NCBI RefSeq assembly: GCF_000337375.1
Contig: NZ_AOJG01000037.1
Coordinates: 13,925 to 55,730 of the forward strand
From: Halorubrum lipolyticum DSM 21995
Lineage (GTDB): Archaea; Halobacteriota; Halobacteria; Halobacteriales; Haloferacaceae
Reading direction: 5' to 3'
DNA: 41,806 nt
A program made the translations under genes and the position numbers. The notes under the pieces were generated by a model, which was not told the origin of the DNA, made no database searches, and saw only the letters and a list, made by a program, of their open reading frames with translations. Shown piece after piece: positions 1 through 41,806 of the stretch. How positions within the stretch are numbered: position 1 is the first letter of the stretch; every line of letters starts with the position of its first letter.

Positions 1-25
1 CATCAGAGATGTGTATGAGAGACAG
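1..25. other. Tn5 mosaic-end adapter (library artefact), left end
   Basis: Positions 7-25 match the synthetic 19-bp Tn5 mosaic end in the orientation AGATGTGTATAAGAGACAG, with one mismatch (g for a at position 17). They are preceded by CATCAG. The reverse complement of the same 25 bases lies at the right end (41781-41805). The mosaic end is an engineered sequence, not a natural haloarchaeal repeat, so genomic sequence begins at about position 26. Confidence 0.95.
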
Positions 26-985
26 CTCGTCGACCGTTGCCGACGCGTCGAGCCCGTGAACGAACAGCGGCACCCGGAGGTTCTCCTCGAACAGCGTCTG
101 CTCGTGGCCGAAGTTCCCGTGTTCGCCGATCGCCTCGCCGTGGTCGGAGGTGAACACCGTGATCGGGTCGCGATCTCGGGTCGCTCCGTGGATCGCGTCC
201 ACGAACGCGTCGACCGACCGGACCGCGTCCCGGTACGCGCCGCCGATCAGCTCGCGGGCGCGCTCCGGCAGCTCTTCATCGGCGGTCTCGCCCTGCCAGT
301 AGCGTAAGATTGCGTAGTACATCTCCCACGCCGCGGACTCCTCGCGGTACCGTCGCGGCGTGATGTACGGCTGGTGGGAGTCCAAGATGAACACCCAGAG
401 GAAGAACGGCTCGGGGAGGTCGGAAATCGCCTCCTCGACCAGATCGAACGATCCGGGCCACTGTGAGAACCACTCCTTCTTCGAACTCCATCCGAAGGGA
501 TCCCCGGGAAGGGTCTCGATCCCCGTATCTGCGAGCTTGAACAGCGTCGAGTCCGAGAGGTGTTTCGCCGAGACGTCCGGACTGTCCGCGCTGATCTCGG
601 TGAACTCGTCGAACCCGAGATCGAAGCTGCTCTCCCTGGTCGTCCACGGATTCGCGGTGAACGCCGCGGTCTCGTACCCCTGACGCTGGAGCCGCTCGCT
701 CAGGTGGGTGAACCGCCGCATGTGCTCGCCGATCCGTTCTTGCCGACCCTGCCAGTCCGCCATCGTCCACGACTCGTCGTCGGTCATGAACTCTCCCGTG
801 AAGAACACGGGCACCGATGACGGCGTTCGAGGGCCGGGCGCGACCGCTTGCGTGAACGAGACCCCCTCGTCGGCGAGCCGCTCGATCGCCGGCGTCAGAT
901 CCGACTCGGCGTTCACGAACCCACAGTGGTCCGCACGAAGGCTGTCCGCCGTGACCATGACGAGATTCCGCTTATCTCCCGCCAC
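26..985 (-). CDS. Sulfatase-fold protein, 3' end missing (cut by adapter), no FGly nucleophile
   Basis: About 320 codons are open from a GTG at 985 to the adapter, so the C-terminus is absent. The GTG is preceded by a strong Shine-Dalgarno (GGAGGAG) and lies one base past the stop of the upstream small gene. The product has the alkaline phosphatase/sulfatase fold: a metal-binding segment VTADSLRADH (residues 11-20) and a second metal site SDHGEAIGEHG followed by the FGHEQTLFEENLRVP stretch. Aligned without gaps to the neighbouring sulfatase (1309-2571), TG at 63-64 matches in both. The position of the formylglycine serine (S51 there) is Gly51 here, and the conserved Arg55 is Pro55. It therefore cannot be a formylglycine sulfatase as read. 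It may be a phosphotransferase/phosphatase of the same fold or a non-catalytic paralogue. Fold assignment is firm; substrate is unknown. Confidence 0.88.
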
Positions 986-986
986 G

Positions 987-1199
987 TCACTCCTCCAAGT
1001 AGCCGAGCGACTCGAGCCGCTCCTGAACCCCTTCTCTCGAAGTCGACGATTCTGCGGACCGGTCTGCTTCCCGCTCGACGCGCGTCACCACTTCCGAGAG
1101 CACGAACTCCGCATACTCATCGACGGTTTCGAACTCCGTGTCTTGAATGCGTGTTTCGATGCGGTCCGCGAGGTCCTCAGAAACAGTTAGGTCAGTCAT
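987..1199 (-). CDS. Small ribbon-helix-helix-like protein with a sulfatase-type C-terminal tail
   Basis: A 70-residue protein starting at ATG 1199. Residues 1-40 look like a ribbon-helix-helix unit: a short strand (LTVSEDLADRIETRI) followed by a helix (TVDEYAEFVLSEVV), the usual pattern of CopG/Arc-type DNA-binding or antitoxin proteins. Residues 58-70 end in QERLESLGYLEE, which resembles the extreme C-terminus of the upstream sulfatase (ERRLDALGYK). Its ATG overlaps the stop of the upstream micro-ORF (ATGA), and its stop is one base before the GTG of the downstream sulfatase-fold gene, so it is very probably co-translated. A TATA-like run (about 1238-1247) could also drive it separately. It could be a regulator of the cluster or a small partner of the sulfatases. 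Function is inferred only. Confidence 0.75.
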   Translation of the reverse strand: MTDLTVSEDLADRIETRIQDTEFETVDEYAEFVLSEVVTRVEREADRSAESSTSREGVQERLESLGYLEE

Positions 1200-1312
1200 G
1201 TGTGGTGATCCGACTCGTTCGGTCGAGTGATCTGCGCGTATATATCCCGTGTGACCGTTCTGTGCGTCATCTCGTCCGCGTCTTTCGCTGTGAAATTCTT
1301 CGAGTCGCTCAT
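1196..1312 (-). CDS. Putative 38-residue micro-ORF linking the sulfatase and RHH-like genes
   Basis: This reading frame runs from ATG 1312, which overlaps the stop of the 1309-2571 sulfatase as ATGA, to a TGA that overlaps the ATG of the next gene in the same ATGA arrangement. The predicted peptide has 38 residues (starts MSDSKNFTAKDADEM, ends NESDHHT), is hydrophilic, and has no recognisable domain. Four-base overlaps at both ends suggest translational coupling, and the frame fills the gap between the two genes exactly. Against it: a TATA-like sequence lies inside it, codon use is less GC-biased than in its neighbours, and a frame this short can arise by chance. Confidence 0.4.
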   Translation of the reverse strand: MSDSKNFTAKDADEMTHRTVTRDIYAQITRPNESDHHT

Positions 1313-2571
1313 TTGTATCCCAAGGCATCGAGCCGCCGTTCGATCTCCTCGTCGACCTCCCCATCGTCCTCGACCGACTCCCCGTTCTCGACGCGGACCC
1401 GCTCGTCGACGTGCTCTTCCAACTCCTCACGCAACGCCGACCCCGCACACCCCCCGAACTCGATCGTCCCCGACTCCCGGTCGCGCTCGCAGAAACACTT
1501 GCCCCCGGCAATCCGTGACGCGTACCGCCGGAGATGGCTGTGCTCGTCCTCGCCGCGCGCCTGGCAGAATACCGTCCGGTCGTCCGGGAACTCCTCAAAC
1601 AACGACACACCGTCTCCCGCCTCATCCACACCGACTATCGCCTCGATCGTCGCGGCCACGTCCAGCGTGCTCGCGGTCGTCGCAACCTCCTCGCCACGAC
1701 CACCTGGCGGCCGCACGTACAGCGGCACCTTGGTGATCTCGTCGTGGAGGTACCGCGGGTGTTCGTAGTAGCCGTGCTCGCCGAAGGCGTCGCCGTGGTC
1801 CGCGGTGACGATCAACAGCGACTCTTCCAACAGGTCGCGCTCCCGGAGCGCCTCCAGGAACTCCCCGATCTTGGCGTCGTTGTACCGGATCTCGGCGTCG
1901 TATAGGTCGATCAGCAGCTCGCGCTCGTCGTCCGTGATCGACTCCGGGTCCTTGATCGCGCGCTGGTACAGCGACTGCGCCTCCCGTCCGGACACCGACT
2001 CGTCGGCGTATAGCGTCGCGTACTCCCCGGGCGGCTCGTAGGGCCCGTGGGTGTCCATGTAGTGGTTCCACAGGAAGAACGGCTCGTCGTCGTCCACCGA
2101 GTCCAGCCACGACAGCGACCGCTCGTTGATCTCCTCGGCCCGCGCGTAGTGCCGGTTCCGGAGCTTGTCCCACGCCCGCTGGGCGAGCGCGACCAGCTTG
2201 TGCTGGCCGAGATGGAGGTCGTCGTCGAAGTGGTCGAACCCTTCGTCGAACCCGTACGCCCGCGAGACGAACGGGTTCGAGTGGAATCCGGCGGTCGCGA
2301 ACCCCTCCTCTGAGAGCGTCGACGCCACCGTTTCCGTCGCGAGCCGATACCCGTCGTCGACCGCGACGTCCGGGTACTCGCCCGTCAACAGCGCGGGCAC
2401 CGCCTCCCGGGTGTGCGAGCTCGCGCTGTAGGCGTTCTCGAACCGGATCGCCTCCTCGGCCAGGTCGTCGAGGACCGGCGAGGTCTCGCGGTGGTAGCCG
2501 TACGAGGAGAGGTGGTCCGCACGGAGCGCGTCCGCGGAGAGGAGAACGACGTTCCGCGGTGAGTCAGTCAT
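1309..2571 (-). CDS. Sulfatase family protein (alkaline phosphatase superfamily)
   Basis: A 420-residue protein that, if active, hydrolyses sulfate esters, most likely on a surface glycan given the glycosyltransferases nearby. Metal-ligand motif SADALRADH (residues 12-20). Candidate formylglycine serine S51 in S-S-H-T-R, followed by EAVPALLTG; the usual Pro two residues after the nucleophile is His here. Second metal site TADHGDAFGEHG in the middle of the chain and the typical sulfatase ending RLDALGYK. No signal peptide is evident, so it may be cytoplasmic. Start is the ATG at 2571. The stop overlaps the downstream micro-ORF. A Ser-type site would need an anaerobic-type maturase, and none is visible here, so activity is unproven. 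Confidence 0.9.
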   Translation of the reverse strand: MTDSPRNVVLLSADALRADHLSSYGYHRETSPVLDDLAEEAIRFENAYSASSHTREAVPALLTGEYPDVAVDDGYRLATETVASTLSEEGFATAGFHSNPFVSRAYGFDEGFDHFDDDLHLGQHKLVALAQRAWDKLRNRHYARAEEINERSLSWLDSVDDDEPFFLWNHYMDTHGPYEPPGEYATLYADESVSGREAQSLYQRAIKDPESITDDERELLIDLYDAEIRYNDAKIGEFLEALRERDLLEESLLIVTADHGDAFGEHGYYEHPRYLHDEITKVPLYVRPPGGRGEEVATTASTLDVAATIEAIVGVDEAGDGVSLFEEFPDDRTVFCQARGEDEHSHLRRYASRIAGGKCFCERDRESGTIEFGGCAGSALREELEEHVDERVRVENGESVEDDGEVDEEIERRLDALGYK

Positions 2572-2619
2572 ACACCTGATTCTGACAGTCGGTCAACTTG
2601 AACGTGTCGGGCTCGGAGT

Positions 2620-3132
2620 TTACGAGGCGTCACCGAGTTTCGGCTCTCGCGTTCGATACCGATGGACGCCCCAGATCAGAAGCGCGATCGCACCCGTCAG
2701 GAACATCGGCTCCGGCTGGGTGCTCAGATACAGCCCCGGACTCGGGACTCGGTACTGTGAGAGCGGCCAGACGAGCTGGACCGAGCGACCGGTCGGCGTC
2801 AGTAACAGGCTGTCGGCGAGCAGGTGACTCCCTGCGCCGACGCCGAGGAGAAGCCCGCCCCGGCGGCGTTCGCTCGAACCCAGTAGCACGAGTCCGATAC
2901 ACACGCTCAGCAACGTCCCCCCACCGGTGGCTAGACTCCCCCAGTCGAACGGCACACCGAGCAGCCCTTCGACGGTCTCGCTCGGAAGGGCGAGATCGAT
3001 CTTTACGATGTCGGGGATGAACGCTCCGACCATCCCGAGGGTGACGTACGGGGTGGTGAGCCACTCGACGCGCCAAGACGCGACTCGACAGAGGCCGTAC
3101 GCGATGAAGACGTGCGCCAGCAGGTCAGGCAT
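2620..3132 (-). CDS. DUF457/YdjM-like membrane-bound metal-dependent hydrolase
   Basis: A 170-residue integral membrane protein. Family marks are the N-terminal DLLAH, the segment GAFIPDIVKID around residue 37-47 (an Asp after the second hydrophobic stretch), and GAGSHLLADSLL near residue 98. These supply the His/Asp residues that define the YdjM/DUF457 group of predicted metal-dependent hydrolases. About four hydrophobic segments are visible, with a final TM helix near residues 142-156. Its ATG lies inside the end of the upstream gene (8-bp overlap, 3125-3132), indicating a two-gene operon. A paralogue of similar length lies at 21154-21666. Biochemical role is unknown for the family. Confidence 0.8.
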   Translation of the reverse strand: MPDLLAHVFIAYGLCRVASWRVEWLTTPYVTLGMVGAFIPDIVKIDLALPSETVEGLLGVPFDWGSLATGGGTLLSVCIGLVLLGSSERRRGGLLLGVGAGSHLLADSLLLTPTGRSVQLVWPLSQYRVPSPGLYLSTQPEPMFLTGAIALLIWGVHRYRTREPKLGDAS

Positions 3133-3658
3133 CGTTCGACCCCCACCGCCGCTGAACCCACGCTACTCCCTTCCGAACCGTCAGCGGTTCCGTTCGCGGT
3201 TCGAATCCCAACGTCGACCACTCCATCGTCCAGTGACGAAGTAACCGAGTGAGTACCCATAACCCGGCCAGAAACGAGATCCCCCACGCGTACCACCGGC
3301 CCTGTTGTGGGACGACGAAGGCGTTGTGCGCGTCGATAGTGGTCCGATCCACCAGCGTGCCGTACACCCGGACCTTGTCACCCGGTTCCGGTTCGATCGT
3401 CGCGCCGGTGATCGTGACTCGGTCCGTCCCGTCTATCGTCTCGACGCGGATGACCACTGGATCGGTGTCCTGGACGATCCCACCGGACTCAACCGGGCCG
3501 TCGAGATAGCGATCGGGGTCGTCCAGGAACTCCGTTTCGTCGGCGAGCTCCCACGCGTCTTCGTTGACGGGCTGGACTGCGTACAGCGGGAAGAGTGCCG
3601 CCTGTCCGAGCAACAGCAGGCAGACAAGCGCGATGCGAGCGCGCGCGGTTTCGAACAT
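3125..3658 (-). CDS. Membrane-anchored protein with an OB-like central domain, unknown function
   Basis: 177 residues from ATG 3658. An upstream in-frame ATG (3682) overlaps the TATA element itself and is rejected. One TM segment near the N-terminus (about 7-25), an extracytoplasmic beta-rich domain (about 55-125) containing GDKVRVYGTLVD, and a second TM segment (WYAWGISFLAGLWVLTRLL) followed by a basic C-terminal tail. The central domain pattern resembles small OB-fold exchange domains of envelope proteins, but I do not recognise a named family. The end overlaps the DUF457 gene by 8 bp, so the two are probably co-expressed. Confidence 0.75.
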   Translation of the reverse strand: MFETARARIALVCLLLLGQAALFPLYAVQPVNEDAWELADETEFLDDPDRYLDGPVESGGIVQDTDPVVIRVETIDGTDRVTITGATIEPEPGDKVRVYGTLVDRTTIDAHNAFVVPQQGRWYAWGISFLAGLWVLTRLLRHWTMEWSTLGFEPRTEPLTVRKGVAWVQRRWGSNDA

Positions 3659-3680
3659 CAGACAACTATCGTTTGGAATC

Positions 3681-3690
3681 ATTTAATAAA
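3681..3690 (-). promoter_or_regulatory. TATA element for a leaderless transcript
   Basis: TTTATTAAAT on the minus strand, centred about 28 bp upstream of ATG 3658. This is the standard haloarchaeal spacing for transcription starting at the initiation codon, and it decides the start of the gene at 3125-3658. Confidence 0.7.
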
Positions 3691-3739
3691 TAACCTGGAA
3701 TTGAAACGCTACGAATATGAATCCGTTTTGTCTCGAACG

Positions 3740-4015
3740 GTATCCGCTCGTACAGAATCGGTAACGCCGAAAACGATCCACGAGATCGGTACCTGCCTCG
3801 CCGATCAAGGCCACGAGGCCCCCTGTACTGACGGCAATTTCGGGATAGACCCGCGTGATCACCACGGGGATAACCCTTCGATAGTTGCGCCCGAAACGGG
3901 CCGCTACGCGGAGGATCGACGCTCCATCACAAGCCCTCGACTTTGCGATCCGTGCACTCCAACACTACAAAAACAGCTCCGAATGACGAACGCGACGTTG
4001 TTGTACGAACGAGTG
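3740..4015 (+). pseudogene. Decayed partial copy of the adjacent GT4 glycosyltransferase (N-terminal part)
   Basis: Translated pieces align with the start of the intact glycosyltransferase at 4158. A YPLV fragment corresponds to the segment before KGGAEK. Then HEIGTCLADQGHE (intact: HEIGTRLADRGHE), VAPETGRYAEDRRSIT (intact: VAPEADLYEGDRRSIT) and a decayed RALPPLRRRLRNDE-like stretch follow. The copy has lost its start, carries frame changes and an in-frame stop after YPLVQNR, and ends after about 90 codons. It is visibly more AT-rich than the intact gene, as expected for drift. It is a tandem duplicate or an older homologue undergoing deletion. Confidence 0.85.
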
Positions 4016-4157
4016 ATCTAATCACCTCCTCCACGGGCTCGAGAACATCACTCGACTAGAGACGGCCGACAACCCGTTCAATTAATTCGCGAATTGAAAG
4101 ATACTCCCGAAGCGCCGTGTTCAAGATGCCACCCCGCGACGCTACAATCACTTGACA

Positions 4158-5297
4158 ATGCGCATCGCTTTTGTTAGTAATGTGATTTTTCCGTTTATAA
4201 AGGGAGGCGCCGAAAAGCGCATCCACGAGATCGGCACGCGCCTCGCCGATCGGGGCCACGAGGTCACCGTGTACGGCCGGCACTTCTGGGACGGCCCCGC
4301 GGAGATCACCCACGAGGGGATGACGCTCCGCGCGGTCGCGCCCGAGGCAGACCTCTACGAGGGGGATCGGCGCTCCATCACCGAGGCGATCGACTTCGCG
4401 GTCCGCGCGCTCCCGCCCCTCCGCAGGCGCCTCCGGAACGACGAACACGACGTGGTCGTCGCCAGCGTCTTCCCGTACTTCCCGGTCCTCTCGACGAAGC
4501 TCGCGAGCCTGCGGACGGACACGCCCGTCGTCACGACCTGGCACGAGGTCTGGGGCGACTACTGGGAGGAGTACCTCGGGCGCCTCGCGCCGTTCGGCAA
4601 GGTCACCGAGCGCGTCACCGCGCGGACGCCGCAACACCCGACCGCGATCTCGGCGATCACGGCCGACCGGCTCGCCGCCATCGGTCCCGACCGCGACGAC
4701 ATCGAGATCGTCCCGAACGGGATCGACGTCGAGCAGGTCCGCACCGCGCCGCTTCCCGGCCAAGGCTACGACGCGCTCTTCGCGGGCCGACTCATCGAGC
4801 ACAAGAACGTCGACGTGCTCATGGAGGCGTTCGACGCGGTCGCCGCCGACCACGACGCCACGCTGGGGGTCATCGGCGACGGCCCCGAGCGCGAGCGACT
4901 CGAAGCCACGCGCGACGCGCTCGCGCACCCGGACCGCGTCGACTTCCTCGGCTTCCTCGACGACTACGAGGACGTGCTCGGACACATGCGGGCCGCCGAC
5001 GTGTTCGCGTCGCCGAGCACCCGCGAGGGGTTCGGGATCACCTTCCTCGAGGCGATGGCCGCGGACTGCACCGTGATCGCGGCCGATCACCCGGAGTCGG
5101 CCGCCGACGAGGTCATCGCCGACGCCGGCTTCCTCGTCGAGCCCACGGTCGACGCGCTCGCGGAGCGACTCGACGCCGCGCTGGGTGGCGCCCGACCGCC
5201 GGCGTCACCCGCCGACCACGCCGAGCAGTACGACTGGGACGCGATCGGCGCGCAGGCGGAAACGGCCTATCGGCGCGCGATCGACGGCGCGTGGTGA
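4158..5297 (+). CDS. GT4-family (GT-B fold) glycosyltransferase
   Basis: A 379-residue cytoplasmic enzyme expected to transfer a sugar from a nucleotide donor to a growing glycan. N-terminal acceptor domain: KGGAEKRIHEIG near residue 16-27, followed by LADRGHEVTVYGRHF. C-terminal donor domain: FAGRLIEHKNVDVL, VIGDGPERERLE and the E-x7-E motif in TREGFGITFLEAMA. ATG 4158 is preferred over the in-frame TTG two codons upstream. The first 15 or so codons (TTT, GTT, AGT, AAT, ATA, AAG) are AT-rich, unlike the rest of the gene, and a decayed copy lies just upstream; this suggests a recombination junction at the 5' end. Donor and acceptor are unknown; N-glycan or exopolysaccharide assembly is likely. 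Confidence 0.92.
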   Translation: MRIAFVSNVIFPFIKGGAEKRIHEIGTRLADRGHEVTVYGRHFWDGPAEITHEGMTLRAVAPEADLYEGDRRSITEAIDFAVRALPPLRRRLRNDEHDVVVASVFPYFPVLSTKLASLRTDTPVVTTWHEVWGDYWEEYLGRLAPFGKVTERVTARTPQHPTAISAITADRLAAIGPDRDDIEIVPNGIDVEQVRTAPLPGQGYDALFAGRLIEHKNVDVLMEAFDAVAADHDATLGVIGDGPERERLEATRDALAHPDRVDFLGFLDDYEDVLGHMRAADVFASPSTREGFGITFLEAMAADCTVIAADHPESAADEVIADAGFLVEPTVDALAERLDAALGGARPPASPADHAEQYDWDAIGAQAETAYRRAIDGAW

Positions 5298-5330
5298 TGA
5301 CTCTACCCAACTATTGTTTTCTCTAGCAAA

Positions 5331-5352
5331 GATATTTTACACGTGACCACGT
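5331..5352 (+). promoter_or_regulatory. TATA element plus ACGTG/CACGT inverted repeat upstream of the HTH cassette
   Basis: The AT-rich GATATTTTAC (5331-5340) is centred about 28 bp before ATG 5363, suggesting a leaderless transcript. It is directly followed by ACGTG-AC-CACGT (5341-5352), a perfect 5-bp inverted repeat between the TATA element and the start site. A repressor bound there would block initiation, so autoregulation by the HTH protein is plausible. Confidence 0.5.
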
Positions 5353-5362
5353 ACCCATCACT

Positions 5363-5977
5363 ATGCCTACCAGCGATCCCCCGGAGAATCTCTGGGAGGG
5401 CGACGTCAACGAGGCCGTTATCGAGCAGTGGACTGACGACACGACGGCATTCGACCGGATGCGACAGGTCGTTACCGTTACGACCGAGCCGCAATCCGCC
5501 GAGGAGATCGCCGATCGCGCCCGCGTCAGCCCGCCGACGGCGCGCAAGTATCTCTCGACGATGGCTGCGGACGGTCGTGTCAAGCGCATCAACACTGACA
5601 CCGGCAGTCAGTACATGCGCGCCCCCCAGATGCTCGCGATGCGTCGTATCGCCGCGATCCACCGCGAACACACGAAAGCCGAGATCCGCAAATCGATCAA
5701 GGAGCTCCAAGAAGAGCGCGCGAACATCAAGGAGACCCACGAGGTCGGAACGATCGACGAACTCACCCTCGTGCTCGACGCGGGCGACGACGGCTGGGTT
5801 GATGTCGCGCGCTGGCGCCAGATCGAGCAGAACCTCGAGATTGCACAGGCCGCGCTCGCGCTCTACGGGTTCGACCCCGACGATAGCCACGCAGCCGCAG
5901 TGCGCATCGCTGAGTCCACAACCGAGCGCCGAGAGCGTGGTGCATTCGATGACGAAGCCTCACGCACCACCGCGTAG
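5363..5977 (+). CDS. Winged-HTH protein, DUF7342-like, first gene of a two-gene cassette
   Basis: 204 residues. The N-terminal third holds a winged helix: a helix around DRMRQVVTV, then SAEEIADRARVSPPTARKYLSTMAADGRVKRI (about residues 44-75), a recognition helix and wing as in TrmB/ArsR-like regulators. A basic, probably coiled helix follows (HREHTKAEIRKSIKELQEER, about 95-115), then a C-terminal helical domain. The stop TAG is immediately followed by the ATG of the next gene, so the two are one transcription unit. A candidate operator lies just upstream. The layout (DNA-binding protein first, small unidentified protein second) is that of an antitoxin-toxin pair, but I infer this from organisation only. 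Confidence 0.8.
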   Translation: MPTSDPPENLWEGDVNEAVIEQWTDDTTAFDRMRQVVTVTTEPQSAEEIADRARVSPPTARKYLSTMAADGRVKRINTDTGSQYMRAPQMLAMRRIAAIHREHTKAEIRKSIKELQEERANIKETHEVGTIDELTLVLDAGDDGWVDVARWRQIEQNLEIAQAALALYGFDPDDSHAAAVRIAESTTERRERGAFDDEASRTTA

Positions 5978-6421
5978 ATGGACGAAGACATCGAGGGGGA
6001 TGTCGGGTCGCTCGACATCGCAGCTCTCGAAGAGATCCGAGAGGAGTTCCTCGCACTCGATGGGCTCGTCGACGACGCTAGCTTCGACAGCCTGCTTGAC
6101 CCGACCGAACTACGAATCCACCTCGCCGACGGCATCGCTGACGCAACGTGGTGTCGGTTCGACATCCGCTGGTATCAAACGGGGTGCTACAGCGTCCACC
6201 ACACGGACGAGAACGGTCTCGACTTCCGGTTCGACCATCATCCAAAACCCGATGCCCCGGATCGACATTTCCACCACTCGCCCGACGCCGATTCCGTAAC
6301 GGTGTCCTGTATCGAGGTAACAGAACCGAGACTCGTAGCTCGAGCTGTCCACCAACTCTGGCGACGCGCCTATGAAACCGGAGAGACTGTCTCCCTCAAC
6401 ATGGCCGAGAACCCACCCTAA
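5978..6421 (+). CDS. Conserved haloarchaeal small protein, possible toxin partner
   Basis: 147 residues starting directly after the stop of the HTH gene. Acidic N-terminus with a helix (IAALEEIREEFLALDGLV). A core beta region LRIHLADGIADATWCRFDIRWYQTGCYSVHHTDENG is followed by FRFDHHPKPDAPDRHFHH and a C-terminal helix RLVARAVHQLWRRAYETG. The dense His/Asp/Arg block near residues 88-102 (including DRHFHH) could be catalytic or metal binding. From memory, homologues sit behind DUF7342-type HTH genes in many haloarchaea, and the core vaguely recalls DUF6516-type toxins, but this needs a profile search. It could equally be a ligand-sensing partner of the regulator. Confidence 0.7.
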   Translation: MDEDIEGDVGSLDIAALEEIREEFLALDGLVDDASFDSLLDPTELRIHLADGIADATWCRFDIRWYQTGCYSVHHTDENGLDFRFDHHPKPDAPDRHFHHSPDADSVTVSCIEVTEPRLVARAVHQLWRRAYETGETVSLNMAENPP

Positions 6422-6516
6422 TCGGAGACTGGGCCCGGTTCACACGACTCCAACGGGTACAGAGAGGACGCGGCACTCGCCGCGAGGCTGACAAAAAACT
6501 CCGGGCCGCGACCGCG

Positions 6517-7752
6517 TCAGTTCACGGCGCTCAAGAAGAACGACGAGAACACGAGCTGGACGCCGATGACGACCGACGTGAACGCGATCAGTGCGCTCGG
6601 CGTGAACGGGACCGCGCCGAACCCGCTCAGGGTCCACTGCACCACCAGCCAGGTCGCGTACACGGCCCCGCCGGTGAACACGAGGAGACCGATCGTTGCC
6701 CCGCGTTCGAGCGTCGCGTGCTCGGTGATCCAGTTGGTGACCGAGTCGGACGGGCTCTTGATCGGGTCGCTCGCGACGCTGGCGAAGACGCCGAGCGACC
6801 CGACTTGGATGCCGAGGATCGTGAACAGGCTGCCGGCGATCATCGAGTTGATTCCGAGGCCGACGCCGTTGATCGGCGTTCCCGTGTGTCCGATCCCCAT
6901 CACGAGCGCGCCGAACAGCGTGAGCAACAGGCCGGGGATCGAGAACAGGTACGCCGGCGCGTTCACGAGCATGAACCTGACGTGTCGCCACCCGTCGCGG
7001 AAGCTGTCGAGCGTCTCCTCGCCCTCCCGCTCGTGGTAGACGATCGGGACCTCCTCGATCTCGAGGTCCCGGGCGCCGGCGTCCATGATCATCTCGGAGG
7101 CGAACTCCATCCCGGTCGTTTCGAGGTCCATCGCCTCGTACGCCTCGCGGGTGAACACTCGGAACCCGCTGTGGGCGTCGCTCACGCCCGCTCGGTAGAA
7201 GGTGTTCAGGAACCGCGTCAACAGCGGGTTGCCGATGTGTTGGTGCAGCGTCGGCATCGCGCCGTCGCGGATCTCGCCGTCGAGCCGGCTCCCCATCACC
7301 ATGTCCGCGCCGGTCTCCTCGAGGTGGTCTAAGAGCCGCGGGATCTGCGTGAAGTCGTACGTGGTGTCCGCGTCGCCCATGGCGATGTAGTCGCCGCGCG
7401 CCCGCTCGAACGCGTACCGGTACGCGTAGCCGTACCCCGTCCCGTCGGGCTCGACGACGACCGCGCCCATCTCGCGGGCGATCTGGGGGGTTTGGTCCGT
7501 CGAGCTGTCGCTGACGACGATCTCGGTCGGGATCTGCAGCTCCTCGATCGCGGTCCGGATCCAGCTGATACACGTCTCGATACCCTCCTCCTCGTTGAGC
7601 GTGGGCATCACGACGCTCAGTCGAGGTGTCGTCTCCGAATCGGGGCCGACGAGGAGGTCGTCGGCGGAGCCGCGTTCGTGGGTCGCCGTCGCCGCGGCTC
7701 CGGCTGCCCGGTCGTCTGTCTCGCCGTCGTGAACGTCGGTTGACGTTGCCAT
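6517..7752 (-). CDS. GT2 polyprenyl-phosphate-type glycosyltransferase with C-terminal membrane domain
   Basis: 411 residues. After a disordered acidic N-terminus (1-42) comes a GT-A domain: LSVVMPTLNEEEGIE, VVSDSSTDQTP and the metal/nucleotide-binding GDADTTYDF. An SGFRVFTREAYEAMD acceptor-side motif and an amphipathic region DGWRHVRFMLVNAP follow. At least four hydrophobic segments make up the last 170 residues. This layout fits enzymes that load a sugar onto dolichyl or undecaprenyl phosphate (DPM1/AglJ-like) for N-glycosylation or polysaccharide export. The start ATG 7752 lies about 33 bp after a TATA-like run (about 7782-7790, minus strand). It is convergent with the HTH cassette. The sugar is not predictable. 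Confidence 0.9.
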   Translation of the reverse strand: MATSTDVHDGETDDRAAGAAATATHERGSADDLLVGPDSETTPRLSVVMPTLNEEEGIETCISWIRTAIEELQIPTEIVVSDSSTDQTPQIAREMGAVVVEPDGTGYGYAYRYAFERARGDYIAMGDADTTYDFTQIPRLLDHLEETGADMVMGSRLDGEIRDGAMPTLHQHIGNPLLTRFLNTFYRAGVSDAHSGFRVFTREAYEAMDLETTGMEFASEMIMDAGARDLEIEEVPIVYHEREGEETLDSFRDGWRHVRFMLVNAPAYLFSIPGLLLTLFGALVMGIGHTGTPINGVGLGINSMIAGSLFTILGIQVGSLGVFASVASDPIKSPSDSVTNWITEHATLERGATIGLLVFTGGAVYATWLVVQWTLSGFGAVPFTPSALIAFTSVVIGVQLVFSSFFLSAVN

Positions 7753-7947
7753 TCAGCGTCTTCTGGATTGACATTACCTAACTATTTTAAGGTTTTGTAT
7801 GTCGGTGTTTCGTGGTCGTTTGGTGGGTAATTCAGACGATTCTGTGACGAACGCGCAGATAAATGTCACGGACGATCAAACAATACTGCCATCGAGGGGA
7901 CAGATCGGTCGCGAGACGCCGGCCGATTCGGGGGTTTCCGCGGAAGA

Positions 7948-7956
7948 GTTATATTC
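7948..7956 (+). promoter_or_regulatory. TATA element of the two-HTH acidic protein gene
   Basis: GTTATATTC, centred about 29 bp upstream of ATG 7981. The 228-bp divergent region 7753-7980 holds this element and the oppositely directed one for the GT2 gene; I see nothing else in it. Confidence 0.55.
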
Positions 7957-7980
7957 TCGATAACACTATCGCCTCCCGAG

Positions 7981-9327
7981 ATGGCGCAGACACCCAGCGA
8001 GGGACTTGCCGCGCTCGCGGGACTCGCCGCGTCGATCGAGGCGGCCGGAAACGAGATCGAGGACCTCGACGTGACGTTCGAGAACGAAGCCACAAGCGGG
8101 AGCGCCCGCGTGACGGTCCCGCTCGTCCGCGGCGACACGCCTTCGGGCGTCCGGATCGACGCGGAGCGGGTCGCGATCGCCGACGGGAGCCTCCGGATCG
8201 ACGTCGACCTCCGCACCGAGCCCCCTGACGCCGCGGCATCGGCGACGGGCGACGCCTCCGCAACAGGCCCCTCCGCAACAGATCCGTCCGCGACCGGGTC
8301 GAGCACCGCTGACACGGCCGAACCGCCCGTCACGGACGGACCGGAGGAGACGACCGAGCGGCCGGAAGACACGGGTGACGAGTCGAGCGACGCCACCCGA
8401 GACTCCCCGCCGCCGACGACTCGCTCGGACGACGGAGCGGAAGCGGACGCGGGGGTCGACGACGACCCGACTGCGGCGAGAAGCGACGGGGCGGGGGTCA
8501 TGGCCGTCCAGAGCGGCTCGGCGGACGGCCCGGGCTCGGCGGACGCCCCGAGCGCGGACGTCGACTCCCGACCGGCGTACCGGGACCCCGATCGGCTCGA
8601 AGCGGTCTACGACCCGGACGCGACGTTCGCGGAGATGACCGAGGAGCTCGGCGTCGACGTCACGCCCCAGACGGTTCGCAAATACATGGTCGAACACGGC
8701 GTTCACGAGCCGAAACCGCGAACGGACCGCCTCCTCGAGGACGCGGCCGTCGATTCCCTCGACTCCCCCGACCGCTCGCCCGAGGCTGGCGGGTATCCGA
8801 ACGAAGAGGTCGACAACGGCGCGAGCGACGACGACTCCGATATCGGCGGTGACGCCACCGCCTCCGACGCCAGCGACGCAGAAAACGGCGATGTCGATAA
8901 TGGCGACGCAGAAAACGGCGACGGCGACGGTGGCGATGTCGACGGCGGCTCCGCCGCCGGCGACGAGGCTGGAGGCGGCGCGGACAGCGGAAACGGGAAG
9001 CTGGCGGACGGAGCGTCGGCGGAGACGGCCGCGGCGCGCGAGGCCCACGACTCCGAGCCATCGGTCGATGCGATCCCCCACACCGCGCTCCCTCAGGGAG
9101 TCACGCCGGCGGAGCTCGTCGACGCCGTCACGGACTCGCGGACCGTCTACGAGGTGCGGCGCGAGCTCGGTCTCGAGGACGAGCGGGCGCGGGCGCTGCT
9201 CAAGCGCTGTGACCTCATCGATCTCGTCACCGGCCGGATCGATCGCGGGGAGATCTCTCCGACGGAGCGAGAGGTCGTGGCGCGGCTGGTTGACACCGCC
9301 GAAAACGCCGACTCACTGGAGGCTTGA
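7981..9327 (+). CDS. Hyperacidic haloarchaeal protein with two HTH-like modules
   Basis: 448 residues. Residues 1-75 form a compact N-terminal domain (a helix, then two beta-rich segments VTFENEA and ARVTVPLVRGD). A long Ser/Thr/Asp-rich disordered segment follows (75-200). A first HTH is at about 202-240 (YDPDATFAEMTEELGVDV then TPQTVRKYMVEHGVHEP, resembling a resolvase-type HTH). A second disordered segment (250-360) contains imperfect DAENGD/DVDNGD repeats, also visible as repeated DNA around 8870-8945. A C-terminal winged-helix-like unit (about 368-430: TPAELVDAVTDSRTVYEVRRELG) ends the chain. It is likely a transcription factor with DNA-contacting modules on flexible linkers. Its place between GT2 and epimerase genes suggests control of glycan genes, but this is inference. 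Confidence 0.75.
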   Translation: MAQTPSEGLAALAGLAASIEAAGNEIEDLDVTFENEATSGSARVTVPLVRGDTPSGVRIDAERVAIADGSLRIDVDLRTEPPDAAASATGDASATGPSATDPSATGSSTADTAEPPVTDGPEETTERPEDTGDESSDATRDSPPPTTRSDDGAEADAGVDDDPTAARSDGAGVMAVQSGSADGPGSADAPSADVDSRPAYRDPDRLEAVYDPDATFAEMTEELGVDVTPQTVRKYMVEHGVHEPKPRTDRLLEDAAVDSLDSPDRSPEAGGYPNEEVDNGASDDDSDIGGDATASDASDAENGDVDNGDAENGDGDGGDVDGGSAAGDEAGGGADSGNGKLADGASAETAAAREAHDSEPSVDAIPHTALPQGVTPAELVDAVTDSRTVYEVRRELGLEDERARALLKRCDLIDLVTGRIDRGEISPTEREVVARLVDTAENADSLEA

Positions 9328-9418
9328 GACGCGCTCCGGTGGGCCCGATGAACGGGTCCGACCGACGCGAGCGGAAGGCGAGGACCGACCCGCTCGACGC
9401 GGCGCTTTCCGACGGGGA

Positions 9419-10342
9419 CTACCCCGAGAGATACGGCTCGCACACGCGGGCGAGCCCCTCTTCGAAGGAGATCTGGGGTTCCCACCCGGTCTCGGAGCGG
9501 AGCTTGGAGATGTCCGCGTACGTGTCGTGGACGTACACGTCCTCCGGGATCGGGTTCTCGACGTACGTCGGCTCGATGTCCGTCCCGAGCTCCGCGTTGA
9601 TCAGCTCGACGAGCTCGTTGAAGTCGTACGGCTCCTCGGTGCCGACGTTGTAGATCCCGTCGAGCCGCTCGTCGCCCGCGACCTCGAGCGCGCGGACGAT
9701 GTCGTCGACGTGCGTGAAGTCCCGGGTCTGAGTCCCGTCGCCGTACACCTCCGGCCGCCGCCCGTTGGCGATGTCGTCGGCGAACTGAGCGATCACGTTG
9801 GCGTACTCGCCTTTGTGCTCCTCGGCGCCGTCGTATCCCTGGTACACCGAGAAGAACCGCATGCCGGCACACGACAGGTCGTAGTGGTTCGAGAAGTACT
9901 CGGCGTAGCGCTCGCGGGCGAGCTTCGAGGCCTCGTAGCCGGTGTTCACCGCGACCGCCATGTCCTCGGGCGAGGGCTCGGTCCGGTCGCCGTAGATGGA
10001 GGATGTCGTGGCGTAGACGACCGTGTCGCACCCGTCCTGTCGCGCCTGCTCGACGGTGTTGACGAATCCCTCGACGTTGACGCGGGCCCCCAGCTGCGGG
10101 TTCTCCTCGTGCATCGCGTACGAGGAGAGCGCCGCGAGGTGATACACCGCGTCGACGTCTGTGGGGAGGTCCTCGTCCAACACGCTCGCCGAGTGGTAGG
10201 TGACGCTCTCCTCGAGGTTCTCCGGCGTCCCGAGGTACTCGTCGTCGACGACGATCACGTCGTTGTCGGCCGCGAGGTGATTCGCCAAGTTCGACCCGAT
10301 GAACCCTGCGCCGCCCGTGACCAACACGCGCTTGTCCTGCAT
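9419..10342 (-). CDS. NAD-dependent sugar-nucleotide epimerase/dehydratase (extended SDR, GalE/RfbB-like)
   Basis: 307 residues. Rossmann NAD motif TGGAGFIGS near the N-terminus, HLAALSSYAMHEENP, the catalytic serine region ATTSSIYG, and the YxxxK pair in GYEASKLARERYAEYF. The C-terminal half contains RFFSVYQGYDG, VYGDGTQTRDFTHVDDIV and YNVGTEEPYDFNEL, typical of UDP-sugar epimerases and dTDP-sugar 4,6-dehydratases. It probably makes a nucleotide sugar for the neighbouring glycosyltransferases. A TATA-like run (about 10368-10377) lies about 30 bp before ATG 10342. Whether it is a 4-epimerase or a dehydratase cannot be decided from motifs alone. Confidence 0.9.
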   Translation of the reverse strand: MQDKRVLVTGGAGFIGSNLANHLAADNDVIVVDDEYLGTPENLEESVTYHSASVLDEDLPTDVDAVYHLAALSSYAMHEENPQLGARVNVEGFVNTVEQARQDGCDTVVYATTSSIYGDRTEPSPEDMAVAVNTGYEASKLARERYAEYFSNHYDLSCAGMRFFSVYQGYDGAEEHKGEYANVIAQFADDIANGRRPEVYGDGTQTRDFTHVDDIVRALEVAGDERLDGIYNVGTEEPYDFNELVELINAELGTDIEPTYVENPIPEDVYVHDTYADISKLRSETGWEPQISFEEGLARVCEPYLSG

Positions 10343-10630
10343 GGTTCAGGAACGACGGGGGACTCTCAAAAAATATCCGGTTTGACAGGAAAACGGGGCG
10401 TGCACGTGAACGGTATATCGCCGTCTCGCGCTATCGGCGCCGGATGTCAACTACGCCCCACCCGTGACGAGCGTGGACGGTCGCTTCCGCGAGGCCCGTC
10501 GGCGATCGCGCGGTACGGGCGGTGCCGCCGTCACTGCCGACGGCGCTTCTGTCTGGAGTCGAGTTCTCTCGGGCCGACGTATCGGTCGGGGACGGTTGTG
10601 GCGGGTCGTCTCCCGATTCGCGTCCAGCTC
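10343..10630. other. Intergenic region, no supported gene
   Basis: About 290 bp between the epimerase start and the zinc-ribbon stop. Apart from the epimerase TATA element, the open frames here are Arg/Ser-rich and look like shadows. No repeat or RNA gene was recognised. Confidence 0.5.
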
Positions 10631-10771
10631 TCAGTCGAACCACTCGACGTGACCACAGTTGGGGCATTCGAGTTTCGTGACCCACTCGCTCCCGCGGTCG
10701 TGATTGTGCGGAGGAACACTCAGAATATTCACCTGTTCGCTGCCGCAGGACAGACACGTCGAAGGTTTCAT
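10631..10771 (-). CDS. 46-residue zinc-ribbon protein
   Basis: Starts at ATG 10771 (MKPSTCLSCGSEQV...) and ends ...ECPNCGHVEWFD. Two CxxC knuckles (C6/C9 in CLSCG, and CPNCG near residues 38-41) are spaced as in a rubredoxin-like zinc ribbon, and the loop between carries HNH. It is monocistronic with AT-rich sequence upstream (TTTAATAGATATT at about 10794-10808 as a possible TATA region). Such micro-zinc-finger proteins are common in haloarchaea, and some affect growth or stress responses. The overlapping longer minus frame (10431-10778) lacks this structure and is a shadow. Confidence 0.75.
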   Translation of the reverse strand: MKPSTCLSCGSEQVNILSVPPHNHDRGSEWVTKLECPNCGHVEWFD

Positions 10772-10980
10772 CACACAAATTTATATGAATTTACAATATC
10801 TATTAAATTTTTCTATCACCCAATAATGCAAAAATAAATCCGAGAAAACTATAGCTAATACAGTCTAATGTGGCTGTTGAATCCATCAGATCACTCTCGA
10901 AGAATACGGACGGCAGACGCGGGGCCGTACGTACTGTTCGCACCGGCGGGTCGTGCGATCGGGGTCAGCCCAACACTCGA
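10772..10980. other. AT-rich intergenic segment
   Basis: Positions 10772-10870 are strikingly AT-rich for this genome and hold the promoter region of the zinc-ribbon gene. The remainder to 10980 is GC-rich and lies beyond the stop of the DUF4129-like gene. No gene was recognised. Confidence 0.5.
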
Positions 10981-13101
10981 TTAGTTCCCGTCTCGGTCGT
11001 CGACGAGCTCGTCGGTCGCGGCAACGGCCTCGTCGGCCGTCTCGGCCGACACGTCGTTCGGCGCGAACGCCGCTGCCTCATACGCTTCGGTAATCTGTTT
11101 GAGCCGCGTCGTGTCGATATCGTCGTCCCGCTTTCGGCGTTCGTAGAACTCCCTGTGGGTGTCCGTCGACGGTCCGCTTCCCGACGACAACCACGCCCGG
11201 ACGCCCGCATACGCCAGCTGGACCGCCCGGTTCAGTCCGCCGGCCGACAGCGCGGTACGGACTCGTTCGAGGAGTGACGGACCCGCAGTTGCGCCAGCGT
11301 GTGCGTCCGTTTTGCCCGCTCCGGCTCCCGAGCGAGACCCCGATCCGCTCGCGGCAGCCGCCCCCGCTTCAGTGGGCTCACCAGTCCACGGTCCGATCGG
11401 GCCGAATCGGGCGAGCAGACGCTTTCGGAACGCGACAACCAGGAGCGCGACGAGGGCGAACGAGACGATACCGATCAGGACGCCGTCGGTGAGTTCGATC
11501 ACCGGCTCGTCGGCGCTCCCGGGGCTCGATCCGGACCGCTCCGCCGGAAGCGACAGCGACTGGCTGTCGGAGCTCTCCTCGAGGTTCGTTCCGGTTCCCG
11601 AAAAGGTCGCGGTGAGCGTGGGCTCGTCGCCGCGCTCGATCGCCTCCGGCAGCGTGAACGTCGCCTGGTAGCGGCCGGAACCGTCGGTCACCGCCCGTCC
11701 GAGGTCCGTTCCCCCGACGGCGACTCGGACGGAGCGTCCCGAGATTCCGGTTCCGTCCGCGGTCGTCAGTCGCCCGGACGCAACGACGGATTGGTTCGTC
11801 GCGTTGAGCGCCGCGTCCGCGGAGAGGTCGGTCGGCGTCGACTGAACGGCGACCGGGACCGACGCCGTCGATGCGGCGACCGCGAGGTCGTCTCGATCGA
11901 CCGCGACCCGGAGCTCACGCTCGCCGGCCGGCACGGTCGCCGGCAACTGTCCAGCGAGGACGGCCTGGCCCTCCGAGTCCGTCTCGGCGGTCGCGATCCG
12001 GTTCCCGGAGGCGGTGAGCACGAGCGGGATCCCGTCCAATCGGCCGTCGGCCGCGGCCGGCACTCGAACGGACGCCGCGGTGCGAACCGTCTCGTTGAAC
12101 GCCACGGTCTCGGTGGCGTTCGAGACGGCTATCGCCGTGTCCGCTTGGTCGGTGATCCGCACGGAAACCACCTCGCTCGTCGGGAGGTACGGATCGGTAT
12201 CGGACGGCTCGTACCGAACGGTGAGGTTCGAGTCGTTCACTGGTGCCGACACCGGCCGGTACGTCGCCTCGAACGTTCCATCGCCGTTCGTCCGCGTCGT
12301 ATCCGTGTCGTCCCCGTATCCGACGCGTATCACGCCGTCGTCTATCGCGGTGCCGTTCGCCGTCGTGAGCCGACCCGAGACGGCGACGGGCTCGCCAGTG
12401 GAGACGGTCGTTCGGTTCGTCTCGACGGCGAGCTGACTGTCGGTGAACTCCCGAGCTTCGATCGCGACCGCCGCTTCCCCGGCGGTCCGGCGGATCTCTT
12501 CGACCGCTCCCTCCGCTTCCTCGAGGTCGACGCCGGCCTCATCTCCCAGCACCGCGTACTGCCGTTCGAGACCGGTCGTCGTCTCGTTCACCTCCGCTGC
12601 GGTCTCCAGAAGCTCACGAGCGAGCTCACGGGCCCGCTCGTCATTCCCGTTCTCAACGGCCCGCTGATACTCCTGAACGAGCGCGTCGGTCTCCTCGATC
12701 GAGCCCGCCAGCTCGCGCTGTTGTTCTCGCGTCAGATTGAACTCCCGTGCCAACTCATCTTCGTCGAGGTCGCTGGCGACGACGCCGTACTTCTCGAGGA
12801 GGTCCCCGTACTCCTCGCCGAGGGGTTCGCGGCCGGATTCGTACTCGCCGTCGCTGAGCGCGATCGCGCTCTCGGTCAGTCGGTCGCCGAGTCGCGCGGA
12901 CAGGTGGCCGGCGACGCGGCGGTCGTCGCCGGCCTCGTCGACCTCGTCGGGGTTCTGGTGCGGGACGGTTGCGTTCGCCGTCTCGTTGCTGGTAGCCGGG
13001 GCCGATCCCGTGGGGGTCGCGACCGCGACACCACCGATGACGGCGCTCGTCACGACGACTGCGGCGAGGATCGCAAGGAGACGAGACGAGCGATTCGACA
13101 C
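10981..13101 (-). CDS. Large envelope protein: Ig-like repeats, TM segment, DUF4129-like C-terminus
   Basis: 706 residues from GTG 13101. The in-frame ATG at 13143 overlies the TATA element, so the GTG start is preferred. Signal/TM near residues 8-30, then a helical region (about 80-220) rich in E/R/A. Two or three beta-sandwich repeats follow (VETNRTTVSTGEPVAVSGRL and the parallel NQSVVASGRLTTADGTGI pattern), typical of extracellular Ig-like modules. A TM helix follows (GVLIGIVSFALVALLVVAF), and the cytoplasmic C-terminus ends in THREFYERRKRDDDIDTTRL, the DUF4129 signature. Usual partners are MoxR ATPases, DUF58 proteins and transglutaminase-like proteins; the first two are present nearby. 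It is likely a membrane component of a surface quality-control or assembly system. Confidence 0.85.
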   Translation of the reverse strand: MSNRSSRLLAILAAVVVTSAVIGGVAVATPTGSAPATSNETANATVPHQNPDEVDEAGDDRRVAGHLSARLGDRLTESAIALSDGEYESGREPLGEEYGDLLEKYGVVASDLDEDELAREFNLTREQQRELAGSIEETDALVQEYQRAVENGNDERARELARELLETAAEVNETTTGLERQYAVLGDEAGVDLEEAEGAVEEIRRTAGEAAVAIEAREFTDSQLAVETNRTTVSTGEPVAVSGRLTTANGTAIDDGVIRVGYGDDTDTTRTNGDGTFEATYRPVSAPVNDSNLTVRYEPSDTDPYLPTSEVVSVRITDQADTAIAVSNATETVAFNETVRTAASVRVPAAADGRLDGIPLVLTASGNRIATAETDSEGQAVLAGQLPATVPAGERELRVAVDRDDLAVAASTASVPVAVQSTPTDLSADAALNATNQSVVASGRLTTADGTGISGRSVRVAVGGTDLGRAVTDGSGRYQATFTLPEAIERGDEPTLTATFSGTGTNLEESSDSQSLSLPAERSGSSPGSADEPVIELTDGVLIGIVSFALVALLVVAFRKRLLARFGPIGPWTGEPTEAGAAAASGSGSRSGAGAGKTDAHAGATAGPSLLERVRTALSAGGLNRAVQLAYAGVRAWLSSGSGPSTDTHREFYERRKRDDDIDTTRLKQITEAYEAAAFAPNDVSAETADEAVAATDELVDDRDGN

Positions 13102-13124
13102 GATTCTAGTCGCGTCCGAATGAA

Positions 13125-13130
13125 CATAAA
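13125..13130 (-). promoter_or_regulatory. TATA element fixing the GTG start of the DUF4129-like gene
   Basis: The core TTTATG on the minus strand lies about 27 bp upstream of GTG 13101, the leaderless spacing. The divergent DUF58 gene begins at 13254, so 13102-13253 carries both promoters. Confidence 0.55.
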
Positions 13131-13253
13131 GACCACGAGGCAAATCCGATCACGTCGATCTGAGACGCCGCGTCGGCGCGTCGGCGCGTCCGTTCTACCG
13201 GAGGGGCATCATGAAAGCCAACGTTCAGTACGCTTCGAATTAACGGTAACCCA

Positions 13254-14681
13254 ATGGAGGTCACAGATCGCTGGTGGGCGACCGCCGGATCCGGCGTCGT
13301 CCTCGTCGTTCTCGGGGTGCTCACCGAGCGACCGATCCTCCTCCTCGCCGGAGCGGGTCTCGGCGCGTGGCTGCTCGGCGTCGCCGGGGTCTCCAGCCGG
13401 GAATTCACACGGTTGGGAGACCGCCTTGAGATCGCCTACGCACTCGAGGCGGACACCGCGATAGTTGGAACGACCCGTTCGGCGACGCTCGCGGTCCGTC
13501 GGCCGACCGCGGCGACGATGGGTCCGGTGTCTGTCCGAGCGGGGACGCCGCCCGGCGTCGCGGTCGACTCCGAGGGCCGAACGGTCGAACTCGGACCCGA
13601 CGAGACGACGGGCGAAACGACGTTCGACGTCGAGTTCCCGGTGGCCGGCCGGTTCGTCTTCCCGTCGCCGCGCATTCGGGCGACCGACCCGTTCGGGTTA
13701 TACCGGGTACAGTTCACCCGAAGCGGGTCGCCGACGGCGACCGTTCGGGCGGAGACGCTGGACATCCGCATCGGGCGAGGCGGCCGTCGTTCGCACAGCG
13801 TGTACGGCCAGCACCGCTCCACGCAGCGCGGGCCTGGCGTGACGACCCACGGTATCAGGGAGTACACCCCGACGGACGACCTCTCTCGGATCGACTGGAA
13901 AACGACCGCACGACTGGCGACGGCGTACGTCCGGGAGACGGAGCGGGAGACCGATCGGCGAACGGTTCTCATCGTCGATCACCGCGGCGTGATGGCGGCC
14001 GGCGACCCGGGTGAGACGATGCTCGATTACGCCCGTGAGGTCGCGACGAGCGTCGCGCGCACGGCGTTCGAACACAACGATCCGATCGGACTGTACACGA
14101 CGGGCGATCAGGGGCTCACAGAGACGATCGATCCGGGAACGACGGTCCAGGCGTTCGACCGCGTCGAAACGCGACTGTACGAACTCGTTCCGACCGACGA
14201 CCCGTCGACGTACGGTCGTCGCTCGGCCGACCGCGCCCGCCGACTGGCGACCCGGATCGAGGGCGACGACAGTCGGTTCGCACGCGTGCTGACGCGATAC
14301 GTGGGCGACCCGAACGCCTACGTGCGACGCACTCGAGGGCATCCCCTCGTCGGCGCCGTCAGAGCGGTCCACAGCCGAGTCGGGACGGACGGACTGCTCG
14401 TGATCGTCGCCAGTGATCACGACCCCGCCGGGATCGAACAGGCGGTGAAATCGGTGGTTCGGGCCGGCGGACGCGCGCTCGTCATGCTGACGCCACGGTG
14501 TCTGTTCGACCCGACGGACTTGACCGACCTCGACGACGTCTACGAACGGTATCGGGCGTTCGAACGGTTCCGCCGCGAGCTGGACGCCCACCCTCGCGTG
14601 ACCGTGTTGGAGATCGCCCCGGGGACACGCCTGGACGCAGTGCTCACACAGCGTCGAGCCGACCGAGGGACGGTCCAATGA
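13254..14681 (+). CDS. DUF58 domain protein (vWA-like, MoxR-associated)
   Basis: 475 residues. Two hydrophobic segments at the N-terminus (about 8-48) anchor it. A beta-rich extracytoplasmic domain (55-165) follows, then the DUF58 hallmark GIREYTPTDDLSRIDWKTTAR (about 200-220) and a vWA-like domain with LIVDHRG and LLVIVASDHDPAG. DUF58 proteins work with MoxR AAA+ ATPases, probably in protein maturation at the membrane; a MoxR gene lies at 16214-17230. Its TGA overlaps the next ATG (ATGA at 14678-14681). The segment TEREN-terminal of the DUF58 motif is unremarkable, and the length is typical of haloarchaeal homologues. Confidence 0.88.
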   Translation: MEVTDRWWATAGSGVVLVVLGVLTERPILLLAGAGLGAWLLGVAGVSSREFTRLGDRLEIAYALEADTAIVGTTRSATLAVRRPTAATMGPVSVRAGTPPGVAVDSEGRTVELGPDETTGETTFDVEFPVAGRFVFPSPRIRATDPFGLYRVQFTRSGSPTATVRAETLDIRIGRGGRRSHSVYGQHRSTQRGPGVTTHGIREYTPTDDLSRIDWKTTARLATAYVRETERETDRRTVLIVDHRGVMAAGDPGETMLDYAREVATSVARTAFEHNDPIGLYTTGDQGLTETIDPGTTVQAFDRVETRLYELVPTDDPSTYGRRSADRARRLATRIEGDDSRFARVLTRYVGDPNAYVRRTRGHPLVGAVRAVHSRVGTDGLLVIVASDHDPAGIEQAVKSVVRAGGRALVMLTPRCLFDPTDLTDLDDVYERYRAFERFRRELDAHPRVTVLEIAPGTRLDAVLTQRRADRGTVQ

Positions 14682-15244
14682 GCGACTCAGTATCACCAGG
14701 CTCGGCATCGGGCGACCTGCCGGTGCTCCGCCAGAGGCGCGTCCGCGATCCGGTCAGCCTGCTCGGGCTGGTCACCGTGCTCGCCGTGGTCCTGGTCGTC
14801 GGTCCGCTCCCTGCCGTCGGGCTGTCCGTGCTCCTGTTGCTCGTCGCCGCGTTCGTTCCGTCACCGCTCGCGTTCGTTGCCGGACAGCTCGCCCTCCTCC
14901 CCGGGCTGACGAGCACGGACCTCGTTGCCGTCGGCGTCTCCCAGCTCGCCCTCGTCGCGGTCCTCACCGAACCCGCGCGATCGCAGAACGCGTACGCCGC
15001 CGTCGCCGGGACGCTGCTCGCGTACGCGGTCCTCGCGGCTCTCCTCGTCATCGGTCTGCGACGCGGTCCGCTCGTCGCTGGCGGGCTCGTCTGTCTCGCG
15101 GTCGCGTTCGGAACGTATCTCGCGCGCCGAGTCACGCTCGTCCGTCTCGGACTCGTCGACGGCGAGTCACCCGGAGAGACACGCGACGGCGACGGCATCG
15201 AGGCCGCAACCGATCGCTCCGCAAACCAGACACGCTCCGAGTAG
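14678..15244 (+). CDS. Polytopic membrane protein of the MoxR/DUF58 island
   Basis: 188 residues beginning at ATG 14678, overlapping the DUF58 stop by four bases, so the two are translationally coupled. Four to five hydrophobic helices fill residues 28-155 (VSLLGLVTVLAVVLVVG, VGLSVLLLLVAAFVP and others), followed by a charged cytoplasmic tail. No named domain is recognised. It occupies the slot where other species often carry a transglutaminase-type membrane protein, but it has no Cys-His-Asp triad region and is far shorter. Confidence 0.75.
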   Translation: MSDSVSPGSASGDLPVLRQRRVRDPVSLLGLVTVLAVVLVVGPLPAVGLSVLLLLVAAFVPSPLAFVAGQLALLPGLTSTDLVAVGVSQLALVAVLTEPARSQNAYAAVAGTLLAYAVLAALLVIGLRRGPLVAGGLVCLAVAFGTYLARRVTLVRLGLVDGESPGETRDGDGIEAATDRSANQTRSE

Positions 15245-15274
15245 AGACGAAAGAATGAACCAGTGGCTCACGGA

Positions 15275-16177
15275 ATGGATGACAGCACGATGAACAGCCC
15301 CAGTGAAACGGAATCGCCCGCCGAGACGGTCCCAGGCGAGTTCGAAGCGCGGACCGACTCCAGCGAGCTCCGGACCCGACTCGCGATACTCGAAGCCGAG
15401 AACCGACAGCTCCGCGAGGAGTACGTCCGCGCACAGCAGGCGACGTATCGGCGGACGGCGGTCGGGCTGTTCGTCGTCGGGGCGCTCGCGATCCTCGGCG
15501 GCATCGGCTTTCCGGACTCCCGAAGCGTCCTCTTCGCGCTCGGTGGCACCGGGGTCTTCGCCGGCGTGTTAACCTACGTGCTCACGCCGGAGCGGTTCGT
15601 GTCGGCTCGCGTCGGGTCTCGCATCTTCCAGGCGCTGCGCGCCGACCGAGACGCCATCACCGACGAGCTCGGTCTGAGCGGTGACCCGGTGTACGTCCCC
15701 GGCGACGACGTCCGGCTGTTCGTTCCCCGGTACGACGCGAAACCGCTGCCCGACGAGTCGGCGTTCGCCGACCTCTTCGTCGTTCCCGACTCTCCGGAGC
15801 GAGGCGGCGTCGCGTTTCATCCGACGGGAGGCCCGCTGTTCGAGGAGTTCGAGAACGCCCGGGACCGATCGCTTGAGACCGATATCGACGCGGTCGCACC
15901 GGCGATCGCAGACGCGCTCGTCGAGCTGTTCGAACTCGCGGACGGCGTCGATTACGACGTCGACACCGCGACCGGTCGTCTCACCTTCGAACTCAGTCGT
16001 CCGGGACTCGGCGATCCGACGAGTCTCGACCATCCGATCCCCTCGTTCCTCGCCGTCAGCGTGGCTCACGCCCTCGATGAACCCGTTCGCGTTGACGTGA
16101 CCGACGCCGACTCGCTTTCCGTGACCTGTCGATACGGTCGGCTGGAAACCGGGCAGGAGACGGAGAAATCTGTATAA
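15275..16177 (+). CDS. Conserved haloarchaeal two-TM protein with coiled-coil N-terminus
   Basis: 300 residues from ATG 15275; an upstream GTG (15263) and a downstream ATG (15290) are alternatives. Acidic N-terminus, a coiled coil (LRTRLAILEAENRQLREEYVRAQQ, about 34-57), two TM helices (about 64-105), then a cytoplasmic mixed alpha/beta domain (110-295) with YVPGDDVRLFVPRYD and VAFHPTGGPLFEEFE. It follows the DUF58 operon by about 30 bp. It is probably part of the same membrane system, but I do not recognise a characterised family. Confidence 0.75.
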   Translation: MDDSTMNSPSETESPAETVPGEFEARTDSSELRTRLAILEAENRQLREEYVRAQQATYRRTAVGLFVVGALAILGGIGFPDSRSVLFALGGTGVFAGVLTYVLTPERFVSARVGSRIFQALRADRDAITDELGLSGDPVYVPGDDVRLFVPRYDAKPLPDESAFADLFVVPDSPERGGVAFHPTGGPLFEEFENARDRSLETDIDAVAPAIADALVELFELADGVDYDVDTATGRLTFELSRPGLGDPTSLDHPIPSFLAVSVAHALDEPVRVDVTDADSLSVTCRYGRLETGQETEKSV

Positions 16178-16203
16178 AAACGGTGGGTTTAAATATTAAA
16201 AAC
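16176..16203 (-). terminator. T-rich terminator between convergent genes
   Basis: Read on the minus strand, this segment after the MoxR stop contains TTTTTAATATTTAAA and a further run of five T, the usual archaeal intrinsic termination signal. No hairpin is needed or seen. Confidence 0.45.
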
Positions 16204-16213
16204 TGGGCCGATC

Positions 16214-17230
16214 TCACTCCTCGGCGCGCGTCTCCCTGCCGTCACCGGCGTGAGGTCCGCCGTCGCTCTCCTCCGAAAGCGACAGATCCGCGCTCGGCGG
16301 AGCGACGCTCTCGAGTATCTCGTCGATGACCTCCGTCTTCGATCGATCGGCGAGTTCCGCGTCCGTCGTCCTGATCACACGGTGAACCAGTACCGGGACG
16401 GCGAGCGCCTTGACGTCGTCCGGGATCACGTACGATCGGCCGCGGATCGCCGCCCGGGCCTTCCCCCCTCTGAGGAACGAGAGCGTGGCACGGGGGGACC
16501 CGCCGTATCGAAGCGCCGACGCGTCTCGCGTCCGGGAGACGATGTCGAGGATGTACTCCTTGACCGGCTCAGCGACGAACACGTCGCCGACCGCGTCGCT
16601 CGCTGACGCGAGATCGTCCGGTTCGACGACCTGCGAGACCTCCGTCGCGTCGAGCGTCAGTAGATCGTCAAATCGGTCCAGAACCTCCCGTTCGTCGGCC
16701 CGGTCGGGGATCTCGACCGTGTACTTGAACTGGAATCGGTCACGCTGTGCCTCCGGGAGTTCGAACACGCCCTCCATCTCGATCGGATTCTGCGTCGCGA
16801 CGACCATGAACGGGTCCGGGAGTCTGAGCGTCTCTCCCTCGATGGTCACCGTCGACTCCTCCATCGCCTCGAGCAGCGCGCTCTGGGTCTTGGGCGTCGC
16901 GCGGTTGATCTCGTCGGCGACGACGAGGTTCGCGAACACCGGCCCCTTCCGCAGCTGGAACTCGCCGGTCGCCTGCTGGTACACGTTCGTCCCCGAGATG
17001 TCCGCCGGCACCATGTCCGGGGTCATCTGGATCCGGTTGAACGACAGCCCCGACGCCTGCGCGAACGCCCTCGCGATCGTGGTCTTCGCGACCCCGGGGA
17101 TCCCCTCGAGGAGGACGTGCCCGTCAGTGAGGAGCGCGATGGTGAGGCCCTCGATGACCCGCTCGTTCCCCACGACGACGTCGTCCATCGCCCCACCGAT
17201 CGCTTCATGGATCTCTGCCGGACTACTCAT
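16214..17230 (-). CDS. MoxR-family AAA+ ATPase
   Basis: 338 residues. Walker A GIPGVAKTT (43-51), an arginine-rich pore region after NRIQMTPDMVPADISGTNVY, Walker B VVADEINRA (about 104-112), sensor 1 ATQNPIEMEG, the arginine-finger segment LPEAQRDRF, and a C-terminal lid domain SPRATLSFLRGGKARA with YVIPDDVKALA. MoxR proteins are chaperone-like ATPases that act with DUF58/vWA proteins on client complexes. Its ATG overlaps the end of the DUF4350 gene by 8 bp (17223-17230), placing it last in a three-gene minus-strand operon. Length and motifs are complete. Confidence 0.95.
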   Translation of the reverse strand: MSSPAEIHEAIGGAMDDVVVGNERVIEGLTIALLTDGHVLLEGIPGVAKTTIARAFAQASGLSFNRIQMTPDMVPADISGTNVYQQATGEFQLRKGPVFANLVVADEINRATPKTQSALLEAMEESTVTIEGETLRLPDPFMVVATQNPIEMEGVFELPEAQRDRFQFKYTVEIPDRADEREVLDRFDDLLTLDATEVSQVVEPDDLASASDAVGDVFVAEPVKEYILDIVSRTRDASALRYGGSPRATLSFLRGGKARAAIRGRSYVIPDDVKALAVPVLVHRVIRTTDAELADRSKTEVIDEILESVAPPSADLSLSEESDGGPHAGDGRETRAEE

Positions 17231-18335
17231 TCGTTTCCTCTCGTGACTGCTTGGTTAAAGTGTCTGTCATCATACTCCGGAGGCGCGCCTCGTCCAACTC
17301 GGGGTACCGGCGTTTCAACGAGGAAAGCACCGCGGCCTCGTCGACGACGCCGTCCGTCTCGTCACCGCTCGCCCCGACCAGCCAGACCGGGAGCCGTTCG
17401 CGTCCCCGTGGCAGCACCGCGAACAGCCCGGCACGTGCCGTCGCGCCGAGCGTTCGGGATCGGCCCAGATACGCCCACACGGCGACGACACCCAGAACAC
17501 CCGCCCCGATCTGCAGCGGTGGCGACGACCGCAACGCCAGGGACGCGACCGCAAGCGGGGGCTGGTCTCCCGACCGAGAGTAGTCCAACAGCACGCGTTC
17601 GCGTTCGCTCAACAGCCCGGTCGCGAACGCCTCGTTATCGGGCTGCGTCAACATGACGTTGATGAACACGCTGGGGTCTCCGACCGCGATGACTCGCCCG
17701 TCTCCCACGCTTTCAGCGGTCACGACGGGATACGTTCCGAGTTCGTCGGTGAGCGAGAGGTTCCCCGTCTCGTTGCGATCGAGATAGGCGAACTCGGAGG
17801 TGGTCGCGATCTCGGTCGCGGAGTTCGCGTCGATCGCCGTCGGGTAGTTCAACGTCAGCTGTTGGACCGCCTCGGTGTACGTGGCGTTCGCGACGTTCGT
17901 CGCGATCGGCAGCGACGGCGATCGGTAGTAGTGTCGCTCGTCGCGGATCGGCGAGCCGTTGAACCGCGCGTCCGCCCCGATATCGGCGAGCAGAGCGTTT
18001 CCGTGCGGTCCGAAATCGTCCGCGACCACCAGCGTCCCGCCCGCTTCGACGAACCGTTGGACGCGCTGGGAGTCGTTTCCGGTGTATCGCTCTTCCGGGG
18101 CGATGACGACGGCGACCGTCTCGTTCGCGGATGCGGTCTCGTACGCCGTCGTGTCGAGCGTGATGTTGCTGACGGCCTGCTCGTCGGCGTGTTCCCGGAG
18201 GTCGCTCGTTCCGTCCCACTCGAGGTTGTACGCGCCGAACGCGGCGGTGGTCGTGCTCGCCGCGACGACGAGCGTGAGCCCGACCGTGATCGCCAACGCG
18301 TACAACACGAGCCGCGGGACCGGTGGCGTGCGCAT
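17223..18335 (-). CDS. DUF4350 domain membrane protein
   Basis: 370 residues. TM helix 1 at 10-32; an extracytoplasmic Rossmann-like domain with SNITLDTTAYE, ERYTGNDSQRVQRFVEAGGTLVVADDFG and GDGRVIAVGDPSVF, the DUF4350 pattern related to GATase-like domains; a second TM helix near 277-290; and a cytoplasmic tail LKRRYPELDEARLRSMMTD. Its ATG directly abuts the stop of the upstream gene (TAG then ATG, 18333-18338), and its end overlaps moxR. It is expected to form a membrane complex with the MoxR and DUF58 proteins. No catalytic residues can be named. Confidence 0.88.
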   Translation of the reverse strand: MRTPPVPRLVLYALAITVGLTLVVAASTTTAAFGAYNLEWDGTSDLREHADEQAVSNITLDTTAYETASANETVAVVIAPEERYTGNDSQRVQRFVEAGGTLVVADDFGPHGNALLADIGADARFNGSPIRDERHYYRSPSLPIATNVANATYTEAVQQLTLNYPTAIDANSATEIATTSEFAYLDRNETGNLSLTDELGTYPVVTAESVGDGRVIAVGDPSVFINVMLTQPDNEAFATGLLSERERVLLDYSRSGDQPPLAVASLALRSSPPLQIGAGVLGVVAVWAYLGRSRTLGATARAGLFAVLPRGRERLPVWLVGASGDETDGVVDEAAVLSSLKRRYPELDEARLRSMMTDTLTKQSREETNE

Positions 18336-18638
18336 CTAGATCACCCCCTCGGGGAGAATTTCGAGGATCCGCCTGACGACGATGTAGCCGAAGGCGGCGA
18401 GGCCGACGCCGATCACCGGCAGCAGCCGACGCCGCCAGCGCGGCGTCACGTTGAACGGCGCCGTGAGCTCCACGACGACGAGCAGACCGATGAGCGAGAC
18501 CACGAAGAAGAGCTCCAGGGTCAGCGACCCGAGCGCGGTGAGGAGGACGATCGCGCCGAGCATCCAAGCGACGACCCCGTACACGAACCGGCGTCGCTTC
18601 CCGAGGGCCATTACCCTCGTGTTCGTGTACCGAGGCAT
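18336..18638 (-). CDS. Small three-TM membrane protein heading the DUF4350-moxR operon
   Basis: 100 residues from ATG 18638 (an in-frame TTG precedes it and is less likely). Basic N-terminus, then hydrophobic helices at about 20-37, 40-60 and 74-90, and a short tail ending EILPEGVI. The stop touches the next start codon, so translation is coupled. It corresponds in position to the small conserved membrane protein found beside DUF4350 genes in haloarchaea; no function is known. Confidence 0.75.
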   Translation of the reverse strand: MPRYTNTRVMALGKRRRFVYGVVAWMLGAIVLLTALGSLTLELFFVVSLIGLLVVVELTAPFNVTPRWRRRLLPVIGVGLAAFGYIVVRRILEILPEGVI

Positions 18639-18748
18639 CAATCCACTGGTGTGTACTCCGCCGGGAACGAGTCGTAACCGACCAACCCGCTTTCCGAGAC
18701 GTCCTGACGACCGAGTCGCTTTTGTCCACCGTCCCGCTTCGACTGGGT

Positions 18749-19897
18749 ATGGTGGACCGTCGGGAGAGCTGGCTCCTCCTCCCCCAACCCGTTCGTCGGC
18801 TTCCGGCGGACCTCGCCGCGGTGGTCGTGTTGACAGCGCTGACGCTCGCGGCCGTGTTCGTGCCGGTAGTCGACGAGACGCCGCTTCGAGTCGGGTTCGG
18901 GCTCATCTTCGTGCTGTTCCTGCCCGGGTACGCGTTCATCGCCGCGCTCTTCCCCGAAGCGGGGTCGGGCTCCGCGACGGACGAGACCGACGACGGGTCG
19001 GACGGAACGACGGTCGACGACGACGACTCGAAGCCGCGTCCGGTTCCCGGCACCGAGGCGGCCGACGAGAGACGGACGGCCGCCGAGAACGCCGGAAGTG
19101 AGCCGTCCGGCTCCGGGGCTCCCGACCGGTCGGGGATCGACGGGGTCGAACGGGTCGCGCTCTCGTTCGGGCTCTCGATCGCGATCGTGCCGCTGATCGG
19201 GCTGGTGTTGAACTTCACGCCGTGGGGGATCCGCCTCGCGCCGGTCGCGACGAGCGTCGCCGGGGTCACGCTCGTCTGTGTCGCCGTCGCCGCGCGTCGG
19301 CGCTGGGAGCTCCCCCCGGACGAGCGGTTCGCGGTCCCGTACCGCGACTGGATCGCGACCGGGAAACGGGAGGCGTTCGATCCGGACGATCGGACCGACG
19401 CGGCGCTCAACGTCGTGCTCGTCGTCTCGGTCCTGCTCGCGGTCGGGAGCGTCGGCTACGCCGTGGCCGTCCCGCCGCAGGGCGAGCAGTTCACGGAGCT
19501 CTACCTCCTCACCGAAGATCCCGACGGCGAGCTCGTCGCGGACGGCTACCCCGAGACCATGTCGCCCAACGAGAGTGCGGAACTGATCGTCGGGATCGGC
19601 AACAACGAGTACGAAACGACGGAGTACTCCGTCGTGGTCCAGCTGCAAGAGGCCGTCACTGAGGGCAACGAGACGACCGTCGTCGAGCGGACCCGGCTCG
19701 ATCGGTTCGAGGCGACGGTCAGCCACAACGAGACGCACCACGAACCTCACACCCTCCGACCGACGCGGACCGGCGAGAACCTCCGGGTCCAGTACCTTCT
19801 GTACGACGGCGAGGTTCCAGACGAGCCGACGGAAGAGAACGCGTATCGAGAGGTCCACCTCTGGATCGATGTCGAACCCGAGTCATCGAACGAGTGA
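18749..19897 (+). CDS. DUF1616 domain membrane protein
   Basis: 382 residues from ATG 18749; the in-frame TTG further upstream is rejected. TM helices at about 20-38 and 44-62 (FGLIFVLFLPGYAFIAALFP, the conserved DUF1616 segment), an acidic low-complexity loop (68-125), two more TM helices (about 130-180), another at 223-243, and an extracytoplasmic beta domain with VIGIGNNEYETTEYSV-like sequence and several N-x-S/T sites. DUF1616 proteins occur in archaea near surface-glycan and sortase-like loci. Here it faces the moxR operon and converges on the secreted-protein gene. Confidence 0.85.
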   Translation: MVDRRESWLLLPQPVRRLPADLAAVVVLTALTLAAVFVPVVDETPLRVGFGLIFVLFLPGYAFIAALFPEAGSGSATDETDDGSDGTTVDDDDSKPRPVPGTEAADERRTAAENAGSEPSGSGAPDRSGIDGVERVALSFGLSIAIVPLIGLVLNFTPWGIRLAPVATSVAGVTLVCVAVAARRRWELPPDERFAVPYRDWIATGKREAFDPDDRTDAALNVVLVVSVLLAVGSVGYAVAVPPQGEQFTELYLLTEDPDGELVADGYPETMSPNESAELIVGIGNNEYETTEYSVVVQLQEAVTEGNETTVVERTRLDRFEATVSHNETHHEPHTLRPTRTGENLRVQYLLYDGEVPDEPTEENAYREVHLWIDVEPESSNE

Positions 19898-19957
19898 TAT
19901 CGGCGGGGGTTCTCCCGTTCCGCGCGAAGGGTCGGATCGCCAGCGAGGTAGCTCCGA

Positions 19958-21073
19958 TTACTTCACGCGACGGCGGCGGACCCGCACGACGAGCGCGATC
20001 GAGAGGAGAGTGGCCACGATGATCTGGACTCCGTTTAGCGGAACCGACCCGGAGGACTCGGACACGGACTCGGAATCGTTTGGCTGAATGGCCTGCCCGT
20101 CGGTTTCGTTCTCGGTCGTCGAGTCAGTGCCGTTCTCGGTCGTGGAGTCGGTGTCGTTTTCGGCCGTGGAGTCGGTTCCGTCGTCGGTCCCCGAGTCGGT
20201 TCCGTTCTCGGTCGTTTCGGAGCCCGTCTCCCCGGTGTCGTTTGTCGTGTTGTCGGTGGGATCCTCGCTTCCGTCGTCGGAGCCGTCCCCGGTGGTCGGC
20301 GCTCCACCACCGTCGGTCCCGTCGGTCCCGTTTTCGCCCTCGCCGTCGGTCGTCTCTCCTTCGGTGACCGTCACGGTGTGTCTGTCACTCACCGAGATGA
20401 TGTCCAACTCCCCGTTCGCGGTCTCTTCGTCCTCGTAGACGACCCCGTAGAGCCGATACTCGCCCGGTTCGTACGCAGCGCTGACGTCGGCGACGTACTC
20501 GCCGTCGCCCGCCTCGGTGGCCTCGATCCGAGTCCGCGTCGAATCGTTCGCGATCACGGCGTCGACTCGTTCGATCGCCGGAGCGTCCGCGTCGTCGTGT
20601 TCGCTCGTCTCGATGTCGATCGAGGCGGTCTCCCCCTCGGTGATCTCCGCCGGAGCTGACAGCGTCGTGTCGTACGCCGCGATCACGACCGGTTGGATGG
20701 TTTCGAACTGATCCGTACTGACCACGACGCTGTAGGTTCCCGGATCGAGGTCGGTCGTCTCGAACGTCGTGGACGTCTCACCGCTGACGCCGAGCTCGCG
20801 GCCGTCTGGGAGCCCGTCGCTGTTGTAGAGGAACACGTCGTACGGGTCGTCCGTGCTCGTCGAGATCTGCGCCTCGATCGCCTCTCCGGGGTCGATGGGG
20901 GCGACCGACGTGACCGTGAACTCCTGGCCAGCGATCTCCGTCGTCCGATTGGGGACGTCTATTTCACCGTTCTCGACGGTGATCGTGAAATCGCCGTCCG
21001 CGTCGGCTACTCCCGGGACACCCACGACTAGAACGGCGACGAGTAGAAGGCCGGCGATAGCGGGGCGGCGCAT
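19958..21073 (-). CDS. Secreted, Ser/Thr/Asp-rich surface protein with C-terminal TM anchor
   Basis: 371 residues from ATG 21073. The open frame continues upstream, but that part overlaps the DUF457 gene and lacks coding character. Signal peptide 1-24 (RRPAIAGLLLVAVLVVGV), two or three beta domains with PIDPGEAIEAQIST, TTDLDPGTYSVVVSTD and the pattern AYEPGEYRLYGVVYEDEE, then a long stalk (about 235-335). The stalk is dominated by imperfect 10- to 11-residue repeats of the DSTTENGTD type, a likely O-glycosylation region. It ends in a TM helix plus RVRRRRVK. No PGF sorting motif is seen, so ordinary membrane anchoring is expected. Adhesin or structural surface protein are possibilities; no enzyme motif. 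Confidence 0.85.
   Translation of the reverse strand: MRRPAIAGLLLVAVLVVGVPGVADADGDFTITVENGEIDVPNRTTEIAGQEFTVTSVAPIDPGEAIEAQISTSTDDPYDVFLYNSDGLPDGRELGVSGETSTTFETTDLDPGTYSVVVSTDQFETIQPVVIAAYDTTLSAPAEITEGETASIDIETSEHDDADAPAIERVDAVIANDSTRTRIEATEAGDGEYVADVSAAYEPGEYRLYGVVYEDEETANGELDIISVSDRHTVTVTEGETTDGEGENGTDGTDGGGAPTTGDGSDDGSEDPTDNTTNDTGETGSETTENGTDSGTDDGTDSTAENDTDSTTENGTDSTTENETDGQAIQPNDSESVSESSGSVPLNGVQIIVATLLSIALVVRVRRRRVK
20095..20190 (-). repeat. Imperfect tandem repeats encoding the Thr/Asn/Asp stalk
   Basis: The plus strand shows recurring gtcggtttcgttctcggtcg-like units about 33 bp apart, encoding DSTTENGTD-type repeats of the surface-protein stalk. Such units can expand and contract by recombination. 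Confidence 0.6.
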
Positions 21074-21153
21074 GAATACGTCATATCGACAACAGAGTTG
21101 AATCTTTCGTCCGTCTGCGTTCGTTCGCGGGAGAGCTGAACGAACGGCGGCGT

Positions 21154-21666
21154 TCAAGGAGAGAGCCGAAGCTGCTCGGTAACGTCCGCGATCAGATAGT
21201 ACGCGGTCACCGCGAGGACCGCGACCGAAAACGCCGTAAAGAGGTGGAGGTTGATCGAGTTCGGTCCGGCCCAGTACGGCGCCGGCGGTCGAGGAACTGG
21301 AGCCAGAAACGGCCAGAGCAGATCGCTCGGTACCCGCCCGGAGGCCAGGGCCGCGTAGTTGTCCGCGATGAGGTGTGACGCGTGCGCGAGAACGAACACG
21401 ACGCCGCCTCGGCGGCGATCCGTCTTCCACCCGTACGCGAGGACGACGAGCCACACCGGGATCGCGAACGGCAGCGAGTGCATGAACACCCGCCCCGTCG
21501 GAATCAGGTGTAACTGGTGCGCGAGCGGTTTGTCGACGAGGTCGGGGAACTGACTCCCGACGAACGCGACGGCGCCGAGTTCGAGCGACGGGAGTCGCCG
21601 GGTTCGAACGAGGAGATAGAAGGAGACCAAAAAGAGGGCGACGATGAAATGCTCGATGGGACGCAT
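21154..21666 (-). CDS. DUF457/YdjM-like membrane-bound metal-dependent hydrolase (second copy)
   Basis: 170 residues from ATG 21666 (MRPIEHFIV); the upstream ATG at 21687 is possible, but a TATA-like AAGCTATGAAC at about 21690-21700 fits the downstream start. Marks: IEHF at the N-terminus, GSQFPDLVDKPLAH (residues 37-50) with the family Asp, a central FMHSLPF, and AHASHLIADNYAAL near 94-107. Four or more TM segments. It is a paralogue of 2620-3132, with the same Asp and His-xx-x-D layout. Cellular role is unknown. Confidence 0.82.
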   Translation of the reverse strand: MRPIEHFIVALFLVSFYLLVRTRRLPSLELGAVAFVGSQFPDLVDKPLAHQLHLIPTGRVFMHSLPFAIPVWLVVLAYGWKTDRRRGGVVFVLAHASHLIADNYAALASGRVPSDLLWPFLAPVPRPPAPYWAGPNSINLHLFTAFSVAVLAVTAYYLIADVTEQLRLSP

Positions 21667-22024
21667 TCGTCTCTGCGTTCGTCTCATCGTTCATAGCTTC
21701 ACCGTTCGTGCGGTCTGGTTCCGCGGTTAACCGGAGATTTCGCTGACGAGTCCGGGCTCGAGTCGCCGACACGGATGCGTCGGCAGAAGCTCGCGGACAC
21801 ACTCACGAACGCCGAAGCCGGTTCGCAGGCACCGTTGAACGCTCCTCTCCAGGCGGAACACCGCACGAAACGGTCGGTCGCTGGAGACCGCTTCCTGATC
21901 GAGAGCGGGAGTGGGCGCTGCAGTCTGGTGGCGGCGACACAGTATTTAAATGGCGACGAGCGACGGCGACAATCGCGTATAAAGAACGTGCGGTCCGCGC
22001 GCCGCCGGCCGCCGACGAACGCGG
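21667..22024. other. Intergenic region between the ars operon end and the DUF457 gene
   Basis: About 360 bp without a supported gene. It contains two strong TATA-like sequences, a palindromic ATTTAAAT core near 21951-21958 and TTTATACGCG (minus strand) near 21976-21985. Neither is followed by a start codon at leaderless distance. They could drive a non-coding RNA or a long-leader transcript. Confidence 0.45.
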
Positions 22025-22243
22025 CTAACAGCAGCCGTCGTCGTCGGCGCCGCAGACGCTCCCGTAGTCGATGCCGGTCTCGTCGCCGATCGCCTCGTTA
22101 CACTGCATCACCATGGTGGTGAACGCGAACTCCGAGGAGGACTCCTTCGCCGCCGCGAGTTCCTCGCCGAGCCTTTCGGCGGCCGCGACGACCTCGTCGT
22201 CGGTGACTCCGTCGTCGCCGGCGTCCTGACCGGAGGCGCTCAA
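22025..22243 (-). CDS. 72-residue ars-operon protein ending in Cys-Cys
   Basis: The most likely start is TTG 22243, which overlaps the stop of the upstream gene (TTGA) and lies at good distance from the ribosome-binding site GGAGGTG. A GTG two codons earlier is the alternative. The protein is acidic and helical (DDEVVAAAERLGEELAAAKESSSEF) and carries four cysteines: C48 in VMQCNEA, C64 in SVCGADD and the terminal pair C71-C72. No named domain; the helix LGEELAAAKESSSEF weakly recalls the N-terminal helix of YlbF proteins. Last gene of the arsD-arsA operon. Vicinal cysteines suit arsenite, zinc or Fe-S binding. Role inferred. Confidence 0.7.
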   Translation of the reverse strand: MSASGQDAGDDGVTDDEVVAAAERLGEELAAAKESSSEFAFTTMVMQCNEAIGDETGIDYGSVCGADDDGCC

Positions 22244-22656
22244 CAGCACCCACCTCCGGTGGACCGCGCGAACTCCTCGCCGATCTCGTCGCTGACAGCG
22301 TCGTTCGTCCGCTGGAGCAGTTCGACCAGCTCTGTCTGTGCTGCCTGCTGGCGCTGGATCGGCTCGGTGTTCGACAGTTCGGTCTGGAGCTGCTTCAGCT
22401 CGGCCATCACCGACTCGTCGAAGCCGCCGCGCTGCAGCTGCTGTTGCTTTCGCTGGTACTCGCGAAGCAGCGCCATCGCGTCGTCGTCGTCCTGTAACGC
22501 CTCGTCGGCCTCGGTGAACCGCCGATACGTCTCCGACTCGCCGAGTGCGTCGAGGAACTCGCGGAGCGCCGCCTCGACGTTCGCCTCGGCGTCTTCCTCA
22601 ACGGACACGCCGGTGTCGCCTTCGGCCGCGTCCTCTACATCCTGCACGTCGCTCAC
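22240..22656 (-). CDS. YlbF-family protein with Cys-Cys tail, in the ars operon
   Basis: 138 residues from GTG 22656, overlapping the arsA stop (GTGA). After an acidic N-terminus (1-28) comes an all-helical YlbF/YmcA-type domain (about 29-125): LREFLDALGESETYRRFTEADEAL, DDAMALLREYQRKQQQLQ and LQTELSNTEPIQRQQAAQTEL. The tail ends STGGGCC. In Bacillus, YlbF (RicF) belongs to the RicA-RicF-RicT complex, which binds Fe-S clusters through cysteines. An association of a YlbF domain with an arsenical ATPase is unusual in my knowledge. It may present arsenite to ArsA or guard an Fe-S/thiol partner; that is inference. Confidence 0.82.
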   Translation of the reverse strand: MSDVQDVEDAAEGDTGVSVEEDAEANVEAALREFLDALGESETYRRFTEADEALQDDDDAMALLREYQRKQQQLQRGGFDESVMAELKQLQTELSNTEPIQRQQAAQTELVELLQRTNDAVSDEIGEEFARSTGGGCC

Positions 22657-24629
22657 GAGGGCGTCACCTCCGGTGCGTCGGCCTCGGCAACGTCCGCGAG
22701 CCCGGTGATCTCCTCGCCGAAGGCGCTGAGTTCGTCGAGTCCGATCGGCTCGTCCCGCCGGAGCGGCGCCAGCATGAGCGGCGCGTCGAACCGGTCACGA
22801 ATCTCCTCGAGGTACTGCGCCTGCTGAGCGCGCCGGTTCGCGAAGAAGGCGTTGTCGCCGTACTCCTCGGGGAGGAGGTAGTTGGCGACGACCAACGAGG
22901 TCTCGATCCCGACCTGGTCTTCGAGGTCGGCGGCGGCACGGTACGCCTCCATCATGGGCGTGTACTCGGGGTACATCACGAACGCGAAGGTGCTCCGTTC
23001 GGGATCTTTCATCGTCTCGATGACCGCGTCGTACTGGTCGCCCTTCGCGGGGGCGGCGCCCTTCGTCAGCGAGCCGAGGTCCATGAACCCCTTCCAGTCG
23101 GAGGGGAGTTCGAGCAGGCGGAGGGTGTGACCCGTGGGTGCCGTGTCGAAGACGACGACGTCGTAGCCGTCCTCGTCGAAGTAGCTCACGAACTTCTCTA
23201 AGGCGGCCATCTCCTCGGCACACGGCGATTCCAACTCCTCTTCGACGTTCGCGATCGCGGCGTCGACGTCGATCTGGGTGTCCGCTTTGTCCTCGTACAT
23301 TTCGGTGACGTGGTCGAGGACCTGCTCGCGGTACTCCGCGAGCGCCTTCTCCTGGTCGATCCGCGCCGCGTCGAGGTTCTCCTGGCCGACCGGGGTCGGC
23401 TCGTGGCCCACGGGCTCGCCGAAGATGTCCTCGAGATGCGCGGCCGGGTCGGTCGTGACGACGAGCGTCTCGTGGCCCGCCTCGGCGAGCTTCGTCGCCG
23501 CCGTCGAGGCGACCGTGCTCTTGCCGACGCCGCCCTTGCCGGTGAAAAAGAGGTACTGCGTCTCCTCGCCCGGCGTGAGCTGGTCGACGACGGCGTCGGC
23601 GTCCGTCATTGACTCGAAGTCGACCGCGCCGTCGGAATCGACGTGTTCCGTACCGTCACCATCGACATCGGTCGCGGTCCCGACGTCGACGGTCGCCTCC
23701 GCGCCGTCGTAGAGGACGCCGCCCACGTCAGCGAGCAGGTCGAGCCCGGCGATCTCGCCCGGCTGGAGCGGGTACGTCGCCGTCGCGTCGGCGTCGAACT
23801 CCTCGCGGGCGCGCTCGATGACGGCTTGCTCGTCCGCGCGTTTCCCCTCGAAGAAGGGGTCGTCGCACACCGACTCGGGGAGGTAGCCGTTGAGGATCAA
23901 CAGCTGCGACTCGATCCCGAGCTCGCCGAGGTCGCTCGCGCTGCGTTCGATCTCGTCGATCGAGGAGCCCTCGGGCTTGCCGACGAAGGCGAACGATGTC
24001 CGCTCGTCGTCTTGGAGCGTGTCGATGGCGCGCTCGTACTCCCGCTTTCTGTCCTCCATCGAAGCCGCCGGGCCGATACAGGTCGAGCCGCCCTTCTCGA
24101 GTTCGGCGTTCCAGTCGGAGGGGAGCTCCATGAGCCGGATGGTGTGGCCCGTCGGCGCCGTGTCGAAGACGACGGCGTCGTACTCGGGGCTGTCCATGAA
24201 GTCGACGAAGTTGTCGAAGGCCGCGATCTCCTCGACGCAGGGGCTGTTGAGCTGCTCTTCGACCGTCTCGATCTCCTCGTCGCCGAGCAGTTCCCGCATC
24301 GGCTCGATCGTCTCCTGGCGGTACTCTTCCGCGGCCGTGTCGGGGTCGATCTCGATCGCGGAGAGGTTCTCGACCCCGTCGATCGCGGTGACCTCGTGGC
24401 CGATCGCCTGGCCGAAGATGTCCGAGAGGTTCGGCGCGGGGTCGGTGGTCACCAGCAGCGTCTCGTAGTCGTTGTCGGCGAGCCAGGTCGCGGTCGCGCA
24501 GCTCACCGTGCTCTTGCCGACGCCGCCCTTCCCGCTGAAGAAGACGAACTCGGTGTCGTCGCCGCTCGGTTCGACTATCTCGCGCGCGCTCGTCGCCGCC
24601 GACTCCGCCGACCGCTGTGTCCGTGCCAT
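22653..24629 (-). CDS. arsA: ArsA arsenite-stimulated ATPase, two-domain form
   Basis: 658 residues, two homologous nucleotide-binding halves joined by an acidic linker (about 308-350). Deviant Walker A motifs GKGGVGKST at 33-41 and 363-371; DTAPTGHT switch II motifs at 155-162 and in the second half. The three arsenite-site cysteines of E. coli ArsA (113, 172, 422) have counterparts at C131 (SPCVEEIA), C183 (GGSTCIGP) and C469 (SPCAEEMA). It should therefore be the metalloid-activated enzyme rather than a Get3 tail-anchor factor. It normally energises an arsenite channel (ArsB), and no ars-type channel lies in this operon. It starts 3 bp after the arsD stop and is coupled to the two downstream small genes. 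Confidence 0.95.
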   Translation of the reverse strand: MARTQRSAESAATSAREIVEPSGDDTEFVFFSGKGGVGKSTVSCATATWLADNDYETLLVTTDPAPNLSDIFGQAIGHEVTAIDGVENLSAIEIDPDTAAEEYRQETIEPMRELLGDEEIETVEEQLNSPCVEEIAAFDNFVDFMDSPEYDAVVFDTAPTGHTIRLMELPSDWNAELEKGGSTCIGPAASMEDRKREYERAIDTLQDDERTSFAFVGKPEGSSIDEIERSASDLGELGIESQLLILNGYLPESVCDDPFFEGKRADEQAVIERAREEFDADATATYPLQPGEIAGLDLLADVGGVLYDGAEATVDVGTATDVDGDGTEHVDSDGAVDFESMTDADAVVDQLTPGEETQYLFFTGKGGVGKSTVASTAATKLAEAGHETLVVTTDPAAHLEDIFGEPVGHEPTPVGQENLDAARIDQEKALAEYREQVLDHVTEMYEDKADTQIDVDAAIANVEEELESPCAEEMAALEKFVSYFDEDGYDVVVFDTAPTGHTLRLLELPSDWKGFMDLGSLTKGAAPAKGDQYDAVIETMKDPERSTFAFVMYPEYTPMMEAYRAAADLEDQVGIETSLVVANYLLPEEYGDNAFFANRRAQQAQYLEEIRDRFDAPLMLAPLRRDEPIGLDELSAFGEEITGLADVAEADAPEVTPS

Positions 24630-24632
24630 CTG

Positions 24633-24962
24633 TCAGGCCTCCTGTGGCGCGGCGCTTCCGTCGATAGCCGCGGTCAGTTCGTCGTACGAGAGGTACTCGC
24701 CCTCGGCGACGATCTCGTCGTCGACGACCGTGATCGGGAGGACCGACGGGCCGTCCGCCTGCACGCGGTCGTAGATCCGCTTCGTTTCGAGGAACTGGTC
24801 GATGTTGTGCTGCATGTTCGCCCGAGTGACCTCGAGGTCGTCGAACGCGTCCTCGAGCTGGTCGAGCGCCGCGCTGACCGCGACGAGTTCGTCGTCGGGG
24901 TCGGGGCCGCAGACGCCGGTGGAGCAACACATCGCTTCTTCGTACAGGGTGAGTTCGGTCAT
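24633..24962 (-). CDS. arsD: ArsD arsenite metallochaperone
   Basis: 109 residues from ATG 24962 (MTELTLYEEAMCC...). The open frame extends 33 codons upstream but that part lacks homology, and 109 is close to the usual ArsD length. The essential arsenite site is intact: C12, C13 and C18 in MCCSTGVCGP. The fold is thioredoxin-like, with VLPITVVDDEIVAEGEYLS toward the C-terminus. ArsD carries As(III) bound to cytosolic thiols to ArsA and raises its affinity. First gene of the operon; arsR is divergent 317 bp away. Confidence 0.95.
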   Translation of the reverse strand: MTELTLYEEAMCCSTGVCGPDPDDELVAVSAALDQLEDAFDDLEVTRANMQHNIDQFLETKRIYDRVQADGPSVLPITVVDDEIVAEGEYLSYDELTAAIDGSAAPQEA

Positions 24963-24999
24963 GGTGGTGTCGAGTCGTCGTCGTTCGTCTGAGCCATCG

Positions 25000-25279
25000 G
25001 TCACAGCGAGGCGCGCCGTCGGCGCGGCCACTGTGACCAACTCATTTGAACGATCCCTCATACAATGATAAGCCCTTCGGTCGGGCGGCTCCGCGGTTAT
25101 AGCGTGGCAGAAAGCCAGCTAAGACGGGAAAAACACTTTTCAACAGATCTTCTCTCGCTGATTGTCCTCGCCTCTATCTGGCCAATAGCTGAATTATTTT
25201 CGTATCGTTTTCCCAGCGGCCGCCTTGGTCGGGACGGCGTTCCACAACGCTTAATCTCGGATCGGCTCAACTGTGACGT
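25000..25279. promoter_or_regulatory. Divergent ars control region with repeated CTGTGAC boxes
   Basis: CTGTGAC occurs at 25031-25037 and 25271-25277, and its complement GTCACAG at 25000-25006. The first two on the arsD side form a spaced inverted repeat; the third touches the arsR start. TATA-like elements are TTAATCTC (25251-25258, about 26 bp before arsR ATG 25280) and, on the minus strand, GGCTTATCA (25066-25074) for arsD. The boxes are candidate ArsR operators. This rests on pattern only. Confidence 0.5.
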
Positions 25280-25675
25280 ATGTCATCGACCGATCGCCTG
25301 CGGCGGTACGTCGTCGACGAGTGCGGCTCCTGTACCGACGCGGACCTCTCCGAGCGACTGGCGGAGCTGGAGGAGCTGAACGAGGCCGCCGGCGGGTCAG
25401 CCCTGGAGAGCGACGTCGAGCTGCTGTCGGCGCTCGGGAACGAGACGCGGTACGAGATCGTCCGGATGCTCCACGCGGCCGACGACGACGAGCTGTGCGT
25501 CTGCGAGCTCTCGCCGCTGCTGGACGTGAGCGACAGCGCGATCAGCCACGCCCTCTCGAAGCTCACCGACGCCGGTCTCGTCACGCGTCGGAAGGAGGGG
25601 AAGTGGCGGATGTACCGCGCCACGCCGCGCGCGAACGCCGTCCTCGTCGCGCTCGACGGCTCGCGGTCGCTGTGA
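25280..25675 (+). CDS. arsR: ArsR-type metalloregulator
   Basis: 131 residues. A short N-terminal part with C15 and C18 (ECGSC) is followed by an ArsR winged helix: LLSALGNETRYEIVRML, the metalloid-site ELCVCEL with C73 and C75 at the start of the recognition region, LLDVSDSAISHALSKLTDAGLV and the wing RRKEGKWRMYRA. The Cys-Val-Cys pair matches the alpha-3 CxC site of arsenite-sensing ArsR proteins. It should repress arsD-arsA until arsenite binds. Transcription is probably leaderless. Arrangement divergent to arsD is classic. Confidence 0.93.
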   Translation: MSSTDRLRRYVVDECGSCTDADLSERLAELEELNEAAGGSALESDVELLSALGNETRYEIVRMLHAADDDELCVCELSPLLDVSDSAISHALSKLTDAGLVTRRKEGKWRMYRATPRANAVLVALDGSRSL

Positions 25676-25749
25676 ACGCCCGGCCCCGATAGGTCGTCGC
25701 GTCGGTCGAGCAAGAAAACGCATATCTCCCTCGCCGTCACACGGTCGGC

Positions 25750-26964
25750 ATGTCCCGTTCTCTGAGCTGTTACCGGTGTGGCGACCGCTACGACGACGAC
25801 ACCCGCGTCCGGTGCGCCTGCGGGGAACCGCTCTGGATCGACGCGCGGCCGACGGCCTCCTCGTGGGACGACCGTCCGGACCGGGGCGGGATGTGGCGGT
25901 ACGAGGCGCTGTTGCCGATCGATCGGCCGGAGGGCGTCGCGGGGGCCGCGGGCGGCACGCCCCTGGTCAGAACTCCCGGACTCGACGACGCGACCGGGGG
26001 CCGGGCGTTCGTCAAAGACGAGGGCGAGAACCCGACCGGCGCGTACAAAGACCGCGGGAGCGCGGTGGCGGTTCCGCACGCGATCGCGGCGGGCGACGAC
26101 GTCGTCGGCACGGTCTCGTACGGCAACATGGCGATCAGCACCGCCGCTCACGCGGCGAGCCTCGACCGCGAGTGCGTCGTGTTCGTCCCGGCGGATATCT
26201 CGGGGGTGCGGCTGGAGCTCATCGCGCAGTACGAGCCGACTATCGTGCGGGTCAGCGGCGAGTACGGGAAGCTGTACGGCGACGCGCTCGCCCTCTCCGA
26301 ACGGCATCCGATCAGCGTTCTCGTGAGCGACGCGCCGGCCCGCATCAGCGGGTACAAGACGGCGGTATTCGAGATCTACGACGCCCTCGCCCCGGAGACG
26401 CCCGACGTGATCGCGCTGCCGGCGAGTTCCGGCGGGTTCGCCTCGGGGGTCTGGCTGGGGATCCGCGACCTCGAGAGCGCGGGCCTGCTCGCCGAGCGAC
26501 CGCGCGTGTGCCTCGTCCAGACCGCCGCCGCCGACCCGCTGACGCGCGCGTTCGAGGCGGGTGCGACGGAGCCGACGCCGATGTCGCCCGACGAGACGGG
26601 CGAGACGATCGCCCACTCGATCGGGAATCCGGACCCGCCGAGCGGCGCGCGTGCGCTCGCCGCGGTCCGCGACACGGGCGGCGCCGTCGTCTCCGTCACC
26701 GACGACGAGATACGCGCCGCACAGCGCCGGTTCGCCGTCGACGGCGGCTTCTGCGTCGAGCCGGCGTCCGCGGCGACGCTGGCCGGCGTCTCGCGCCTCG
26801 CGGAGCGGGGCGAGGTCGCGGCCGACGACTCCGTCGTCCTCGTGCCGACCGGGACGGGGTTCAAGGAGATGGGGACCGGCGAGGCGGCGGTCGAGACCGA
26901 GGCGGTCCACCGGACCGACCTGTCGGACCGGCTCGAGTCCCTGCTCGGTTCACGGCGCCCGTGA
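25750..26964 (+). CDS. Threonine synthase-like PLP enzyme with N-terminal zinc ribbon
   Basis: 404 residues of fold-type II PLP enzymes. The N-terminal zinc ribbon uses C7, C10, C22 and C24 (CYRCG...CACG). PLP lysine K100 in NPTGAYKDRG (canonical threonine synthase has NPTGSFKDR). Substrate-binding VSYGNMAISTAAHAA and phosphate-loop ALPASSGGFASG follow. The C-terminal segment is FCVEPASAATLAGV with VLVPTGTGFKE. Cytoplasmic; converts O-phosphohomoserine to threonine if it is a true ThrC. The Tyr-for-Phe change and stand-alone position leave open a paralogous lyase. It lies downstream of arsR on the same strand (74 bp) but need not be part of the arsenic system. Confidence 0.88.
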   Translation: MSRSLSCYRCGDRYDDDTRVRCACGEPLWIDARPTASSWDDRPDRGGMWRYEALLPIDRPEGVAGAAGGTPLVRTPGLDDATGGRAFVKDEGENPTGAYKDRGSAVAVPHAIAAGDDVVGTVSYGNMAISTAAHAASLDRECVVFVPADISGVRLELIAQYEPTIVRVSGEYGKLYGDALALSERHPISVLVSDAPARISGYKTAVFEIYDALAPETPDVIALPASSGGFASGVWLGIRDLESAGLLAERPRVCLVQTAAADPLTRAFEAGATEPTPMSPDETGETIAHSIGNPDPPSGARALAAVRDTGGAVVSVTDDEIRAAQRRFAVDGGFCVEPASAATLAGVSRLAERGEVAADDSVVLVPTGTGFKEMGTGEAAVETEAVHRTDLSDRLESLLGSRRP

Positions 26965-26982
26965 GAGCGTCGCTTGATGCGG

Positions 26983-28824
26983 TCAGACGCCCCAGATGAC
27001 CGCGATACCGGCCGTCGCGACGACGGCGAGGAGCAGCTGGAGCGGGCCGCCGACCCGGAGGAAGTCGGCGAACTCGTAGCCGCCGGGGCCGTACACCATG
27101 AGGTTCGTCTGGTAGCCGACCGGGGTCATGAACGAGGTCGCGGACGCGAACATCACCGCGAGGAGGAACGCGAACTCGTTGGCGCCGAGCTGGGCGGCCG
27201 CGCTGACGCCGACCGGGATCATCAGCACCGCCGTCGCCACCGGCGTGATGACGCTCGCCAGCAGGCCGGCGACGGCGTACAGGACGAACATGACGCCCAC
27301 GGTCGGGAGGACCTCGTCGGTCGCGACGAGGAACTCCGAGACGACGGCCGCGCCGCCCGTGGACTCCAACGCGATCCCGAGCGGGATGACCCCCGCGAGG
27401 AGGAAGATGACGTTCCACGAGACGGCGTCGTAGGCGTCGGCGGTCGTCAGACAGCCGGTGACGACCATCACCACCACGCCGGCCAGCGCCGCGATCACGA
27501 TCGGGAGGACATCGAGCGCGGCGAGCGCGACGACGCCGACGAGGACGCCGACGGCGATCGGGGTCTTCGGCGAGAGGGGTGCGATCTCGTCGATGTCAGC
27601 GTCGGCCAGCCGGTCGAGCGCGCGCTCGTCGGCGATGACGAGGTCGCCGGTGTCCGTGAAGTACCGGACGGACGCCGGCGTCGTCCGGACCAACAGCAGG
27701 TCGCCGGCCTCCAGCGTGCGGTCGGCGAGGTCGGTGCGGAACAGGTCGCCGCCGCGGCGCACGGCGAGCACGCTCGTTTCGTGGTAGTCGTGGAGGCCGG
27801 TCTCGGCGACGGTCTCGCCGACGAACGGCGACCGGTCCGGGACGATCGCCTTCGCGAGCATGCCGTCGGTGGCCGATGACTCGAACGTCTCCTCGGTCAC
27901 CGTCTCGCGGGCCCGCCTCCCGAGCGTCGCTTCCCTCCGGAACTGCGCGACCGCCTGCAGGGGGCCGTGGACGACCACGCCGTCGCCCGCCTCGATGACC
28001 CGGTCGGAGTGCGGGCCGGCGTACGCCTCGCCGTCGCGCCGGACCTGCAGGATGCGGACCGCCGGGTGCGCGTCGTCGAATTCCTCGACGGACAGGCCGA
28101 CGGCGACGGATCCCGGTCGCACGTACAGGTGCGTGAGGTAGTCGTCGAGGTCGAACTCCGCGACCGGGTCGCTGTCGACGGGGACGCGGGCGGGCGTGAG
28201 CCGCCAGCCGACGGTCAGCAGGTACGCGCTCCCGACCGCGAGCAGGACGGCGCCGAGCCCCGTGAACTCGAACATCCCGATCCCGTCGCGTCCGTCGATG
28301 AGGAGGCGCGCGAAGTCGCTGGCGAGGATGTTCGTCGACGTGCCGATGAGGGTGAGCGTGCCGCCGAGGATGGCGGCGTACGACAGCGGGAGGAGGAGCT
28401 TCGAGGGGCTCAGCTTCGAGTTCTCGGCGAGCCCGGTGACCATCGGGATGAAGACGGCGACGACCGGCGTGTTGTTCACGAACCCCGCGATGGGGCCGGT
28501 CGTGCAGACGGTGGCGACGAGCGCGCGGAACTCCCGGCCGGCGGTGAACTCCGCGAGGTAGACGCCGAGCCGTTCGACGACCCCCGTCCGCTGGACGCCC
28601 GCGCTCAGCATGTACATCGCGATGATGGTGACCGTCGCGGGGTTCGCGAACCCGGAGATCGCCGCTCCCGCGCCGACGCCGGTCCACGGTTCGAGGACCA
28701 CGAGCGCGGCGACGACGCCGATCGCGGTCACGTCGTTCGGGACGACCTCGGTGACGAACGCCACCAACACGGCGACGATGAGCAGGAAGACCACGGCGAC
28801 GCCCGACACCTCGACGATCGGCAT
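26983..28824 (-). CDS. SLC13/ion-transporter superfamily permease with two RCK_C (TrkA_C) domains
   Basis: 613 residues. N-terminal bundle of about six TM helices with the signature GPIAGFVNNTPVVAVFIP and GTLTLIGTSTNILASDF. Two central cytosolic RCK_C domains (about 222-300 and 325-398: GSVAVGLSVEEFDD..., PFVGETVAETGL...) are followed by a second membrane half ending TPVGYQTNLMVYGPGGY, the repeat-related motif of SLC13/DASS and ArsB-like carriers. Likely sodium-coupled uptake of sulfate, phosphate, dicarboxylate or a related anion. It lies near an ars operon without its own channel, so a metalloid role is possible but unsupported by motifs. A paralogue is at 31484-33544. Confidence 0.92.
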   Translation of the reverse strand: MPIVEVSGVAVVFLLIVAVLVAFVTEVVPNDVTAIGVVAALVVLEPWTGVGAGAAISGFANPATVTIIAMYMLSAGVQRTGVVERLGVYLAEFTAGREFRALVATVCTTGPIAGFVNNTPVVAVFIPMVTGLAENSKLSPSKLLLPLSYAAILGGTLTLIGTSTNILASDFARLLIDGRDGIGMFEFTGLGAVLLAVGSAYLLTVGWRLTPARVPVDSDPVAEFDLDDYLTHLYVRPGSVAVGLSVEEFDDAHPAVRILQVRRDGEAYAGPHSDRVIEAGDGVVVHGPLQAVAQFRREATLGRRARETVTEETFESSATDGMLAKAIVPDRSPFVGETVAETGLHDYHETSVLAVRRGGDLFRTDLADRTLEAGDLLLVRTTPASVRYFTDTGDLVIADERALDRLADADIDEIAPLSPKTPIAVGVLVGVVALAALDVLPIVIAALAGVVVMVVTGCLTTADAYDAVSWNVIFLLAGVIPLGIALESTGGAAVVSEFLVATDEVLPTVGVMFVLYAVAGLLASVITPVATAVLMIPVGVSAAAQLGANEFAFLLAVMFASATSFMTPVGYQTNLMVYGPGGYEFADFLRVGGPLQLLLAVVATAGIAVIWGV

Positions 28825-28873
28825 ACGCGGACGACTCCCCTCGACCCCTTCACTGTTCCCCTCGATCGGCGTC

Positions 28874-28955
28874 GCCGGCGGCGAAGCCGCCGGCTGTCAG
28901 AGGGACCGAAGGTCCCTCGCTCCTCGCGAGTGGAAGGCCCGCGCTGAGACGCGCG
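28874..28955 (+). other. Tandem hairpins, possible relic of an IS200/IS605-type 3' end or structured RNA
   Basis: Two perfect stems with GAA loops lie back to back: a 9-bp stem at 28874-28894 and an 8-bp stem at 28900-28918. Then come a palindrome CTCGCGAG (28923-28930) and an imperfect stem from GCCCGCGC around 28937-28954. The order hairpin, hairpin, GTGGAAG(G)CCCGCGC recalls the 3' ends of haloarchaeal TnpB-type elements, whose RNA is structured there. No tnpB frame is nearby. The site lies between divergent gene starts (28824 and 29108), so a terminator role is unlikely. Confidence 0.4.
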
Positions 28956-29107
28956 ACACGGCTCGTTCCGTGATAAGCGATCGTCGAAATCGCTCACTCA
29001 ATTATCAATATCCGCTTGCCAGCGACGATCCGCAACACCCTCTCCCGTTCTCGGCCACGGTGGTCTCGGCAGTACACTCTTTTCAGTTGGCGTCGAACCG
29101 CGACCTA

Positions 29108-29536
29108 ATGCCCGACACCGTTCTCGTCGCCTTCGACGGGTCGCTGCTCTCCGAGCGCGCGCTGACGTACGCGCTCGAGACCTTCCCGGAGGCGACCCTC
29201 ACCGCGATGTACGTCATCGATCCGATCGACTCGGTCGTCGACGTGGAGGTCGGCGGCCTGCCGGTCGCCGAGGACTGGCACGACGACGCCCGGGACCGCG
29301 CGACCGACATCCACGCGACGGCCGCGGAGCTCGCGGCGGAACGCGGGATCGACCTCGCGACCGTCACGGAAGTCGGCAGGCCCGCCCGGACGATTCTGGC
29401 CTACGCTGACGACCACGATGTCGACCAGATCGTCATGGGTAGTCACGGTCGCTCGGGCCTCGACCGGGCGCTCCTCGGCAGCGTTGCCGAGACGGTCACC
29501 CGCCGAGCACGGATTCCGGTGACGGTCGTCGGATGA
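29108..29536 (+). CDS. UspA-family universal stress protein
   Basis: 142 residues from ATG 29108. The frame is open further upstream without coding character. It starts TVLVAFDGSLLSERALTYAL, continues with the central ATAAELAAERGIDLATVTEVGRP, and has the ATP-binding signature GSHGRSGLDRALLGSVAETV (G-2x-G-9x-G-S) near residues 113-132, then RIPVTVVG. Single-domain cytosolic ATP-binding stress protein. Its stop overlaps the next frame (ATGA), placing it at the head of a short plus-strand unit with the metal-ATPase relic and the HTH regulator. Confidence 0.93.
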   Translation: MPDTVLVAFDGSLLSERALTYALETFPEATLTAMYVIDPIDSVVDVEVGGLPVAEDWHDDARDRATDIHATAAELAAERGIDLATVTEVGRPARTILAYADDHDVDQIVMGSHGRSGLDRALLGSVAETVTRRARIPVTVVG

Positions 29537-30066
29537 CGCGATCAGGGAGGGACGGACGGCCGATCGCTCCCGCGGCGAGCCCGACGACCGCGGCGACCGC
29601 GCGACCGCGGCGAACCCGACGACCGCGGCGACCCCGGCGGCCCCTGACAGCGGCCGTGACCGCCTCTGACCCACCCCCGCGCTCGACGTGTACCGTCCGC
29701 ATCGAACGACGAGGCGGTCGCGGCGCGGCGGGGGCGCGGGCGCTCGAACGTCACCTCCCCGTCGCGCTCGTCAACGTCGACGTCTCCTTCCGAACGGGGA
29801 GCGCTCGGGTCACCTACGACGGGGAGCGCACGTCCGAGGCGTCGATCCGAGACGCGGTCCGCGACGGGGTGAACGACGCCCCGGCGCTGGCGACCGCAAC
29901 GCTCCGGATCGCGATGGGCGGCGCCGGGATCGGCCACGCTGCCGACGGTGACCGCCGACTCGCCGCCGGTCGTCGCTTGTGCCGACCGATCAAAACTGGT
30001 ACGACGCTGTCTCACCAACCCCCACGTATGGGCGAGTCTCTCGGCGGATCGAGGTGGGTGAAATGA
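29533..30066 (+). pseudogene. Collapsed P1B-type metal ATPase relic (HMA domain joined to hinge motif)
   Basis: The 177-codon frame contains an HMA-like domain (about 51-110: CTVRIER ... ARALERHLP ... SARVTYDGERTSEASIRDAV). It runs straight into DGVNDAPALATATLRIAMG (from codon 111, DNA 29863), which in intact heavy-metal ATPases lies about 600 residues later, at the P-domain hinge. The actuator, phosphorylation and membrane domains are gone, and the HMA CxxC is replaced by an RGGRG stretch. The first 50 codons are Arg/Pro-rich and the last 35 look non-coding. Nevertheless both ends overlap neighbours by ATGA, so it may still be translated. The deletion may have used the shared Asp-Gly codons. 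Confidence 0.82.
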
Positions 30067-30656
30067 ACCGACGGCGATCCGATACGGTCGTCGCTGGCCT
30101 GGTCGCCGTCGTCCTCGTCGGCGGCGGCGTGCTCGGCTGGCAGGCGTACCAGCAACAGCAGGCCTTCGACCAGATGGGACCGATGATGGGCGGATCGATG
30201 GGGGCGGTCCACGGAACGAACCCGCTCTGGTACGTCCTCGGAGCCCTCCTCGTCTCGGCCGTCCTCGGTGGGGGATATCTCGCGGTTCGGGACGATCTCA
30301 GCGGCGCGGACGAACCCGATCGATCACGGGACGGCTCGGCGAGTCCGACCGACTCCGAGGGCGCCGAATCTCCGGCGGAGGCCGCTCGCTCGGCGGGAGA
30401 TTTCGATCCGGAGTCTCGGCCTCGCGACCGCGTACTGGACCTCCTGCCGGAGGACGAACGTCGGGTCCTCCGACCGGTCCTCTCCTCGCCCGGCATCACA
30501 CAGATCGAACTGCGGGACCGCTCGGAGTTCTCGAAGAGCAAGGTCAGCCAGACGGTGAGCGCGCTCGAGAAGCGCGGCCTCCTGTACCGCGAGCGTCAAG
30601 GGCGGACGTATCGCGTCTACCCGAGCGACGACCTCCAACGGAACCGGGCGAACTAG
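30063..30656 (+). CDS. Two-TM membrane protein with cytosolic MarR-like winged HTH and Met-rich loop
   Basis: 197 residues from ATG 30063, with the ribosome-binding site GAGGTG. N-terminal MNRRR then TM1 (8-26), a short loop with M38, M41, M42, M46 and H50 (DQMGPMMGGSMGAVHG), TM2 (55-75), a disordered acidic linker (78-115) and a C-terminal winged helix (about 118-190: LRPVLSSPGITQIELRDRSEF, SKVSQTVSALEKRGLLYRERQGRTYRV). Positive-inside placement puts the Met-rich loop outside and the HTH inside, so this could be a one-component membrane sensor. The adjacent metal-ATPase relic and His-rich secreted protein point to copper or another soft metal. Confidence 0.82.
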   Translation: MNRRRSDTVVAGLVAVVLVGGGVLGWQAYQQQQAFDQMGPMMGGSMGAVHGTNPLWYVLGALLVSAVLGGGYLAVRDDLSGADEPDRSRDGSASPTDSEGAESPAEAARSAGDFDPESRPRDRVLDLLPEDERRVLRPVLSSPGITQIELRDRSEFSKSKVSQTVSALEKRGLLYRERQGRTYRVYPSDDLQRNRAN

Positions 30657-30840
30657 CGGACCGTTCCCGCCAACTCTCGCCGCGTCCAACACGCGATCGC
30701 GGGCGCCGGTCGCGGCGGTGTCGGTGCCCCCCCTCGCAGTGGTGTCGGTCCCCTCTCGCAAAGGGGTCGAGCGCCGATCCGGCGAATTCGGGCCGCATGA
30801 ACGGTCCGGCCTCTAAAAAACGGTTAGATCGGGTTATACA

Positions 30841-30855
30841 CGTTCTCGAACGTTC
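30841..30855. promoter_or_regulatory. Candidate operator upstream of the His-rich protein gene
   Basis: CGTTC-TC-GAACG (30841-30852) overlaps the palindrome GAACGTTC (30848-30855), about 70-80 bp before ATG 30924 and just downstream of the TATA-like TTATAC (about 30833-30838). It is a plausible binding site for the adjacent HTH protein. A second small direct repeat (ggtgtcggt...ctcgca, about 30717-30770) lies in the same 267-bp gap, which otherwise shows nothing. Confidence 0.4.
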
Positions 30856-30923
30856 TCCTGATCGGATTCACACCCAGCAGAATAACTCCGGAGGGGTCGT
30901 ACGGGTAACCGAGGAGAAAAGCA

Positions 30924-31340
30924 ATGACCACACTCACACTCGGCCGCTGGCTGCTCGTCGCCTTCGCGATCGTCGGACTCGCGCTCGCTGTCCCCATGGT
31001 CAGCGCACACGGCAACGCGACCGCTGACGACGCTCCGATCGCCGACGACGTCCCTCCGTCTGACGCGACCGCCGACGACTGGGCGGTCTGGATGGAGGCG
31101 CAGATGACCGAGCACATGGGCCCCGACGGCGTCGAGTGGATGGAGTCGCACGCGGGTGCGACCGTCGACGAGATGGCCCGGGACATGGCTGACGACGGCA
31201 ACAGCGGAATGTACGGCCACGGCGGGACGCACGAGCGGGGCGGGACGTACGGCCACGACGGAACGTACGAGCGGGGCGGGACGTACGGCCACGACGGAAC
31301 GTACGGCCACGGCGGGGCGTACGGGCAGGGCCACTGCTGA
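30924..31340 (+). CDS. Secreted His/Gly/Tyr-repeat protein, probable metal binder
   Basis: 138 residues. Ribosome-binding site GAGGAG precedes ATG 30924. Signal peptide 1-28 (GRWLLVAFAIVGLALAVPMVSA), then an acidic Met/Trp-rich segment (50-92: WAVWMEAQMTEHMGPDG, VDEMARDMAD). The tail (97-138) consists of repeats such as GTYERGG/TYGHDG, giving seven or more His residues in Y-G-H contexts, and ends in QGHC. His/Met spacing suggests extracellular binding of copper, nickel or zinc. It follows the membrane HTH gene on the same strand. No enzyme domain; the secreted N-terminal part looks like a haloarchaeal conserved family. Confidence 0.8.
   Translation: MTTLTLGRWLLVAFAIVGLALAVPMVSAHGNATADDAPIADDVPPSDATADDWAVWMEAQMTEHMGPDGVEWMESHAGATVDEMARDMADDGNSGMYGHGGTHERGGTYGHDGTYERGGTYGHDGTYGHGGAYGQGHC
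31233..31304 (+). repeat. Exact 36-bp tandem duplication in the His-rich tail
   Basis: Positions 31233-31268 and 31269-31304 are identical and together encode two copies of ERGGTYGHDGTY. Perfect identity implies a recent expansion, so copy number may vary between strains. Confidence 0.9.
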
Positions 31341-31392
31341 CCGCCCTGACCGCTTCGGCTCGACTGCTGACCGCCCCGACCGCTTCGGCTCG
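31333..31392 (+). repeat. 30-bp tandem repeat across the stop codon of the His-rich gene
   Basis: Units 31333-31362 and 31363-31392 differ at one base (t/c). The first contains the final Cys codon and TGA. Probably a slippage duplication; it may also mark the transcript end. Confidence 0.85.
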
Positions 31393-31483
31393 CTCCGATC
31401 GACCGCCGCTCGCGTCCCGCGGTGACGGGCCGAGAACCGTACTACTATGTGGGCCCCGCTAGGACCCACACACGGTTGATTCG

Positions 31484-33544
31484 GTGACGAACGCGTTACT
31501 CGATCTCGCGCTGGCGACGCCGACACTCCCCCGGCAGCTCCCGGTAGCGCTGCCCGTGTCTCCCGACGTGTTCGTCGTGCTCGCCGTCGTCGCCGTCGCG
31601 CTCGTCCTGTTCGTCCTCCAGCCGGTCTCCATCGACACGACCGCCATCGCGCTGATGGTCGCGCTTATCCTCCTCGGTCCGTGGACGGGCGTCTCCCCGG
31701 AGGAGGGCGTGTCGGGCTTCTCGAACCCCGCGACGCTCACCGTGCTGGCGATGTTCATCCTCAGCGAGGGGGTTCGACAGACCGGCGTCATCCAGATCCT
31801 CACACAGAAGATGGAGGCGTTCGCGGGCGACAGCGAGTTCCGACAGCTCCTCGCGACCGTCGGGCTGTCCGGTCCGCCGGCGGGGTTCGTCAACAACACG
31901 CCCATCGTCGCCGTGCTCATCCCCGCCGTCATGAACCTCGCCCGGAAGACGGGAACCTCGCCGTCGAAGCTGCTGATCCCGCTGTCCTTCGCCTCGATGA
32001 TGGGCGGAACGCTCACCGTCATCGGGACCTCGACGAACCTGCTCGCGAGCGATATCTGGGCGCAGATCGGGCCGACGGGCGAACCGTTCTCGCTGTTCGA
32101 ATTCACGCAGTTGGGAATCGTCGTCCTGGCCGTCGGTCTCGTCTATCTCCTGACCGTCGGGCGGTACCTCACGCCCGCCCGGATCACCGCCGAGGGGTCC
32201 CCGACGGACCAGTTCGGGATGGCGGACTACCTGACCGACGTCGTCGTGCACGAGGACTCCGACCTCGTCGGCTCGCAGGTCCGAGCGCTGCGGCGCGGCG
32301 AGCTCGACCTCGACGTGTTCCAGATCGTGCGCGACGGCCGCAGCATCGTCCGCGGCCTCCCGAGCGAGCGGATCAGCGCCGGCGACGTGCTCTCGGTGAG
32401 AGCGGACCAGGAGACGCTCGAACAGGTCATCGAGGACGAACACCTCGCCCTCCTGCCGGAGCTCCGCGACGCCGCGACCGACGAGAGCGAACCGCTGCCC
32501 GAGGGGTTCGTGCCGGAACACCACGCGTGGAACCGGTCGCTGGCGGCGGCCGACGCCGCCCCGCCGGCTGACGGGAACGGCGACGGAGACGGCGGAGGCC
32601 AAGCCGACGGAGACGACCGGAGCGAAGCGAACGGGGACGACCCGGGCGAAGCCGACGGGGACGAAAACGCGGACGCGGACGAGACCGCGTCGGAGACCTC
32701 GCTCACGGAGGTCGTCTTGCTCCCCGGGCCGTGGTCGAACAGACGGGACGGCGTCGCCGGCTTCGAGCGCGAGTTCGACGCGACGGTCCTCGCGATCCGG
32801 CGGGGGGACGAGGTGATCCGCCAACGCCTCCGCGACGTCGACTTGCGGGCCGGAGACGTGTTGCTCGTACAGACGAGCGCGGAGGTCTTAGACCGGCTTC
32901 GGTCCGACACCAACGTCGTCGTCTCGAGCGACGATCGGTGGGAGGAGTTCGATCGGACGCAGATCCCCATCGCGCTGGGTATCGTCGCCGGCGTCGTCGG
33001 GCTGGCCGCGCTCGACTACCTCCCGATCATGGTCAGCGCGCTCGTCGGCGTCGTCGCGATGCTGTTCTCGGGCATCCTCAGGCCGGCGGACGCCTACGAG
33101 GCCGTCGACTGGAACGTCATCTTCCTGCTCGCGGGCGTCATCCCCCTCGGGATCGCGTTCGAGGCGTCCGGGACGGCGGACCTCATCGCGACGGGGATCG
33201 TCGCCGGGAGCGCCGTGCTCCCGCCGATCGCGATGCTCGCGGCGTTCTACCTCGGCACCGCGATCATCACGGAGATGGTGAGCAACAACGCGAGCATCGT
33301 GCTGATGCTCCCGATCGCCGTCGAGGTCGCGGGGCAACTCGGCGCCAACGCCTTCGCGTTCGCCCTCGCGGTGACGTTCGCCGCCAGCACGCCGCTGCTC
33401 AGCCCGGTCGGCTACCAGACGAACCTCATGGTGTACGGCCCCGGCGGCTACAAGTTCACCGACTTCGCGCGCGTCGGCGCGCCGCTCCAGCTCATCCTGA
33501 CCGTCGTCACGACGGCCGGTATCGCGTTCTTCTGGGGGATATGA
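31484..33544 (+). CDS. SLC13/ion-transporter superfamily permease with RCK_C domains (second copy)
   Basis: 686 residues from GTG 31484. Same plan as the 26983-28824 permease: about six TM helices with GPPAGFVNNTPIVAVLIP and GTLTVIGTSTNLLASDI; RCK_C domain 1 (about 240-320); then an acidic linker (about 363-408) of D/G/E/A-rich low complexity absent from the paralogue; RCK_C domain 2 (about 409-480); and the second membrane half ending SPVGYQTNLMVYGPGGYKFTDF. The linker accounts for most of the extra 73 residues. An imperfect repeat TGTGGG...CCCACA precedes the start (about 31449-31472). Predicted anion/sodium symporter; substrate unknown. Confidence 0.92.
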   Translation: MTNALLDLALATPTLPRQLPVALPVSPDVFVVLAVVAVALVLFVLQPVSIDTTAIALMVALILLGPWTGVSPEEGVSGFSNPATLTVLAMFILSEGVRQTGVIQILTQKMEAFAGDSEFRQLLATVGLSGPPAGFVNNTPIVAVLIPAVMNLARKTGTSPSKLLIPLSFASMMGGTLTVIGTSTNLLASDIWAQIGPTGEPFSLFEFTQLGIVVLAVGLVYLLTVGRYLTPARITAEGSPTDQFGMADYLTDVVVHEDSDLVGSQVRALRRGELDLDVFQIVRDGRSIVRGLPSERISAGDVLSVRADQETLEQVIEDEHLALLPELRDAATDESEPLPEGFVPEHHAWNRSLAAADAAPPADGNGDGDGGGQADGDDRSEANGDDPGEADGDENADADETASETSLTEVVLLPGPWSNRRDGVAGFEREFDATVLAIRRGDEVIRQRLRDVDLRAGDVLLVQTSAEVLDRLRSDTNVVVSSDDRWEEFDRTQIPIALGIVAGVVGLAALDYLPIMVSALVGVVAMLFSGILRPADAYEAVDWNVIFLLAGVIPLGIAFEASGTADLIATGIVAGSAVLPPIAMLAAFYLGTAIITEMVSNNASIVLMLPIAVEVAGQLGANAFAFALAVTFAASTPLLSPVGYQTNLMVYGPGGYKFTDFARVGAPLQLILTVVTTAGIAFFWGI

Positions 33545-33556
33545 AACATCACTAAG

Positions 33557-33570
33557 CTGTCTTTTTTTAT
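33557..33570 (+). terminator. Poly-T terminator after the SLC13 gene
   Basis: A run of seven T (33562-33568) within TGTCTTTTTTTAT, 15-25 bp after the stop codon. Typical archaeal T-tract termination signal. Confidence 0.65.
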
Positions 33571-34266
33571 ATTACCTCATACAACCATAATTATTCACTC
33601 CCGATTCCCGTCTCGTTCGACTCTGCGATCGAGGCCGCGTTTTTACGGATTCGACGGGGCGGATCGGCGGAGTCACCGAAACAGCGCGGGTTGTCAACAC
33701 ACTGTCGTCACTCGGTTCTGTGAGTAAGTAATCTAATTACACCCATTTACGTTCGGATAAATATTTATATATGTCAGATCGTTTGTTCCAAGTGATTATT
33801 TCGCATCGCGTTGTGTCTTTCACGTGATTGCGATCGCCGCCGGCCACCTCGATTTGGAGACGGACGCCGATCGACGAGCTGACGGACGAAGCGGTACCAA
33901 CGTCCCAGAATCATATGTAACCAGTTATGACGATATATTTGATATATTGAGCCGATCGCTATCGGTCGATCGTTCGTCACCGAGCGAGCGGTCGAACGGC
34001 GCCCTCGCGGGAACGGCCGGATCACGTCGCGGGCGAGTGCGCCGCGAGCGGGTCACCGGAATCGGTCGAAAGCGCGCGGTGCGTCCGATGGTGTCGTCGC
34101 GTCCGTCGACGCCGCCGCGTCCGTCGACGGCGTCGCATCCGTTGGTGTCGTCGCGTCCGCCGTTCGTACCGAGACGCTCGTCGGCTCGTCGCGAAGTCGC
34201 CTGCGGGCCCGTGTGAGCATGTTGCGGTAGATTTAATATCGCGAATACGGATTTTTAACCATATCG
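33571..34266. other. 700-bp intergenic region, AT-rich patches and GTC-rich repeats
   Basis: No convincing gene. AT-rich stretches lie at 33571-33600, 33725-33780 and 33910-33955. A GC-rich part (34085-34165) holds imperfect repeats of gcgtccgtcgac/gtgtcgtcgcgtccg units. The TATA element GATTTAATATC (34229-34240) fits the next gene at 34267. The short open frames here are Arg/Ser-rich and look accidental. Confidence 0.55.
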
Positions 34267-36195
34267 ATGGCTCAGATCTCGAAATCCGCCGTTCGCGTCG
34301 ATGTCCGAAACATCGGCGGGATCGACGAGGCGTCGGTGACGCTCTCCGACGGCGTCTCGATCTTGACCGGGCGAAACGCGACGAACCGGACCTCCTTCCT
34401 GCAGGCGCTGATGGCCGGACTGGGAAGCCGACAGAGCTCCCTGAAGGGCGACGCCGAGGAGGGCGAGGTGACGCTTGAACTCGGCGACGAGACGTACACG
34501 CGGACGCTACAGCGCCGCGGCGACGCCGTCGCCTTCGGCGGCGACCCCTACCTCGACGACCCCGAACTGGCCGACCTGTTCGCGTTCCTGTTGGAGAACA
34601 ACGAGGCGCGTCGGGCGGTGGCCCGCGGCGACGACCTCCGCGAGATCATCATGCGCCCGATCGACACGGACGCGATCGACGCCGAGATCCGCGAGTGCAA
34701 GCGCGAGCGCGACGAGCTGCAGTCCGAGATCGAGACGCTCGACAGCCTCGAACGCGACCTGCCCGACCTCGAAGCGGACCGCCGCGAGAAGGTCGAAGAG
34801 CTGGAGGCGGCGCAGGAAGACCTCGAGTCGGTCCGCGACGAGCTCGACGACCTCGACGCCGGCGTCGAGGAGAGCCGGACGCGGAAACAGGAGATGGAGG
34901 AGGCGTTCCAGCGGGTCCGCGACGCCCGCTCCGAGCTCGACGACCTCGAGTTCGACCTCGAGACCGAGCGCTCGACGCTCGCGGAGCTGAAGTCGGAGCG
35001 CGAGGAGCTCCGGGAGACCGTCGAGGAGGCGGAGGACCCCGACGAGAACCCGGACCGGCTCGCCGGGCGCATCGACGAGCTGCGCCGCCGGAAGCGCTCG
35101 CTCGACGACGACATCAACGAGCTCGGGAGCGTCATCGGCTTCAACGAGGACATGGTGGACGGCTCGGGGATCGACATCGAGGAGGGGACGGCCGGCGACG
35201 ACCCGACCGACGCGCTGACCGCGGGCGACCAGACGGTCTGTTGGACCTGCGGCTCCGAGGTCGAGAGCGACCAGATCGAGGCGACGCTCGACCGGCTCCG
35301 AGAGCTCCGGTCCGACAAGCTCGACGAGCGCAACGAGATCCGCGCGGAGATCCAGGAGCTCACCGACCGGCAGTCGTCGATCAAGCAGGCCCGACGCGAG
35401 ATCGAGCGCGCCGAGGAGCGGCTCGACGCGGTCGGGACGGAGATCGAGTCGACCGAGTCGCGGATCGCTGAGTTGGAAGACCGGCTCGAGTCGAAGCGGT
35501 CGGAGATCGAGGAGCTGGAAGACGAGGCCGAGTCGATCGACGTCGACGGCTACGACGAGGCGTTGGAGCTCCACCGCGAGGCGAACGGGATCGAGCTCCG
35601 GATCGAGCGGCTCGAAGACGAGATCGACGAGATCGACGACGAGATCGACGAGCGGGAGGACGCGATCGAGCGGCGCGAGGACCTGAAGGCCGAACGCGAG
35701 GAGCTCGCCGACCGGCTGACGGAGCTGCGGACGCGCGTCGACCGCATCGAGGAGGACGCCGTCGAGGAGTTCAACGAGCAGATGGAGACCGTCCTCGACA
35801 TCTTAGAGTACGAGAACCTCGACCGGATCTGGATCGAGCGCCGGGAGACGGAGGTCCGCGAGGGGCGCCGCAAGGTCACGCGCCCCCGGTTCGACATGCA
35901 CATCGTCCGCTCGTCGCCCGACGGGACCGCCTACGAGGACACGGTGGACCACCTCTCGGAGAGCGAGCGAGAGGTGACGGGGCTCGTGTTCGCGCTCGCG
36001 GGATACCTCGTTCACGACGTTCACGAGACTGTCCCGTTCATCCTGCTCGACTCGCTCGAGGCGATCGACTCGGACCGGATCGCGCGCGTCGTCGACCACC
36101 TCCGGACGCACGCCGACTACCTCGTCGCCGCGCTCCTGCCGGAGGACGCCGCCGCCCTCTCCGAGGAGTACGCCTACGTCGAGAACATCGACTGA
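34267..36195 (+). CDS. Archaea-specific SMC-related coiled-coil ATPase-like protein (ASRP/Sph-like)
   Basis: 642 residues. N-terminal RecF/SMC-like beta unit (VRVDVRNIGGIDEASVTLSDG) and P-loop region LTGRNATNRTSFLQALMAGLG (about 33-53). Long coiled coils follow (about 133-265 and 330-515), separated by a zinc-hook-like VCWTCGSEV with C325 and C328. The C-terminal ATPase half has a LSESEREVTGLVFALAGYL signature-like helix and LLDSLEAID in the Walker B position. The P-loop lacks the canonical Gly-Lys (Asn40-Arg41 instead). Related haloarchaeal proteins (Sph group) are linked to chromosome organisation, and one neighbours the cell-shape gene rdfA in Haloferax. No rdfA is seen here. Function: probably DNA tethering; nucleotide hydrolysis uncertain. 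Confidence 0.88.
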   Translation: MAQISKSAVRVDVRNIGGIDEASVTLSDGVSILTGRNATNRTSFLQALMAGLGSRQSSLKGDAEEGEVTLELGDETYTRTLQRRGDAVAFGGDPYLDDPELADLFAFLLENNEARRAVARGDDLREIIMRPIDTDAIDAEIRECKRERDELQSEIETLDSLERDLPDLEADRREKVEELEAAQEDLESVRDELDDLDAGVEESRTRKQEMEEAFQRVRDARSELDDLEFDLETERSTLAELKSEREELRETVEEAEDPDENPDRLAGRIDELRRRKRSLDDDINELGSVIGFNEDMVDGSGIDIEEGTAGDDPTDALTAGDQTVCWTCGSEVESDQIEATLDRLRELRSDKLDERNEIRAEIQELTDRQSSIKQARREIERAEERLDAVGTEIESTESRIAELEDRLESKRSEIEELEDEAESIDVDGYDEALELHREANGIELRIERLEDEIDEIDDEIDEREDAIERREDLKAEREELADRLTELRTRVDRIEEDAVEEFNEQMETVLDILEYENLDRIWIERRETEVREGRRKVTRPRFDMHIVRSSPDGTAYEDTVDHLSESEREVTGLVFALAGYLVHDVHETVPFILLDSLEAIDSDRIARVVDHLRTHADYLVAALLPEDAAALSEEYAYVENID

Positions 36196-36780
36196 GCCGG
36201 GACCACCGGCTGGCCGATCGTCGACCGCGAACGCCGACCCGCCGACGGGGCTTCGGTTCTCCGTTTATCGTCCCTTCGGTCGCTCCGGAGGGACGAGAGT
36301 GTTACACCGGTAAGTTTGTAACACCAAGTGTTCTGACATCGCGAACGCTCGGTGGCGAGCGGTGGGGTTCGAGAGCCCGGTGCGTTACCGATCCGGGCGC
36401 GACAGGTCGGGGGTCGTCGCCAGCGCCCCGCCCCAGCCGAACGGGGCCGCGAAGCCGAGGTGGTGGTCGTCGACGGCCGCCTTCACGTCGTCGAGGTCGT
36501 GCGCCTCCCGGCGGCGCTATCTAAAAGTACTGCGGCGGTCGCGGTCGGCCGAGACGGCGGATACGAGCCGACCGGTCCCCCGGGCCGGAGATCTCGACGC
36601 CTCGACGTTCTCTATCACAGAATCCTGATCGATGAATCAAACTTTTAAAATCAACTCGTAAGGCCCCCGATTTTCGGCGCGAAAGCGGTTCGAAGCCGCC
36701 GATTCGAACGAGATTCGCCCCGTCGATCGGCGTAAGCGTTCTGACAACGAGAACGACCGCGTCGCTCTCGCAGTCGCGGC
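36196..36780. other. Non-coding region with repeats and gene debris
   Basis: Contains GTGTTAC (36299-36305) and its complement GTAACAC (36318-36324) as a 7-bp inverted repeat. A 22-bp imperfect direct repeat, aagYgttctgacaWcgMgaacg, occurs at 36326-36347 and 36734-36755 (3 differences). The second copy stands 25 bp before the GH3 relic. A short relic on the minus strand is listed separately. The pattern suggests insertion/deletion events or duplicated regulator sites. Confidence 0.5.
36385..36516 (-). pseudogene. Possible C-terminal relic of an unidentified gene
   Basis: A 43-codon fragment on the minus strand between an upstream TAG and a TAA, reading EAHDLDDVKAAVDDHHL then GFAAPFGWGGALATTPDLS. 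Codon use is strongly haloarchaeal (GAC, CTC, GTC, GCG), unlike a random frame, and it ends naturally at TAA. There is no start codon or ribosome-binding site. I do not recognise the family. It probably marks the C-terminus of a deleted enzyme of the sugar cluster. Confidence 0.35.
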
Positions 36781-37386
36781 GGCGAGGGCGTCGCGTCCGT
36801 GCTGTTCGGCGAGCACAACCCCGCCGGCCACCTCCCCGTCTCGGTCCCGCGGTCGGTCGGCCAGCTCCCGGTCCACTACAGCCGGTAGCCCAACACCGCG
36901 AACGAGGAGTACGTCTACACCGAGAGCGACCCGCTGTTCCCGTTCGGCCACGGCCTCAGCTACACCGACTTCGAGTACGGCGACCTCTCGCTGTCGGCGA
37001 CCGAACTGGCGCCCGCGGGGACGATCACCGCCGGGATGACCGTCGAGAACGTCGGCGACGTTTCGGGCCGCGACGTGGTCCAGCTGTACGTCGGCGCGGG
37101 GAACCCCGACCAGGCCCGCCCCGTCCAGGAGCTCGTCGGGTTCGAGCGCGTCGCCCTCGACCCCGGCGAGACCGCGCGCGTCGCCTTCGAGGTCGACGCC
37201 ACCCAGCTCGCGTACCGCGACCGCGACATGGATCTGGCCGTCGAGGCCGGCCCCTACGAGTTCCGAGTCGGCCACTCCGCGGCCGACATCGCCGACGCCG
37301 CGGCGTTCGAGGTGACGGGGACGAAGGAGGTGCCCGCAAACGGGCGGACGTACTTCACCGAGACGCGGGTCGCGGACGACGCGTAA
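36781..37386 (+). pseudogene. GH3 beta-glucosidase/xylosidase relic (C-terminal domains only)
   Basis: 201 sense or stop codons in one frame to TAA 37384-37386. It begins mid-domain with [20 protein letters not shown], the GH3 C-terminal domain motif, continues [13 protein letters not shown], then a TAG stop (36886-36888) where homologues have Lys before PNT. It resumes with EEYVYTESDPLFPFGHGLSY, which leads into the fibronectin-III-like domain (NVGDVSGRDVVQLYVG, LAYRDRDMDLAVEAGPYEF). The entire catalytic N-terminal domain is missing. GH3 enzymes release glucose or xylose from oligosaccharides, so this is a lost upstream step of the neighbouring pentose pathway. Confidence 0.9.
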
Positions 37387-37486
37387 CTCGGCCTCGTTTT
37401 TAAGTGGAACTCAAACAGCTGTTAAATTGATTCCGTGCGGCTCCCGGCGACCGCCGCGTTCGCGTTTCGCGGACCGTTCCGCGGTC

Positions 37487-38362
37487 TCAGACGTCGACGG
37501 TGTCGTTGACGAGCTGTCCGATCTCGTCGATGTCGATCGCGATCCGGTCGCCCTCGGCGAGCGTGAACGACTCCGGCGGGACCAGCGCGGTGCCGGTCAG
37601 CAGGACGACGGTCTCCGGGAGGTCGTTGTGTCGCCGGAGATAGCTGACGAGCCTCTCGCAGGTGGTCGCCATCTCGCTCGTCGACGTGGAGTCCTCGAAG
37701 CAGACCTCGCCGTCGCGCTCGATGGTGAGCGTCATCCCGAGGTCGTGGGGGTCGTCGACGACCTCCGGGGTCGCCACGCACGGACCGAGCGCGCAACACT
37801 TGTCGTACACCTTCGCCTGCGGCAGGTACAGCGGATTCTCGCCCTCGATCGACCGGCTCGACACGTCGTTGCCGATCGTGTAACCGACGACCTCCTCGCG
37901 GTGGAGCACGACGCCCAGTTCTGGCTCCGGAACGTCCCACGTGGAGTCGCCGCGGATCCCGACGGCGTCGTTGGGGCCGACCGTCCGCGAGGGCGTCGCT
38001 TTTAAGAATAGCTCGGGACGCTCGCTGTCGTACACGTCGATGTACACCTCCGGCTTGCCGCTCTCGGCCTCGCGGGCCTGCTCGCTGATCCGGTACGTGA
38101 CGCCCGCGGCCCACACCTCGTCCGGGGTCACCGGGAGGAGCACGTCGGCGGGGTCGAGCTCAACCCGGTCCGCGTCGGCGATCCGGTCCCGAGCGATGGC
38201 GTCGACGCCCGCGCCGCACGCGTTCGCGGCGCGGGCGAGTTCGGTGAACGAGCCGAGGTCGTCCGACGCCGTCGACAGGTCGTAGGCGTCGCCGTCGTCG
38301 ACGACGACGAGCGAGTCGGACCCCACGCTATGCTTTCCGCCGGGGAGTCGATAATACCGCAT
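37487..38362 (-). CDS. xacE: FAH-family hydratase/dehydratase, likely 2-keto-3-deoxyxylonate dehydratase
   Basis: 291 residues from ATG 38362 (MRYYRLPGGKHSVGSD). The upstream extension is rejected because a TATA element (38387-38394) fits a leaderless start here. Fumarylacetoacetase fold: VWAAGVTYRISEQAREAE, a metal-binding Glu/Asp set in VPEPELGVVLHREEVVGYTIGNDVSSR, KVYDKCCALGPC, and LLTGTALVPPESFTLAEGDRIAI near the C-terminus. In Haloferax, FAH-type XacE dehydrates 2-keto-3-deoxypentonates to 2-oxoglutarate semialdehyde. It is placed with xacD- and xacA-like genes, so the same role is likely. Other FAH hydrolases share the fold, so the assignment rests largely on context. Confidence 0.82.
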   Translation of the reverse strand: MRYYRLPGGKHSVGSDSLVVVDDGDAYDLSTASDDLGSFTELARAANACGAGVDAIARDRIADADRVELDPADVLLPVTPDEVWAAGVTYRISEQAREAESGKPEVYIDVYDSERPELFLKATPSRTVGPNDAVGIRGDSTWDVPEPELGVVLHREEVVGYTIGNDVSSRSIEGENPLYLPQAKVYDKCCALGPCVATPEVVDDPHDLGMTLTIERDGEVCFEDSTSTSEMATTCERLVSYLRRHNDLPETVVLLTGTALVPPESFTLAEGDRIAIDIDEIGQLVNDTVDV

Positions 38363-38386
38363 ATCATACCGATGCGCAGACGCCGT

Positions 38387-38394
38387 TATAAGAG
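38387..38394 (-). promoter_or_regulatory. TATA element of the xacE-like gene
   Basis: TCTTATAA on the minus strand, centred 28 bp before ATG 38362. This gives a leaderless transcript and settles the start codon. Confidence 0.65.
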
Positions 38395-38513
38395 TACCGC
38401 CGGCGCGACAGCGGACCGGGCTATCCCCTCCGGCGGTTTCGATTTCGGTCCGCACGAGTCACACGCACGCCGGACCGAGCGGTGACCGCGCGCGTCGGCC
38501 GAGCACGACGAAG

Positions 38514-39752
38514 CTACGCTTCGTCGAAGAGGGTCTCTCCTTCGACCATGTGCTCTCCGACGGCGTCGAGGTCCAGCGTCAGGCCGAGGCCGGGCTCTTC
38601 CGGGATCTCCATGCGACCCTCCTCGATGAGGTCGTCCTCCTCGACCAGGTCCTCCCACCAGCCGAGTTCGTAGGAGTGGTACTCCAGCGCGAGCGAGTTG
38701 GGGATGGCCGCGCCGACCTGCGCGGACGCCATCGTGCCGATCGGCGAGGAGACGTTGTGCATCGCCACCGGGATGTAGTACATGTCCGCCAGGTCCGCGA
38801 TCTTGCGGGTCTCGCGCATCCCGCCGACGCGCGGCAGGTCCGGCGCGACGATGTCGACGGCCTGCGGTTCGAGGAGGGTCCGCTGCCCGTGCTTCCGGTA
38901 GACGTTCTCGCCGACCGCGATGGGCGTGGTCGTGCTCTTGGTGACCTCCTCCTGCACGTCGTGGTTCTCCGGCGGCACGGGGTCTTCGAGCCACCACACG
39001 TCGTACTCCTCGAGGGCCTCCGCGAGGCGCTTCGCGGAGCCCCCGGTGAACGACCAGTGGCAGTCGAAGGCCACGTCGGCCTTGTCGCCGACGGCCTCGG
39101 TGGTCGCCTCGACGATGTCGACCTTGTGGTCGATCTCGGGGTTGCGGAGGTGCCGGTTGGCGCGGTCTTTCTCGTGACCGGAGGGTACGTCGAGGTCGAA
39201 CTTGATGGCGTCGTAGCCGAAGTTCTCGACGACGCGCTCTGCCTCGGCGGCGCAGGCCTGCGGGTCGGCCTCGTTCTCGGTGTGGAGGTCGCAGTAGACG
39301 CGGACCTCGTCGCGGTACTTCCCGCCGACGAGCTGGTAGGCGGGCACGTCGAGGAGCTTCCCGGCGGCGTCGTGGAGCGCGATCTCGATGCCGGAGATGG
39401 CGGAGATGACCTTCCCCGAGATCGAGCCCTCGCCCGACATCTTCTGGACGAGGTGCTCGTAGAGCCGGTCGATGTCGAGGGGGTTCTCCCCGACGAGGAA
39501 CGGTTTCATGCGCTCGATGATGGCGGTGTCGCCGCCGCCCCAGTAGGACTCGCCCGTCCCCACCACGCCCGCGTCGGTGTAGACGCGGACGAGGATCCAC
39601 GGGTAGTTCCCGTCGACCATCGTCGTCTGTACGTCCGTGATCTCGGCGTCGCGGACGCCGCCCCGCGAGTTCGTGATGTCCATCGTCTCCGCCGAGAGGT
39701 CTCGCATGGTGTACTCCGCGTTCGGGTCGCGAAGCTTGTCGTGATCGACCAT
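38514..39752 (-). CDS. xacD: Enolase-superfamily sugar-acid dehydratase, likely xylonate dehydratase
   Basis: 412 residues from ATG 39752 (MVDHDKLRDPNAEYTMRDLS). Enolase-superfamily capping domain, then a barrel with catalytic and metal-binding elements AIKFDLDVP, VAFDCHWSF, WWLEDPVPPENHD, AVGENVYRKHGQ and MHNVSSPIGTMASAQ. The length and N-terminal segment closely resemble what I know of Haloferax XacD, which dehydrates D-xylonate and L-arabinonate. Gluconate dehydratase of the same family is the main alternative. It precedes xacE on the same strand with a 151-bp gap and a separate promoter. Confidence 0.9.
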   Translation of the reverse strand: MVDHDKLRDPNAEYTMRDLSAETMDITNSRGGVRDAEITDVQTTMVDGNYPWILVRVYTDAGVVGTGESYWGGGDTAIIERMKPFLVGENPLDIDRLYEHLVQKMSGEGSISGKVISAISGIEIALHDAAGKLLDVPAYQLVGGKYRDEVRVYCDLHTENEADPQACAAEAERVVENFGYDAIKFDLDVPSGHEKDRANRHLRNPEIDHKVDIVEATTEAVGDKADVAFDCHWSFTGGSAKRLAEALEEYDVWWLEDPVPPENHDVQEEVTKSTTTPIAVGENVYRKHGQRTLLEPQAVDIVAPDLPRVGGMRETRKIADLADMYYIPVAMHNVSSPIGTMASAQVGAAIPNSLALEYHSYELGWWEDLVEEDDLIEEGRMEIPEEPGLGLTLDLDAVGEHMVEGETLFDEA

Positions 39753-39886
39753 TAGCGTCTGTATATCCCTGAACCCGCTAGTAAAGCTTGTGGATACCCC
39801 ACCGTGTGCTCCGGCACGGGCGACGGGTCACTGCGGTGGCCGGGCCGACCCCCACGTATCTATTCCGCGACGCGCATCGTTCGAGT

Positions 39887-40095
39887 ATGCCAACGGACAC
39901 GGACCCGCTCAGTGGTGTCGATCCCGATTCGGTCGCCGCCGACGCCGTGCGACCGCCCCTCGACGCCGTCGTCCGCTGCCCGACGACGACAACGCCGCGA
40001 TCGGGCTGCGCGCGATCGCCGTCCTCGACGCTGTCGCCGAGGGGGCACCCTCCGCGCTCGACGGCGCCGAGGAGTCGCCGAGCGTGATGAAGTAG
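39887..40095 (+). pseudogene. Small gene with a frameshift
   Basis: ATG 39887 lies about 26 bp after a TATA-like CGTATCTATT (39855-39864). The frame reads MPTDTDPLSGVDPDSVAADAVR then PPLDAVV. Near 39980-39985 coding character jumps to another frame, which reads LPDDDNAAIGLRAIAVLDAV, AEGAPSALDGAEESPSVMK and stops at TAG 40095. Codon use of the second half (GAC, GCC, ATC, CTC) is clearly haloarchaeal, whereas the unshifted frame is Ser/Arg-rich. The intact protein would be about 69 residues. Either a decayed gene or a single-base sequencing error. Function unknown. Confidence 0.6.
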
Positions 40096-40218
40096 CGCGT
40101 CCGGGGCGCGCCCGACCGATCGCGCCCGGAGCGTTCCCCTCGCTGTCGGTCTCGGACGACAACGAGGACGGTTCCGGACGACCACAGGATTATTATCCGT
40201 ACGCCGTAACGTCGAGCC

Positions 40219-40587
40219 ATGACACGGTACGTCCCACACTGCACCGACGGTCAACTGGCTCTCGTCTCGGAGACGAGCGACGACCGCGTCGAGATCGGCG
40301 CGGTCGACGACGTGATCGCCGCGATCGGCGACGCCACCCACTCGATCGAGTACGACCAGAAACAGCGCACGCAGCCGTGGCTGGACACGGACGACGGGCG
40401 GCTGGACATCGACGTTCGCGAGACCGTGACGACCCTCCCGCACACCGGCGAGACGGTCGACGAGCTCCGCGAGTACGACATGGGCACGGAGCGGTACGGC
40501 CTGCCCCTCCGGACCGTCATGTTCGCGAACGAGGTGCTCGACATCCTCGACGCGCAGGGCAGCGACGCGTCGGACGCGTCCGAGTAG
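40219..40587 (+). CDS. Conserved haloarchaeal hypothetical protein
   Basis: 122 residues from ATG 40219, with TATA-like GATTATTATCC (40188-40198) about 26 bp upstream. Acidic cytosolic protein: an N-terminal segment MTRYVPHCTDGQLALVSETS, a helix VDDVIAAIGDATHSIEYDQK, a central WLDTDDGRLDIDVRETVTTLPHTG, and a C-terminal helix TVMFANEVLDILDAQ. I recognise no characterised domain. It is a lone gene between the frameshifted small gene and the convergent xylose dehydrogenase gene. Confidence 0.75.
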   Translation: MTRYVPHCTDGQLALVSETSDDRVEIGAVDDVIAAIGDATHSIEYDQKQRTQPWLDTDDGRLDIDVRETVTTLPHTGETVDELREYDMGTERYGLPLRTVMFANEVLDILDAQGSDASDASE

Positions 40588-40620
40588 CGCCGGGTGACGG
40601 CCCGCCGGGGCGACTCCGCC

Positions 40621-41706
40621 CTACACCGACACCGCGGTCCCGGTCTCGGCGGCCTCGTAGATCGCCTCGAGGGCGCGCATGTCGACCAGGGCGTGGTCGC
40701 CGTCGGGGCCGATCGCTGCCTCGCGGAGCACGCGGTCGGCGAAGTAGTCGAACTCCTCGGTCATCTCGTCTCGCATCACGTCTCGTCTGCCGTCGTCGAT
40801 CTCGAAGCGTCGACCGTCGCTGCGGAGCGTCAGCGTCCCCTCGGGCTGCCCGAGGAAGGACGGTTCGAGGACGAGCTCCCCGTCGGTCCCGACGACGCGG
40901 AAGTGGCCCGTGTACGCGGCGTGCTGGCCGGCCGTGCAGGCCGCCTGCGTCCCGTCGTCGAACCGGATCGTGAAGGCGGCGTGCTGGTCGGGCACGTCGC
41001 GGAACGCCTCGTCGACGGACCGCATCTGGGCGGTCACGCTGACGGGGTCGGCGTCGAGGACGAACCGCGCGGTGTTGAGCGGGTAGATGCCCAGATCCAT
41101 CACGCTCGCGCCGTACCCGACGAGGTCCGGATCGAGGCGCCACTGGTCGGGGTCGCCGGAGACCGTCTCCAGCATCTGCTGGCTCATGCTCCCGTGGACG
41201 CCCACGGGCTCCCCGATGGCGTCCTCGGCGACGAGCTCGCGCATGCGACGGACCTGCGGGTCGGTCTGCATCCGGTAGGCGACCATCAGCGGCACGTCCT
41301 CGGTGGCCTCGACGAGCCGCTCGGCGCGCTCGCGCGTCGACTCCACGGGCTTCTCACAGAGGACGGCCTTCCCGTGTTCGGCGGCGGCCTCCGCGTACGG
41401 CAGGTGGAGCGCGTTCGGCGTGCAGACGTAGGCCGCGTCGTACTCGTCGGTCGCTTCCCCGTCCGTGAACTCCTCGTAGGTGAGCGCGGCCTCGACGGTC
41501 GGAATCTCCTCGGCGGCCGCGCTCGCCTTCTCGCGGCTCCGGCTGACGAGGACGGTGGTCTCGCAGAACTCCGAGTCGGCGACCGCGGGGATCGCCTGTT
41601 CGCGGGTCCACCACCCGAGGCTGATCATCGCGATCCGGAGCGTTCCCGACTCCAACCGCTCCCAGTCTCGGTCTCTGACGGTCTCGAGGTAATCGGCGGC
41701 TGACAT
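40621..41706 (-). CDS. xacA: Gfo/Idh/MocA oxidoreductase, likely D-xylose 1-dehydrogenase
   Basis: 361 residues from ATG 41706 ([18 protein letters not shown]). The upstream extension crosses the TATA element and approaches the adapter. N-terminal Rossmann fold ([31 protein letters not shown]), [13 protein letters not shown] and the family EKP motif in [13 protein letters not shown]-terminal beta-sheet domain has [34 protein letters not shown] and [14 protein letters not shown]. Length and start match Haloferax XacA, which oxidises D-xylose to xylono-lactone with NADP. Pairing with xacD- and xacE-like genes supports the role; glucose-fructose or inositol dehydrogenase paralogues are alternatives. 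Confidence 0.9.
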
Positions 41707-41729
41707 GGCTCGACGTTCGCGGCTATCTT

Positions 41730-41740
41730 CAAAAGTGTAT
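41730..41740 (-). promoter_or_regulatory. TATA element of the xacA-like gene
   Basis: ATACACTTTTG on the minus strand, centred about 29 bp before ATG 41706, consistent with a leaderless transcript. Confidence 0.55.
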
Positions 41741-41780
41741 TGGACGAGCGCGGACCGCGCGAACCGTACAGGGACCACAC

Positions 41781-41806
41781 CTGTCTCTTATACACATCTC
41801 TGATGG
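41781..41806. other. Tn5 mosaic-end adapter (library artefact), right end
   Basis: CTGTCTCTTATACACATCT at 41781-41799 is an exact 19-bp Tn5 mosaic end, followed by CTGATG, the complement of the CATCAG at position 1. Genomic sequence ends at about 41780. Confidence 0.97.

Follow-up and report, generated by a model that had tools for sequence, protein, structure and literature searches.

A putative transmembrane one-component sensor of extracellular Cu(I)/Ag(I) beside a secreted Met/His-rich protein in Halorubrum lipolyticum

CopR (Sulfolobus/Pyrococcus), CopY and CsoR are soluble regulators of copper genes, and membrane regulators of the BlaR/BlaI type and the bacitracin BcrR type pass a membrane signal to a DNA-level output, using domains and ligands that differ from those of the protein described here. 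Transmembrane transcription regulators (TTRs), which in bacteria include CadC and ToxR, have been surveyed; they combine a transmembrane (TM) region with a DNA-binding domain in one polypeptide and act from the membrane (PMC10269533). In Sulfolobus, ArnR and ArnR1 are archaeal membrane-bound HTH regulators with two TM segments that bind promoter repeats and control the archaellum and pili (PMC6396743). E. coli CusS, a kinase acting through CusR, binds Cu(I) via Ser/Met/Met/His in a loose periplasmic loop and controls a periplasmic copper binder (PMC10100754).

Here we describe a locus of Halorubrum lipolyticum DSM 21995, within a window of 41,806 nucleotides (the whole stretch of DNA analysed, whose numbering is used throughout), that probably encodes a one-component transmembrane protein sensing Cu(I)/Ag(I) outside the cell and regulating the adjacent gene for a secreted metal binder (Table 1). 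In contrast to the soluble regulators CopR, CopY and CsoR, the protein, named MarRTM here, is of the membrane type, lacks Cys and falls far below the CopY model (13 versus 122 bits). With two predicted TM regions, where at least one defines a TTR, and a DNA-binding domain on the same chain, it fits by architecture the known class of transmembrane transcription regulators; Pfam scores also give it a winged helix of the type seen in the MarR family. It differs from the surveyed TTRs in this MarR/DUF7343 winged helix, in its two-TM hairpin with a 30-residue metal-type loop in place of a sensor domain, and in having a candidate dedicated operator and a secreted partner; the words 'MarR', 'metal' and 'copper' are absent from the text of the survey (PMC10269533). 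Unlike MarRTM, ArnR and ArnR1 carry the HTH at the N-terminus and the TM segments at the C-terminus and also possess HAMP and sensor domains, and their boxes are inverted repeats rather than a direct repeat (PMC6396743). CusS resembles the proposed MarRTM in placing an extracytoplasmic Cu(I) loop between two TM helices, but it signals through a second protein, whereas MarRTM carries its DNA-binding domain in the same chain (PMC10100754). A limited search of mostly non-subscription literature found no metal-sensing MarR-type transmembrane regulator and, within the papers searched, no mention of DUF7343, which is not proof of novelty. The balance of our evidence tilts slightly towards an undescribed haloarchaeal circuit consisting of a MarR-type transmembrane Cu(I)/Ag(I) sensor, a phased direct-repeat operator and a fast-diversifying secreted Met/His/C-terminal-Cys protein that acts as a sink or ligand carrier.

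The membrane regulator and the decayed genes upstream

Hydrophobicity, AlphaFold and Pfam agree on the architecture that the sequence-only reading had proposed for 30063-30656, namely two TM helices, a Met-rich loop and a MarR-like winged helix. Hydrophobic segments lie at residues 8-26 and 57-75 (Kyte-Doolittle 2.15 and 1.91), and the AlphaFold model places helices at 3-37 and 54-80. Three basic residues precede TM1, and none occur in the inter-TM loop, whose sequence is QMGPMMGGSMGAVHG. A predicted cytosolic DNA-binding head joined to a pair of TM helices should put the Met/His loop on the outer side of the membrane. Across 37 non-redundant homologues, conservation in the loop reaches 1.0 at M42, S45 and H50,.97 at M41 and.95 at M38 and M46; unlike the five Met/His residues, loop neighbours such as positions 40 and 44 are variable. 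Together with the start Met, the loop holds all of the Met, His and Cys residues of MarRTM (Cys being absent altogether). Met and His also persist, in other arrangements, in the loop of more divergent homologues. AlphaFold confidence in the loop is low (pLDDT <50 at residues 43-51).

The winged helix has a mean conservation of 91%, versus 32% for the linker, in the same 37 homologues. It is confidently modelled (residues 120-187, pLDDT about 90), its Foldseek matches are MarR proteins, and residues 123-187 score above the Pfam gathering thresholds for DUF7343 (37.5 bits, threshold 27.6), MarR_2 (33.8, threshold 27) and MarR (26.9, threshold 24.6). When helices of the MarR dimer-interface type were sought in the monomer model, only short helices were seen flanking the wing, at 120-127 and 189-196. 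Two assignments to soluble metalloregulator families were rejected: CopY/TcrY copper repressor (13 bits against a cut-off of 121.95, with no Cys metal-binding motif) and ArsR/SmtB (23.3 bits against a cut-off of 55).

The preceding frame had been read as a relic of a P1B metal ATPase, and comparison with the Halobellus rarus locus (L079) bears this out. The segment 29649-29865 matches the HMA gene of that locus (80% nucleotide identity) and represents the larger part of it, a fragment of about 100 nt at 29856-29959 matches the P1B hinge (83%), and 29953-30070 matches the sensor's own upstream region (75%). Relative to L079, two deletions of 1.6 kb and 0.47 kb separate these pieces and account for most of the P-type ATPase. 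The frame 29533-30066 was thus rejected as an intact P1B ATPase: it retains no more than the HMA portion and the hinge with GVNDAPAL, and the E1-E2 ATPase and hydrolase domains are not intact. In both Halobellus rarus and Halolamina rubra (L140), genes are ordered as universal stress protein (USP), HMA protein, P1B ATPase, in some cases a permease, and regulator; the USP encoded at 29108-29536 is 81% and 69% identical to its counterparts at these two loci, respectively. The block directly upstream of the regulator gene is common to many genera and has been kept despite loss of the gene upstream; it is a possible autoregulation site. A TCTC-N6-TCTC echo 5' of the regulator gene (9/47) is suggestive only. 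As a separate observation, the region is flanked by two CitMHS/TrkA-C transporters (26983-28824, minus strand; 31484-33544, plus strand), which are related to one another by domain content.

Table 1 Features of the Halorubrum lipolyticum locus in window coordinates.
Feature	Position	Strand	Basis
Universal stress protein, retained from the ancestral USP-HMA-P1B-regulator order	29108..29536	+	Pfam Usp, 110.8 bits
Relic of HMA-P1B ATPase gene pair	29649..29959	+	Comparison with L079; two deletions
Upstream block of regulator gene, AATCAAAACTGGTACA..TGTCTC	29986..30062	+	Conservation profile; 75% nucleotide identity to L079
Transmembrane winged-helix regulator (MarRTM), 197 aa	30063..30656	+	Pfam; conserved among haloarchaea
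Putative extracytoplasmic loop M38-GPMMGGSMGAV-H50	30174..30212	+	Conservation in homologues
Predicted cytosolic winged helix, residues 123-187	30429..30623	+	Conservation, AlphaFold, Foldseek
Conserved control region of secreted gene: GAATTCG, ATGAACGGT, AAACGnTTAGA, TATA, direct repeat, TTCACACCCA, GATAAC, ribosome-binding site	30784..30923	+	Leader conservation
Direct repeat ACGTTCTC-GA-ACGTTCTC, candidate operator	30840..30857	+	84 nt before ATG
Predicted secreted Met/His-rich protein, 138 aa, ending GQGHC	30924..31340	+	Homologue comparison
Conserved three-helix core, residues 50-93, Met/His regularly spaced	31071..31202	+	Alignment; AlphaFold pLDDT 81-93
His/Gly/Tyr repeat tail, before C-terminal MYGQGHC-type end	31195..31324	+	TRF period 18/36

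The secreted partner and its copper gene neighbourhood

The partner had been described as a secreted protein with a Met-rich middle and a His/Gly/Tyr tail. Both features are present, with a hydrophobic N-terminal signal ending VSAHG leading into the Met/His middle, but the tail is missing from most homologues and is therefore a lineage-specific expansion rather than the conserved part of the protein. In the alignment, conservation lies in the Met-rich three-helix core and at a C-terminal Cys. The latter is found in 58 of 59 homologues of at least 95 aa, mostly as GHC or GC (e.g. L118:1251-1571), and many unrelated proteins that replace the partner in divergent lineages also end in Cys; the residue might act as a ligand, form a disulfide or provide a point of attachment. 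A fold search with the partner returned nothing significant. On contig 17 of the same genome, a second copy (L149:8364-8822; 70% identical) has its own element and sits in an MCO-partner-SHOCT-DUF302-SHOCT cluster without a regulator, making it a possible remote target of the regulator at 30063-30656. Directly past the end of the secreted gene, a 30-bp unit is duplicated at 96% identity (31333-31392).

Regulator and partner, on whose co-occurrence the sequence-only reading had staked itself, are found together: the partner is present in 65 of 70 genomes with the regulator versus 3 of 100 without it (Fisher p about 6e-37 across 170 family genomes, a value that ignores shared ancestry and plasmid transfer), and at 75 of 85 regulator places it follows the regulator on the same strand, no more than 10 kb downstream. 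Laboratory strains with the pair include Haloarcula marismortui ATCC 43049 (plasmid pNG600, RR_RS01540-RR_RS01545) and Haloferax prahovense/denitrificans. Two partners without a regulator (L164, L165) are truncated or degraded and have no element, while a complete genome, G009 (L166), is a genuine exception, having an intact partner and a perfect element but no regulator. Homologues of the two proteins occur in dozens of genera, with features beyond chance, and in a phylum-wide sample the family was found only in haloarchaea (17/295 genomes). At least 16 identical copies across several genera indicate recent transfer, and because of these, non-redundant sets were used for later counts. A near-identical copper island in several genera (L093-L109), carrying genes for P1B, HMA, HTH, amidohydrolase, permease, regulator, partner, SHOCT, DUF302 and plastocyanin, also points to recent spread.

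The joint inheritance of sensor and partner, together with the adjacency of partner genes to MCO and plastocyanin genes, would suit a secreted protein that serves as a surface chaperone, handing metal to the loop or to the multicopper oxidase/plastocyanin as one half of a ligand-receptor pair instead of acting as a sink. The retention of the C-terminal Cys goes beyond what a simple sponge needs. Divergent lineages, on the other hand, replace the partner by sponge-like His/Met low-complexity repeats, and we regard the chaperone role as unlikely, if the most credible of the alternatives to a sensor paired with a metal sink.

In annotated plasmids, the genes beside the regulator encode a YHS-domain ArsP_1 permease, multicopper oxidase, plastocyanin, SHOCT, DUF302, thioredoxin, an HMA protein, the CopA copper P-type ATPase, DUF411 and YHS proteins; 20 of 27 non-redundant named loci have one or more of these metal genes within about 5 kb. 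The Halorubrum lipolyticum genome encodes five P-type ATPases, and no ArsP_1 permease was found in it. The signal might nevertheless be something other than copper, such as silver, mercury, zinc, or envelope/redox stress: Ag(I) is also bound by Met/His loops, and the DUF302 and SHOCT neighbours have, to our knowledge, no proven copper role. Against this stand the recurrent presence nearby of CopA, multicopper oxidase, HMA, plastocyanin, DUF411 and a four-helix copper-binding protein, and the Met-type, not Cys-type, ligands of the loop, which speak for Cu(I)/Ag(I). A non-copper signal is thus rather improbable in our estimation, although the metal sensed could be silver or another soft metal.

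The direct-repeat element

A conserved stretch of about 140 nt precedes the partner gene. The sequence-only reading had placed a palindrome here, at 30841-30855. Its arms exist (ACGTTC-TC-GAACGT, 30840-30853), but the conserved element is a direct repeat: ACGnTCTC-N2-ACGnTCTC is kept within one mismatch in 41 of 45 non-redundant leaders, versus 17 of 45 for the inverted arms, and a palindromic element was rejected on these grounds. The direct repeat stands directly downstream of the TATA-like box of the partner gene, and ACGnT repeats at -104, -84 and -74 from the partner ATG are in phase with the DNA helix. A matrix scan found essentially a single element at each locus, preceding the start of the partner gene by 84 nt. 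Pattern searching of the 170 genomes gave 75 matches, 70 of them directly upstream of a partner and 68 sharing one identical distance to it (89 nt, counted from the pattern's first base); the reversed control pattern gave zero matches in the same genomes. The Halorubrum lipolyticum genome, scanned by pattern, carries two elements, each at a partner gene. Searches ahead of the other genes of the island, namely those for permease, MCO and P1B, found no element. Two further readings of the leader were rejected, namely an RNA element (consensus fold -0.5 kcal/mol with 5 pairs; no Rfam match) and a hidden ORF starting from an ATG-like triplet at 30797 (weak codon periodicity; triplet not conserved as ATG; repeat conserved in register with itself, not with codons).

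The element might instead be the site of some other factor, such as the AsnC/Lrp-type regulators nearby. Were it bound by such a protein, or by one of the ArsR type, or were it an unusual core promoter, the membrane protein would control something else. AsnC-type regulators do occur in several clusters, and in G009 the element is present although the membrane regulator is missing. However, the element is present in 58 of 70 regulator genomes versus 2 of 100 others (one of these two, G044, not upstream of a partner), and in divergent lineages it stays beside the regulator while the partner changes; we therefore consider control by another factor quite unlikely. Among 13 loci of divergent relatives outside the matrix-building set, the element was near regulator or partner in 10, adjoining the regulator in every case but L156, in which it accompanies the partner gene at a distance of 1.3 kb. 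The downstream proteins at divergent loci with the element are small, secreted and His/Met-rich, most end in Cys, and several are unrecognisable as relatives of the partner; at L158:6557, the element precedes a SHOCT gene whose product has a His/Gly/Met stretch and replaces the usual partner. The regulators L167 and L170 have no element and are placed before HMA/P1B genes.

Least probable is a regulator that reads the state of a neighbouring ArsP_1-YHS permease or P1B pump through a loop contacting the transporter only: of 27 non-redundant loci, 16 have a permease close to the regulator, and the permease-regulator order is stable, but the loop Met/His are kept where the permease is absent, and Halorubrum lipolyticum, with no ArsP_1 and a P1B relic, nevertheless has regulator, loop and candidate operator intact.

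Proposed signalling from outer loop to operator

The copper context, the near-invariant loop ligands and the promoter element at a fixed position favour the metal-sensing reading of the locus, which is partly supported. In the sensor model, MarRTM would sit in the membrane as an N-in/C-in hairpin, with M38, M41, M42, M46 and H50 of the outer loop binding Cu(I) or Ag(I) outside the cell. Metal binding would alter how the two TM helices pack within an oligomer; passed on through TM2 and the variable linker, this change would affect how tightly the cytosolic winged helices hold the tandem ACGnTCTC repeat. Repression relieved by metal is the favoured direction of control, given the position of the repeat immediately 3' of the TATA-like box. 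The output would be a secreted Met/His/Cys protein binding metal at the cell surface. In most haloarchaea the circuit would run into or beside a copper-resistance operon; in Halorubrum lipolyticum, the gene of the adjoining P1B pump has decayed, with the sensor-partner pair remaining and a second partner and candidate operator on contig 17.

A membrane regulator of wide distribution whose operator and output are defined would be a direct candidate, and would offer a minimal model for outside-to-DNA signalling within one chain, as well as a simple part for extracellular metal biosensing in high-salt organisms.
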